NCBI RefSeq assembly: GCF_964019765.1
Contig: NZ_OZ026461.1
Location: forward strand, 124,001-188,000
DNA: 64,000 nucleotides
Direction of reading: 5' to 3'
DNA from: Spiroplasma endosymbiont of Panorpa germanica
GTDB lineage: Bacteria; Bacillota_I; Bacilli_A; Mycoplasmatales; Mycoplasmataceae
Notes under the pieces: generated by a model
What the model was told of the DNA's origin: nothing
The model's input: only the letters and a program-made list of their open reading frames with translations
Databases searched by the model: none
Shown here: piece by piece, positions 1 through 64,000 of the stretch
How positions within the stretch are numbered: the first letter of the stretch is position 1
How the letters are laid out: each line of letters opens with the position of its first letter
Translations under genes and position numbers: made by a program

Positions 1-348
1 GAAACCTTATCATTTGTACCACTTGTAGGATTATTTTTTACAACTATTTTTGCTTCCATTGGGGTAATATTTATCGTAGCTTTAATTCTTTCCCCAAATA
101 TGGTTATGGGAATCATTAGGAGATTTCCCATTCTTGGGGAAAGGTATCGACGCAGAAAAGAAGCCGAACGCAAAGAACGTCTTCAAAAAAATAATATTTC
201 TCTAACAGATTTAAACTCTAAAGGAAATATTATTGTGCAAGAATACATAAGTATCAATGAAGAAGAAATTTCTAAGACTCTTAGCGAGCAGGGTTCCCTA
301 GAACCAGAAATTCTTGAGTATAAAAAAGTTTATAAATTGAAAGGTTAG
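1..348 (+). CDS. C-terminal part of a membrane protein (5' end outside the window)
   Basis: The reading frame is open from base 1 and ends at a stop at 346-348, so the gene begins upstream. The visible 115 residues start with about 35 hydrophobic residues (one or two membrane segments). A strongly basic stretch (RRFPILGERYRRRKEAERK) follows, which by the positive-inside rule should be cytoplasmic. The tail is hydrophilic and Glu/Lys rich. The next gene starts 3 bases later, so the two are probably co-transcribed. I do not recognise the family from this fragment. Flippase-like or permease-like proteins with basic tails are possible, but nothing here decides it. Confidence 0.75.
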   Translation, partial: ETLSFVPLVGLFFTTIFASIGVIFIVALILSPNMVMGIIRRFPILGERYRRRKEAERKERLQKNNISLTDLNSKGNIIVQEYISINEEEISKTLSEQGSLEPEILEYKKVYKLKG

Positions 349-351
349 AAC

Positions 352-1626
352 ATGAAAAAACAAGAAGCAATCTCTGAAAATAAATTAAGCTTCGACACTG
401 AAAATTTTATTCAAAAAAATCAGCGTACGGTCTTTGTGGGGATTTTAGTCGGTCTTTGTAGCGCAGTGATTTATTCATTAATGCCGCTATTAAGTAACAT
501 TGAAACCGCTATTGAGAATCCAGTTTCAGGATTAGGTCGTTATGGGACCTATACAATATCAACCCTTTATGTAACATGACAGGAAATAGCTGCAGCTGTG
601 ACTATGATTTTCATTTTTGGTCCAATGCGAGCTTTTAGATCATTTAAATTATTAAAAAACCGTAAAGCTTGATCAATAGTATTGCTTGGTTTCCTTGGGG
701 GACCAATTGCAATGGTATTTATCACATTAGCAGCTCTATTTGTAATGACAGGGGCTGGTTTAAGTGATGGAACAATTGGGTCAATGCTTTTAAACCTGCA
801 GCCAGTATTTTGTGCTATTGCTGCAATGGTTTTCTTAAAACAGAAACAATCAAATTATACAATCGGAGCCTTAATGGTTACAGCCATTTTAATGGTCGGA
901 TTTGTAACAACTTTTAGTATTAAAGAAGAAATCCAAGTGCAATCAATTTTAGGAATTGTATTTGCGCTAATCGCTGCAGGGTTATATACTCTAGAAGCGA
1001 TTGGGATGGAAAAATTAATGAAATATTCAGAATTCAATTTCCCATTCCAAGAAACCACATTTATTAAAACAAGTTTTTCAGCGTTATTTATGATAATTTT
1101 AATGCCATTAGCAAGTTCAATCGATTTTTGAAGTTCTAGTGATATTACTTCTGAAAGCTATGGTCACGCCTTCTTGAATGGTTGAGCATCTTTTGAAATT
1201 ATGCAATCATGAGTTGTGGCTTTAAAATTTATTGGTTGTGGTATTTTATTAGCTTTTGGAAGAACTATGTATTATTATGCAATAAAAAATGCTAGTGGAA
1301 CTTATGCAGCTTCAACCCAACTTTTAATGTTGATTTGAACCCCAATTATTCAATACATTATGAATGGAATTGCTCGTGGAAGTAATTTAACAGCAATTCA
1401 AGACGGCTGGCTTGTTAGTGGTAATCCCAACTCAATCAATGATATTCGAATATTAACCTCAGAACCACAATCCTATTACTGATTCTTTGTGGTTCCCATA
1501 ATTCTTTGTCTATTTGTCATCACCTTTAATGAATTCTTTGTAGATTTACAAACTAAAGGTTGAAACGCTACTAAAGAAATTTGACTGGGTCGTAAAAATA
1601 AAGACGATGTAGTTGAAAAAAATTAA
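352..1626 (+). CDS. DMT/EamA-like permease, multi-spanning
   Basis: 424 residues when UGA is read as Trp; six in-frame UGA codons would break it otherwise. A hydrophilic N-terminus of about 25 residues is followed by around ten hydrophobic segments, with the family-like phrases GSMLLNLQPVFCAIAAMVFL and FALIAAGLYTLEAIG. That repeat of two five-helix halves is typical of the drug/metabolite transporter superfamily. The long loop near residues 260-285 and the loop near 350-375 (with the motif SGNPNSIND) are larger than usual. The substrate cannot be told from sequence. The start ATG lies 3 bases after the upstream stop, suggesting one operon. A weak A/T-only hairpin near 1651-1671 may end it. 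Confidence 0.7.
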
Positions 1627-1728
1627 GAAAATATTAAAACAAGTTCAAAAGAAAAAAAATAGCTTTTTTTCGTAATTACTCTTCTTTTTGTGTATAATTT
1701 AAAAGTAAAAAGGAAAGGTATTTATTTT

Positions 1729-2103
1729 ATGAAAAAAGCAAGTAAGATTGTAACACTTGTAGGTACAGGTATTACAGTTGGATTAACACTTTTATCAATG
1801 ATTTTATCAATAATTGCTGCATCAGTTGTTAGTGATGGAGTAGGAACTGCATCAGCTGTAATTGGTGTTGTTATCGTATTGGGAGTTATCGGAATGATAT
1901 TGCCATTATTAGCATTTATATTCGTTTTAATGAAAAATGAAAAATTAAACTTTGTTGGTTATATTTTAGCCATTATTGCAGGGGGATTCGCTGTATTTGC
2001 AATGTTATTCTCAGGTATTGGAGCTGTTTCATTATTAAACTCAGCTTCAGGTATAGCAACTCTTGTTGGGGGTATCTTAGGAGTAATTTCTGCTAAGAAA
2101 TAA
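1729..2103 (+). CDS. Small four-helix membrane protein, hypothetical
   Basis: 124 residues, nearly all hydrophobic. About four membrane helices are visible, with a short basic N-terminus (MKKASK) and basic C-terminus (SAKK). A start at GTG 1690 is possible in frame, but ATG 1729 has a good Shine-Dalgarno (AGGAAAGG at about 1711-1718), and a TATAAT-like -10 box lies at 1693-1698, inside the longer reading. No catalytic motif is visible. The layout resembles small DUF4064-like proteins of Firmicutes and the protein at 17473-17904, but this is only topology. It is followed by a strong hairpin terminator, so it is probably a single-gene transcript. Confidence 0.7.
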   Translation: MKKASKIVTLVGTGITVGLTLLSMILSIIAASVVSDGVGTASAVIGVVIVLGVIGMILPLLAFIFVLMKNEKLNFVGYILAIIAGGFAVFAMLFSGIGAVSLLNSASGIATLVGGILGVISAKK

Positions 2104-2110
2104 CAAATTT

Positions 2111-2166
2111 AAAAACTCAGTAATTTTTAGTTATCATAGTAGATAGCTATTAATTACTGAGTTTTT
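2111..2166. terminator. Bidirectional hairpin terminator
   Basis: Fourteen paired bases (2111-2124 with 2153-2166), with a second stem of eight pairs including one G-U (2128-2135 with 2142-2149) nested inside. The outer arms start with AAAAA and end with TTTTT, so it can act on both strands. It lies between convergent genes; the stop codon of the minus-strand gene overlaps the right arm. Confidence 0.85.
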
Positions 2167-2635
2167 ATTTTCTTAAATCTAAACGATCAGATTTTTTCTT
2201 GTAAACCATTACATCAAGATTATCATCTTCAAATTCTTGAAATTTAAAGATTCCTAGAAAATGGTATCCAATACCTTTCTCCTTTTCAAAGAATTTACCA
2301 AATACAATCAAGTCAAGGGGCTTTACTTTCTCGGCGGCCTTAATTTTACTCTCTCTGCTTTTGTGAACTTCAACCTTGTAGATAAATTCTTTATTCGGGC
2401 TTGGATAAATGGCATAACCCTCACTAATCTGTGCTGATTTTTTCGCATCTGTTACAAAGTTAGGAAATCAGACCTGCTCGTTATCACTAATTTTATTGAT
2501 TCCTGTAAGATAAGACACTTTGTTTTCATCTGAAAATATTGCTGATACAACGTCTTGAATTGTTCTAAAAACAATTTCATCTTTAGTTGTAATGTATTTT
2601 CTTTCTCTGATATTGTGAATTAATTCATTATTCAT
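2165..2635 (-). CDS. Hypothetical protein, 156 residues
   Basis: Found by reading the minus strand with UGA as Trp: one in-frame UGA (QV-W-FPNF) interrupts the conventional reading. The start ATG at 2635-2633 has an AAAGGGG Shine-Dalgarno just upstream. The protein is soluble and charged, with no signal peptide or membrane segment. The C-terminal half (KPLDLIVFGKFFEKEKGIGY, then HFLGIFKFQEFE) reads like a beta-rich module, loosely reminiscent of domains attached to restriction-like or DNA-modification-recognition proteins, but I cannot assign a family. The gene is divergent from the large membrane protein at 2758. The nearest terminator is shared with the convergent gene at 1729-2103. Confidence 0.75.
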
Positions 2636-2757
2636 AGGGCACCCCTTTTATTAACACTTATAGTATACCTTTTAAAATTACTATTTCATTACTTAAATCA
2701 AAAAATAGAAAATTGTCGCAAAAACTCTATGATATAATAAAAAAAAGGAGTATTGTC

Positions 2758-4383
2758 ATGCAGTTATCTTTATATGCTCTTGGTTTTGCAACTTTTATAC
2801 TTTTTATTAGTTATACATCAGGATCAATAATATCAGAAATAATGAAAATAAGAACTAAAAATTCATTTGCCAATATCGCTTTGGGTTTTTTTGCTTATTT
2901 CGCCACATTAACTATATTAACTTTTCCACTGCAAATGTTTAATAGTCTACCTTACATTTTTTTTATTTATTACACCATCGTTTTATCCCAGCTTTATTTA
3001 ATAGTTTGTATCTTGCTATTTAGATACTGAATTACCTCAGCATTTTTATCAATTTCATCATTAATATTTGTTATTATAGTTGTTATCGTTATGTCCGTAA
3101 ACTTTTTTAGCGGAAAAATATTTGGGGCAGGGGATTTTTCTGATAACCGCAATACATTACTAATTTTGGACACCTTTAAAAATAAACCGATCTCGTTTTT
3201 TAATGGTAAGAATCCAGTTAATAATCTAGGATATAAAGTTCTACAATCATGGTATGCGCTGCAAATGTCAATGATTGTTATAACTAAGGCCAGTCCGGAA
3301 AACTACTGACAATTAATCAGCGTTAGTGGCTTTATTATTGATGCTTTTATCGTGGCTTCTATTACAATGACTATCATAACCCGATTTAATGATGTTGAAC
3401 ATCGAGGTTATCGCCAGTTTGGAATTGTTTTGACAATCATTTATATTATTGGATTAAAGTTTTTCATTAGCTTTTTGGGTCTGAAAATTTTTAATGAAAT
3501 GTCTTATTTTGTTTATCTAATTTTTTACACCTTAACATTAATTATCAGTTACTCAAATCATAAATTCCGCGAACACAATCTCCCATTAGTGATTGGATTT
3601 ATTTTAGGAAGTTATATTGCGTTTTCTTGAGAGAACTCTTATCCCATAATCTTTTTATTGTATGCCATTGTCTTTACTTTGCAAAGAACTTTGTTAAGCA
3701 ATTACACAAAGGACATAATAAAAATTTCGTTGTTCCCATTAATTAATCTTGTGTTCTTTAACTTTTTTGAAAAACTTTATTTTCAGTCAGCATTTTTCGC
3801 CGCGATAGTTTTATTATTTTTTATCGTAATTTATTTTATGGCTAATAAATATTCAAGAATTGTTAAGTTTGAAACTGCATTTGATAAAAATAATAACTTC
3901 TTTGTTCTATTTTTACCACTTGTATTTGCTGGTTTATCCATAATATTTATTTTAGCAGCTCACGAAGACTTGTTGTTAATGTTTTTAAACTACTTAAGTT
4001 TCATTTATAATTGAACAATCTTTATTGAAATCCCAAAAGCTAGACAATGAATCGCCTTGGCATTGACTATCATTTTATTGGCTGGTTCTTTAGCTTGGGT
4101 GTTTGTTCGTCAAAATATGTTAGGAACAAAATTGTCGACCATTTTAGATTTAACTGCAATTAGTTTTATAACTTTCTACAACCCACTGGTAATAAAATTT
4201 GTTTCAATTATTTATAAAGACTTTGTTAAGTTGAACGGAACTATCATGGCAATTTTGTTTATCCACTTAGTATGTGTAGGAATTTATACCATGACAAATA
4301 TTTTTGGTAACTACATTGAAAAGAAAACTATTAATGAGAAACCAAAACCAAGATATAAAAGAGATATTTATGAAATTAATTAA
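2758..4383 (+). CDS. Large polytopic membrane protein, unknown function
   Basis: 541 residues with roughly 14 hydrophobic segments spread over the whole length, short loops and a basic C-terminal tail (EKPKPRYKRDIYEIN). Four in-frame UGA codons are read as Trp. ATG 2758 is preferred because AAGGAG lies at 2743-2748. An in-frame TTG at 2713 instead falls in promoter sequence (TATAAT at 2733-2738). There is no ATP-binding or recognised transporter motif. The stop is 8 bases before ligA, so it probably leads the ligA-gatCAB transcript. No function can be assigned. Confidence 0.75.
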
Positions 4384-4391
4384 GGAGTTCT

Positions 4392-6397
<2,006 letters not shown>

Positions 6398-6398
<1 letters not shown>

Positions 6399-6697
6399 TG
6401 AATAAGAAAAAAATCTCACCTGAATTAATTCAGGAATTAGGTCGAGACATCATGATCGAGGTCAGCGAAAAAGAAGCGCAAGAAATTTTTGAAACAGAGC
6501 AAATTTTAAGAAAAAAATTTGAAAAGGTAACGAGAATAAATACTGATAATATCGAACCAATGTATTATCCATTTGAAGTAAACGAAATCGGAATGCGCAG
6601 TGATGAATTTGTTGAAATAAATGATCAAACTCAAGTTTTAAATAATGCTCCTTCAACTGATGGGGACTTTATTACTATTGCTAAGGTGGTGAAATAA
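6398..6697 (+). CDS. gatC: Asp/Glu-tRNA amidotransferase subunit C
   Basis: 99 residues, the usual size of GatC, a small subunit that wraps around GatA and GatB and stabilises the complex. Recognition rests on size, position directly before gatA, and the C-terminal pattern TDNIEPMYYPFE, which corresponds to the usual Thr-x-x-x-Pro-x-x-(His/Tyr) region. The start overlaps the ligA stop by one base and its stop shares a base with the gatA start, so translation is coupled. Mollicutes normally lack glutaminyl-tRNA synthetase and make Gln-tRNA through this complex. Confidence 0.88.
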
Positions 6698-8166
6698 TGA
6701 AATACGAAAATTTGTCAATCGTTGAACTAAATCAACTAATCACAAGTAAAAAAATTACTATAACTGAATTAACCAAAGCAGTATTAAAAAATATTGATGT
6801 TAATTTAAAAGAAAATTTTATGGCAACAACTTGTGCCAAGGAAGCTTTGCAACAAGCACAACTACTAGATAAGAATTTAGTAAAAGACAACTTGCTTTAT
6901 GGAATACCATATGTTATGAAAGATAACTTTGCTACCAAAGGAATTAAAACAACTTCGTCTTCAAAAATTCTAAGCGAATTTGTCCCAACATATAATTCTA
7001 GTCTATATCAAAACTTATTAGACTCTCAAACATTGCTTATTGGAAAATCAGCTTTAGATGAATTGGGAATGGGTGGTACTGGTCTTTATGCTTGCACTGG
7101 AGCGATCACAAATCCCAGAAATTCAAAACATCAAGTTGGTGGAAGTTCTAGTGGAAGTGCTTGAGCTGTGGCAAAAGGGGTGGTTCCATTTGCAACAGGA
7201 ACAGATACAGGAGATTCGATTAGAAAACCTGCTAGTTATAATGGGATTGTTGGATACAAACCTACATACGGAGCAGTTTCTCGATTTGGTCTGTTCCCTT
7301 ATGCTCCAAGTTTAGATCACGCAGGTTTTTTTACCCGTAACGTAAAAGATTTAGCAATATTAGCCGATGCTTCATTTAAAAAAGATAGCAAAGATTTGAC
7401 TTCGATTGAAATAATTGAGAAAAACTTTTTTAAAAATATTGATAAGTTTGATAAAAAATTGAAGTTTGGTTATTTAAAAGAAGTTCATGACTTCCTACCA
7501 GCTGAATTAAAAAAAGAATATGAAATTTTTTATGATAAACTTAAAAAACAAAATATTCAAGTCAAAGAGATCTCTTTTAATAAAGAACTTTTAGAAGCAA
7601 TCCCTCCAGTTTATATGATGATTTCTTTTTCTGAGGCTGTTAGTCAAAATTCAAATTTAAATGGAATTAACTTTACTAATCGAATTCCGGGTTCTGATTT
7701 TCTAGAAATTATGACCAACACCCGTACACAACTTTTTGGAAAAATTGTTAAACGAAGATTTATTATCGGAAGCTATCAATTAAAAAGGGAAAATCAAGAA
7801 ATCCTTTTAGAAAAAGCCAAAAAAGTTCGACGTCTAATAGCAAACCGTCTGACAGAAATTTACAATGATATTGATATTCTAGTCCTACCTCCAGCTATAG
7901 AACCAGCGCCATTAATTAATACAAAAAAAATTGTCGACCTGGAAGAAAACGAAGAGCAACTTGAGTTCATTAATGATATATTGATTATGGCCAATTTCAA
8001 TGGAATGCCTTCCGTTACTTTGCCATTTACAAATAAAAATAAAATGCCCATTGGTATTAATTTAAACGCAGCTCCCAAAAAAGATTTACAATTGTTGCAA
8101 ACTGCACAATTTGTTGAAGATATTATTGGAATAAAAAATCGAATTGCAGGTGATAGAGATGAATAA
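6697..8166 (+). CDS. gatA: Asp/Glu-tRNA amidotransferase subunit A (glutaminase)
   Basis: 489 residues; amidase-signature enzyme that releases ammonia from glutamine for GatB. The Lys-Ser-Ser machinery is visible: the lysine in VMKDNFATKG (about residue 75), the glycine/serine loop GGSSSGSA (about 148-155) and the nucleophile serine in TGDSIRKPAS (about 174). Two positions differ from the textbook form: TGDS instead of TGGS, and SLDH instead of SLDQ. One UGA (residue 156) is Trp. The start shares a base with the gatC stop, and the end overlaps the gatB start by 8 bases, as expected for a stoichiometric complex. Confidence 0.96.
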
Positions 8167-9601
8167 TTTTGAAGTAATAATTGGAATTGAAAATCACGTT
8201 GAGCTAAAAACTAAATCAAAAATGTTTTGTGCTGGACCTGTTGAGTATGGAGCAACACCTAATACAAAAGTAAGTGAAACAGACTTAGGATACCCAGGAG
8301 CTTTACCAACTGTTAATAAAAAAGGGGTTGAGTTAGCAATCCTAGCCGTGAAAGCTTTGGGTATGGAGTTAGATTCGAATCTGAGGTTTGATCGTAAAAG
8401 TTATTTCTATCCAGATTTAGCTAAAGGATTTCAAATCACTCAACAATTTTTCCCAATTGGTAAAAATGGTAAAGTTACAATTGATTTACCAGACAAAGGT
8501 AAAAAAGATATTTCGATTGAAAGAATTCACATTGAAGAAGATACTGCCAAACAAACTCATAAGGGAGAGCTGACATATTTAGATTACAACCGAAGCGGAG
8601 TTGGATTAATCGAGATAGTAAGTGATCCGGTTATTAGAAGTGCAGATGAGGCAGTTGGCTACGTTGAAAAACTTAGAGAAATTTTACTGTTTTCCGATAT
8701 TAGTGATGTAAAAATGAACGAGGGTTCATTGAGATGTGATATTAACATTTCTCTTCGCCCGTATGGTTACAAAGGATTTGGAACCAAAGTAGAAATAAAA
8801 AACTTAAACTCACTCAATAACATTAGAAAAGCTGTTGAATTTGAAATCAAACGTCAATCAGAAATGTTATTAAAAAATCAACCAATTTTAATGGAAACAA
8901 GAAGGTTTGATGAATCAAAACAAGAAACAGTTTTAATGAGAACGAAAACTGACGCAGTTGACTATCGCTACTTTAGAGAACCAAACATCCCCCCAATCAA
9001 TTTGGATCCAGATTGAGTAAAAGAAATTTTTAAAAACGCTCCTGAGCTAGCTGAATCAAAAAGGTTGAGATATACCAAAGATTATAATTTAAAAATTGAA
9101 GAGGTAAACCAAATTTTAAGTTCTCTAGAACTAAATCGTTTTTTTGAAGCTACTTTAAATTACACAAAAAATTATTCAAAAGTTGCCAACTTATTATTGG
9201 GAGACATTCAGTCGCTTTTAAATAAAGATGAAATTGAAATTCAAAGTACAAAAATAACTCCAAAACATATTGGGGAAATAATTTCAATGATTGATGGAGG
9301 AATTATTTCTTCAAAACATGTTAAAACAATTTTGCCGATTTTAATTCAAACTGGACAAGATGTTAATAAAATTATTGAAGAGAATAATTTGAAACAAATA
9401 TCAGATTCAAAAACAATTCAAGAATTTTTAAAACCTATTTTTGATGACAATCAAGAAGTGTTATCCCAATACGAACAAAGACCTGAAAGAGTTACCAAAA
9501 CTATCATGGGTCAACTTATGAAGGTTACTGGAGGAAATGTTAACCCCGATGTAGCACAAGAAATAATACTAAAAAATATTAACGAATATCTAAAAAATTA
9601 A
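8159..9601 (+). CDS. gatB: Asp/Glu-tRNA amidotransferase subunit B
   Basis: 480 residues. GatB binds misacylated Glu-tRNA(Gln), activates the glutamyl carboxylate with ATP and accepts ammonia from GatA. Family landmarks are IGIENHVELKTKSKMFC near the N-terminus, GALPTVNK, IERIHIEEDTAK, NRSGVGLIEIVSDP and MNEGSLRCDINIS. The C-terminal YqeY-like tail ends near GGNVNPDVAQE. The start ATG 8159 lies within gatA and has GGTGATAGAG ahead of it; an in-frame upstream TTG at 8144 gives six extra residues without a better ribosome site. The gene is followed by a short terminator. Confidence 0.96.
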
Positions 9602-9623
9602 AAATATAATTTTAATAAAAAGT

Positions 9624-9646
9624 AAATCCTTGATGGATTTTTTTTA
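9624..9646 (+). terminator. Short rho-independent terminator after gatB
   Basis: Stem AAATCC (9624-9629) / GGATTT (9635-9640), loop TTGAT, then a run of T. A TATAAT box for the next gene follows at 9650-9655. Confidence 0.65.
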
Positions 9647-9705
9647 TTGTATAATAATATAAAATAGATATTACATATAATTTTTTTCGAGAAGGGTTTA
9701 GAAAC

Positions 9706-11391
9706 ATGAAAATAACTAACTGATTTGATCAAAAATTACCAATTTTTAGAAATACTTTTTTGAAAACAGTTTTTTCACCAACGTTTATAGTAGTATCAAT
9801 AATTTACATTTCAACAATAGTTACAACGCAACTAGCTATACTAAGCCTCAAGTCAGAGGTTTCCAACTATTCGGCTTCATTAAGTGTTTGATTAACAGTA
9901 TCTTTTGCATCGCTATATTTTTTAATAATAACAATTGTATTCGCAACAAGGTTATATTCAGATCAAATTAAAAACGGAATAGTAAAAATGGAACTGCGAG
10001 CTGGCAAAAAAATTTCACAAATATTTTTCGAAAGATTTGCAGCTCTATACATAATTTTGTTTACAATTTTAATTTTAAGTCTTATTATCGAAATCATAAC
10101 TTTTCAGATCTCAAGATTCTCATTTACTACTTGATTTTATCAAGTTTATCTTTTTAAGTACTTGTATCTGACAATATATATTTTTATGCTTTTAAGTTTT
10201 ATGATATTATGGCTATCTTTTGCTAACCAAATTGTTCCGATTTTGCTTTCTACTTTTATCTTAATGATTATTATTTTAAATCCTTTTATCGGAACTCTTC
10301 TTCAAGGAGAAAATAAAATTGAGGGAAGAACTGAAAAAACGCAAGAAATCAATATGACAACAAATAAAGCTTATTTCTACCAAAAGTATGACAAACTTGT
10401 CAAAGATGGTAATAAGTATGCAAAAGATATTTCCGAAACTTTTTGAGAACTTGAAAATTCATTAGTCCTTGCACACAATGGAGAAGGTTTTTATAATGTC
10501 GGATTTGACAATCTAATTCTAGACGGATTTTTACTTGAGAGTGAAACCTTAATTGAAGACACTCTTAATAATACAAAATATCAATACTTCAAATTTTCTG
10601 AAGATTTTGACAAAAAAAATAATGGTCTTTATTGTTTCTTGGAAAAAATAAGCGAAATTTCAAAAAGTGATAGTTTTGATTCTCAAAATTTAAAAAATTG
10701 AGAAAACAGCCGATTTAATTTGTGATTTTCACGAAAAAGCGAAAAACACGATTACAAATCTCTGAGTCAGAAAATAAAAAAACAAAAATCAGATAAAGAC
10801 CTTTTGGCAATTAATGAGCTTATTTTTGAATTCATTGAGACTAATATGTATTTTTACTCAACAAGCTCGCTTTCGGATTTTTATTCAAAGCTTTACCCTG
10901 AAATAATTACAACAACTACAAACAGTGATTTTTTTACTAAAAGCAACAAAACTCCAGGTTACTTTGACTATTCAAAAGCAATAAGTGTTTTGACTTACAA
11001 CTACTTAGTGTACGAACAAGAACCTTTGGAAAAAAGTGATTTTGAAATTTATAAAAGTGGAATGGTAAAAAATATTTCATTTAGTCCCGGTGGTCAAGCT
11101 CACTATTTATTTGGTACCCCGCCAAATAAATATGGATACTTTTCACAAGCCATAAATGCTGACTTCTTTGAGGAAGGATTAAGTCGAATACTAGTGCCAA
11201 CAAAAAAACCGGGTGTTTTATTAGAACAAGAGGAAGTTATTTTTCCCAAAAAAAGTCAATGAGAAAATTATGAAATAAAAGAGATAGAAATAGTAAATTA
11301 CTGGGGATTATTAATTTGATGAATAACATTACCATCAATAATGTTAGTTTTGGGTTACTATATTTTTAAAAATAGAAATTGAATCAATTAG
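9706..11391 (+). CDS. ABC transporter permease subunit (ABC-2-like) with a large soluble domain
   Basis: 561 residues with many in-frame UGA codons. The N-terminal ~215 residues hold about five membrane segments. A long hydrophilic region (roughly 220-520) follows, then one last membrane helix (residues ~532-552) before a short basic end. The gene sits 16 bases before an ABC ATPase, the usual arrangement for a two-gene exporter. TATAAT at 9650-9655 and GAAGGG before ATG 9706 give it its own promoter and ribosome site. The big internal soluble domain shows no catalytic motif I recognise. The substrate is unknown; lipid, bacteriocin or antibiotic efflux are common roles of such pairs. Confidence 0.7.
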
Positions 11392-11407
11392 AAGGGTTGG
11401 GTTTAAA

Positions 11408-12157
11408 ATGTCAAATGATAATATAGCTTTTGAAATTAAAAATTTTGAAAAAATTTTCAAAAATAATAAAGGTATAAAAGATATTAGCTTAAAAATCCAT
11501 AAAGGTAAAATTACCTCGATTCTGGGCCATAATGGTGCAGGTAAAACTACCTTGATTAAATTGATCACCCAAGAACTTAAGCCTGATAAAGGAGAGGTTC
11601 TTGTTCAAGGTCAAAAACCTGACAAAGATTTTTATCAAAAAATTGGTTTTTTACCAGATCAAAACTCATTTCCGATGGATTACAAGTTAAAAGAATTTTT
11701 GGTTTATAATGCTATTTTAAGAGGAGTTCAAAGAGATGAAGCCAATATTAAAGCAGATGATTTCTTAATGAAACTTGGCTTGGAAAAATATCAAAATAAA
11801 ACATTTCGTCAACTTTCTGCGGGAATGAAAAAAGTTGCATTACTTGCCGCAACCATGATAAATGATCCAGAAATAATTATCATGGATGAACCTACAGCTA
11901 ATTTAGACATTGAAAATCGTTCAGATTTACTTGGTCTAATTGACGAGCTAGCTAAAGCGGGGAAAACAATAGTGATAACATCACATATTCTCGAGGAACT
12001 TGAAGGTGTTACGCAAAATCTGATAGTAATAAAAGATGGTGTTAAAGAATATGATAAACCTTTTGACAAAGGTAAAGAAAAATTGACAGAAATCTACAAT
12101 CAAATTAATAATCCAGACTCTAAAAGAGAAAATAAGTTTAAGAATGTTTTTAATTAA
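11408..12157 (+). CDS. ABC transporter ATP-binding protein
   Basis: 249 residues, a complete nucleotide-binding domain. Walker A GHNGAGKTT lies near residue 40, the signature LSAGMKK, Walker B IIIMDEPTANLD and the switch histidine in VITSHILEE. The C-terminal 30 residues are basic and poorly conserved. Subfamily features (short, no fused membrane part, signature LSAG) fit ABC-2 exporters, and the partner permease is immediately upstream. A bidirectional terminator follows before the convergent ktrA. Confidence 0.93.
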   Translation: MSNDNIAFEIKNFEKIFKNNKGIKDISLKIHKGKITSILGHNGAGKTTLIKLITQELKPDKGEVLVQGQKPDKDFYQKIGFLPDQNSFPMDYKLKEFLVYNAILRGVQRDEANIKADDFLMKLGLEKYQNKTFRQLSAGMKKVALLAATMINDPEIIIMDEPTANLDIENRSDLLGLIDELAKAGKTIVITSHILEELEGVTQNLIVIKDGVKEYDKPFDKGKEKLTEIYNQINNPDSKRENKFKNVFN

Positions 12158-12190
12158 CTTATTTTAATATTAAATTACGCAAATTAAATA

Positions 12191-12224
12191 AAAAAACACG
12201 TTAAAAAAAATAACGTGGTTTTTT
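12191..12224. terminator. Bidirectional terminator between ABC ATPase and ktrA
   Basis: Stem CACGTTA (12197-12203) / TAACGTG (12211-12217), flanked by A and T runs that also pair. It serves the plus-strand ABC unit and the minus-strand ktrA. Confidence 0.8.
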
Positions 12225-12234
12225 ATATTTTTAA

Positions 12235-12933
12235 CTAACCCTCTGATAAAAATTCATCGCCTTGAATTTTTAATATTAAGTCATTAATTGCGGTAATTTT
12301 TGCAAATAATACTATTTGATCATCTTTTTTCAAAATAGTTTTTTCATCGGGTAGAATCACTTTACCATTTCGCTTAATTTGAATAATATTTCAATCCTTA
12401 TTGGCTGTTAAGTGTGATTCTTGAATACTTTTATCAACAACTCCTGGATCACTTACTATCATAGTAGTTGAAATAAAATCATCATCGATTGATTGTACGT
12501 CAATATCAATATCAAACATACTTCTAGTGGCAACCATTTTACCTGAGATAATATCAGGAATAATTACCTGATTTTCATCCAATCCTAATGCTAAGAGAAT
12601 TCGTTTGTGACGTAAATCCTTGGCTTTAGCCATAATGTTTTCGATTCCTAAATCCAGTAAATTTAAGACAGTAATGATGGAAACCTCCATATTTGACCCA
12701 AAAGCCACTATTATCCCATCAAATTGCTTAATTCCGGCTTTTTCCATCGAAGTTTTGTTGGTAGCATCTAAAACAATCCCAACAACTCCGGGCATCGCTG
12801 CTAAACTACTATTTAAACGATGTTCATCAAAGTCAAAAACCACCACAGACTGTTTTTTGTCCTCTAATGTTTTGGCCACTGCAATTCCGAAGTTATTTGA
12901 TCCAATTACTGCAAAACTTTTTTTTCTTGCCAT
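12235..12933 (-). CDS. ktrA: Ktr-type potassium uptake regulator (RCK protein)
   Basis: 232 residues, the standard size for KtrA. The N-terminal Rossmann fold starts with FAVIGSNNFGIAVAKTL (a variant of GxGxxG), has the acidic strand end VVFDFDE, and is followed by an RCK-C domain (DDFISTTMIV onward). It binds ATP/ADP and gates the KtrB pore at the inner face of the membrane. One UGA near the C-terminus (NKD-W-NIIQI) is Trp and the true stop is TAG at 12237-12235. A Shine-Dalgarno AGGCGG lies before the start. The partner ktrB is divergent, 86 bases away. Confidence 0.92.
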
Positions 12934-12983
12934 AATATACCGCCTTTCGCTATAAGTTATTATACAACTAATCCATAATATTG

Positions 12984-12989
12984 TATAAT
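12984..12989 (+). promoter_or_regulatory. -10 box in the ktrA/ktrB divergent region
   Basis: TATAAT inside TTGTATAATAATAG, 31 bases before the ktrB GTG start. The -35 is not clear. The region between the two starts is only 86 bases, so the minus-strand ktrA promoter must be close by. Confidence 0.6.
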
Positions 12990-13019
12990 AATAGTTGACT
13001 TAATTAAAGAGGTGATTTT

Positions 13020-14747
13020 GTGTTACATTTAATAGAAATCGATGATGAAAAAATGGATAAAACTAGTGACTCAGAATCACAAGTTAATAATCCAGCAGTA
13101 AAGAAAAAAAAACGATTTAAAGAATCTCGTCATGAAAGAATTCAAAAAAGACGTAAAAGCTTTTCTGGAGATGATGAAGATAAAAAAACCTTCTTTGCCA
13201 AACTAAAAAATTGATGACCTCTAAGTAAGGTTTCGGGTAAAATTTTATTAATATACCTATTAACTGTTTTGGCGGGAGGAATATTATTAATTATTCCAGG
13301 AGTTGTGATTAATCAGAGTTTTCACTGAGATTTTTTAACCGGAATATTCACAGCTTCTTCAGCTTTCTCTGATACAGGAATTACAATTTCAAATGCCGCT
13401 CAAGATTACTCATTTTGGGGCCAATTGCTGATCTTAATTATGATTCAAATTGGGGGAATTGGAATTTTAACATTTAAAATCGTTCTTTTAATATCATTGG
13501 GTAAGAAAATATCAATTGATGATCAATCTGTTGCTCAAAGTGAGCGCGGGAGTTCTCAACTTTCAAATACTGTGGAAATGATAAAAGATGGATTCATCTT
13601 TCTAACTTTTGTGGAAATATTTGGAGTAGTTTTCCTATTCTTTGGATTTTACTTCACCCCATTAGAATTCAATGAGTATTCTCAAATATACAAAGATGGT
13701 AACATTCCTGATTTCCAAAATCCTTACCATAGTTTTGAAAAATCAATTTGATTTGCAGTCTTTCACTCGGTTAGTGCTGTTAATAATGCTGGTTTTGATA
13801 TTATATCTGGTAGCTCGTTACAGCCCTATAATTTAGCGGACAACCACGGTTATTTAATTCAATCAGTTATTTTAATTCAATGAGTAATTGGGGGATTGGG
13901 ATATCCAACTTTCCACGATATTAAACAAAAAATTAAAGGTCGCAGAGAAGGTCGTATTGTAAAATGATCTTTATTCACTAAATTGAACTTTACAGTTTAT
14001 TTATCACTATTTATTTTAGGTCCTTTGCTAGTTCTATTCTCGGAGTTATCACAAGGTAAAAGCAGTTATGTTTTAAACTATTACAGTGTCAAAATTGATA
14101 AAGAATTTTATGATGTCATTAGTGCTTATGAATATATTGGCCCTAAACCTTTTGGTCAGGCACTTATGGATATTTTCTTCAATGTAACTAGTTCGCGAAA
14201 TGCCGGTTTTTCAAGTATCGACATTAATCAATTCAATGCTGGTTCTAAATTAATAATGTCAGTTTGAATGTTTATCGGATCGGCACCTTCCTCAACTGCG
14301 GGGGGAATTCGAACTACAACATTTGCCATTGTCACATTAGCTATTATTGGAATTATAAGAAACCGTAAATCAGTTTTTGCTTATCGCAAGAAAATTCCTG
14401 AGGAAACTGTTCGACGAAGTTTTGCTGTTTTCATTGTTGGGGTTATGGTAATTGTAGTTTCCACAGCTGTTATCTATATAGACAGTAACAAGGTTTTATC
14501 AAATCAACATGACGGGGATAAAACCATCATTGAGTTGATAACTTTAATTTGTTCAGCATTTGGAACGGTGGGATTAAATCCCTTTACCAGTGGACAGATG
14601 CTTAATTTGGGAGCGATTTCTAAAATAACTCTGGTCCTAATTATGTTTACCGGTCAATTAGGAATTTCAAACACACTTTTAGCATTTATCAAACATAACA
14701 ACACCAAAAGTTATGACTATCTTGAAGAAGAGGTTGTAATTGGTTAG
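13020..14747 (+). CDS. ktrB: Ktr/Trk-type potassium channel subunit
   Basis: 575 residues, longer than most KtrB because of a basic, charged cytoplasmic N-terminal extension of about 65 residues (KKKKRFKESRHERIQKRRK). Four pore-loop filter sequences are visible: SDTGI, NNAGF, RNAGF and GTVGL. This is the four-repeat M1-P-M2 arrangement of the SKT superfamily. GTG 13020 is chosen because AGAGGTGA ends four bases before it. KtrA on the opposite strand is its regulator. The end is 10 bases before folD, which therefore probably reads through from ktrB. Confidence 0.94.
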
Positions 14748-14757
14748 GAGGCATATT

Positions 14758-15606
14758 GTGAAAATATTAGATGGTAAAAAATTAGCGCAAAAAAGGTCGG
14801 ATTTAATTTTAGACAAATTAGCGAAAAATAATCCTAAATTAAGAAAACCCAAGTTAGTGGTCGTTTTAGTGGGAAACGATAGTGCAAGCGAGGTTTATGT
14901 TAAGCACAAGAAAAAAGCTTGTGAAAAGGTGGGCATTGAATTTGAATTAATTAATTTTTTGGATTCTGTCAAACCCCAATTGGTTTTGGATAAAATTGAT
15001 AAATTAAATAAGGATTCAAAAGTGGATGGAATTTTAATTCAACTTCCCTTACCAAAAGAGTGAAACGAAGAGGATTTCTTACAAGCCGTTGATTATAGCA
15101 AGGATGTCGATGGATTTCACTACATTAACCAGGGAAAACTTTACCAAGGTAATGAAACTTTCGTACCTTGTACTCCATTGGGAATAATTAAGCTACTAGA
15201 AGAATATGATATTAATTTAAAAGGCCAAAAGGTTACGGTTGTGGGAACTTCTAACATTGTTGGAAAACCCCTTATCGGAATGATGATCAATCGAGGAGCA
15301 ACTGTTACTGCTTGTAATAAAAATACTTTAAACATTAAAACTCACACCAAAAAAGCAGATATTCTGATTTCAGCTACAGGATCGCAGTTTTTAATCACTA
15401 AAGATATGATTAAAAAGGGAGCAATTGTTATTGATGTAGGAATTACCAGAGATCTTAAAACCAATCGTTTAGTTGGTGATGTTGATTTTGACTCTGTTTG
15501 CAAAAAATCTGGTTATATTACTCCGGTTCCTGGAGGGGTTGGACCAATGACTGTTCAGATTTTGATTGAAAACACAATTAAAGCATATGATAATCATAAA
15601 AAGTAG
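14758..15606 (+). CDS. folD: Methylenetetrahydrofolate dehydrogenase/cyclohydrolase
   Basis: 282 residues, the usual FolD length. It interconverts 5,10-methylene- and 10-formyl-THF, feeding formyl groups to initiator tRNA and purines. Visible motifs are the catalytic Tyr/Lys segment ASEVYVKHKKKACEKVG, DGILIQLPLP, the NADP-binding VVGTSNIVGKP and the signature TPVPGGVGPMT. The GTG start at 14758 has a perfect AGGAGG at 14746-14751 and is preferred over an in-frame GTG six codons upstream, which overlaps ktrB. Its nearest upstream promoter is that of ktrB. Confidence 0.96.
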
Positions 15607-15636
15607 TTATTTTGTGAAAAAAAATTGATAAAAAAC

Positions 15637-15665
15637 TTGTTTTTGTATATTTCATTTGATATTAT
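15637..15665 (+). promoter_or_regulatory. Promoter of the Asn-Glu-Val-Thr tRNA operon
   Basis: TTGTTT (15637-15642), 17-base spacer, TATTAT (15660-15665). The spacing is optimal and the box ends 16 bases before the first tRNA. Confidence 0.6.
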
Positions 15666-15681
15666 AAATAAGGTTCTTTAT

Positions 15682-15757
15682 GGCTTTTTAGCTCAGTTGG
15701 TAGAGCAACCGGCTGTTAACCGGTTTGTCACAGGTTCGAGTCCTGTAAAAGCCGCCA
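15682..15757 (+). tRNA. tRNA-Asn (anticodon GTT)
   Basis: Cloverleaf with acceptor GGCTTTT / AAAAGCC, anticodon loop CTGTTAA, T arm ACAGGTTCGAGTCCTGT, discriminator G and encoded CCA. It is the first of four tRNAs in one transcript. Confidence 0.97.
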
Positions 15758-15773
15758 TTATCAATTTATTTTT

Positions 15774-15849
15774 GGCCCGTTGGTGAAGTGGTAAACACAC
15801 ACGGTTTTCATCCGTGGATACACGAGTTCGAACCTCGTACGGGCTACCA
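15774..15849 (+). tRNA. tRNA-Glu (anticodon TTC)
   Basis: Acceptor GGCCCGT / ACGGGCT with a G-U first pair, anticodon stem CACGG / CCGTG around TTTTCAT, T arm ACGAG/CTCGT, discriminator A and encoded CCA. This tRNA also supplies Glu-tRNA(Gln) logic only indirectly; a separate Gln tRNA is not in this window. Confidence 0.96.
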
Positions 15850-15862
15850 TTTATTTTTTCGT

Positions 15863-15938
15863 GGAGTGCTAGCTCAGTTGGGAGAGCTCCTGCCTTACAA
15901 GCAGGCGGTCGGCGGTTCGAGCCCGTCGCACTCCACCA
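15863..15938 (+). tRNA. tRNA-Val (anticodon TAC)
   Basis: Acceptor GGAGTGC / GCACTCC, anticodon stem CTGCC/AAGCAG region around TTACA, discriminator A and encoded CCA. A single U34 tRNA of this type reads all GUN codons in Mollicutes. Confidence 0.97.
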
Positions 15939-15956
15939 TTTTTTTTACTTATTTTC

Positions 15957-16032
15957 GCTGATGTGGCTCAATTGGCAGAGCAACTGACTTGTAATCAGTA
16001 GGTTGTAGGTTCAAGTCCTATCATCAGCACCA
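15957..16032 (+). tRNA. tRNA-Thr (anticodon TGT)
   Basis: Acceptor GCTGATG / CATCAGC, anticodon loop CTTGTAA, discriminator A and encoded CCA. Its ACCA 3' end is complementary to the UGGU bulge of the thrS T-box leader at 59444-59636, so it is a likely ligand of that riboswitch. Confidence 0.97.
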
Positions 16033-16047
16033 TTAAGAAGCTATTAG

Positions 16048-16080
16048 ATGCATTTACTTTTTGTAAATGCATTTTTTTTT
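16048..16080 (+). terminator. Terminator of the first tRNA operon
   Basis: Ten-base stem ATGCATTTAC (16048-16057) / GTAAATGCAT (16063-16072), loop TTTTT, then at least eight T. Confidence 0.9.
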
Positions 16081-16113
16081 GGTAAAATACAATCATAGAA
16101 GTGAAGTGATTAC

Positions 16114-17178
16114 GTGGCATATCCATTATTAGAAATTAATCTTGATAAAATAAAATTTAATTTGAAAGAAATTCAAAAAAAATGTGCCGCTAAAAACCTT
16201 GAGTTAGTGGTCGTTCAAAAACTACTTTCAGGTAGTGTTGAAATGGCTACTTTCCTAAGTGACAATGGTGTTAGTGTTATAGCTGATTCTAGGGTTTCGA
16301 ATTTAAAGAATTTCAAAAATGTGAAATCAAAAAAAATGCTTTTAAGAATTCCGATGCACAGCGAAATAGAGGAAGTGTCAAAGTTTTGTGATTTTGTTCT
16401 AATTAGTGAGATTTCAACAATTAAGAAATTAGAACAAAGCTTACAAAAAATTGATAAAAAAATTGGTCTAATCTTAATGATCGAAACAGGAGATATTCGC
16501 GAGGGACTTTGAGATGAACAAAAGATTATGCAAACAGCTAGTGAAGTTAAGCAAATGAAAAATGTCTACTTACATGCAATTGGGACAAATTTTGCTTGTT
16601 ATGGAGCAACTTGCCCAACAATCGAAAAACTAGAAAAATTAGCGCAATTGAAAAAAAATATTGAAAAAGTATGTGAAATGAAAATACCGACTATTAGCGG
16701 GGGTAGTTCAACCCACCTAACAATTTGAGATGATAAAGTTCCTGCTGAGATTAATCAAATTAGAGTGGGATCGGCTGTTTTGATGGGAATTGGTTTGAAT
16801 GATGAACGTGTTTCATGATTAAAAGGAGAAACCTTCAAATTAAAAGCTGAAATTATTGAAGTTCAGGATAAGCCAAGCGCTTCGTGAGGACCAAGAGCTC
16901 TAGATGCATTTGCCAGAGAAGTTAATTTTGAAGATATTGGGGTCAGAAAAAAAGCCATCATTGCTTTAGGACGTCAAGATTGTCCAAGTGATGAAATAGT
17001 GCCCGTTGACCCCGGGATAAAGGTTCTAGGTTCTAGCAGTGATCATACGATTTTGGATATTACTGACTCAAACATTAAATATCAAGTTGGTGATATTATT
17101 GAATTTATTCCTACATATTTGGGTAATTTAAGTCTAACAACCAGTAATTATGTAGAGAAAAAATTCATTAAAAATTAA
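16114..17178 (+). CDS. PLP-dependent alanine/ornithine racemase-like enzyme
   Basis: 354 residues with the fold-type III alanine racemase layout: an N-terminal PLP barrel and a C-terminal beta domain. The PLP lysine should be the K of VVQKLLSG (about residue 34); ISGGSSTHL and NQIRVGSAVLMG are the phosphate-binding regions. Overall it resembles the ornithine racemase (Orr)/YhfX branch more than cell-wall Alr. A wall-less cell has no peptidoglycan use for D-Ala, so ornithine or another amino acid is a plausible substrate (inference). GTG 16114 follows GAAGTGAAGTGA. Several UGA codons are read as Trp. The gene lies between two tRNA groups. Confidence 0.8.
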
Positions 17179-17245
17179 AATAAAATCTATTGAATATTAA
17201 CTATTAAAATGATAATATTTTATTGTTTGCTTTAAGCAACAATAT

Positions 17246-17321
<76 letters not shown>

Positions 17322-17325
17322 TCAT

Positions 17326-17410
17326 CCGGAATTGGCGGAATTGGCAGACGCACCAGACTTAGGATCTGGCGTGGTAACACGTGGGGGTTCAAGTCCCTTA
17401 TTCCGGACCA
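17326..17410 (+). tRNA. tRNA-Leu (anticodon TAG)
   Basis: Class II tRNA with a long variable arm (CGTGGTAACACG). Acceptor CCGGAAT / ATTCCGG, anticodon stem CCAGA/TCTGG around CTTAGGA, discriminator A and encoded CCA. It lies only four bases after tRNA-Lys. Confidence 0.96.
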
Positions 17411-17423
17411 TTTTGAAGAAAAG

Positions 17424-17446
17424 AAACCACTCCGGTGGTTTTTTTG
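17424..17446 (+). terminator. Terminator after tRNA-Lys/tRNA-Leu
   Basis: Stem AAACCAC / GTGGTTT with the tetraloop TCCG, followed by a T run. Confidence 0.85.
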
Positions 17447-17472
17447 TTATAATTTTTTTGAAAGGATTTATT

Positions 17473-17904
17473 ATGAAGGAAAAAAAATATGCAACTGCTC
17501 ACGCACTGAGCATAGCTCAACTTTGTTTTGCTGTTGGAGGTATAATAATTACTGCATCGGCTTTTGGGTTCATGGCATTATTCGTGGATCCCGCTTCCGC
17601 TTCTATTTTGCTTATTCTAGGTTTTTTTGTAACAGCACTTGCTTCACTTGGTTTAATTTTGCCAATAATCTCAATGAGTATTATTAAATCAGAAAGTAAA
17701 AAAGGATTCACAGGCACCCATACGGTACTAGCTATTTTTCAAATTATATTAGGAGGATTGTTTGGTTTGATTGCTGGGATCTTTATTTTACTTGCTGATG
17801 CTGAACAAGTTGAACCTTCTTTAACAAGAGAAGGTTCAGAACCAGGAAAAACAGAGGTCTATGATGAATTGCCTGCGTCTCCAGAAAAGTCGCCATTTCT
17901 ATAG
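17473..17904 (+). CDS. Small four-helix membrane protein, hypothetical
   Basis: 143 residues. A short basic start (MKEKKY) is followed by about four hydrophobic segments (to residue ~112) and an acidic hydrophilic tail (EQVEPSLTREGSEPGK). ATG 17473 has GAAAGGATT upstream; longer readings in the same frame run backward through tRNA-Leu and are rejected. Topology resembles the protein at 1729-2103, but sequence likeness is weak. No known motif is visible. It is followed by an unusually long perfect hairpin. Confidence 0.7.
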   Translation: MKEKKYATAHALSIAQLCFAVGGIIITASAFGFMALFVDPASASILLILGFFVTALASLGLILPIISMSIIKSESKKGFTGTHTVLAIFQIILGGLFGLIAGIFILLADAEQVEPSLTREGSEPGKTEVYDELPASPEKSPFL

Positions 17905-17927
17905 AATGTATTTAAAATAAAATTTAA

Positions 17928-17972
17928 ATATATATGAAAAACTCTTGTATTACGAGAGTTTTTCATATATAT
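17928..17972. terminator. Long perfect hairpin (18 paired bases)
   Basis: Arms 17928-17945 and 17955-17972 pair perfectly around a 9-base loop. The core is AAAAACTCT/AGAGTTTTT extended by alternating A/T. It probably terminates the upstream small gene; it is nearly symmetrical, so it could act on either strand. Confidence 0.75.
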
Positions 17973-18028
17973 TATATGTTTATAATTTTTTGTGGTATAA
18001 TATAAAGGAATTAAAGGGGAATATATTA

Positions 18029-18640
18029 ATGAACAGATGGTATTTATGAATAGCAATTACAATAATGGCCTTAGCAGGTTTTTCGTTTTATTTAGTGTGA
18101 GATTTAAATCAATGATTTACACAACCAGAAAACTACATCGTTTTCATCCAAAATAACTTTATTCTAAACTTAGAGGATACATCAATTTTGCCAGTTTTTA
18201 GTGGTAAAGGAATGTCGACGTTTTACCTATTGTTTGCATTTGATGGGGCTATTCTTGCATTAAGTATTTACTTAATTGGTTATGCAATCTACTTAGGATT
18301 AGATGGATTTGGTAGAGTTTCGTCATTTATTTGAGCGTTAGTTCCCGGTTTAGTGGCTCTTGGACTAGCGGTAACCCAAATTTTCTTACTGGCAACTTTA
18401 TTCCATAACTTTGCAACCTCTCCACTAGAGTATGGTAAATTTTTAGATTTTAAAAAAGAACAGTGATATTTGACAGAAAAATTTGACGATTTATTTATCT
18501 TTAATGGGGTAACAAAACAATACGTAGCTAATCCTCAAAATGAAATTATTAAACTTGTAACAAAAACTTGTTATGTTGGATATGCAGCAGCGGGAGTAGG
18601 GGTGATTTCACCACTACTTTACGTAGCAATTCGTAGATAA
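18029..18640 (+). CDS. Hypothetical membrane protein, 203 residues
   Basis: Read with four UGA codons as Trp. An N-terminal membrane segment is followed by an extracellular-looking stretch of about 45 residues, two closely spaced helices (near residues 70-90 and 105-128), a second hydrophilic loop of about 50 residues, and a final helix ending YVAIRR. ATG 18029 is preceded by AAAGGGG, and a TATAAT box lies at 17996-18001. No family is recognised. A terminator directly follows, so it appears monocistronic. Confidence 0.75.
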
Positions 18641-18641
18641 A

Positions 18642-18670
18642 AATAAAGCCCTAATGGCTTTATTTTTTTT
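18642..18670 (+). terminator. Terminator upstream of the beta-glucoside unit
   Basis: Stem AATAAAGCC (18642-18650) / GGCTTTATT (18656-18664), loop CTAAT, then T run. Confidence 0.85.
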
Positions 18671-18680
18671 GGAATTTTAT

Positions 18681-18710
18681 TCTTAAAAAATTGATATCAA
18701 TTTTTTAAGA
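18681..18710. promoter_or_regulatory. Perfect 30-bp palindrome, probable operator
   Basis: Both halves match exactly around the centre TTGATATCAA, with flanks TCTTAAAAAA and TTTTTTAAGA. It follows a complete terminator and ends 36 bases before the ROK gene start, so it is unlikely to be another terminator. Position and symmetry suggest a binding site for a dimeric regulator (GntR, LacI or RpiR types are candidates) controlling the ROK-GH1 unit. No regulator gene is adjacent. Confidence 0.6.
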
Positions 18711-18746
18711 TACTTCATTTAGTACTATTAGTAAGAGGTGAATAAA

Positions 18747-19613
18747 ATGGATTATATATTTGATATCGGGGGTATGTCTAGTAAATTTGAAATTTATGAT
18801 GGTGATAAAAAAGTTAAGTCAGGAAACTTTATCTATGAAAAGTTTGTAAATAATTTTGAAATCATTGAAATCATTGATAACATAATTACTAAAAACCAAG
18901 ATAAATTTCCCATAACAGTTATTGGAATCTCTTCTCCTGGAATTGTTGATCCGGTTTCTGGACAAATTTCAGGTTTAGCCGCGATTGAGAACTATCATTT
19001 AGTTAACTGGAAAACTGAACTTCAGAAATGAACAAATCAGGTATTTATTGAAAATGATGCCAACTGTGCAGCTTTAGCGGAGTTAAGTAGTGGTAATGCT
19101 AAAAATTTTAGTAATGTTTTATTTCTAGTAATCGGAACGGGAATTGGGGGAAGTTTAATAATTGATAAAAAACTTTACTCAGGTAGTTTCTTGCAAGCGG
19201 GAGAAATTGGTTGTGGTTTAGAATTTATTGAAGACAATAACTACTACAACAGTTCTACGCAATGTTCAACAAATGCTTTAATAAACTTTTATCAAAAATT
19301 GACTTATGAGAAAAAAACCGGTGAAGAAATTATGAAAAATTATCAAACTGATAAAGCGGCTAGAACAGCTGTGGATAAAATGGTCTTTAATATTGCTAAA
19401 TTAATTATGAACTCAGCTTTTCTAATTGATCCCCAACTTGTTTTGATTGGTGGGGGCATTAGTCAGAGTAGTTTGTTAATTGAGTTAGTAACTATTAAAA
19501 TAGATGAAATACTAAAACTAACAAATCTTAAAAGAAACTATGAAATTAAATCGTGCTATTATTATAATGAAGCAAACTTAATAGGAGCTCGCGCTTTAAC
19601 AAAGGAGAAATAA
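18747..19613 (+). CDS. ROK-family sugar kinase, probably a beta-glucoside kinase
   Basis: 288 residues, normal ROK length. It shows the N-terminal phosphate loop (FDIGGMSSKFEIYDG), the catalytic aspartate in ENDANCAALAE, the second phosphate loop GTGIGGSLI, and VLIGGGIS near the C-terminus. The usual zinc motif CxCGxxGC is missing; SSTQCSTNALI occupies that place. ATG 18747 has AAGAGGTG at 18733-18740; an in-frame GTG overlapping that site is rejected. The gene is followed one base later by a GH1 6-phospho-beta-glucosidase. The pair would phosphorylate an imported disaccharide and split it (inference from the BglK-BglA type of pathway). Confidence 0.85.
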
Positions 19614-19614
19614 A

Positions 19615-21027
19615 ATGAAATTAAAATTTCCAAAGGATTTTTTATGAGGTACAGCTACCTCGGGTCCACAATCAGAGGGAACAAAAGATAAACCACACTT
19701 AAATGTAATGGATAAGTGGTTTGAACTTAAGCCAGAAGATTTTCACAATCAAGTTGGTCCAACAATAGCTTGTGATACTTATCAAAGATATGAAGAAGAT
19801 ATTCAGATTATGAAATCATTGAATTTAAATAGCTTTAGAACATCAATTCAGTGATCGCGATTTATTGATGATTTAGAAACTGGAACAATTAATGAGAAAG
19901 CTCTAAAATATTATCGTGACTATTTTTCAAAACTTAAAAAAGCCGGTATTAAATTAATGGTAAATTTATATCACTTTGATATGCCATGAGAACTTCAAGA
20001 AATTGGGGGATTTGGTAACAAAAAAGTAACTGACCTATTTGCACTTTATGCGAAAAGATGTTTTGAATCTTTTGGGGATTTAGTAGATATGTGATCAACA
20101 ATGAATGAACCAATTGTTCCTGTTGAAGCGCAATATTTATACCATTGATGATACCCATACATTAGTGACTATAAGTTAGCAGCACAAGTAGGGTACAACA
20201 CAATTTTAGCCCATGCTAAAGCGGTTTTAGAATTTAAGAAACTTTTTGCAAATGATGCTAAAAAAGAAATTACTGTGGTCTTGAACTTGACTCCAAGTTA
20301 CTCAAAAGATTTGGAAGCTAAAAATATTAAAGCCGCAAAAATCAGTGATGCCTTTTTTAACAAATCAATGTTAGATGCTGCTGTTAAAGGAGAGTTTAAT
20401 AAAGACTTTGTTGAAATTTTAAAAACCGATCAAGTGCTCCCTGAATATACTAAAGAAGAATTAAAAATAATTGCAGAAAATAAAATTGATTTTTTAGCAG
20501 TTAACTACTATCAACCACGAAGAATTCAAGCCCTTTCAAAACCTTACCAAGGGGAAAATATGCCCGATAAGTATTTTGAAGTTTATGATTGAAAAGAGAA
20601 AAGAATTAATCCTCACCGAGGATGAGAAATTCACCCAGAAACAATTTATAACATTGCAATGGATATTAAGAATAACTATGGAAACATTAAATGATTTATT
20701 TCTGAAAATGGAATGGGTGTTGAAGGTGAAGAAAAATTCCTAGACGCTAATGGTGTGATTCAAGATGATTATCGAATTGATTTCATTAAAGAACATTTGT
20801 ATTGACTAAATAAAGCTATTAACGAGGGATCAAATTGTTTTGGTTACCAAATGTGAACTTTTATTGACTGTTGAAGTTGAGCCAACTCATTTAAAAATCG
20901 ATATGGTTTTGTAGCCTTAGACTTAACAACACAAAAACGAACAATTAAAAAATCAGGACAGTGAATTAAAGAATGTATTAGTAAAAATGAGTTTGAAATT
21001 GATGAAAGCTTAGTTGTTAAAAACTAA
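19615..21027 (+). CDS. Glycoside hydrolase family 1, probable 6-phospho-beta-glucosidase
   Basis: 470 residues, full length for GH1. The N-terminal signature is FLWGTATSGPQSEG. The acid/base glutamate lies in WSTMNEP (about residue 165) and the nucleophile in FISENGMG (about 365). The C-terminal GYQMWTFIDCWSWANSFKNR holds the sugar-binding tryptophans. The K/Y phosphate-site signature is partly visible in KNRYG. It would cleave 6-phospho-beta-glucosides to glucose-6-phosphate in the cytoplasm. Trp is encoded almost only by UGA. The start lies one base after the ROK stop (AAGGAG upstream), so both share one transcript under the palindrome at 18681-18710. Confidence 0.92.
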
Positions 21028-21101
21028 GCTTTTGCTTTATCAAACTGCAAGTAATAAAGAGGTTTAAATTTGATATAATTAAATAATAGTTAGGATTACA
21101 T

Positions 21102-21494
21102 ATGAACGAAATTATACATACAATCATTGATAGAGCTTACATGATCAAATCAACATCAGGAGCTCAAAAATTAGTCGAGGAAGCTAAAATTTACTGCTCA
21201 AGCCTTGGTCTTAACAACCTGAAGGAATTAAACGAAGATGAGCAAAAAATAGTTTTAGAGTTAATTTGAACTTGAAATTTAGTTTACTCATTTGCTAGCT
21301 GATACATCAAATTTGTAACTGCTCAAGAAATGGAAGCAATCGATGAAAATTTGAAAGAAAAGTTTTCAAAGTCATTTAGTGTTTTCACTGAGGGACAAAA
21401 CATTTTTGCTTCAAATAACATCGATTTTAAACCTCATCCAGAAATCGTTGAAGCTGCCAACAAATTTGAATTAAAGTTAATTACAATGAATTAA
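21102..21494 (+). CDS. Hypothetical protein, 130 residues
   Basis: Three UGA codons (two in LIWTW, one in ASWY) are read as Trp. The protein is soluble, mostly helical in appearance and slightly acidic, with no signal or motif. A TATAAT box lies at 21074-21079 and TTAGGA shortly before ATG 21102, so it has its own promoter. I do not recognise the family. It is followed by a possible terminator. Confidence 0.7.
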
Positions 21495-21532
21495 AAATAA
21501 CCAAAACAAGCACCACAAATAAAATCAGCTAT

Positions 21533-21564
21533 TAAAAAAGCTGCTTGGAAGTGGCGCTTTTTTA
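21533..21564 (+). terminator. Possible terminator
   Basis: AAAAAAGC / GCTTTTTT pair around a 14-base loop, followed by T-rich sequence. A competing pairing exists between AAGCACCAC (about 21519-21527) and GTGGCGCTT, with one mismatch. Confidence 0.5.
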
Positions 21565-21645
21565 TTTTAAATTAAAACCTTAAAATCATTGTATTATTTT
21601 GATTATTTAATTAAAATAATGATAATGTGAAAGGTGGATGTAAAT

Positions 21646-21783
21646 ATGTTCAAAAAATCACTTTATAATTTACAAGAACAATATTTAATCACTCAGTGAT
21701 TATTTGTTTTTGCATCCCGCTCAGAAGCTTTTGAGAAAGTTTTAGAGAATGAATCACTCTCCGTATTAGCTAATTTAGCTTAA
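21646..21783 (+). CDS. Small protein, 45 residues, hypothetical
   Basis: ATG 21646 has GAAAGGTGG just upstream and stop TAA at 21781-21783; one UGA (TQ-W-LFVF) is Trp. The peptide starts basic, has a moderately hydrophobic centre (LITQWLFVFAS) and an acidic end. It stands alone between a possible terminator and the potA promoter region. The strong ribosome site argues for translation, but the short length leaves doubt. Confidence 0.5.
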
Positions 21784-21843
21784 TTAAAATGCAAACTAAG
21801 TTTGTATAATTTTTTATTGTTTAATTAGTAAAGGAGAAATACG

Positions 21844-22899
21844 ATGGAAAAAAATAGTATTCTTCAAATCCGAAACATAACCAAGGACTATGATGGAAAA
21901 GTTGTTTTAAAAGGTATTAGTTTAAATATCCATGAAGGAGAATTTATTACACTTTTAGGTCCTAGTGGATGTGGTAAAACAACAACCTTGAATATTATCG
22001 GAGGATTTGAAAAACCCAATTCAGGAGAAATTCTGTTTGAAAATAAAAATCTTTTAGCACTACCAATTAATAAGAGACAAATGAACACAATCTTTCAAGG
22101 ATATGCGCTTTTTCCGCACTTGGATGTTTTTGATAATGTGGCATATGGTCTTAGAAATAAAAAAACAAAACCTGACATCATTGAAAAAGAAGTGATGCAG
22201 CATTTAAAACAAGTTGGTTTACTAGGAAGTGAAAATAAAAGAGTCGATGAATTATCTGGGGGGCAAAAACAACGTGTGGCAATTGCTAGAGCACTAGTTA
22301 TGAAACCCAAAATCCTCTTATTAGATGAACCAATGTCGGCACTAGATGTTCACTTAAAGAAAATCATGCAAGCGGAATTAAAAAGACTACAATTAGAAGT
22401 TGGAATTACTTTTATTTTAGTTACCCACGATCAAGAAGAGGCCTTAACGCTAAGCGATCGAGTGGTGGTTATGAATCAAGGAACAGTTCAACAAGTTGGA
22501 ACTCCAGAAGATATTTATAATGAACCTGAGAACAAATGAGTGGCGAAATTTATTGGAACCAGCAATGTAATTGAAGACGGAATTTTTATTAAGGATCGTA
22601 AAGTTAAAATTGATAATCAAGAATTTAGTTGTCAAGATAAAGGTTTTGGTGAGAATGACGAAAACATTGATATAGTAATTAGACCCGAAGATATTGATAT
22701 TGAACCAGTGGAAAAAGGTTTTTTCAAAGGTAAAGTTGAAAGTGTTATTTTTAAAGGGGTTTATTATGAAGTTGTTGTAGCAACTAAATTTAGAAATTGA
22801 TTAATCCACACAACGGACTTAATCGAAGAGGGATCTGAAGTCGGGATTCGTTGAAATGTTGAAGATATTCATGTAATGTGAAAAGAAATTGATAACTAA
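21844..22899 (+). CDS. potA: Spermidine/putrescine ABC transporter ATPase
   Basis: 351 residues. Walker A GPSGCGKTTT lies near residue 40, with Q-loop FQGYALFPH, signature LSGGQKQRVAIARAL, Walker B ILLLDEPMSALD and switch VTHDQEEAL. A C-terminal TOBE-like regulatory domain contains DIVIRPEDIDI. This layout is typical of PotA. AAAGGAG lies before ATG 21844. The stop overlaps the potB start (TAATG), coupling their translation. The operon continues as potB and potCD. Confidence 0.94.
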
Positions 22900-23906
22900 T
22901 GAGTGAACTTAAAAATAAAGATACAATCGAATCGAATTCAGAAAAAGAAAATATCTTTGAAGAAATTGAAGCGGTTCACGAAGAATTAAATTCAACCGAC
23001 GATCCCAAATCAACCAAACCACCAGGAGTTTTTTATAAGCTAAAGAACTCTAACTTTATTGCAAAAACCAGTCAAAAAACTTGACCAATCTTACTACCGT
23101 TTATTATTGTAATGGTATTTTTAATAATCCTTCCCTTAATTGGAATTGTGGTATATGCTATAATTCAACCAACTAATAATAGCTTAGTATTTAAATTAAG
23201 CTTAGAAAATTTTGTAAAATTATTTAGCGATTCTAATATAATGATTGCGATGTTACTTTCAATTGCTTATGCTTTTGTTGCGGCTTTTTTCTGTGTTCTA
23301 ATTGGCTATCCGATTGCTTACATAATGGCACAACTAAAAAGTAAAATGCTAGCCAAAAATGTTTGAGTTTTAGTGACAATGCCGATATGAATTAGTATGT
23401 TAATGAAAGTAATAGGGTTACAAACGGTGTTTTATATTTTAGCACCAACAGCATTGGGAACTCCAATTGCGATTATCATTGGGATGGTTTACATGTTTTT
23501 ACCATTCTGTATTACCCCGATTTATAACTCTCTAGAAAGTATGGATAAAAGTCAACTGCTTGCAGCTAAAGATTTGGGCGCAAGTGACTCTAAAGCTTTC
23601 TTCCAATTTACTTTAAGACAATCAATTCCAGGAGTTCTAGCTGGATTCACCTTAGTAATTATTCAAGCGGCAACTTCGCTAATAGTTGTTCGTTATTTAG
23701 GAGATGGGAAAATCAACTTAATTTCCTCTATCATTGAATCTTACTTCTTTAAAGGAAGCAATTTTGGATATGGGGCAGCAATTTCAGTTGTTTTAGCAAT
23801 CCTGATTGGAATTCTAATGCTTGTAATTAAACTAATCACAAATAAGTTTGAAGGAGGTTCAAGTAAAAAATGAAAAAATTCTTTAAATCAAGCTATTTCG
23901 CAATAA
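22899..23906 (+). CDS. potB: Spermidine/putrescine ABC transporter permease PotB
   Basis: 335 residues. A charged cytoplasmic N-terminus of about 65 residues precedes six membrane segments; the EAA loop that contacts the ATPase is LLAAKDLGASDSKAFFQFTL. At 23871-23873 the frame meets UGA; with code 4 it is Trp and translation continues eleven more residues to TAA at 23904-23906. This gives a 37-base overlap with potCD, whose ribosome site AAGGAGGT (23851-23858) lies inside potB. Under the standard code potB would end in SSKK. Confidence 0.92.
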
Positions 23907-26900
23907 TAATGGCTTTTATCTACATCCCTATTATTGTTATGATGATTTATTCATTTAACTCTGGGAAAACTATTTCACAATTTGAAGGATGAAGTTTGAA
24001 ATGATACTCAGAATTCTTTAAGAACAGTCCTTTTATCAAATCAATCATTACCTCTTTATTTGTGGCGATTGTTTCAACAACGATTTCAGTTATCATCGGA
24101 ACGCTAGCTGCAATTGGACTTAGTCGTGTTAATCGTACAACCCGCAATACATGATTTTCGATTGCCAACATTCCATTAGTAAATGCAGATGTCATCACGG
24201 CGGTTAGTTTAATGGTTGTCTTTATTATCGCGGGGTTAAAATTTGGAATTATGACCCTGATTGCAGCCCATATTTCATTTAACGTACCTTACGTATTAAT
24301 AACAGTGATGCCAAGATTGAGAAAAATCGATCCTAATGTCATTGATGCAAGTTATGACCTGGGAAGTACCTCAAGACAAACAATGTTTAAAATAGTATTA
24401 CCAATTTTAAGACCAGCCATTATTGCAGCAACAGCAATTGCTTTTGCAATGAGTTTTGATGATTTCATTATTTCTTACTTTACTGGCGGGGATCAAACCA
24501 ACGTATCAACATTTATTTATACAGCCAAGAAGATTCAACCATACATTAATGCATTTGGAACAATTCTTGTTGGGGTAATCGTTTTATCAATTCTAATTTG
24601 AAATACAATTACCTTTACTAAGTCGCGCAAAGACGAAATAAAAAAACAGATCAAAGAAGGTTACTACAAATCAAAACAAATCGATGATTTAAATCGTCAA
24701 TTAACAATCTTGTACCAAGAATTGATTTCTAATAAAACTATTAAGAAAAGTTGAAAGCCAAGTTTGCGAATGAAAGCATTCTTTTTGAGGATCCAAATTA
24801 GGATTTTGGAAAACAAAAACTACAATGCCAAAATCTCAAAACTGGAATGAAAAAAAGAATTAGTTAAAAACGAAATTAAATATGAAAAAAAATTATTCGT
24901 AGCTTATGCTAAATCGCAGTCTAAAATGAAGCTCTTGGAGCAACAATTATTAAAAAACTACAAGAGTCATCGTAAATCTCGTTTTCAAAGTGCTATTATC
25001 AAGTTATCAAAACGAATCAAAAATTATGAAGCAGAAATTGAAGCTATTAATGAAAGAAACCAAAGTGACTTGGAATGAATCAAAGAGATTGACCAAGAAA
25101 TTTTAGAAATTCAATCTGAGTGAAATGCAAATAGCATTCTCTCTAAAAAAGAGAATCTGCAGTATCGTAAAAAAATTAAAAAACTGCAAATAAAACGCGA
25201 TGAACTAAAAGAGGGTAGAAACCAGTTGAAACTTCGACTGATTCTTGAAAAATTAAAAAACTTACAACTTCGCTCACAAGAACAAATTCAAGATTTAGTT
25301 GAAAAACAAAAAGACCTAAGTAAATTATTGTTCTTGAAAGTTTCATTAACAAGTAGTGTTGATAAAAAAATTGCCAAAATTATGGGAAAACCAGATTTAG
25401 ACATGGATGATAAAAAGATATTAGAAAATCTTGAGACTGAAAGATCAGAAGTGCTAGAAAACCGTCGTAATTTAATTAGAGAAAAAATTGTAACAATAGA
25501 AAATAAAATTGAATCAATTCAAGTTAAAACAGATCAAAAAAGAGAAAAATTATTTCCTGCTTTAAGTGATGGAGAAATTATTGCAAGTCACAATAAAGGT
25601 TTCTTCAAACGTTCTTGAAAAGGATTAATGGCGTTTTCTCTATTCACAGCTTCTTTCACTTTGCTAACTGTGGCCTATGTGAGAAATAATATCTATGACT
25701 TAGTAATAGGTAACTGAGGATCTTATATTAATCCTGAACTTATTTCAGAATTTGAAAAAAGATATAATGTTACTGTTAACTATCAACAATTTGATTCAAA
25801 CGAATCTTTATATAATAAGCTATATACTTTTAACTATGATGTGATGGTTCCAAGTGACTATATGGTTCAAAAACTTGCAAGTGAAGGCAAATTATTAGAA
25901 CTAGATTATAGTAAAATTAATTTATATGGTACTTTTAAAGATGACTTGGGCAAAGACCATTATTTTAAGGACTTAGAGGGAAATAAAATTAATAATTCTG
26001 CTGATAAGTACGAAGTAAATTCACATTTAATGAAATTAATGTTTGAATCAAGTACTGAATCAGTGGAACCAAATCCGAACTTAAATCAAAATATTACTGA
26101 TTATGCAATTCCTTATTTTTGAGGAGACTTAGTGGTTGTTGCCAACCCAAATCCAAAGGTTTTAAAATTTTTAGAATCTCAAGGAATTCAAACTCAAAAC
26201 CAACAAATCGATTCAAAAGATTTGAGCTGAGATATTTTTTGACAAGCTGCTAATGCAGGATTAAATGTAAGATTAAACGAGGATGCTAAAAATATTTTTG
26301 CCATAGCCTCAGAAAAAATGTTTGGAACTATTCAACCAAAATTACACCAACTAGATGAAACTGTTGCGGAACTAAGAAAACTTATCTTGAAACCAAATGT
26401 TTCATTACTGGGGGATAATTTAATTGAAAAAGTTGCTTTAGGTGACTTTGATCTGGCGTTAATGTACAATGGTGATGCAATTTACGCTAACCAAATTTTT
26501 AACGGGGAAGCTGAGCTAGAAGATGAAGACGATGAATTCTTATTCAATCAAAAATCTGATGCAGATAATCAGTTCTTCATTTACGGACGCCCAGGAAAAG
26601 TTCATTCAGATGGTCATACCGAAGGAACTAATGTATTTTCAGATAATATGGTAATTAATAAAGTTAATCGTAATATTGATTTATCTTACAAGTGAATTAA
26701 TTTCATGTTAGAAAAAGCTCAAGATTTAACTGAATATGTGGGAATTACATCCCCGATTCAATCAGCAATGGACAATGTTGTGGGGGAAGGCGGGCTGTTT
26801 GCTAGCTACAAACAACTTTACCAACCACAAATCACTTTTGATGAAAATGCTAAGGGTACTGCCTTTAAATTTACCAAACAAGACGAAGCGCTAAATAATA

Positions 26901-26944
26901 AAATAATTGACGCTTTTAATTCTTTGGTAGCTGGTAAAAATTAA
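23870..26944 (+). CDS. potCD: Fused polyamine permease and binding protein PotCD with a coiled-coil insert
   Basis: One uninterrupted frame of 1024 residues with many UGA-Trp codons. Residues 1-~245 are PotC: six membrane segments and EAA loop VIDASYDLGSTSRQTMFKIV. Residues ~250-580 are highly charged, rich in Lys, Glu, Gln and Leu and almost free of Pro and Gly, as in long coiled coils. A membrane segment near 586-605 (LMAFSLFTASFTLLTVAYVR) then places residues ~610-1024 outside as the PotD-like binding domain (NWGSYINPELISEFEKRYNV, VMVPSDYMV, YAIPYFWGDLVV). PotC-PotD fusions are known in mollicutes. The function of the coiled coil is unknown. Confidence 0.92.
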
Positions 26945-26953
26945 ACCATAATC

Positions 26954-26987
26954 AAAAAAGCTTTATTTAAATAAAGCTTTTTTTAAA
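26954..26987 (+). terminator. Terminator of the pot operon
   Basis: A perfect 30-base palindrome (26954-26983) with AAAAAAGC/GCTTTTTT ends, followed by further T. Its A and T ends and position at the operon end mark it as a terminator, unlike the palindrome at 18681. Confidence 0.85.
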
Positions 26988-27065
26988 TAAAATATTTTTT
27001 TATTGACTTTATACATTAATTAAATTAAAATAAAAAATGGATTAATTATCCAGAAAGAGGAAAAT

Positions 27066-27650
27066 ATGAAGAAATTATTATCAATTTTAGCCGCATTTGG
27101 ATTATCAGCTTCAGCAGCAACTTCAGTTGTTGCATGTGATTCAGGTGATAGTGCGTCTGAAAAACTTGTAAAAGATTTTTACAAAAATTTAAAAGCTCCA
27201 GCAAATGAAGATGAAGCTGGACATGCCTATGATGACTTAATGGACGCAAGAAGTAAAGCTGTTAAAGAAATCAAGGAGGATGTATTTGATACTGAAGAAC
27301 CCGAAGGAAATGTAACTCAAGAAGAATTAGATGCTATTGAAAATCATGAAAAAGCTCAATTAGTATTCGCTTACAATGTCACAATGGAATATTATGATAT
27401 TTATGATTATATTTGAGATGGCGATAAGCAAGACGCTTTAGATCTACTACCAGAATTCAAAAAGCTTAAGGATTATAAAATGGACGTTCAAGACACAGGA
27501 CTCAAATCTAATTTTGCACCTTCAAAAGCAAATAAAGAAGGTATTGACAAATTAAGTAAAGATCTTGAAGAAAAAATCAACGCTATCAAAGTTGATACTG
27601 AAGAACCTGAAGAACCAGGAACTGAAACAGAAGAAACTGTAACTAAATAA
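27066..27650 (+). CDS. Lipoprotein, hypothetical
   Basis: 194 residues. The signal peptide MKKLLSILAAFGLSASAATS is followed by the lipobox VVAC, typical of Spiroplasma/Mesoplasma lipoproteins; after processing Cys24 would be lipid-anchored outside the membrane. The mature part is acidic and helical (ENHEKAQLVFAYNVTMEYYD), ending in a low-complexity EEPEEPGTETEET tail. One UGA (YI-W-DGD) is Trp. GAAAGAGG precedes the start. It is flanked by terminators, so it is monocistronic. Confidence 0.85.
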
Positions 27651-27668
27651 TTTAAATATTTATAAAAG

Positions 27669-27694
27669 AAAAGTGAGTTAAATCACTTTTTTTA
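27669..27694 (+). terminator. Terminator after the lipoprotein gene
   Basis: Stem AAAAGTGA (27669-27676) / TCACTTTT (27683-27690), then T run. Confidence 0.85.
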
Positions 27695-27786
27695 TTTATC
27701 TTGGCTTGTATAATAATTTCACTATTTCAACTGTATTTAGTATTTTTTAAGCCTTTTCAAACAAAAAGCAATGATTTACTTCAAAA

Positions 27787-27802
27787 ACTAAAATATTTTA
27801 GT
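27787..27802. repeat. 16-bp palindrome next to the tRNA-Cys promoter
   Basis: ACTAAAATATTTTAGT is perfectly symmetrical and its last T is the first base of TATAAT at 27802-27807, the likely -10 box of tRNA-Cys. It may be an operator or chance symmetry in A/T-rich DNA. Confidence 0.4.
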
Positions 27803-27820
27803 ATAATTATATTTGGTAAT

Positions 27821-27895
27821 GGTGGTATAGCCAAGAGGCTAAGGCGTGGGACTGCAACTCCCTGATCACCGGTTCGACTCCGGTTACCACCTCCA
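27821..27895 (+). tRNA. tRNA-Cys (anticodon GCA)
   Basis: Acceptor GGTGGTA / TACCACC, anticodon loop CTGCAAC, T arm ACCGG/CCGGT, discriminator T (the U73 identity element of Cys) and encoded CCA. Confidence 0.97.
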
Positions 27896-27907
27896 AATAA
27901 AAACGAC

Positions 27908-27926
27908 TGCGCTTTTGCGCATTTTT
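27908..27926 (+). terminator. Short terminator after tRNA-Cys
   Basis: TGCGC / GCGCA stem with TTTT loop and TTTTT tail. It separates tRNA-Cys from the following tRNA cluster. Confidence 0.7.
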
Positions 27927-28050
27927 ATTTACTGATTTTTTAAAAAAAATCAAATTATTTCAAAAAAATATTAATATTTTGTTATAATAAAAAAGTCGCC
28001 AGAATTGTAAAAAAATGAAAATTTTTATGTAATTTTGAGCAGACTTGTAT

Positions 28051-28056
28051 TATAAT
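28051..28056 (+). promoter_or_regulatory. -10 box of the nine-tRNA cluster
   Basis: TATAAT within TTGTATTATAATATC, 19 bases before tRNA-Arg. A second TATAAT-like box lies near 27981. The -35 is unclear. Confidence 0.5.
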
Positions 28057-28074
28057 ATCATAGGTATGTTTAAT

Positions 28075-28151
28075 GCGCCCGTAGATCAATTGGATAGATC
28101 GTTTGACTACGGATCAAAAGGTTAGGGGTTCGAGTCCCTTCGGGCGCGCCA
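28075..28151 (+). tRNA. tRNA-Arg (anticodon ACG)
   Basis: Acceptor GCGCCCG / CGGGCGC, anticodon loop GACTACGGA region with ACG (read as ICG after deamination), discriminator G and encoded CCA. Confidence 0.96.
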
Positions 28152-28164
28152 TTTTAAACCCAAG

Positions 28165-28195
28165 ACATGTGATTTCTAATGGACGAATCATATGT
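28165..28195 (+). other. Hairpin between tRNA-Arg and tRNA-Pro
   Basis: ACATGTGATT (28165-28174) pairs with AATCATATGT (28186-28195), one G-U, around an 11-base loop. No T run follows, so a terminator is unlikely; a processing or spacer structure of the tRNA precursor is possible. Confidence 0.45.
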
Positions 28196-28202
28196 TTAAT
28201 AC

Positions 28203-28279
28203 CGGGAAGTGGCTCAGTTTGGTAGAGCATTCGGTTTGGGACCGAAGGGTCGCAGGTTCAAATCCTGTCTTCCCGACCA
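28203..28279 (+). tRNA. tRNA-Pro (anticodon TGG)
   Basis: Acceptor CGGGAAG / CTTCCCG, anticodon stem TTCGG/CCGAA around TTTGGGA, discriminator A and encoded CCA. Confidence 0.97.
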
Positions 28280-28298
28280 TTTATTAATTTATTTTTAT

Positions 28299-28374
28299 GG
28301 GCCCTTAGCTCAGCTGGGAGAGCACCTGCCTTGCACGCAGGGGGTCGACGGTTCGATCCCGTTAGGGTCCACCA
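28299..28374 (+). tRNA. tRNA-Ala (anticodon TGC)
   Basis: Acceptor GGGCCCT / AGGGTCC contains the G3-U70 pair that identifies alanine tRNAs; anticodon loop CTTGCAC, discriminator A and encoded CCA. Confidence 0.97.
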
Positions 28375-28389
28375 TTTTATTTTTTTTAC

Positions 28390-28466
28390 GGCGGAGTAGC
28401 TCAGTTGGTTAGAGCGTTCGGCTCATACCCGAAAGGTCAGGAGTTCAAGTCTCCTCCCCGCTACCA
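28390..28466 (+). tRNA. Elongator tRNA-Met (anticodon CAT)
   Basis: Acceptor GGCGGAG / CCCCGCT with a G-U first pair and one A-C mismatch at the sixth position; anticodon loop CTCATAC, encoded CCA. Overall sequence resembles the elongator Met tRNA of Firmicutes rather than initiator or Ile2. Confidence 0.85.
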
Positions 28467-28477
28467 TATTTAATTTT

Positions 28478-28554
28478 GGACCTTTAGCTCAGTTGGTTAG
28501 AGCATCCGGCTCATAACCGGACGGTCATTGGTTCAAGTCCAATAAGGTCCACCA
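28478..28554 (+). tRNA. tRNA-Ile2 (anticodon CAT, lysidine type)
   Basis: Acceptor GGACCTT / AAGGTCC, anticodon CAT in CTCATAA. The body closely follows the Bacillus minor Ile tRNA that TilS converts to lysidine-34 to read AUA. Confidence 0.85.
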
Positions 28555-28605
28555 TGATTAGCTAAACAAGGCGGATTGTGAAGGACCCAAAATTCAACTT
28601 TTTGT

Positions 28606-28698
28606 GGAAGATTACCCAAGCCTGGCTGAAGGGGTCGGTCTTGAAAACCGAGAGTCGGGGAAACCCGAGCGGGGGTTCGAATCCCTCATCTTCCGCCA
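28606..28698 (+). tRNA. tRNA-Ser (anticodon TGA)
   Basis: Class II tRNA with a long variable arm (GTCGGGGAAACCCGAGC). Acceptor GGAAGAT / ATCTTCC, anticodon loop CTTGAAA, discriminator G and encoded CCA. Confidence 0.97.
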
Positions 28699-28714
28699 TT
28701 TTTTATATTATTAT

Positions 28715-28790
<76 letters not shown>

Positions 28791-28792
28791 TT

Positions 28793-28869
28793 GGCCCCAT
28801 AGCGAAGTTGGTTATCGCGCCTCCCTGTCACGGAGGAGATCACGAGTTCGAGTCTCGTTGGGGTCGCCA
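28793..28869 (+). tRNA. tRNA-Asp (anticodon GTC)
   Basis: Acceptor GGCCCCA / TGGGGTC, anticodon loop CTGTCAC, discriminator G and encoded CCA. It starts two bases after fMet. Confidence 0.96.
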
Positions 28870-28875
28870 TCACAT

Positions 28876-28951
28876 GGTTTTGTAGCTCAGTCGGTAGAGC
28901 AATTGATTGAAGCTCAATGTGTCGGCGGTTCAATTCCGTCCAAAACCACCA
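28876..28951 (+). tRNA. tRNA-Phe (anticodon GAA)
   Basis: Acceptor GGTTTTG / CAAAACC, anticodon loop TTGAAGC, discriminator A and encoded CCA. Last tRNA of the cluster. Confidence 0.97.
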
Positions 28952-28965
28952 TTTAAGTAACTTAG

Positions 28966-28987
28966 AGATGCGCTGCATCTTTTTTTT
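28966..28987 (+). terminator. Terminator of the tRNA cluster
   Basis: AGATGC / GCATCT with loop GCT and a run of at least seven T. Confidence 0.88.
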
Positions 28988-29035
28988 GTCCAAAAGTAGT
29001 TTATAATCATAGTAAGATAATAAAGTGAGGCAATT

Positions 29036-29773
29036 ATGTTTTTAAAAAAGTCATTAAATTCAAATTTTATATTTAATCGAGGCGAGTGACTGGTCTATTT
29101 TGATGAAAATAATATTTTAAAAAAATCCAAATTGTCAATTCGAAGAGCAGGTAGAAAAATTAAAAATTATGAAAATTTTACCCAGTTTAAGAGATGGATA
29201 CTTTGAAGATGAATAAACAAAAATTTTGTTTTTGATGAGAAATTCATCAATGGTTTTTTTAAACTCGTAAAGAAGATGGATATAACTCTGACATCAGAGG
29301 AAAATAGGTTCATTTTTAATGTTCAAGAAATTTATTTCAACAGTTGGCGTCCTCTAAAAGAACTGCCAGTTCGTTTTCAAGTGGAACCAAAAGAAATAAT
29401 CAACTTTAAGGAAAGTTCAGTAAATGTTCACGAACTAATCCAAGACGAATCAAAATCGGGTGAAAAAATTAAGGCCAAATTTGATAATAATTACGACCTT
29501 TACTTTTCTTTTAAAAATATTTATTTCTGTGATAATAATCAGAAGTTTATCAAGAAAATTAATCTTAAAAAAGTAGAGAAAATTGAGTTAAAACATTTTG
29601 GAGTTATTATCCGTTTTAACGATCATAACTATTTATTCAGGGGCCCCAATAAATTGCTAATTTATTCAATTTTGCAAAGAATAATGCCGACTTATTTGGC
29701 CCCACTAAATACTTATCCAGATTTATATGGTTACTTTGATTTTTGATCAAAAATACAACAAAAAGTTCTTTAA
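29036..29773 (+). CDS. Hypothetical protein, 245 residues
   Basis: Read with UGA as Trp at four places, including a Trp-rich stretch KRWILWRW near residue 60. ATG 29036 has GTGAGG upstream. The protein is basic in its first third, then mixed, with no membrane segment or signal. The segment RGPNKLLIYSILQRIMP near the C-terminus is the only strongly patterned part. I do not recognise a family. It lies between the tRNA cluster and tpiA without a clear terminator after it, so it may be transcribed with tpiA. Confidence 0.7.
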
Positions 29774-29853
29774 TAATTTTGTTCGTACTCTCTTTAAGAA
29801 GGTGTTTGGAAGTGTTATAATTTTTTGGTAGTAGAAAAAAGGAGAAACTCAAT

Positions 29854-30599
<746 letters not shown>

Positions 30600-30600
<1 letters not shown>

Positions 30601-31427
30601 TGAGCGAAATTAAATTATTAGCTTTGGATATGGACGGAACTAGTTATGAACCGATGGGAGAAATTGTGTCAAAAAATAAAGACGCAATTATTCAAGTAAT
30701 TGAAAAAAATATCCCTGTTGTTTTTATTACCGGTCGACCAATTCATAGTCCTAAAAATAAATTACTAGAAAATGGATTTCTATCTAGTAACACAATCATG
30801 GCTGGATTTAATGGGGCTTGCATCTTTGATTTAAAAAATCAAAAGGTCATTGATGCAAATCCAATTCCTAAGGAATTGGTTAATCAAGTATTTCAACTAA
30901 CTATAAAAGAAGAATTCCAAGATGTTATCGTTTGGGGATATAGTACGGATTTTAAGGAATCAGTTATTAATAATTTAAATACTAATAGTAGCGAAATCAT
31001 TAAAGAACAAAAATTCTTTACTGGGGATTTTGTTAGTTTCGAAGATCTTAAAGGACCATATGATAAAGATTGCTATAAATTGTTAATTTTTAACTTTGAA
31101 GAAAGTTTTATTAAGGAACTTAAAAAAATGGGTCTAGAAACTGCGGTTAATATTAACAAGACTGCTTGTGAAGTTAATGCTAAAAACATTAATAAAAAGC
31201 ACGCGATTAAATTTTTAGAAGAAACATTTAAAATCGATGCCAAAAACATGATGGCAATGGGAGATGGTAGCAACGACATTCCAATGATGGAATATGTTGG
31301 CTTTCCTGTTTCTTTCACAAATTGCGTGGATCATATAAAAAAAATAGCTAAAGCTCACATTGATCTAGATTGATCGCAAGCAGCTGTTAGCGAAGCTATC
31401 AATAAATATATATTAAAAAACAATTAG
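30600..31427 (+). CDS. Cof-type HAD phosphatase
   Basis: 275 residues. HAD motifs: LALDMDGTSYE (I, nucleophile Asp), VVFITGRP (II), the lysine of KKHAIKFLEE (III) and MAMGDGSNDIPMMEYVG (IV). A C2-type cap lies between II and III, as in the Cof/YidA group that dephosphorylates sugar phosphates and similar metabolites. The start shares a base with the tpiA stop and gpmI follows after 9 bases. A housekeeping role against sugar-phosphate build-up would fit the context (inference); the substrate is not readable. Confidence 0.9.
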
Positions 31428-31436
31428 GAGAATAAA

Positions 31437-33026
31437 ATGAAAACAAAACAACCAATTTTACTTGCAATTTTGGATGGATGGGGAATTGCTCCTGAAAATC
31501 AAGGAAATGCAGTAACAAGCGCTAAAATGGATTTCGTGGAGTCTTTGAAAAAAGATTATCCATGAGTTGAAGCTCACGCAAGTGGAGAATGAGTAGGTTT
31601 ACCTGATGGTCAAATGGGTAACTCAGAAGTTGGACATATCCATTTAGGATCTGGAAGAATTAAATATGAATCTCTAACTTTAATTAATCAAGCCATCAAA
31701 AATGCAACTTTCAGCAAAAATGAGGAAATCATTAAAGCTGTTGAATTTGCTAAAAAAAATAACAAAGCTTTCCATATTATGGGACTGTATTCAGATGGTG
31801 GGGTTCATGCTCACATGAACCATATGTTAGCAGCTTTTGAAACTGCCGCTAATTTAGGATTAAAAGAAATTTACGTTCACCTTTTCGCTGATGGAAGAGA
31901 TACTAAACCGACTGTCCTAGAAACTTATCTAGCTCCTTTAGAAAAATTGTTTAATCAATATCAAGTTGGTCAAATTGGATCAATTAGTGGTAGATTTTAT
32001 GCAATGGATCGTGATAAACGTTTTGAAAGAACAGCACAAGCTTATGAAACTTTATTCACTCGCAAAGGGAAAACTTCATTTGAAGATCCAAGAGCCTATA
32101 TTAAAGCACAATATGATTTAGGAAAAGATGATGAAGGAATTATTCCAGCATTTAATAGTAAAGCCAAAGACGGATTTATTAAAAAAGGTGATGCAGTTCT
32201 ATTCGCTAACTTTAGACCAGATCGAGCTATTCAATTAGCCGCAACTATTACAAGCAAAGATTACTTAGCTTGAAAAGATGATTCTTTTAAAAACCTGGAA
32301 TTTATTGGAAATGATATTCACTTCGTTTCAATGATGGAATACTCACAAGTAGTAGGTTCTCCATTAGTGGCCTTTAAATCAATTGAAGTTGTTAATGGTT
32401 TAGGGGAATGATTAAGTAAAAAAGAATACAAACAATTAAGAATTGCTGAAACTGAAAAAATTGCTCACGTAACTTTCTTTTTTGATGGAGGAAAAGACTA
32501 TTTCAAAAATGGTCTAGCATCTCAAGATGAAATCGCCTTAAAAGGTGCTAGTGCTGATTTAATCGCTTCTCCTAAAGTTGCAACTTACGATTTAAAACCA
32601 GAAATGAGCGCAAAAGAAATTACTGATAAACTTATTGAAGAAATTAACCGCAATGAATTTGATGTTATTGTTTTAAACTATGCAAACTGTGATATGGTAG
32701 GACATACTGGAATTTTAGATTCAACAATAGTTGCTGTGAAAACTTTAGATGCACAATTAAAACGTGTTCATGAGGCAATGCAAAAAGTTAATGGGGTAAT
32801 GATTATTACAGCCGACCACGGAAATGCTGAAATCATGATCGACCAAGAAGGTGGACCTAATAAGAAACACACTAGCCAATTGGTTCCAATTATTATTACT
32901 AAAAAAGATTTAAAACTACGTAATAAAGATGCTGCAATCGCTGACATCGCCCCAACTATTTTAGATTTACTAGGTGAAGAAGTTCCAAGTGAAATGACTC
33001 AACCAAGTTTAATTGTTAAAAAGTAA
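31437..33026 (+). CDS. gpmI: 2,3-bisphosphoglycerate-independent phosphoglycerate mutase
   Basis: 529 residues, usual for iPGM of the alkaline-phosphatase superfamily, which needs Mn. The N-terminal metal site is LLAILDGWGI, the serine nucleophile lies in DGQMGNSEVGHIHLG, VHAHMNH and FADGRDTKP follow, and the C-terminal metal sites are NYANCDMVGHTG and TADHGNAE. It converts 3- to 2-phosphoglycerate. TAGGAG precedes ATG 31437. The gene ends the tpiA unit and is followed by a terminator. Confidence 0.97.
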
Positions 33027-33035
33027 CTAATAAAT

Positions 33036-33062
33036 AAATGACGATTTATCGTCATTTTTTTA
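33036..33062 (+). terminator. Terminator of the tpiA-gpmI unit
   Basis: AAATGACGAT (33036-33045) / ATCGTCATTT (33048-33057) followed by T. Confidence 0.88.
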
Positions 33063-33156
33063 ATCTTAATTATTTCTACAAATAATTTTTATCCCTAAGT
33101 CCAAAAATTAAAACTTTAAGGTATAATAAAAAAATAAAGATTTAAGGAGAATAGAA

Positions 33157-34077
33157 ATGAAAACAGATTTTGATTTAATTATAATTGGTGGTGGACCTGG
33201 TGGAATTACAGCAGGAATTTATGCAGCCCGAGCGGGATTAAAATCAGCCATTATTGAAAAAGAAGTTCCTGGAGGAAAAGTAAATAAAACAGCAGAAATT
33301 GAAAACTATCCAGGATTTACATCAATCATGGGGCCAGACTTGGCGGTCAGTTTATTTTCTCAAGCACAAGCTGTGGGTGCTGAATTTATTTTTGATGAAG
33401 TTTTAAAAATTGAAAAAAATGACAATAAAACTTTTAATGTGAACTTAGCAGGCAAAAAACTAACCAGTAAGGCTGTAATTATTGCCACTGGAACTAAGGA
33501 ACGTAAACTTGGGGTTCCTGGAGAAGATAAATTTTATGGCAAGGGAGTGTCTTATTGTGCGGTTTGTGATGGAGCTTTCTTCAAAGAAAAACCCTTAATT
33601 GTTGTTGGTGGTGGACTAGCTGCTGTTGAAGAGTCGCTTTACTTAACTAAGTTTGCCAGCAAGGTAACTTTGGTGCATCGAAGAGAAGGTTTTCGTGCAG
33701 CTGATTCAGTAGTTGAAAAAACTCGAAACCATGAAAAGGTAGACTTTATGTTGAACTGTGTGGTTGAAGAAATTATCGGAGACAAAGTTGTTGAAGCGGT
33801 GGTTGTTAGAAACCTTAAGGAAAATAGTGTTCAGACAATCAAGGTTGATGGAATCTTCCCGTTAATCGGAAGCGATCCTATAACTGACTTTGTGAAAGAC
33901 TTGAATATTTTAAATCAAACAAATAATATCGTGACAGATGTTGAAATGAAAACCAGCATTCCGGGACTTTTTGCAGTTGGTGATGTTCGAAACACTCCAT
34001 TAAAACAAATTGCCACAGCAGTTGGTGATGGAGCTATTGCAGCACAAAAAGCCATTGATTATTGTGATAATTTTTAA
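33157..34077 (+). CDS. trxB: Thioredoxin reductase
   Basis: 306 residues. FAD-binding IIGGGPGGITAGIYAARAGL at the N-terminus, the redox pair CAVC at residues 134-137 (usual form CATC), NADPH-binding VVGGGLAAVEE, HRRE(GF)RA and the C-terminal FAD motif FAVGDVRNTPLKQIATAVGD. It would keep thioredoxin reduced with NADPH. AAGGAG precedes ATG 33157. It is followed by a 20-bp hairpin terminator and faces the minus-strand redox pair. Confidence 0.95.
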   Translation: MKTDFDLIIIGGGPGGITAGIYAARAGLKSAIIEKEVPGGKVNKTAEIENYPGFTSIMGPDLAVSLFSQAQAVGAEFIFDEVLKIEKNDNKTFNVNLAGKKLTSKAVIIATGTKERKLGVPGEDKFYGKGVSYCAVCDGAFFKEKPLIVVGGGLAAVEESLYLTKFASKVTLVHRREGFRAADSVVEKTRNHEKVDFMLNCVVEEIIGDKVVEAVVVRNLKENSVQTIKVDGIFPLIGSDPITDFVKDLNILNQTNNIVTDVEMKTSIPGLFAVGDVRNTPLKQIATAVGDGAIAAQKAIDYCDNF

Positions 34078-34157
34078 TACAAATCTAGATTAGTTTATCA
34101 GAATAATTTTTTGAAAACGATTTAATTTTTGTGATAAAAAGTTAACCAACCTTATAA

Positions 34158-34200
34158 AAAAATCCAGAGCTTGTAATTAGATTACAAGCTCTGGATTTTT
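34158..34200. terminator. Bidirectional terminator with 20-bp perfect stem
   Basis: 34158-34177 pairs with 34181-34200 around the loop TAG. A run on the left and T run on the right make it usable by trxB (plus) and the rhodanese gene (minus). Confidence 0.92.
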
Positions 34201-34225
34201 AATTTAAGTTAACATTGACTCGTTT

Positions 34226-34510
34226 TTATTCTATTATTCCCATCATTCCATCATCAATATTTTTAATATTTTTAAAACCTTTGTCTGCAAGAATGTCACA
34301 AACTATTTTGGAACGTCTGCCTGCGCGACAAACAACGGCTAGTTTAACATCTTTATCTTCAAAGTCTTGATCATATTTATCAAAAATCTGTTTGTCAGAA
34401 ATTAATGTCGCTTGGTCTAGCTTTTCTAAAGTTTCTAATTCATTTGGTTCTCTAATATCTAGAATTTCATATCCTTGAGCTATTAAATCAGCGATTTCTT
34501 TCTTTGTCAT
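34226..34510 (-). CDS. Rhodanese-like sulfurtransferase domain protein
   Basis: 94 residues, a single rhodanese domain. It has ILDIREPNELET near the N-terminus and the active-site loop VVCRAGRRS with the sulfur-carrying cysteine; GMMGIIE ends it (family form GGxxxW, here without the Trp). ATG 34510 is chosen because AGGGGTG lies just upstream; a longer reading from 34531 overlaps the preceding gene. Persulfide transfer or redox-linked sulfur handling is likely. It starts one base after the stop of the upstream flavoprotein, so both are co-transcribed. Confidence 0.85.
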   Translation of the reverse strand: MTKKEIADLIAQGYEILDIREPNELETLEKLDQATLISDKQIFDKYDQDFEDKDVKLAVVCRAGRRSKIVCDILADKGFKNIKNIDDGMMGIIE

Positions 34511-34511
34511 C

Positions 34512-35468
34512 TTATCACCCCTTATTTGCAATTTTTTTATTATTTATTTTCATTTCAATCTTACTCAGTGCTATAATAACTTCTTGGAACCCAAAGATTA
34601 AGTTCCGCTTTTTGGTTGGATACACAACCGCATCTCCTGCAGCAAAAACACCAAGACAACTTGATTCCATTTCGGAATTAACAATTATTTTTTTGAATTC
34701 GTTACGTTGCAAATTTAAACCATTAATTGTATGCGGTCTGATCGTTGCTCCAAATTGTACCAAACATTCATCAAAATGAATACGCTTTTCTTGTTCCTCG
34801 CTCTTAATTATTAAACTCTTAGCACGATTATTTTCAGACTTATCAATTTCTTTGAATTCAAATGGTGTCAGAATCTCAACCTTACCTTCAATTTTTTGAA
34901 CTGCTGCTCTAAATTCATCTCTTCGATGAACTAAAGTAACTTTTGATTTTTCACTAAATTGATGGGCTCAATCAATAGCAGAATCTCCGCCTCCAAAAAT
35001 AACCACTCTCTTATTTTCGAAATATTTTTTATCTTTAACGACGTAGTGGATATTTTCTCAGTTTTCCTCTAAAAGTTTAATTGATTGGTACTCACCTAAA
35101 CCTTCACAAACCAAAATCGCTCTATATGTTTTTTGAACGTTATTGCTAAATTTAACCAAGAAGTGATTTTCAAAATCATTATCGACTTTTATTTTGATAA
35201 TCTCAAGAACTGAAGTATTGGTCTTTAAACGAATTTTACTCTCCAAACAATTGGCATCTTCTAATAAATCATTGACAAAATCCTTAGCCTTGATTTCCTT
35301 GATTCCTGGTAAGTTGTGAATCATTTTTTCTGGATAAGCCAGATTTGCCTGACCTCCAATTTCATAATTAGCCTCAACTATTGTACCGCTTAGGTGCAAA
35401 CTATTTGCGTATTTTCAGGCATAAAGTCCTGTTGGTCCCGCCCCAATAATCAGTAAATCTTTAACCAT
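34512..35468 (-). CDS. Ferredoxin/flavodoxin-NADP reductase-like flavoprotein (YumC type)
   Basis: 318 residues, thioredoxin-reductase fold without a redox-active cysteine pair. FAD motif LLIIGAGPTGLYAW, QANLAYPEK, NADPH motif VVIFGGGDSAIDWA, HRRDEFRA and GVFAAGDAVVYPTKKRNLI. This matches TrxR-like ferredoxin-NADP reductases. At the end the frame passes a UGA (KG-W) and stops at TAA 34514-34512. AAGGGATG lies before the start at 35468. It forms a two-gene minus-strand unit with the rhodanese and diverges from tsaE. Confidence 0.88.
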
Positions 35469-35488
35469 GTTTTCATCCCTTTTCAAAA

Positions 35489-35508
35489 ATTATAGCATAT
35501 TGTATAAT
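35489..35508. promoter_or_regulatory. Divergent -10 boxes between the flavoprotein gene and tsaE
   Basis: Minus strand: TATAAT from 35494 to 35489. Plus strand: TATAAT at 35503-35508. The boxes are eight bases apart, so the two promoters must interfere. Both predicted leaders are only about 10-15 bases long. Confidence 0.65.
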
Positions 35509-35525
35509 AAGAAGAGGTGAAAACG

Positions 35526-35954
35526 ATGGAAATAAAGAAAATTGCAGATTGAGATGTTATTATTAAAGAGTTGCTAGATTTTAAGAATCAAGAATTCTAT
35601 TTACTTTTAACAGGTGATTTGGGAGCTGGGAAAACTACATTTACAAAGCGATTATTGAAAAATTTTGGAGTCAATGAAGTTGTTAACTCTCCAACATTTG
35701 TAATTCTAAATCAGTATCAAAATAGTGAAGGCGCTTTATTGAATCATATGGATGCATATCGTTTGGGAGTCAATGATGAAATTGAACTTTACGAAGAACA
35801 ATTCAGGCAAGCTTTTAACATAATTGAATGACCAAATAATTTAGGAATTAATTTCAACAACCTTCAAGGTTGACATTTGGATATTGAATTAAATGAACAA
35901 GGTAATCGAAACGTCACTATTATTAAAAATTTAAGTAGTTTTAGGGGGAATTAA
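35526..35954 (+). CDS. tsaE: tRNA threonylcarbamoyladenosine biosynthesis ATPase TsaE
   Basis: 142 residues. P-loop GDLGAGKTTFTKR, NSPTFVILNQY and HMDAYRL are the TsaE signatures. It works with TsaB and TsaD to make t6A37 on tRNAs reading ANN codons. AGAGGTG lies before ATG 35526. UGA codons at residues 9 and ~104 are Trp. tsaB follows after one base. Confidence 0.93.
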
Positions 35955-35955
35955 A

Positions 35956-36522
35956 TTGGAATTATTTGTAGATACATGTAATGGTAATTTGGTTATTTTA
36001 CTAATTGAAGATAATAAAGTAATCGACCAAATTTTACTTAAAAATCAAAACCGAATTTCTGATATTTACCAAGACAATTTGGATGATATATTAAAAAGAA
36101 ATAACACCACTCTAAAAGAAATTAAGGCCATTTATTTAACAAAAGGACCTGGTAGTTATACTGGTGTTCGAATTGGACTTACAATGGCTAAGACATTATT
36201 TTGTATTGATGATAGTATAAAAATTTGAACTATTTCAAGCTTGCAATTTCAAGCCGGTTTGGGAAAAGTTGTCTCTAAGCTGGACGCTCGTTCGCAAAAG
36301 TGATATTTTGGAGTATACCAAGATGGAAAACCCATAATTGAAGACCAGATTCTTCCAATAGATACAGCCAATCAAATAGAATCAGGCTTTGAAGACTTTA
36401 AAATTGTTGTGGATCAAGTTGGAGTGGATTATCAAAAAAACTTCTTAGATCTGAAGATTTTTTTTCAGCTAGTTAAAAAATCAGATAAACTAAATCCTAA
36501 CTATATTAAAAACTTTATTTAA
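35956..36522 (+). CDS. tsaB: tRNA threonylcarbamoyladenosine biosynthesis protein TsaB
   Basis: 188 residues, on the short side. It has the ASKHA start ELFVDTCNGN and the diagnostic KGPGSYTGVRIGLTMAKTL. TsaB is the scaffold that binds TsaD; tsaD itself is not in this window. The start codon is TTG 35956, fitting AGGGGGAATT upstream. tRNA-Ser(GCT) follows. Confidence 0.9.
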
Positions 36523-36556
36523 ATTTAAAAAAAACAATGTATAATAGTATTTGTAT

Positions 36557-36647
36557 GGATTGATACTCAAGTTGGTGAAGAGGGCACCCTGCTAAGGTGT
36601 TAGGCCGGGCAACTGGCGCGAGAGTTCGAGTCTCTCTCAATCCGCCA
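36557..36647 (+). tRNA. tRNA-Ser (anticodon GCT)
   Basis: Class II tRNA. Acceptor GGATTGA / TCAATCC, anticodon loop CTGCTAA, long variable arm (GGCCGGGCAACTGGC), discriminator G and encoded CCA. Confidence 0.97.
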
Positions 36648-36658
36648 TTAAGAAAAAC

Positions 36659-36684
36659 AAAAATCACTTAAAGTGATTTTTTTA
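36659..36684 (+). terminator. Terminator after tRNA-Ser(GCT)
   Basis: AAAAATCACT / AGTGATTTTT stem with T run. Confidence 0.85.
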
Positions 36685-36770
36685 TCTTTTATGTCGGGTA
36701 ATGCTCTGGGAGTTTAAAAATTTGTTATAATAAAACATATTAAAGCTTAAATAAGGAACGGGTGAAAGAA

Positions 36771-37355
36771 ATGGCCAAAACACCAAATAAAGAAATTAAC
36801 TTAGCGCAAGAAGCTCCGAAAAAAGGATTATTTTCAAAATTTTTTAAGAAGCATTCAGAGAAAAAAACAATCCTTTCTAAAATTAAGGATAATAATATCA
36901 AACATTTTCTATTTTACACTCAGGTCGATAATATTTACTTAATTTTGGAAAATGGTATTAGATTAATTTCGCAAAAAAATCTGAAAAAAGACCAAGAATA
37001 TACAGTATGAACCTATTTAGAAAACGAAAACTCGATTGGGCTGGAATTTGATTCATCAACTAGAGCATCTTTTTGAAAGTGAGCTTTGGAAGCTGGTTTA
37101 AGCGTTGAGGAAGTTGGGGTAATTGGAATTAATCCCGAAAAACTCTCAGAGTTAACAACAAAAGATTGATCTCAAGACGAAGATAGCAATATCGTTTATG
37201 TTTATGAAAACATCCCCACAAAGGCTATTGAATGAATAATGGTTAAAGATCGAAAAAATTTAGATAAAATTAAAACCGTGGTTGAAAGCAATGAACTAGA
37301 TATTGCGGTTTATTTTGGAGAAAAAGGAAATATTAAAGAGGTAGGAAAAAAATAA
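36771..37355 (+). CDS. Hypothetical protein, possibly DUF4433/DarT-like fold
   Basis: 194 residues. The first ~40 are basic and Lys-rich (KKGLFSKFFKKHSEKK). NIKHFLFYTQVDNIYLILEN then resembles the N-terminal strand-helix of DUF4433/DarT ADP-ribosyltransferases (pattern H-x-T-x-x-x-N-hydrophobic). VYVYENIPTKAIEWIMVKD is similar in layout to their C-terminal part. The catalytic glutamate of the family (QAEFLV) has no match, so activity is doubtful and the assignment is a guess. ATG 36771 is chosen over a GTG three codons upstream that overlaps the ribosome site. proS follows after two bases. Confidence 0.55.
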
Positions 37356-37357
37356 TT

Positions 37358-38782
37358 ATGGCACAACAATTAAAAAACATTACAAAAAGATCAGATGATT
37401 TTGCACAATGATATACTGATGTTGTTAAAAATTCAGGATTAATGGAATACGGCCCAGCAAAAGGGACAATGATAATTAAACCTTACGGATATGCAATTTG
37501 GGAAATGATTCAAAAATATTTTGATGCTGAATTCAAGAATTACGACGTTGAAAATGTTTATTTCCCACTGCTAATTCCTTCATCGCTTTTTAACAAAGAA
37601 AAAGATCACATCGAAGGATTTGCTCCAGAAACTTTTACAGTAACTAAAATCGGGGACAAAAAACTTGATGAAGAACTTTATATTAGACCTACAAGCGAAG
37701 TTTTGTTGGCAACATATTTTTCAAAAACTGTTAAATCTTATCGTGACCTTCCATTAATTTATAATCAATGAGTTAATGTTTTACGAGGCGAAAAAACAAC
37801 AAGACCGTTTTTAAGAACTAGTGAATTTCTTTGACAAGAAGGGCATACAGTTCATGAAACCAAAGAAGAAGCTGTTAAAATGACTGAGGACATTTTAGGA
37901 GTTTATCAAAAAGTGGTGGATGAAAAATTGTTGCTACCAGTAATTACTGGAGAGAAAACTGCTCACGAAAGATTTGCTGGAGCTGAGTTAACTCTGACAA
38001 TTGAAAGTTTGATGCATGATGGTCAAGCGCTGCAATGTGGTACAAGCCACTACTTGGGAAATAATTTTGCTAAGGCTTTTGAAATTAAATTCCAAGGTCG
38101 AGACTCTAATTGACATGAGGCATTTTCAACAAGTTGAGGAGTTTCGACCAGATTAATGGGAGCTATCATTATGACTCACTCAGATGATTCTGGTTTGGTT
38201 CTTCCAAGCCCAATTGCCCCAATTCAAGTTCAGATTATCACAGTTAAAGATACTCCTGAAGTAATCGCGGCTGCTGAGGAAATTAAAAAAACCTTAATTA
38301 AAACACATCGTACTAAAATAGACTTTACAGATAAATCATTTGGGTATAAAATGGCTGAGGCAGAAATCAAAGGGATTCCAATTAGAATTGAAATTGGTCC
38401 AAGAGATTTAGAATCAGATATTGTAGTGATTTCAAGAAGAGATACTAAAGAAAAGAAACAAATTAGTATTAGTGAAATTGAAAAAACTGTTAAAGAAATG
38501 ATTTCAAGCTATGACAAAAATATCTACAACATGGCTTTAGAAAATAGAAAATCACGAACTTTTGAAGCTAACACTTTAAGTGAATATACCAATATCTTAA
38601 ATGAGAAAACCGGGTTTGTGTTAGTTCCATTCTGTGGGGAAATTAGTTGTGAAGCTGATGTAAAAGCTAAAACTCAAACAACATCTCGATGCATTCCAGA
38701 AGGAGTTAAGCAAGAAAAGGGAAAATGTTTTAATTGTGGAAAAGAGTCAAAATTGAAGGTTTATTTTGCCAGATCTTATTAG
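37358..38782 (+). CDS. proS: Prolyl-tRNA synthetase, archaeal/eukaryote-like type
   Basis: 474 residues, the short form without an editing insertion. Class II motifs: motif 2 around [20 protein letters not shown], the phrase [17 protein letters not shown] and motif 3 [20 protein letters not shown]. An anticodon-binding domain follows. A C-terminal zinc-like domain has cysteines CGEISC ... CFNCGKE and ends in YFARSY, as in archaeal-type ProS. It attaches proline to tRNA-Pro(TGG). UGA codons (residues ~9, 139, 163) are Trp. The gene sits two bases after the preceding hypothetical. Confidence 0.95.
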
Positions 38783-38791
38783 GAGGAAACT

Positions 38792-39724
38792 ATGAAAGAA
38801 TTTAAATTAGCAATGCGCGACCAAAAAGAGTTGCATATGACAGTTTGAGACGATGTTAAAAAACCAACAGCCATTATACAATTAGTTCATGGTTCTTGTG
38901 AGGAAGCATCAAGATATGATGATTTTGCCAAGTTTTTAAACCAAAATGGATATCTAGTTGTTGCCAATGATCATCGTGGTCACGGACACACAGCCAATCT
39001 AGAAGAAGGTGAGTTGGGTTGATTTGCGGATGAAAACGGTTGACAGTTATTAATTGATGACCTAAAGGAAGTCAATGACTACATCAAAGCCAATTATAAA
39101 GACTTACCAATTTATATTTTTGGACATTCAATGGGAAGTTTTATGGTTCGCCATTATCTGTCTTTATATGGTAACACCGTATCAAAAGCAATTATTTGTG
39201 GAACAGCTGAACATAGCGCCATTTCTTTAAAATTAGGAATTATGTTAGCGAAAGCTTATCAGAAAAAACGTGGAGCCAAAGCGGTGCCAGAAAAAATTTG
39301 AGAAATGAGCTACAAAAGTTTTAACCGTCGTTTTAAAAAATTACCAAATAGTACCGGTCTTGAATGAATGAATAATTCACCTGAAGAAATTGAGGCTTTC
39401 ATTAATAATCCTCGTGTTGGTCAAAAATTCAGCTCAAGCGCTTTCAAAGATATGTTTACTGGGTTGAGTTTTATTCGTAAGAAAAGTAGCTATAAAAGTA
39501 CTCCGATAAACATCCCGCTATTATTTATTGCAGGATTATCTGATCCAGTTGGTAATTATGGTCGCAGTGTTTACAAGGTTAGAAAAAAATACAAAAAATA
39601 TGGTTATAATACAAAATTGAAGTTATATCCACAATTACGTCACGAAATCCTTTTAGAACCAAAAGAATATCGTGATATTGTTAAACTTGATATTTTAAAC
39701 TTTTTAAATACTCCAACAACTTAA
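38792..39724 (+). CDS. Alpha/beta hydrolase (monoglyceride-lipase-like, S33)
   Basis: 310 residues. The oxyanion region is LVHGSCEEASRYDDFAKFL, the nucleophile serine is in IFGHSMGSF, the aspartate in GLSDPVGNYG and the histidine in LRHEILLEP, giving a complete triad. ANDHRGHGHT is typical of lysophospholipase/monoglyceride lipase relatives. It is likely a cytosolic or membrane-associated lipid esterase. AGGAGG precedes ATG 38792. The gene sits nine bases after proS and is followed by a terminator. Confidence 0.9.
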
Positions 39725-39731
39725 ATATTAA

Positions 39732-39765
39732 AAAATAAAACCAACTATTAAGTTGGTTTTATTTT
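39732..39765 (+). terminator. Terminator after the hydrolase gene
   Basis: 15-bp stem AAAATAAAACCAACT / AGTTGGTTTTATTTT, loop ATTA. Confidence 0.9.
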
Positions 39766-39887
39766 CATTAATGCTACTTATAAGATAATAAATAAGTTAT
39801 AATTAAATAGTATTCGATTAAACGATAATTGGTAAAAATAAAAATATTTTGCATTAAAATACAAAAAATAGTCACGGAGGTCTTTTT

Positions 39888-40445
39888 ATGGAAAGTCTTA
39901 AAAAAGGTGATTTAGTCCTTGTACATGCATACAAACACAACGGAACTTTATATCGTTCCTGAGAACATTCAATTGTTTTGGAAAATAATGAAGATAACTT
40001 GATTTTGGTCAATGAAGATGTTATTGTCACAGAGTTGAATGGAAGAAAATGAAAGACTAGCGAACCAGCAATTTGATTTTTTTCAAAAAAAGACTGATAT
40101 AACGTAATTTGTATGTTCAAAGAGTGAGGGATAAATTACTATTGTAATATGGCATCACCACATATTGTCGAAGAAAATACTATCAAATATATTGATTATG
40201 ATTTAGATGTTAAGGTTTTTAATGATAACAGCTTTAGGATTTTAGATTTAAAAGACTTCAATCGAAACCGCATCGCTTGAAGTTATTCAACTGAGATAAT
40301 TGAAAAAATTTGATCACAAATTGAAGTTTTAAAAGAGAGAATCAAAAATCAAGAGGACATTTTTACTCATGAAAATGTCTATAATTATTGAAAAATTTAT
40401 GAAAATGAAATAAAAGCCAAAATAGAAAAATCAAATAGAGAATAG
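39888..40445 (+). CDS. DUF402-family nucleoside di/triphosphatase-like protein
   Basis: 185 residues. The core [45 protein letters not shown] and LDLKDF matches the DUF402/Ntdp family (Staphylococcus Ntdp hydrolyses nucleoside di- and triphosphates). Eight UGA codons are Trp, which hides the gene from standard-code reading. CGGAGG precedes ATG 39888. The C-terminal 60 residues are helical ([12 protein letters not shown]). lepA starts eight bases later. Confidence 0.88.
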
Positions 40446-40453
40446 GTGATTGT

Positions 40454-42256
40454 GTGGACAAGTCAAAAATCAGAAATTTTAGTATCATTGCACATATCGA
40501 TCACGGGAAATCAACCCTAGCGGATCGAATTTTAGAATTAACCCACACAGTTGAGAAGCGTGATATGCAAGCTCAATTACTAGATTCAATGGATATCGAG
40601 CGTGAGCGAGGTATTACAATTAAGTTAAACTCGGTTCAATTAAAATATCAGGCAAAAGATCAACAAGAGTACATTTTTCATTTAATAGATACTCCGGGAC
40701 ACGTTGACTTCACCTATGAAGTCTCTCGTAGCTTAGCTGCTTGTGAAGGAGCCGTTTTAGTGGTCGATGCATCACAAGGAGTTGAGGCACAAACTTTGGC
40801 AAACGTTTATTTAGCTTTGGATAACAACTTAGAAATCATTCCAGTGATAAATAAAGTAGACTTACCTGCAGCTGATGTAGAAAGAGTTAAAAACGAAATT
40901 GAAAACATTATTGGGATTGATACTAGTGACTGCCCGCTAATTTCAGCTAAGACAGGTTTAAATGTTGAAGACGTTTTAGAGGCGATTGTTCAAAAAATTC
41001 CTCCACCAAGAAATGCAGACGATAACGCTCCGCTAAGAGCGCTAGTTTTTGATTCTTATTATGACAAATACCGCGGAGTTATGGTTTCGGTTAGAATTAA
41101 AGAAGGAACTGTTAAGGTCGGACAAAAAATTAAAATGATGGCTTCAAAAGCAATTTATGAAGTTACTGAATTGGGAATTAAAAATCCTTATGAAGTGAAA
41201 AGAGAATCTTTAGAAGCTGGAGAAGTTGGTTGAATCGCTGCTAGCATTAAGAATATCAAAGATATCCATGTTGGAGATACAATTACAACAGAAAAAAATG
41301 GTGCGACTGAATCGCTGCCCGGTTACAAGCAAATGAACCCAACAGTTTATTGTGGAATTTATACTGTGGATAATGCTAGATATAAAGATTTAAAAGACGC
41401 TTTAGAAAAGGTAAACTTAAGTGATGCTGCCTTGGTTTATGAACCCGAATCTTCTCAATCTTTGGGATTTGGATTTAGATGTGGATTTCTAGGACTCTTG
41501 CACATGGATGTTATTCAAGAACGTCTTGAACGTGAATATGATTTAACTCTAATCGCCACAGCTCCATCGGTAATTTATCATGTTTATTTAACTAATGGTA
41601 CTAAAATAGAAATTGATAATCCAGCTAATCTACCTGACGTGCAAAAAATTTCTCATATTGACGAACCATTTGTAAACGTTAAAATTATGACCCCCGATCG
41701 TTTCTTAGGTGACTTAATGGAATTGTGTCAAAATAAACGTGGAGTTTACAAGAATTTAGAATATATCGATGAGACTCGTAGAACTCTAACTTATGATATG
41801 CCTTTAAACGAAATTATTTTTGACTTTTTTAACAAGCTAAAATCTATTTCTAAAGGTTATGCCTCATTTGATTATGAATTAATAGGCTATCAAACAAGCA
41901 AATTGGTAAAAATGGATATTCTTTTAAATGGAGAAATCGTGGATGCCTTGAGCTTAATTGTTCACAAGGATTTTGCCTACCCAAGAGGAAAGGTTCTAAC
42001 AGAAAAATTAAAAGAGATAATCCCAAGACAAAACTTTGAAGTGCCAATTCAAGCGGCAATCGGAAGCAAAATTATTTCTCGTGAAACCATTAAAGCGATG
42101 CGAAAAAACGTTTTGGCAAAATGTTATGGTGGGGATATTTCACGTAAGAAAAAACTTTTAGAAAAACAAAAAGAAGGTAAAAAACGAATGAAATCAATTG
42201 GATCAGTTGAGGTTCCTCAAGAAGCTTTCATTGCAGTTTTGAAACTCGATGACTAA
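40454..42256 (+). CDS. lepA: Elongation factor 4 (LepA)
   Basis: 600 residues, full length. GTPase motifs: [15 protein letters not shown] (G1), RGITI (G2), DTPGHVDF (G3), NKVDLP (G4) and SAKTG (G5). The ribosome-binding CTD contains [20 protein letters not shown], specific to LepA. It back-translocates or remodels stalled ribosomes. GTG 40454 is used, with AATAGGTGA before it. It shares a transcript with the DUF402 gene and ends at a terminator. Confidence 0.97.
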
Positions 42257-42280
42257 AAACTTGATTTATCAAGTTTTTTT
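42255..42280 (+). terminator. Terminator after lepA
   Basis: AAAAACTTGA / TCAAGTTTTT stem, loop TTTA, T tail; the stem overlaps the stop codon. Confidence 0.88.
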
Positions 42281-42417
42281 AAATTTTGTCAAAAAAATCA
42301 AATATCGTTTTTTTGTGTTATGATTTAAATCGCTCTTGCGTTGAGCCTATTTACCAATAAATTAGCAATATCGTCCAGTTTTTATTATAATAGAATTAAA
42401 CTACAAGGAGGTTCTAC

Positions 42418-43200
42418 ATGAAAGCTTTAAAAATATTAAGTCCAATAATTTTAGTAATGGCTGTTTTCACAATAGTTTTTATTTCCCCCTTTGTTAATTT
42501 TGGGGCTACAAAACTAGAGCAATTATTTATCTGAGCGTTAGGTAAATACTTCATTCCACAAATAGTTCTGGGTTTTATCTTTGGATTGATTGGTTTGATT
42601 CTCATATTCACCAAAAATAGAATATTTAAAAGCGTTTTATTCTTTCTAGCACTTTTGACTTCCTTGATTTTATCAGGCTTCATTGGCAGTAAATTTTTCT
42701 CAAACTGAAACATAAATGTTATGAGAGGTATTTTGCCACTAATTTTTATTGCGACATTTTTAATTTTACAAGCATTAGTAATTATTAAGGGCATACCACC
42801 AAAAAGTTTTGAAAAAAATAATAACATCAATAGTCAAGTTAATAATTTTTCAGAAAACAGCAATCAAGAAGACTTGAAAACTAAGATTAATAATTTAAAA
42901 AACAACTTATCAAAACCATCATTTGAAATCTTAGAAGAAATTGAATCAACAGGTAGTTTTTCAGGAATAGATATTGAAAAAATAATTAATGAAAAAACCA
43001 AAGAACCAAAAACCAAAGAACCTCAGACTTCAGAAAGTGAAGTTGTTAATTCTAGAAATCGTCCTGAATATGATTACAACGACTTAACTGAGTTATCTTT
43101 TGAAAAAAACAAGTCCAAAAAGGATTTTGAAATAATTCAACCAAGAAGAAGTGAAACTTCAAAAAGCAAAGTTTCATTAGTAGAGGTTGATGATGAGTAA
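42418..43200 (+). CDS. Membrane protein with acidic cytoplasmic tail, unknown
   Basis: 260 residues. Four membrane segments lie in the first ~125 residues (SPIILVMAVFTIVFISPF first). A hydrophilic tail of about 130 residues follows, rich in Glu, Lys, Ser and Asn, with a short repeat KEPKTKEPQTSE. AAGGAGG precedes ATG 42418. The gene overlaps the next membrane protein by 8 bases. No family is recognised. It leads a block of uncharacterised genes. Confidence 0.75.
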
Positions 43201-43939
43201 TAAGAAAAAATCTTCAAAAAATTCAGAAAACAGAATTAAGCCCGCTGCGGTTGTTTTTGGATATGTAACAAGAATTTTTGCTCTTGGGGTTTTTGTGGCT
43301 TGTATTGTTATAACACTTCTTTTAGTAATCGGAGATACTTTAACTAGAAACCTGCTAGGCTATGCATTTTTCGCTATCAAAACTTCAAAAAACGAATATG
43401 TAGATACAGTGAATATCTTCCCTGATTATGAGATTTTCACTATCCTTTTTAAAGTTATTTTCCCAATGGCTCTGATTTTTTTTATAGCATTACTTTATGT
43501 TCTACCGGTCTTTATTTCTAAGTCTCGTGGATACCGCATATTTACGGGAGTAGTAGTTTTATTAATTTCAATAATCACAATCACATTAAGTGTTTTATTA
43601 GTGGAACTTAAAAAATTCTTCCCTCATAGTGAAAACGGGGGTCAAACAACAGATATTTTTTACCACGAAATTTATGACAAATTAAACTACCAATCATTTC
43701 TTATTATAAGCACTCTTACTTTGTCGTCTTTATTCTTCACTTCAGCTATATTGATTTTTATCGAGGCTGCATTTATGAAAAAAGGTTGAATTAACAAAAA
43801 AGCACTAGTTTTTAATACTTCTGATTCAAAACCGCTTATAATTAAATTTCTGTATGGTGAAGTCACATTAAATCAAAACCTTGAAAAGAAAACTAAGAAT
43901 AAGACAAAACTAATAGAATCTGAGGCAGATAAGGACTAA
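43193..43939 (+). CDS. Membrane protein, unknown
   Basis: 248 residues. The basic start (SNKKKSSKNSENRIK) is cytosolic; four membrane segments follow near residues 20-42, 80-105, 110-132 and 165-190, and the C-terminus is basic. The loop between the first two helices holds about 30 residues. ATG 43193 (GAGG seven bases ahead) is chosen; ATG 43190 is one codon longer. The start overlaps the preceding gene and the stop overlaps the next start (TAATG), so the three genes are translated together. Confidence 0.75.
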
Positions 43940-44625
43940 TGACTTGAATTAAAAAACATTTGCAACATAAAGGGGATTTAATAGAATATAATTTAAAGCT
44001 TGGTGACCAGAAAAATATTATTTTAAAAGTTAAGGCTGGAGTTATCTATATTTCAGCACCGTTGCATGCTCCCGATTGGGAAATAAATAATCTGATTTAT
44101 AAAAATATTACCAAAATCATAAGCGTGAAAAATACCTTTGAAGTAATTAGGAAGTTTTCCTTTACTGATTCAGATCCTTTTGTGAAAATATTTGACAAAA
44201 AGGTTAATTTGATAATTGTTGCAGAAAATATACATGCCGTCGCTAAAAAAGATGGCATCTATATGAAAAACTATGGAGATCAAGAAATACAGGCCCAAAA
44301 AATGTACAATTTCTTAGCTAAATACTATTACAACTGATTTTTAAAACGCTTGAATTCTTGAGCTTTAAGAATGGAATTAAAATTTAAAAATTTATCAATT
44401 CAAAGTATGAAAACCAGATGAGGGGTCTGTTATCCTGAACGGGAAAAGATTATTCTAAATACCAAACTTATTCATTTTGAACCCGAGGTAATTGATTATG
44501 TAATTGTTCACGAATTAAGTCATTTAGAACATAAAAACCACTCAAAAGATTTTTGAAAAAATGTAGAAAAGTATCTACCAGATTATAAAGAAAGATCGCT
44601 GGTTTTAAAAAAATCAGGTATTTAA
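43939..44625 (+). CDS. YgjP/DUF45-type zinc metallopeptidase
   Basis: 228 residues. The zinc-binding helix VIVHELSHLEHKNHSKDFW has HExxH and a third histidine five residues later. Upstream MKTRWGVCYPEREKIILNTK is the usual beta-hairpin before the helix (family form R..WG.C...G.I.LN). This is the DUF45/YgjP (SprT-like) group; substrates are unknown. UGA codons are Trp. There is no signal peptide, so it is probably cytosolic. It ends the unit that starts at 42418; a separate promoter follows. Confidence 0.88.
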
Positions 44626-44633
44626 GATTTGAA

Positions 44634-44661
44634 TTGTCATATTCTTAATATTGTTTATAAT
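44634..44661 (+). promoter_or_regulatory. Promoter of the J-domain gene
   Basis: TTGTCA (44634-44639), 16-base spacer, TATAAT (44656-44661). This is one of the best matches to a housekeeping promoter in the window and it separates the J-domain gene from the metallopeptidase unit. Confidence 0.75.
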
Positions 44662-44683
44662 AATAGTAATGAGGTGATTTATC

Positions 44684-45667
44684 GTGGGTTGAAAAAGCAA
44701 TTATAAAAAGATAATTAAAAATAACCAAAAAAGTAAATCTAACATTGATTTCAATATCAAAGATAGTATCCCTTACTTTATTACTTGGGATCGCGACCCC
44801 AAACAAGTCGATTCTTGAGATGAAAAAACATTGATGGAATTAATTAAAAAATACCAATCCCAAATTTCTAAATTCAAAAATAATGAAAATAGCCCAGAAG
44901 AATTTAAAACTAATAAAGAGACTTTTTTCTTAGAGGAAATCAAGGAGTTAATCTCGGGTTCTCCTGCAATTTCTAACTTTCAAAACGTATACAACTATTG
45001 CTTGAAGGTTTATGGAAAGTATAAAGCGTTATTAATCTTGTTATCAATTACAAAATTTACCTACTTTACGACATCAAAATTTTGAAGTATCTACTTAGAC
45101 AATTTTAAAACTTATAATCCAGAAGATTTGAATTTTAAAAGAATATTTCAAGTTATGCAAAGAACTAGCTGTGAATCAGTTAACAACTTATTAAAAAAAG
45201 CTATAATCCTTGTGGGAAATAATGAAATAAATCAATATCGTCACCATATGCTCATTGAAGAGATAATCGAAAGTGGTGAGGACCTAACTTTCCACTGGTC
45301 AAGAATGCTTGAACAAATTATTGAATCTTGTTTTGAAAGCATCAAGTTTGAGAACAAATTTGGAAAAGAATTTGAAGGTTATGCTCAAGAAGAAACTTTG
45401 GACAACCCGTTTGAGGAAGCCAACTTTGATAATTTCTTTGAAAAAACTTACACGATGGTTGTCAATGATGAAGTTAATGAAGCGTTTAGTTTTTTTGGAA
45501 TTTCAAAACTTACTCCACCAGTAGAATTTAAAAAAGTGTATCGAATCTTTGCCAAAAAATATCACCCAGACGTGAATTCTGATGAGGATTCATCTATCAA
45601 AATGAAGAAAATTAATATTTATAAACAAATTATTGAAGATTATTTTCAAAGATATGAAATTGAGTAA
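44684..45667 (+). CDS. Protein with a C-terminal J domain
   Basis: 327 residues. The last ~60 hold a J domain: KVYRIFAKKYHPDVNS with the essential HPD, then a basic helix III ending IIEDYF. Classical DnaJ has this at the N-terminus. The first ~260 residues are charged and helical, with no Gly/Phe or zinc region, and are not recognised. It may recruit DnaK to a specific client or site. GTG 44684 has GAGGTGA upstream. The next gene starts 16 bases later. Confidence 0.82.
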
Positions 45668-45683
45668 AGAAAGGACCTAGTAA

Positions 45684-46520
45684 ATGGAAAAGAGAACATG
45701 AGAAGACTATAAAATTATTGTAGATAAAATAGTGGGTGAAGAAATGTCTTTGTTAAAACTTTCTCCAGAATTCTATGAATCTCCAGTCACTAAAAGTATA
45801 ATAAAACACTGGGAAAAAAATAAAGATATCTTCAAGATGCAAAAATTTTTAGATAAAAAAATGACCGAAATGAACGAGAATTTGATTGAATCAAATGAAG
45901 AAATTGATGATTTTAGTGAAATTATATTTATTAGAATAATGGCGCTAACAACAACTTTAATAGTTGTTATAAAAAACTTTAATCAAAAAACGGATTTATT
46001 TTGAAAGAAACGATTTCAAGAAATTAATTCGGCTAACCATAATTTTTTAATTCACCTTGTACCAAGAATAGTTGGCAGTCATTATTTACAAAATTTTGCT
46101 TTAGAAATTCGTAGCTTAATAATTCCTGAAAGTTTAAGTGTCTTTGGTAATAAAACACTTAATAAAATTGGTCATATAGATCAAGTTGAAAATTTAGAAT
46201 TATTTTTTGATCAATTATATGATCTGCAAGAATCATTTGAAGATATGCTTGAAGGGGTTAGCGAAAATGAGTTTGACCTCTCTGAGCAAGAAATAAATGA
46301 TTCGGGAGTGTTTTTTAATTGAAGTATGTATGTTGAGGCAAGCTTATACTACTTGTTACTTATTCATGAAAACCTATTAGTTATTGAAGAAGAGAAGACA
46401 AGATTATTGATTCAAGAAGAAAAATACCATATGGTTAACCGTAAGGAAAAACTAGCTGAGCTGCGTTTCATTAATTATGGACCCGAAGTTGGAGAAGATT
46501 ATAGTAAACTTAAAAATTAA
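45684..46520 (+). CDS. Hypothetical protein, 278 residues
   Basis: Soluble, strongly helical and acidic; no signal or membrane segment is clear, although FIRIMALTTTLIVVIKN near residue 90 is hydrophobic. UGA codons at residues 6, ~111 and ~213 are Trp. AAAGGACC precedes ATG 45684. It forms a two-gene unit with the J-domain protein, whose client or partner it might be (inference from adjacency). A terminator follows. Confidence 0.72.
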
Positions 46521-46544
46521 GAGCAACTTTTGCTCGTTTTTTTT
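46521..46544 (+). terminator. Terminator of the J-domain unit
   Basis: GAGCA / TGCTC stem, loop ACTTT, then GTTTTTTTT. Confidence 0.85.
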
Positions 46545-46601
46545 GCTATTTGACCAACAAATTGGTATTATTAATCTTGTGTATTTATTAGGAGAAGAAA
46601 A

Positions 46602-48428
46602 ATGTCAAATCAAAAAATTATTAATATAGCAGTTATTGCTCACGTTGATGCCGGGAAATCTACATTAGTAGATGCCTTCCTTTCACAATCGGGAGTTTTT
46701 AGAGATAATGAAGAAGTTAAAGAACAAGTTATGGATAGTAACGACCAAGAGCGTGAGCGCGGGATTACTATTTATTCAAAAAACTGTGCAATCGAGTATA
46801 ATGGTATCAAAATAAATATCGTTGATACTCCAGGCCATGCTGACTTTTCATCAGAGGTGGAAAGAATTATGAAGACAGTTGACACAGTTATTTTACTTGT
46901 TGACTCTTCAGAAGGGCCAATGCCCCAAACCAGATTCGTACTGTCTAAAGCATTAGAGTTAGGTTTAAAGCCGATTTTATTAATTAACAAAATTGATAAA
47001 AAAGATCAAAGAGCTTTAGAAGTTGTTGATGAGGTTTTAGAATTATTTATGGAATTAGATGCCAACGATGAGCAACTAGAATTCCAAACACTGTTTGGTA
47101 TTGCTAAACGCGGAATCGCTCAACATAAACTTGAAGATGAAGGAAAAGATCTTTCGCCATTGTTTGATACAATTATCAAACAAGTGGGAACTTATCCAGA
47201 AGATTTAATTAATAATACAACTAGAATGCAAGTATCATCTCTTGCATACGATTCATTTATTGGTCGTTTAGGAATTGGAAGAGTTTTTGAAGGTACTCTA
47301 AAAGAGGGTCAAACTATTGCCAACTCAAGAAATGATGGAACAGTTTCAAAAGGTAAAATTTCAGGACTTTTTGTTTATCAAGGATTAAGCCGTGTAGCTG
47401 TTAAAGAAGCTGTAGCTGGAGACATTGTTGTTATTGCTGGATTAAGTGATGTTTCAATTGGAGATACCATTTGTGATCAAAACGATGTAAGACCAATGCC
47501 AACAATTACAATTGAAGAACCAACTATGAGTATGAATATTTTAGTAAACACTTCTCCATTTGCGGGAAGAGTTGGAAAGTATGTAACAACTAGAAATATT
47601 AAAGAGCGTTTGGACAAAGAATTGGAAGTTAACGTAGGACTTAAAGTAGAAACTTTATCAGATTCTTCAGCAGATGGATTTAAAGTTCTTGGACGTGGAG
47701 AATTACACTTGTCAGTATTGATTGAATCAATGCGTCGTGAAGGATTTGAACTTGGTGTATCAAAACCTGAAGTTGTTATGCATAAAAATGAAGCTGGTGA
47801 ATTAGTAGAACCAATGGAAAAAGTTATAATAAATGTACCAACAGAATACTCAGGAACAGTTATTAACAAATTGAATCTAAGAAAAGGTATGATGATGGAT
47901 ATGGACTCTGATGGTATCAGAGATAAAGTTATCTATAATGTTCCAATGCGTGGACTAATCGGATTTAGAAGTGAATTCACCAATGATACTCATGGTGAGG
48001 GAATAATGGTTAGAAGTGCTAATGGTTTTGAACCTTACAAAGGTAAAATTGATGGTAGAGCAAATGGGGTTCTTGTTTCAATGGCTAATGGTGTAACATT
48101 GCCATACTCACTTGCAAACCTTGAAGACCGTGGAAAACTATTTGTGGGACCACAAGTAGAAGTTTACGAGGGAATGATCGTTGGTCTGCATTCTAGAAGT
48201 AATGATCTTGATGTTAACCCAACAACGGGAAAAAAATTAACAAACACTCGTTCTTCAGGAACTGATGAATCAACTAGATTAACACCATTTGTAAATTTCA
48301 CTTTAGAAGAATCTTTAGAATTTATTGAATGAGACGAACTAGTTGAGGTTACTCCAGACGACATTCGTTTACGTAAAAAATGATTAACAATTAACGATCG
48401 TAAACAACACCGAAACGACAAATTTTAG
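46602..48428 (+). CDS. typA: Ribosome-associated GTPase TypA/BipA
   Basis: 608 residues, full length. G1 VIAHVDAGKSTLVDA, G2 RGITI, G3 DTPGHADF, G4 NKIDKKD, and the BipA C-terminal phrase RGLIGFRSEFTNDTHGEG. It resembles EF-G/LepA and acts in ribosome assembly and stress. Trp is UGA at the C-terminus (EFIE-W-DELV). AGGAG lies before ATG 46602. It stands alone with its own terminator. Full GTPase motifs suggest it is active. Confidence 0.97.
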
Positions 48429-48431
48429 CTT

Positions 48432-48454
48432 AAAAAGCCAATTGGCTTTTTTTT
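48432..48454 (+). terminator. Terminator after typA
   Basis: AAAAAGCCAA / TTGGCTTTTT palindrome followed by T. Confidence 0.88.
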
Positions 48455-48502
48455 ATTTTTGGAATTTTTTTTACAAAAAGACTACCATAAACGATTATTT
48501 TC

Positions 48503-48533
48503 TTGTTAAATTAGTTTGTAAATGTACTATAAT
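48503..48533 (+). promoter_or_regulatory. Candidate eno promoter
   Basis: TATAAT at 48528-48533 with TTGTTA at 48503-48508. The 19-base spacer is long, so the -35 is uncertain. Transcription would start about 20 bases before the GAAAGAGG ribosome site region. Confidence 0.5.
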
Positions 48534-48560
48534 AATTTTGTAGAGAAAGAGGAATAAATA

Positions 48561-49913
<1,353 letters not shown>

Positions 49914-49923
49914 TTAAATCTAT

Positions 49924-49957
49924 AAAAATCAATTTATTTAATAAATTGATTTTTTTA
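49924..49957 (+). terminator. Terminator after eno
   Basis: AAAAATCAATTTAT pairs with ATAAATTGATTTTT, followed by T. Confidence 0.85.
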
Positions 49958-49996
49958 TTTTCCTACCTGTGAGATAATTATTTAATGAGGTAAATT

Positions 49997-50899
49997 ATGT
50001 GCGGATCAAAAATTAATTTGAAACTTTTGTCTATAATAACTTTATTTTTAATGCTCTTTTCGATTGGTTCTTTTTTGGATTTACAAATTAGTATCACTTT
50101 GTCTGTTTTAATGAATAACAATTCCTTTATTAAATTAATAGCATACTCAATGACCTATCTAGGAGATATTGCACCATTTTTAATAATTTTATTTTTAATA
50201 GCTATTTTGGTTAATTGTTTAGTATTTAAATTTAATCCTGGGTACAAGAATTTCTTAATAGCTTTTGTCCAGTTTTTATTCTATCTAATTTTTGTCTTAA
50301 CTTGCACCAGTAGTTTATGACTTTTTCACGACTTGCAATCTGGGGAAAAAGTTTACTATTTTACGGCATTGGGGATTAATTTAATTTTAGGTTTCGCTGT
50401 GCAATTGGTGATAATATTAAAATTAAACAATTATCAAAAATGTCAAAAATTCATGACCCCAGTTTTTAAAGCCATAACATTTCTAATTATATTGGGTTTA
50501 GCAATTTTAATTCTCAAGTATAGCTTTGGGCGTCCAAGATTTAGAGACCTGCAATCAGATTATTCTGATTTTAAAAACTGGTATGAAAATATTTTTTCCT
50601 CTCAAAATCGTGGTACAAGTTTTCCTTCAGGACATATGGGGATGGTTTGCTTTTATTTAAGTTTAAAATGATTTTTAAAACCTTTAAAATGACAAGATAA
50701 TTATCAAGAAAAAATTTTAACAGCACTTTTTTGACTAATGATTTTCTTAATGGGATTTGCTCGTATTGTAATTAAAGCCCATTTTTTAACTGATGTTGTT
50801 ATGACCCCAATTATTGCTTTGTTGGTTTTTTGGGTTTCAGATATTATCGTTGAAAAAATAAAGGAAGTAAATTTCAAAGCGGAGGTTATTAATGAATAA
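49997..50899 (+). CDS. PAP2-family membrane phosphatase
   Basis: 300 residues with about six membrane helices. The acid-phosphatase motifs are present: KYSFGRPR (C1), SFPSGHMG (C2, catalytic His) and ARIVIKAHFLTDV (C3). Such enzymes dephosphorylate phosphatidic acid, phosphatidylglycerophosphate or isoprenyl phosphates at the membrane surface. UGA codons are Trp. ATG 49997 is preceded by GAGGTAAATT. It overlaps the next gene, ruvX, by 8 bases. Confidence 0.88.
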
Positions 50900-51332
50900 A
50901 TATTTAGGAATTGATTTGGGATCTAAAACTATCGGCTTAGCAATTTCAAGTGGAGTTGTTGCAAGTCCTTTGGCAACAATTAGATTTGAGGAATTTGATT
51001 TTGAAAGTGCAATTTATGAACTTGATAAATATATCAAAGAAAATGATGTTAACATTTTGGTCATAGGTTATCCGCTAAACATGAATAATAGTGCTGGTCA
51101 TCGTGTTGAAATGGTTGATTACTTCATTGAGGTTTTAACAACTATCTATCCGCGATGAAACGAAACCAACATCATTAAAGTGGATGAAAGACTCACCACG
51201 AGAATGGCTAAAGCCATTATGATTGAGGCTGATATTTCCAGAAAAAAACAAAAACAAAGCAAGGACAGCTTAGCCGCCCAACTTATTTTAGAAACATATT
51301 TAGCGCAAATAAATAATAAAAGTTTGAATTAG
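50892..51332 (+). CDS. ruvX: Holliday junction resolvase-like RuvX/YqgF
   Basis: 146 residues. RNase H-like fold with [47 protein letters not shown] and the C-terminal acidic [14 protein letters not shown]. YqgF/RuvX takes part in rRNA 5' end maturation and possibly junction resolution. GGAGG precedes ATG 50892, inside the PAP2 gene end. A UGA (PR-W-NE) is Trp. Confidence 0.93.
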
Positions 51333-51392
51333 TTGCAATAATTTTGTATACTCATTTTATATTTAAAAATAGTTAAAAAATAGGAGAAAAAA

Positions 51393-51956
51393 ATGCACCC
51401 GTTGATAAAAGAAGTAATATTAAGCAAGGAAAAAATCGACGAAAGAACAAAAATTGTAGCAAAACAAGTCACGGAACACTATCGTAGCCAAAAAATTGGT
51501 GATGAACCAATTGTTCTAGTGGGATTTTTAAAGGGTTGTGTACCTTTTATGGGTAATTTTTTAGAAAACTTTGAGTTGAATTGTCAAACTGAATACATGT
51601 TGATTTCATCTTATGGTTCAAATATTAAAAGCTCAGGAAAGCCAGAAATTCTTTTGGACCTAAGAATTCCAATCGAAAATCGCCATATTTTAATAGTTGA
51701 GGACATAATTGATACAGGTATTACCCTAGATTTTATGGTTAATTACTTTAGAATGCAAAACCCAAAATCTGTAAAGATAATCACTATGCTAGATAAGGTT
51801 ACAGCTCACAAGGTTGATATTAAAGCTGATTGAAAATGCTTTGATGTAGAAGACCAGTTCTTAGTAGGTATGGGATTAGATGTAAATGAAAGATTTAGAA
51901 ATCTTCCATATGTAGCAGTTGTTGATGTTGAAAAACTAGCAACTTGAAAATGATAG
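51393..51956 (+). CDS. hpt: Hypoxanthine (guanine) phosphoribosyltransferase
   Basis: 187 residues. The PRPP-binding loop is HILIVEDIIDTGITLDF; VLVGFLKGCVPFMG and the C-terminal VGMGLDVNERFRNLPYVAVV match HPRT. It salvages hypoxanthine and guanine to IMP and GMP, which mollicutes need because they lack de novo purine synthesis. The frame ends ATWKW with two UGA-Trp before TAG at 51954-51956. AGGAG precedes ATG 51393. pfkA follows after 17 bases. Confidence 0.94.
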
Positions 51957-51973
51957 ATAAGAGAGAATAAATT

Positions 51974-52951
51974 ATGATAAAAAAAATAGGAGTACTAACA
52001 TCAGGTGGAGATGCACCTGGAATGAATGCAGCAATTGGAGCAGTTATCAAGACTGCTATGGCTAACAAGATAACGCCATATATTGTAAAAGATGGATACA
52101 AAGGTTTGATTAATAATTGAATCGAAGAGGTTAACGAATCTTTTGCCAACGACATTATTTCTCGTGGGGGAACTGTTATTGGTAGTGCGCGATTACCAGA
52201 ATTCAAAGAAGTTGAGGTTCGTCAGAAAGCTGTTAAAAATCTAAAAGCTTTAGGGATTGAAGCGCTTGTTGTTGTTGGGGGAGATGGAAGTTATCAGGGA
52301 GCTCAAAAACTAACTGAAATGGGAATTAACTGTATTGGTTTACCAGGAACTATTGATAATGATATTGTTTCATCGGATTTCACAATTGGTTTTGACACAG
52401 CATTAAACACAGTTGTACAATCAATTGATAAAATTAGAGAAACCGCACAGTCACACAACCGTTGTATTGTTGTTGAAATTATGGGAAATGCCTGTGGAGA
52501 TTTAACATTATATGGAGCAGTTGCTACAGGTGCTGAAGTTATTTCAACTCCAGAATCAAAATTAACTGAAGAAGAAATTTGTGATCAAGTAACTAAATTG
52601 GCAAAAGCAAATCGTCGCAGTGTAATCGTGGCTATATCAGAAAAAATGTATCCAAGTGCCGATGAATTAGCTAAAAAAATTCAAAAAGCAAGTGGTTATG
52701 ATTCTCGCGCAACTGTTTTGGGTCACATCCAAAGAGGTGGTAGTCCCACTGCAATGGATAGATACTTATCTGTTACTGCTGGTATTTTTGCAGTTGAGCA
52801 AATTATTGCCGGTAAAGGTGGACTTTACATAGGTCTTGATAAAAACGAATTAGTAGCTAGAGACATTGATAAAACTTTAAATATGAAACGTAAAGATGTA
52901 AGTAAATTCACCGACAAAATACGCTCAATTAATGCTAATATTAAAAAGTAG
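51974..52951 (+). CDS. pfkA: 6-phosphofructokinase
   Basis: 325 residues, normal bacterial [36 protein letters not shown] with the Asp/Gly type of ATP enzymes, the catalytic [18 protein letters not shown] and [14 protein letters not shown]. It is the committing step of glycolysis. It runs with hpt upstream and pyk 27 bases downstream, a common pfkA-pyk pairing. AGAGAG precedes the ATG. Confidence 0.97.
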
Positions 52952-52978
52952 TAAAAAAAGAAACAAAGAGGCAAAAAT

Positions 52979-54421
52979 ATGAAGATTTATAATTTAGAAA
53001 ATAAAATTAAACGTACCAAAATTATTACAACAATCGGTCCAAGTACCCACAAAAAAGAAGATATTAAAACATTGTTTGAAAATGGAATGAACACAATTCG
53101 TTTAAACTTCTCTCACGGAAACTTTGAAGAACACGGTGAAAGATTAAAAGGTGTTCGTGAAATTAGAAATGAAATTAAAAAACCAATTTCAATTTTACTA
53201 GATACTAAAGGTCCAGAAATTCGTATTGGTCAAATGAAAGACGGAAAACAAGAAATTAAAGCTGGTAGCGAAGTGACTATTTACACAGACCCAAAAGATT
53301 TCTTGACTCGACAATGTTCTGCAACTGAATTGCAAATGTCATATGACATGAGTAAAGACGTTAAGGTTGGGGATAATGTTTTAGTTGATGATGGAAAACT
53401 ATCAATGTTTGTTACAGCTGTTGATAGCAAAAAAATGATCGTTAAAGCCAAAGCTTTTAATCACCATTTAGTAAAAACAAACAAAAGAGTTAACTTGCCA
53501 GGAGTTGATTTTACATTACCATTCCTAGCAGAAAAAGATTACAGCGATATCAAATTTGGAATCCAAAATGGTATTGATTATGTTGCAGCAAGTTTTGTTA
53601 ATACCGCTGAAAACGTAAATGAAATCCGTAAAATTTTAGTTGAAAATGGAGCGGGACACGTTCAAATTATTTCAAAAATTGAATCTCAATTAGGAATTGA
53701 TAATATCGATGCTATTATTGATGCAGGTGATGGAATTATGGTTGCTCGTGGAGATTTAGGATTAGAAATACCTTACTATGAAGTGCCTTACTGAGAAAAA
53801 CAAATTATTAGAAAATGTCGTGAAAAAGGTAAAATTGTTATCGTTGCAACTCAAATGTTAGAATCAATGACAGATAACCCAGCGCCAACTCGTGCTGAGG
53901 TAACCGATGTTTACTGAGCAACAGAACTTGGAGCAGATGCAACAATGTTATCAGGGGAGTCAGCTGCAGGAACTTATCCATTTATTACAACTCAAACTAT
54001 GGCAACAATTAATAAACGTGCTGAAATTGAGTTCTATGAAAAATTGTATTATGAAAAACAATTAGCTGATGCTCGTAAAAATACAGCAGGTCCAAGAGCT
54101 AAAATTGCAGATCAACTAGCTGAGAGAGCTAAAACTGGGGATTATGAATTCGCCATTGTTTTATCACGTACTGGTGAATTGCTAAAAACAATTTCAAAAT
54201 TCAGACCTAATGTAACTATTTTGGGTGTGAGTGCTGATGAAAAATTATATAATGCATTTGGTTCATGACATTCAATTTTTATGAATCAATGTAAAGATTT
54301 TGATGCAGTTTCAAAAGATGAAGTAGAACTTTCAAATATTGCTAAATCTTGAGGAGCTAAAACAAAAGAAAAAGTCTTGGTTGTTCGTAACGAAGAAATC
54401 AAAGAGATTATTATTAAATAA
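52979..54421 (+). CDS. pyk: Pyruvate kinase (first copy)
   Basis: 480 residues without the extra PEP-utiliser domain. [49 protein letters not shown], the metal/Mg region [16 protein letters not shown] and ATQMLESM are all present. It makes ATP and pyruvate from PEP; in mollicutes it may also use other NDPs. It is read behind pfkA. Its paralogue lies 4992 bases downstream, is the same length and shares a central patch of near-identical DNA. Trp at Y-W-EKQ is UGA in both. Confidence 0.97.
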
Positions 54422-54431
54422 TTTAATTATT

Positions 54432-54477
54432 AAAAAACCAGAGTTGAGAATTTAGTTTCTTAAACTTTGGTTTTTTA
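54432..54477 (+). terminator. Terminator after pfkA-pyk
   Basis: AAAAAACCAGAGTT pairs with AACTTTGGTTTTTT (one G-U), with a weaker inner GAGAA/TTCTT pairing. Confidence 0.85.
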
Positions 54478-54543
54478 AAATAACAAGCAAATAATAAAAA
54501 CTAATAATATTTGGTTATGATAAAATAATTTATATTAGGTTAT

Positions 54544-54550
54544 GAGGTGA
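54544..54550 (+). promoter_or_regulatory. Ribosome site that points to an AUA start for nox
   Basis: GAGGTGA. From GAGG, eight bases lead to ATA 54556-54558. The same GAGGTGATTT context with a start 7-9 bases after GAGG is seen before ktrB and the J-domain gene. The alternative GTG 54547 is part of the ribosome site itself. Confidence 0.6.
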
Positions 54551-54555
54551 TTTTT

Positions 54556-55890
54556 ATAAAGGTAGTTGTAATTGGAGGCGCCGCTATGGGAATGGGGGTT
54601 GTTGCCAAGCTCAAAAGATTAGACCCAAAGGTTGAAATTGTTGTTATTCAAAAAAATGATTATGTTTCTTTAGGAGCTTGTGGAATTCCATACTATATTG
54701 GTAATAAATTTGAGGACTCAAATATGCTGTTGGCTCGAAAAGTTAGCGACTTTGAGAAAATAGGGGTTCAAGTATTAACAAATAGCGAGGTTAAAAAAAT
54801 TGACTTTGATAATAAAAAAGTCTTGGTGCAAAGTTTGCACCAAGCATCAGAACAAAGTTATGATAAACTAGTAATTGCGTCGGGAGGTACTCCTATAATT
54901 CCAGAAGTAATTTCACAAGATTACCTAAATTGTTTCACAGTTAACTCAAAAGAAGATGGGGAGAAGATTCAAAAATTACGTTCACAAGTCAAAGATATCG
55001 TCATTATTGGTGCGGGTTTAATTGGTTTGGAAGTAGCTGAAAACTTGGTTGGTAATAATAAAGTAACCATTATTGAAAAAGGTCCTCGACCACTAAGTAA
55101 TTTATTTGATCAAGAATTTTCAGATTTAGTGGAAGATGAATTAAGCAAGAACAAGGTAAAACTTATCAAAAATAATGAGATTAAAGAAATTATCTGTAAG
55201 GATAAAACTATAACAGAAGTTATCCTACTTGATGGCACCAAAATTAAATGTGACCTATTAATTTGTTCAATTGGAGTGAGACCAAACACGGACTTCCTGT
55301 TAGATACCAAGTTGAAACTTACTCCAAGAGGGGCTATTGTAATTAATAAAAATTGTGCGACTAATTTAAAAGATGTTTATGCTGGTGGAGATTGCGTTCA
55401 AACATTTGGTAGAGTCTATAAAAATGAAATTTATTCACCCTTGGCAACAGTTGCTTGAAAACATGCTATCGTTGTTGCTCAAAACCTTGCAGGAATCAAA
55501 TCAAGTTTTGCAGGTGGGTTAAATACGGCGATTGTAAAAGTTTTCGAACTAGAGTTAGCAAGAACTGGAGAAAATTTAAATTTCTTATTAGAAAACAAAA
55601 TTAATTTCAAAGAAGTTTTTATTAAAGATAAAGACCACACAAGCTATGTACCAGGACAAAGTGATATTTGAGTCAAACTCGTAAAAGATGAAAATAAAAA
55701 AACTTTAATAAGTTCGCAAATGGCTGGACACAATAAATCAATTTTAAGAATTCACAGTGTGATTTCTTTAATATGAAACCAAACAGTTTTAAATGAAGAA
55801 ATCGATCAAATTGATTTACCATACGCACCCCCATTTAGTAGAACAAAAGATATTATAAATATTGCTTTGAGCAAAATAACTCAGACATAG
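54556..55890 (+). CDS. nox: NADH oxidase / CoA-disulfide reductase-like flavoprotein
   Basis: 444 residues. FAD-binding KVVVIGGAAMGMGVVAKL, the redox cysteine in SLGACGIPYYIG, NADH-binding IVIIGAGLIGLEVAENL and YAGGDCV. Members with one such cysteine reduce O2 to water with NADH or reduce CoA disulfide; water-forming Nox regenerates NAD+ for glycolysis in spiroplasmas (family knowledge). The start is taken as ATA 54556, giving MKVVVIGG as in relatives; GTG 54547 would add three residues but has no ribosome site. It lies between two pyk genes, with its own initiation. Confidence 0.85.
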
Positions 55891-55906
55891 AATAGAGGTA
55901 GTAGAG

Positions 55907-57703
55907 TTGATTAATCTATTAGCAAGCGCGCAAAAAGAAAGTAATTTATTACGCGATTTTTTAGCAATTAGTACATGACAATCATTTTTAGCAATTTTCA
56001 TATTATTTTCAACAATAGCTGGTTTTTGAATATTCTTAAAATATGTTAAAATAAAATTCGTTTATCGAGTTTTAATCGGATTAGCAATCGGTTTAGTCTT
56101 TGGTGTTATAATACAAGCAATCATTGGCTTTCCTGCTGGGGGTTGATTCACTAGTGGTCAAGGTGGATGATGAGCCAAGACCGAGGCTGGAAACTGAGTT
56201 AACTTAAATAATTATTACTATGATTTTGGTGCTGGTTTTGTAAAAATAGGAACTCACAGCCAAGATCCTCAAGGATTTCCGTTCATCATGAATCAAATCT
56301 TCTCAGATGCTGCAGGTAAAAACGCTGTTTTTGGGGATTCTGTTGGAACACTAAATGGAGTTTGAAAAAATGAAATTCTTTGATTAAGTGAATTCTCAAT
56401 TTGAGCAACGTTATTTAAACAAATATTTATCAACGGAATATTAATGCTAACAATTCCAGTGGTATTCTTAGCTATCTTTAGAGTAACCTCAAAACCAAAA
56501 GTAACTGGTTTGAGTAGAATTACAATCAAAGGAGTTGGAATCCTATTACTTAATGTAACTGTAGCTTTTGCTATTACATTCTGAATTGGTTATGGTTTAA
56601 AAGTTGGAAAAGGCTTAGAGCTAGACCAACAAGCTCAAGGAGCTGGTTCAGCTGTTACAAAACCAATTCCACAAATTATTTGAGAGTATGTCCCAAGTAA
56701 CTTTGTTGCAGCATTTACCACTGGATTAATTATTCCTGTAATGGTAATCTCGGCATTAATGGGAAGCAGTGTAAAACTTTTATCAAAACGTCAACCTGAA
56801 AAAATGGAAAAATTAAGAAATTCAATGGACACTGGTTGAGATATTATTATGTCAATGTTAATGAATTTTATGAAAATTATGCCAATAGCTGTAATTTCAA
56901 TGATCTTGACTTCAATTACAACAAGACCAATTGGAGCTCTTCAATCTATTGGGTTAGTATTAGGAATCGGATACTTATCAATTTTAATTATGATGGTTCT
57001 AATGACCTTGTCAGTATGATTATCTGGGGTTAAAGTTGGAGCTTGATGAAAAGCGGCTTGAAAACCTTTAGTTCAAGGTTTTGCCACCCAATCAAGCAAT
57101 GCAACATTACCGGTTTCAATCTCAACATTAAAAGATGAAATGAGAGTAAAAGATAACGTCGTTGGTGTTATAGCTCCACTTTCAACCAGTATGGGATTAG
57201 TAGCCTGTGCGGGAGTCCAAGCCGGATTAGTAACAAGTTTATTATACACAGGTAGTGACAATGTAGCAGCAAGCTTTAGCTTGGTGGCTTTCTTCTTGAT
57301 GGCTTGATTTACAACAGTAATCGCCTCACTTGGAATTGCTGGGGTACCTGGAACTTCATCTGTGGTAACTGCTGGTGTACTTGGTGGTCTAGGATTTGGG
57401 GCTTACTATGCTTCGGTTTACGCTATAATTGGAGCACTTGATGGTTTATTTGATATGGGTAGAACTGGAGCCAATGTTATCGGGGGAATACAAGCAAATA
57501 CCCTGGTGGCGGTGAGTGAAGGTCAATTTGAAGAAGACTCCCCATTGTTTAGTAAGAAAAAAATGGAGACACTTCAAAAGCGTCAATTAAATATACAAAA
57601 AAAAGATGAAGCTAGAGAGCAAAAACTTAAAGAATTAGCTTTAAAACAAAAACAAGCGGCAGCTTTAAAATTAGAAAAGAAAAATACTAAGCCAAGCGCT
57701 TAG
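55907..57703 (+). CDS. Dicarboxylate/amino-acid:cation symporter (DAACS/GltP type)
   Basis: 598 residues, longer than typical GltP (~430). About 35 UGA-Trp and hydrophobic segments throughout. The serine-rich re-entrant loop ATQSSNATLPVSISTL and the second loop AGVPGTSSVVTAGVLGGL, with the substrate-binding helix FDMGRTGANVIGG, match glutamate/aspartate transporters. An extra soluble insertion lies near residues 75-165, and the C-terminus carries a charged coiled-coil-like tail (KQKQAAALKLEKKN). TTG 55907 is the start, fitted by AGAGGTAG. A weak hairpin terminates it. Confidence 0.87.
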
Positions 57704-57752
57704 CAAAAATAAAACAACATTAATAGAGCGTTGAAGATAAAATAACCAGTAG

Positions 57753-57793
57753 AAAAAGTGCTGTAGGGATTTTATTAGAACTGCTCTTTTTTT
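57753..57793 (+). terminator. Imperfect terminator before the second pyk
   Basis: AAAAAGTGCTGT (57753-57764) pairs with ACTGCTCTTTTT (57780-57791), ten of twelve pairs, with T following. Confidence 0.6.
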
Positions 57794-57970
57794 GTTCAAA
57801 AATCCGAAATTCAAATCAGTTTTTAAACCTTTTGAATCAAAAAGCTAACATTTTGAAGTGTAATCAATAATATTAAAACTAATCAAAATTTTATATATTA
57901 ATATTCATTTTTAGTGATTTTTTAAATTTATTTAGTTATAATCAAAAAGATAAGAAAATAGGAGATAAAA

Positions 57971-59413
57971 ATGAAAATTCACGATTTAAGCAACAAAATC
58001 AAACGTACCAAAATTATTACAACAATTGGTCCAAGTACTCACTCAAAAGAGAACTTATTTAAACTATATGAAGTTGGAATGAACACAATTCGTCTAAACT
58101 TCTCTCACGCCGACTTTACTGAGCATGGAGAAAGAATTGAATGAATCAAAACTTTACGTAAAGAAATTAAAAAACCAATTTCAATTTTACTAGATACTAA
58201 AGGACCAGAAATCCGTATTGGAAAAATGAAAGATGGAAAACAAGAAATCAAAGCTGGAAGTGAAGTAACAATTTTCACTAACCCTGCTGATTTTGGTAAA
58301 AAAGAATGTACTGCAAGCGAACTACAAATGTCATATGATATGAGTAAAGATGTTAAAGTTGGAGACACAGTTTTAGTTGACGATGGAAAACTAACAATGT
58401 ATGTAACTGCTGTTGATACTAAAAAAATGGAAGTAAAAGCAAAAGCCTTTAACCACCACTTAGTAAAAACTAACAAACGTGTTAACTTACCAGGAATCGA
58501 CTTTACACTACCTTTCTTGGCTGAAAAAGATTACAACGATATCAAATTCGGAATTCAACAAGGTGTGGATTATATAGCAGCAAGTTTTGTTAATACTGCA
58601 GAAAATGTGCACGAAATTCGCAAAATTTTAAAAGAAAATAAGGCTGATCATATTCAAATTATTTCAAAAATTGAATCTCAAATAGGGATTGATAACATTG
58701 ACGAAATTATTGAAGCTGGTGATGGAATTATGGTTGCTCGTGGAGATTTAGGATTAGAAATTCCTTACTATGAAGTACCTTACTGAGAAAAACAAATTAT
58801 TAGAAAATGTCGTGAAAAAGGTAAAATTGTTATCGTGGCAACTCAAATGTTAGAATCAATGACAGACAACCCAGCGCCAACTCGTGCTGAGGTAACTGAC
58901 GTTTATTGAGCAACTGAGTTAGGATCAGATGCAACAATGTTATCTGGAGAATCTGCAAACGGAGATTACCCATTTATTACAGTAGATACAATGGCTACAA
59001 TTAACAAACGTGCTGAAGTAGAATTCTACGGTAAGTTATATTACGAAAAACAATTAGAAAATGCTCGTAAAAATACATCAGGTCCTAGAGCTAAAATTGC
59101 TGACAAATTAGCAGAAAAAGCCAAATCAGGAACTTATGAATTTGCAATAGTATTATCTAAAACTGGTGAACTTTTAAAAACAGTTTCAAAATTCAGACCA
59201 AACGTAACAATCTTGGGAGTTAGTGAAGACCCTAAACTATATACTGCATTTGGTATTTGACATTCAATTTTCATGAACCACAGTAACGATATAAACAAAA
59301 TTCACGCTGATGAAAAAGCTTTAATCGATATTGCTAAATCATGAGGAGCTAAAATTGGTGAAAAAGTTTTAGTTGTGAGAAATGAAGATATCAAAGAAAT
59401 AACTGTAAAATAG
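57971..59413 (+). CDS. pyk: Pyruvate kinase (second copy)
   Basis: 480 residues, exactly as long as the first copy, with the same active-site motifs ([42 protein letters not shown]). It has its own promoter-like TATAAT at 57937-57942 and AGGAG before the ATG. The N-terminal part and the last ~100 residues differ clearly from copy one, but 58721-58895 differs from 53729-53903 at only about four bases. Both appear intact. Different regulation or kinetics is plausible, not shown. Confidence 0.96.
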
Positions 59414-59443
59414 TATCAAAATAAAACTTAATATTTTTTAATT

Positions 59444-59636
59444 CTTAAAGGACAAAATTTAATTTTCAAATTTTCAGAGAGCTGGTGTTTGGTGCGAACC
59501 AGTAAGCGAAATTTAAATTACTACCTTTTTTAAGGGATTACGCTAACGCGATAAAATTAAATTAAGATACAAGTTTTTAACTTGTAATTTAGGATGGTAC
59601 CGCAGAAAATGCTCCTTGTTAAGGAGCATTTTTTTG
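59444..59636 (+). promoter_or_regulatory. T-box riboswitch leader of thrS
   Basis: The T-box core AGGATGGTACCGCAG lies at 59591-59605. Antiterminator: AGGA (59591-59594) with TCCT (59613-59616) and GCA (59602-59604) with TGC (59610-59612), leaving the canonical 7-base bulge TGGTACC. The competing terminator is AATGCTCCTT (59608-59617) / AAGGAGCATT (59621-59630) plus T. Stem I shows AGAGA and an apical CTGGT...ACCAG; its base may pair AAAGG with CCTTT. ACT and ACC (59520-59525) are specifier candidates, both Thr codons. The UGGU bulge complements ACCA of tRNA-Thr at 15957. Uncharged tRNA-Thr would favour thrS expression. Confidence 0.92.
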
Positions 59637-59660
59637 TATAAATTTAAGGGAGAAAAAGAT

Positions 59661-61595
59661 ATGAAAATAATACTATTAGATGGCTCGGTTAGAGAATTTA
59701 ACAAACCACAGACTATCAAAGAAATCGCAACCTCAATCGCAACCAGTTTGGGCAAAAAAGTTGTTGGGGGAATTATTGATGAAAAACAAATTGTTGCCAG
59801 TGAGTTTATAATTGATTTTGATTGTCATTTAGAATTAATTACAGACCGTCATGACCAATTTTTAAATGTAGTAAATAATACAGCAGCATTAGTAACAGCT
59901 TTAGCAATCAAAGAACTTTATCCAAGCGTCAATGTGGCAGAAATTGAAGTTGAAGATGATGATGAGTTTGCTTTAACTTTTGATTGTGAACCACGTTTAA
60001 AATTAGAAGCTCTTGAAGAAATTTCAAATAAGGCAAAACAACTTATTAAGGAAAATATTGAAATCAAAGTTGAGGTAATCGATTCTAAGGAATTTAAAAA
60101 AGTATCTAACAACAATCCATATTTATCTGCTCTACTAGAAAAGCACCAATGCAAAAACAAAAAAGCGATTTTATTTAAACTAAAGGACTTATATGTAATC
60201 GGAAACTTTGCATCGTTGAGCAAAACCTCAGATCTAAAAGTTATTGAGGTTCAACAACTTTCAGGAAGTTACTTTTTGGGTAATGAAAAAAATAAAATGC
60301 TACAAAGAATTAATGGTATGGGTGGATTCAAAGTTGAAGAATTTAACAACCGTATAAAAGTTAAAGAAGAACGTAAAGCAAATGACCATCGAAAAATAGG
60401 AAAAGACTTAGAAATATTTCATCTAGATCAATTGGTTGGTCAAGGATTGCCGATTTGATTACCAAATGGAACAGTTTTAAAACAAGAAATTAAAAAATAT
60501 TTAATGGAAAAAGAATGAGAGTACGACTTTATCCAAATTGAAACTCCAATTATGGGTTCAAGTGAGCTATATAAAACTTCGGGTCACTGAGATCACTATC
60601 GCGAAGATATGTTCGCCCCTATGGTAATGGGAAATGAAGAATTAGTTTTAAAACCTATGAGTTGTCCGCACCACGTTTCAGTCTATCGACAACAACCAAG
60701 AAGTTATCGTGACTTACCAATTAGATATGCAGAACACGCACTACAACACCGTTATGAATCTTCGGGAAGTTTGACTGGTTTAGAACGAGTTAGAGCCATG
60801 GAGTTAACTGACTCTCACATTTTTGTAAGACCTGATCAATTAAAAAATGAATTTAAAAGATGTTTTAAACTGATTACAGAAGTACTAAGAACTTTTGATA
60901 TTCAAATTGACTACCTATCACTCTCACTCAGAGATCCAGAAGATAAGGAAAAATATTTCCCAGATGATAATATGTGAAACAAAGCAGAAGCAGAATTAGA
61001 AGAAACTCTAAAGGAATTAAACTTGGTTTATAAAACTATGATTGGGGAAGCTGCTTTCTACGGTCCAAAATTAGATATCCAAATCCGAACAGCATTGAAT
61101 CATGAAATTACTGTTTCAACACTGCAATTGGACTTCTTGTTACCAGAGAAATTTGATTTAAATTACATCAACCCAATTAATGAACTAGAAAGACCAATAA
61201 TGATTCACCGTGGTTTAATTGGAACTTATGAAAGATTTATTTCAGTATTACTAGAGCAAACCAAAGGGGTGCTTCCATTGTGATGTTCACCTAAACAAGT
61301 AAAAATCATTCCAATTAACTTGGAAAATGATATAAAATATTGTGAAGAAATTCATCAAATTTTGAAAAAAGAGTTTATTCGCAGTGAAATTGATACTCGC
61401 GATGAGCGCTTAAATTACAAAATCAGGGATGCCCAAATTAATAAAATCCCATTTCAACTTGTAATAGGTAAAAACGAGCAAAAAGACAAGACAATTACTT
61501 ATCGTCGTTATGGAAGTGAAGAACAAATTTGCTTACCAGTTGATAAATTTATGGAATTAATTAAAAACGAAATCAATTCCAAAGGAAAATTTTAA
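59661..61595 (+). CDS. thrS: Threonyl-tRNA synthetase
   Basis: 644 residues. An N-terminal TGS domain ([20 protein letters not shown]), an editing-like N2 domain without its zinc motif being obvious (HCQ-type residues around HQCKNK), then class II catalytic domain with the zinc-binding CPHH ([20 protein letters not shown]), motif 2 [20 protein letters not shown] and motif 3 [20 protein letters not shown]. An anticodon domain follows. AGGGAG precedes ATG 59661, directly after the T-box terminator. It attaches threonine to tRNA-Thr(TGT). Confidence 0.97.
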
Positions 61596-61630
61596 AAATA
61601 ACTCTTGATAGTTTTCAAGAGTTATTTTGA
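61595..61630 (+). terminator. Terminator after thrS
   Basis: 14-bp perfect stem AAAATAACTCTTGA (61595-61608) / TCAAGAGTTATTTT (61615-61628). Confidence 0.9.
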
Positions 61631-61698
61631 TAAAATATTAGCAAAATATTTTAATTATGATATTATTATAAAAGTTATTTTTTTAGAGGTGTAATTTA

Positions 61699-62841
61699 AT
61701 GAATAAAATTGAAAATGAAAATTATATTGCCAAACTAAATGAGACAATAGCAGAATTAGAAAAAATTGATTATTCTGCCTTAAATGTATCACACGGATTT
61801 CAAGCCGATGGGTTTTTGGGTGGATTTACAGCAGTAATCAAGAAAATAAAATATGCTTTCTACTTGCAAATATTGCTAGGAATTCTTGGAGGAATTGTTG
61901 CAGCTTCAGCTTATGTGGCGGTTGTGTACAGTACCAAAGGAATGCCAGCAAGCTTGGGTTGATTGAAAACACTTTTATCAGGTCTAATTTTTCCTGGAGG
62001 TATCATTATGATTACTTTCCTTGGAGGATCGCTATTTACTTCTCATAGTATGGCAACTTTACCCGTAATGCTAAACGCTCTAGATCGCAGACCGTTCTTA
62101 AAGGCGCTTTTCGCTACTTTATTGGGTAACATTATTGGTGCTTTAATTGTACCCTTGGTTTTCATGGGGACAGGCGCATTTACCGATACAGCATTTTATA
62201 ATGCAATGATAAATACCATAACTCATAAAATGTTTCAATTTGGAGAAGAGTTGGAACACGCCAGTTACGCAGTGCCAGAATTAAAATTTTGAATTATTGC
62301 AATGGTTTCATCATTATTCTCAGGAATTTTGTGTAACTTCTTGGTTTCAACAACATTGCCGATTACTTTTTCTTCGAAACACCCAATCGCTTCAATTATT
62401 GTTATGTTCTTTAGTTTAAGTTTCTTTGTTATTTCAGGATATAACCATGGTCCAGCCAACTTCTTCTTCTTTTGAAGTTGAATTATAATGTATATCCAGC
62501 ATCCAGAAACCTACCATGCCTTTGCGTGATGAGCACCACTAGCCTTCTTATTGGTTAATGTTATTCCAGCACTATTTGGAAACTGATTGGGTGGGGGATT
62601 GATTATGCCTTTAATTCTTTATTCAAACAATAAAGATTTAACACAATTATTGGTTAAGAAAATTATATACGAACGTGCTCAAGTTGCATTAAAAGAAGCT
62701 AAAGGTCAGGTTGTTATTACATCAACTGGGGCTGCAATTGATGCTGAACTAATTGAGGATATTAAAAAACGTCATTTAGAACAAAACGAACTTTTAAAAG
62801 AAGAAAAAAAATCCAAAAAAGAAGATAAGAAATTAGAATAG
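61699..62841 (+). CDS. Formate/nitrite-transporter (FNT) family channel, first copy
   Basis: 380 residues. The FNT core aligns by eye with FocA: the first half ends GGSLFTSHSMATLPVML (loop after TM2), TLLGNIIGALIVPL, and the pore histidine lies in GYNHGPANFFFFWSW (FocA: FEHSIANMF). The last helix is FGNWLGGGLIMPLI. A charged N-terminal ~50 residues and a Lys-rich C-terminal tail lie outside the core. FNTs carry formate, lactate or nitrite with a proton. The glutamate before the pore histidine is Asn here. GAGGTG precedes ATG 61699. The second copy follows after ten bases. Confidence 0.9.
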
Positions 62842-62851
62842 AGGTGAAACT

Positions 62852-64000
62852 ATGGAAATTAGTAAAAAAAATGCCAAGTTAAAGGCAAAATACGAAAAAC
62901 AAATTTCAGATTATGAAAGTATTGATTATTCAACACTAGATGTATCCCATGGTTTTGCAACTGATGGAGTACTTGGTGGATTTAGAGAAGTTGTAAACAA
63001 AATTCGATATACTTTTGCCTTACAATTCTTATTAGGAATTCTTGGAGGTCTATTATTTTCTGTGGCAGTTGTTGCAGCAGTTTATGGGACTAAGGCAATC
63101 GGAACAGATACTAGTCAAGCTGAACGCTTGTGAATCAGAAATATGATATCGGGAATAATTATCCCAGGAGGGGTTATTCTAATGACCTTCCTTGGAGGAG
63201 CTTTATTTACTAGACACTGTTTTGCCACTCTACCAACTATGTTGGGAGTAACAAAAAAAAGATTACTTTTTAAAGGTATGGTGGCTGTGCTTGTTGGGAA
63301 CTTTGTTGGTTCTTTAATTTTGGCCACAATATTTTTAGGTACAGGAGCTTATAAAGATAATGATTTTTCAGCAAGAGTTCTAGAAATTTCTAATCAAAAT
63401 CTATTTGGAGCTGGAAATAAAATCTTCCCATTACTAACAAGTACAGGAGATTTTGATTACTCAGGAGTTAAAACAGGAATTTGATTTCAAGCAATCTTCG
63501 CTTCATTAATATCTGGTTTTCTTTGTGGGATTTTAGCATCAGGAACTGGTGTGGTAACCCATGCTGATAAAAACCCAGTTGTTGGAATTGTGGTAACTTT
63601 CTTCTGTGTGCTGTTTTATGTTTTATCAAATTATAGTCATGGACCAAGTAATATGTTTTACTTCTGAAGTTTACTTTTCATGAAGTGATCTCATCCAGAA
63701 AACTTAACAATATTCAATGAGGTTTCAAATGCTTCAGGAGTTATAAATTCTTGGGGCGGAGTTGATATGAGTTTCTCAATGATTTTCTTAGGAGTAGCTT
63801 TAATTCCATCAATTATTGGTAACTGAATTGGTGGGGGAGTTGTAATGCCTTTCGTTTACTACCTAAACAATAAAGAGTACGTACAGGTTTTAGCTAGAAA
63901 AATGAAACTTGAATATGCTCAAGAAAATTTACGAGAATTGATCGCTTACTACGAGGGACCAATAAATCAAGGACTACCAACTTTAGAATCAACTAATACT
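62852..64000 (+). CDS. FNT family channel, second copy (3' end outside the window)
   Basis: 383 residues are visible and the frame is still open at the window end. It is clearly related to the first copy: the same start pattern (IDYSTLDVSHGFATDG against IDYSALNVSHGFQADG), GGALFTRHCFATLPTML, VLVGNFVGSLILAT, pore histidine in NYSHGPSNMFYFWS and IGNWIGGGVVMPFV. Here Ser precedes the pore histidine. AGAGGTG lies before ATG 62852. Tandem arrangement suggests duplication and perhaps a shared pentamer or separate substrates (inference). Confidence 0.9.

Follow-up and report, generated by a model that had tools for sequence, protein, structure and literature searches.

A perfect 30-bp palindrome before a ROK kinase-GH1 glycosidase operon of a Spiroplasma endosymbiont: a possible lineage-specific operator

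Dimeric helix-turn-helix sugar repressors of the RpiR and GntR type use palindromic operators in Firmicutes and Mollicutes. BglG/LicT RAT sites are ~30 nt long, partly palindromic and located before beta-glucoside genes. The intrinsic terminators of AT-rich Mollicutes are long near-loopless palindromes with A-run/T-run arms, a build that is shared by the palindrome described here and is the usual terminator form in its genome. In BglK/GH1 modules for beta-glucoside utilisation a BglK-like ROK kinase is followed by a GH1 enzyme, as it is at the present locus. Mollicutes are said to lose regulation as their genomes shrink. In Spiroplasma melliferum, carbohydrate uptake and metabolism are the main targets of the predicted regulator sites (PMC5138195).

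The window analysed here is a stretch of 64,000 nucleotides, positions 124001-188000 of the 1,054,068-base single-contig genome of the Spiroplasma endosymbiont of Panorpa germanica, with ORFs read in genetic code 4 (TGA = Trp). The proposed operator TCTTAAAAAATTGATATCAATTTTTTAAGA (18681-18710, no strand assigned) is perfectly symmetric and has no loop, with 15 bases in each arm (15/15 pairs); the adjoining outward bases do not pair, and each arm contains both a G and a C. The preceding plus-strand ORF (17945-18640) is without a Pfam match and ends in an intrinsic terminator (18639-18667, plus strand; 12-bp arms, a loop of 5, then a T run with a T8 tail) found by inverted-repeat and fold analysis. 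From this terminator to the palindrome there are 13 nt, and from the palindrome to the ROK start codon (ATG at 18747) 36 nt. A sequence-only reading had described a perfect palindrome of 15 mirrored bases, placed after a complete terminator and 36 bases before a kinase/glycosidase pair, and both the symmetry and the placement are borne out.

The operon itself, on the plus strand, consists of a ROK-family sugar kinase of 288 aa (18747-19613) and a GH1 glycosidase of 470 aa (19615-21027) that begins 1 nt past the kinase stop codon; the GH1 gene ends in an inverted repeat (21005-21032) that is probably the operon terminator. The best NCBIfam match of the kinase is the beta-glucoside kinase BglK, with a score of 116.6 bits where the cut-off is 550, and in profile matches the GH1 enzyme resembles beta-glucosidase/6-phospho-beta-glucosidase families, again with scores under the cut-offs. 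As neither protein reaches the curated cut-offs, the substrate is predicted from these likenesses; intracellular phosphorylation followed by hydrolysis of beta-glucosides is a plausible predicted role for the pair. A ribosome-binding site, GAGGTG (18735-18740, plus strand), is evident from sequence and alignment. The palindrome occupies the only space available for the ROK-GH1 promoter, where the recognizable hexamers are weak. Candidate promoter P1 (18683-18711, plus strand), a weak match picked out by reading and absent from the list of a consensus promoter scan, sits on the palindrome with TTAAAA (18683-18688), 17 nt and TAAGAT (18706-18711). An alternative promoter P2 would have its candidate -10 at TACTAT (18723-18728, plus strand), 12 nt past the palindrome and aligned to TACAAT in a related genome (G001, below), and would place the transcript start at the ribosome-binding site.

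Symmetry of this length is far beyond chance, as would be expected of an operator. The window holds two loopless palindromes with arms of at least 15, as against none in random DNA of equal length (20 windows for each of three Markov orders, 1, 3 and 5); even arms of at least 12 were absent under two of the models and occurred at 0.05 per window under the third. Intergenic-like random DNA gave 0 to 0.33 loopless palindromes with arms of 15 per Mb, from a model that is rough since a generous ORF mask left only ~3.5 kb of training DNA. The second palindrome of the window (26954-26983) lies 9 nt beyond a stop codon and leads into a T7 tract, and it is therefore a terminator. The sequence-only reading had set the ROK palindrome apart from the other long palindromes of the window, taken as gene-end terminators, and for the window this holds. 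The genome-wide palindrome statistics rest on 182 kb of sampled stretches of the same genome. These contain 40 intergenic inverted repeats with arms of at least 10, most of which, judged by eye, close a gene or lead into a T tract; besides the ROK palindrome, the clearest case that departs from this and has the same layout is AATATATTAACACTTAAAGTGTTAATATATT (G000:C1:243538-243568; L009:1909-1939). This palindrome, different in sequence, has arms of 15 and a loop of 1, lacks a T tail, and lies after a terminator and 42 nt before the start of an ORF that has an ABC-transporter-like gene behind it.

An intrinsic terminator at 18681-18710 is rejected on the fold and the missing T tail. The palindrome core (TTGATATCAA, or ATTGATATCAAT) inside A6/T6 does not fold (0.0 kcal/mol), and the palindrome reaches -4.0 kcal/mol only with A6 and T6 paired and -10.7 kcal/mol with all 30 bases. 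The T6 belongs to the stem and AAGATAC comes next, so that a stable stem with an unpaired T tract behind it is lacking, and the gene upstream is already terminated at 18639-18667. The alternative recognized in the sequence-only reading, that the site acts only as an RNA hairpin terminator, thus finds none of the terminator features in place. A riboswitch or other known RNA is rejected, as an Rfam search gave no match at the palindrome, and BglG/LicT RAT antitermination is rejected likewise, since the terminator lies 5' rather than overlapping on the 3' side and the genome search yielded no PRD protein as cognate antiterminator. A more general RNA role is improbable. A transcript started upstream would fold a 13-bp hairpin in its 5' leader that could serve as a weak second terminator, an attenuator or an mRNA stabiliser. 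Consistent with this, the RNA folds with -11.5 kcal/mol at a z-score near -5, the genome has terminators whose stem holds just one G-C pair (49924-49954), and the outer frame TTAAAAAA...TTTTTTAA is common to some terminators here. However, the unfolded interior contrasts with the cores of seven other hairpins of the window, which retain -2.0 to -6.5 kcal/mol when their outer A/T runs are stripped; the paired T6, the full terminator 13 nt upstream, the missing Rfam match and PRD antiterminator, and the lack of conservation in G001 also count against an RNA element.

Two other genomes of the genus, G001 and G002, were compared. G001 carries the same ROK-GH1 pair (ROK 67% and GH1 88% identical), preceded by a relative of ORF 17945-18640, and this is the only ortholog of the operon with an alignable promoter. 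Its upstream DNA aligns ungapped from the terminator T tract to the start codon except for one base near the ATG, and it has TTAATT and TAGAAT at almost the same place as the P1 hexamers. The most conserved block in the alignment is GGAATTTTATTCTTAA (18671-18686, plus strand), identical at 16/16 positions and covering the first 6 bases of the palindrome, as against 14/24 for the inner 24 bases. Over the palindrome 20/30 positions are identical, and the aligned G001 site has 6/15 symmetric pairs, i.e. chance level; G001 keeps the 5' flank and start region without the symmetry. The G002 GH1 ortholog (80%) has neither a preceding ROK gene nor such a palindrome. Symmetry is thus not conserved before the orthologous genes of the two genomes compared, a number small enough for operator turnover to be a possible cause, and in the one ortholog available the outcome speaks against an operator as the sequence-only reading had framed it. 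A single ROK protein as query found no relative in the named genomes, and an alignment query only distant ROK relatives (44% or less).

These comparisons bear most directly on the main rival explanation, that the palindrome is AT-rich DNA around a promoter, neutral and lineage-specific, which gained its symmetry through chance mutation or hairpin-templated (quasipalindrome) correction and is bound by no protein. We consider this unlikely, though a serious contender: the homologous G001 DNA aligns ungapped but is not symmetric, conservation is strongest beside the palindrome rather than within it, and the palindrome is singular in its genome. Yet 15/15 pairs would be very unlikely to arise unless selection or templating had acted, and templating predicts that one arm should be nearer to G001, whereas both match it at 10/15.

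G001 also carries an insertion (L202:3080-6200) with integrase-core and helix-turn-helix genes and two ORFs of unknown function, which separates its homolog of ORF 17945-18640 from the ROK promoter; homology resumes at the terminator T tract. This transposase-bearing insertion upstream of the same promoter would suit a DNA element, structural or otherwise, that has nothing to do with the operon, such as a bend, a cruciform, a nucleoid-protein site or a mobile-element remnant, and the A6/T6 tracts and extrudable arms would permit bending or a cruciform. The single copy, the lack of a visible target duplication and a plasmid search in which the region found no match make this a very doubtful explanation; a mobile-element or plasmid origin is rejected on the plasmid result and the single copy.

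Among 27 ROK upstream regions across the order, examined by eye, only TCTTAAAAAATTGATATCAATTTTTTAAGA and one other site are non-terminator palindromes close to a start codon. The latter, TAATTTTTTATTTCAATAAAAAATTA (L201:4817-4842), is near-loopless, 26 nt long, and ends 33 nt before another ROK gene (41%) on the minus strand of G002; with a T run in its left arm and an A run in its right arm it is not terminator-like. It differs in sequence from TCTTAAAAAATTGATATCAATTTTTTAAGA and is at most a parallel in layout. Elsewhere in G002 a perfect 44-bp loopless palindrome at an RpiR gene end (L212:2308-2351) is probably a terminator. In the endosymbiont genome three short GH1 fragments of ~100 residues each lie among other genes (G000:C1:937840-945500; L203) and are apparently remnants of lost glycosidase genes.

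Further copies of the palindrome, for which the sequence-only reading had proposed a genome-wide search, did not emerge: the genome holds no second site with 3 or fewer mismatches over 30 bases. Nor does the 18-base core exceed its control in frequency (21 against 14, mostly at 3 mismatches); of the two sites with 2 mismatches one is inside a coding ORF and the other where a lipoprotein gene begins (5' end). In 60 family genomes a 22-mer matched 76 times on the forward strand and its control 53 times (our own sum), with no match of fewer than 2 mismatches outside the endosymbiont genome, and three full-core matches that were inspected (G018, G024 and G052) fall within ORFs that have no link to sugar use. 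The conserved flank GGAATTTTATTCTT, tried as an alternative motif, was rejected for its small excess (34/35 against 26/21 in the control, almost all with 2 mismatches). Recurrence before other genes of a regulon is thus not observed, which is not fatal to an operator since single-site regulons exist.

Candidate regulators were sought in the RpiR, GntR, LacI, DeoR and PRD families. RpiR is the commonest sugar-regulator family found, with six genome matches to the HTH_6 profile, five of them over the cut-off; four of the six loci adjoin sugar genes (GH1/PTS, MurQ/PTS, mannose-6-phosphate isomerase). DeoR has one match, beside a gene that reads from its sequence as fructose-1-phosphate-kinase-like, and the GntR, LacI and PRD profiles had no match in the genome. 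Of the families that the sequence-only reading had named for listing, RpiR is therefore represented while LacI and GntR went undetected. Its expectation that the regulator is not encoded nearby agrees with a Pfam scan of 20 other window ORFs, which contained no transcription regulator; the nearest RpiR gene lies beyond the window, ~33 kb upstream of the palindrome, and none adjoins the operon. All six RpiR-domain genes have relatives (66-100% identity) in G001, which lacks the site, and therefore no species-specific RpiR matches the species-specific palindrome; a cognate regulator of that kind is rejected. A 26-nt palindrome, AAGTTATGGAACTRGTTCCATAACTT, lies between RpiR and PTS genes in three species (L019:897-922, L223:897-922, L218:897-922) with one central change. 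The conservation (94%) extends to all of its surroundings, however, and T6 follows it, so that it may be a terminator rather than an operator.

The best reading of the palindrome, held tentatively and at somewhat less than even chance, is a single-site, lineage-specific operator of a dimeric regulator, the site being absent from the relative. For it speak the 15/15 symmetry, the position between a complete terminator and the operon start codon, the candidate -35/-10 pair on the palindrome, the unfolded A6/T6 interior without a T tail, the six RpiR-domain loci, four of them next to sugar genes, and the similarly placed palindromes AATATATTAACACTTAAAGTGTTAATATATT and TAATTTTTTATTTCAATAAAAAATTA; against it stand the 6/15 pairs of G001, the lack of a counterpart in G002, of a second site and of an adjacent regulator, and the sharing of all RpiR genes with G001. 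The original proposal of an operator for a sugar-responsive dimeric regulator thus survives in part: its non-terminator character, its position in the presumed promoter region and the sugar regulators elsewhere in the genome fit, while ortholog conservation, a second site and the LacI and GntR families are wanting. There is a slim prospect that the site serves as the sole operator for a regulator of some family outside those scanned and was gained after the split from the sister species; an old kinase-glycosidase operon would then have been put under new control in a bacterium that is otherwise losing regulation.

As an operator, the palindrome would lie in the promoter of a ROK-GH1 operon that uses phosphorylated beta-glucosides inside the cell. 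A homodimeric regulator of the helix-turn-helix type, with its gene at another locus, would occupy the palindrome and obstruct RNA polymerase until a sugar or sugar phosphate released it. The bound dimer would cover promoter elements with either P1 or P2, and such control would be confined to this operon and this species' lineage. We infer the exact place of the promoter, protein binding, repression rather than activation, the RpiR family and the inducer. If a regulator does bind it, the palindrome would give a clean example of a Mollicute gaining a control site for a single operon, and it might act as a beta-glucoside-responsive switch. If not, it shows that relatives should be consulted before long AT-rich palindromes of such genomes are labelled operators.

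Set against the known systems, the palindrome departs from Mollicute terminators in having no stable stem inside its A/T runs and no T tail, and in standing before a gene rather than at a gene end. Unlike a RAT site, which overlaps a terminator downstream of it, it comes after the terminator, in a genome without a detected PRD protein. The operon differs from BglK/GH1 modules in that both of its proteins fall under the curated cut-offs. The presence of both G and C in the arms is unlike the bias reported for the predicted S. melliferum sites (PMC5138195). Compared with the operators of dimeric helix-turn-helix sugar repressors, its 30-base perfect symmetry is long, and it is unconserved, with no adjacent regulator gene and no second site; it is nevertheless, like them, symmetric, placed before a sugar operon and close to a presumed promoter.
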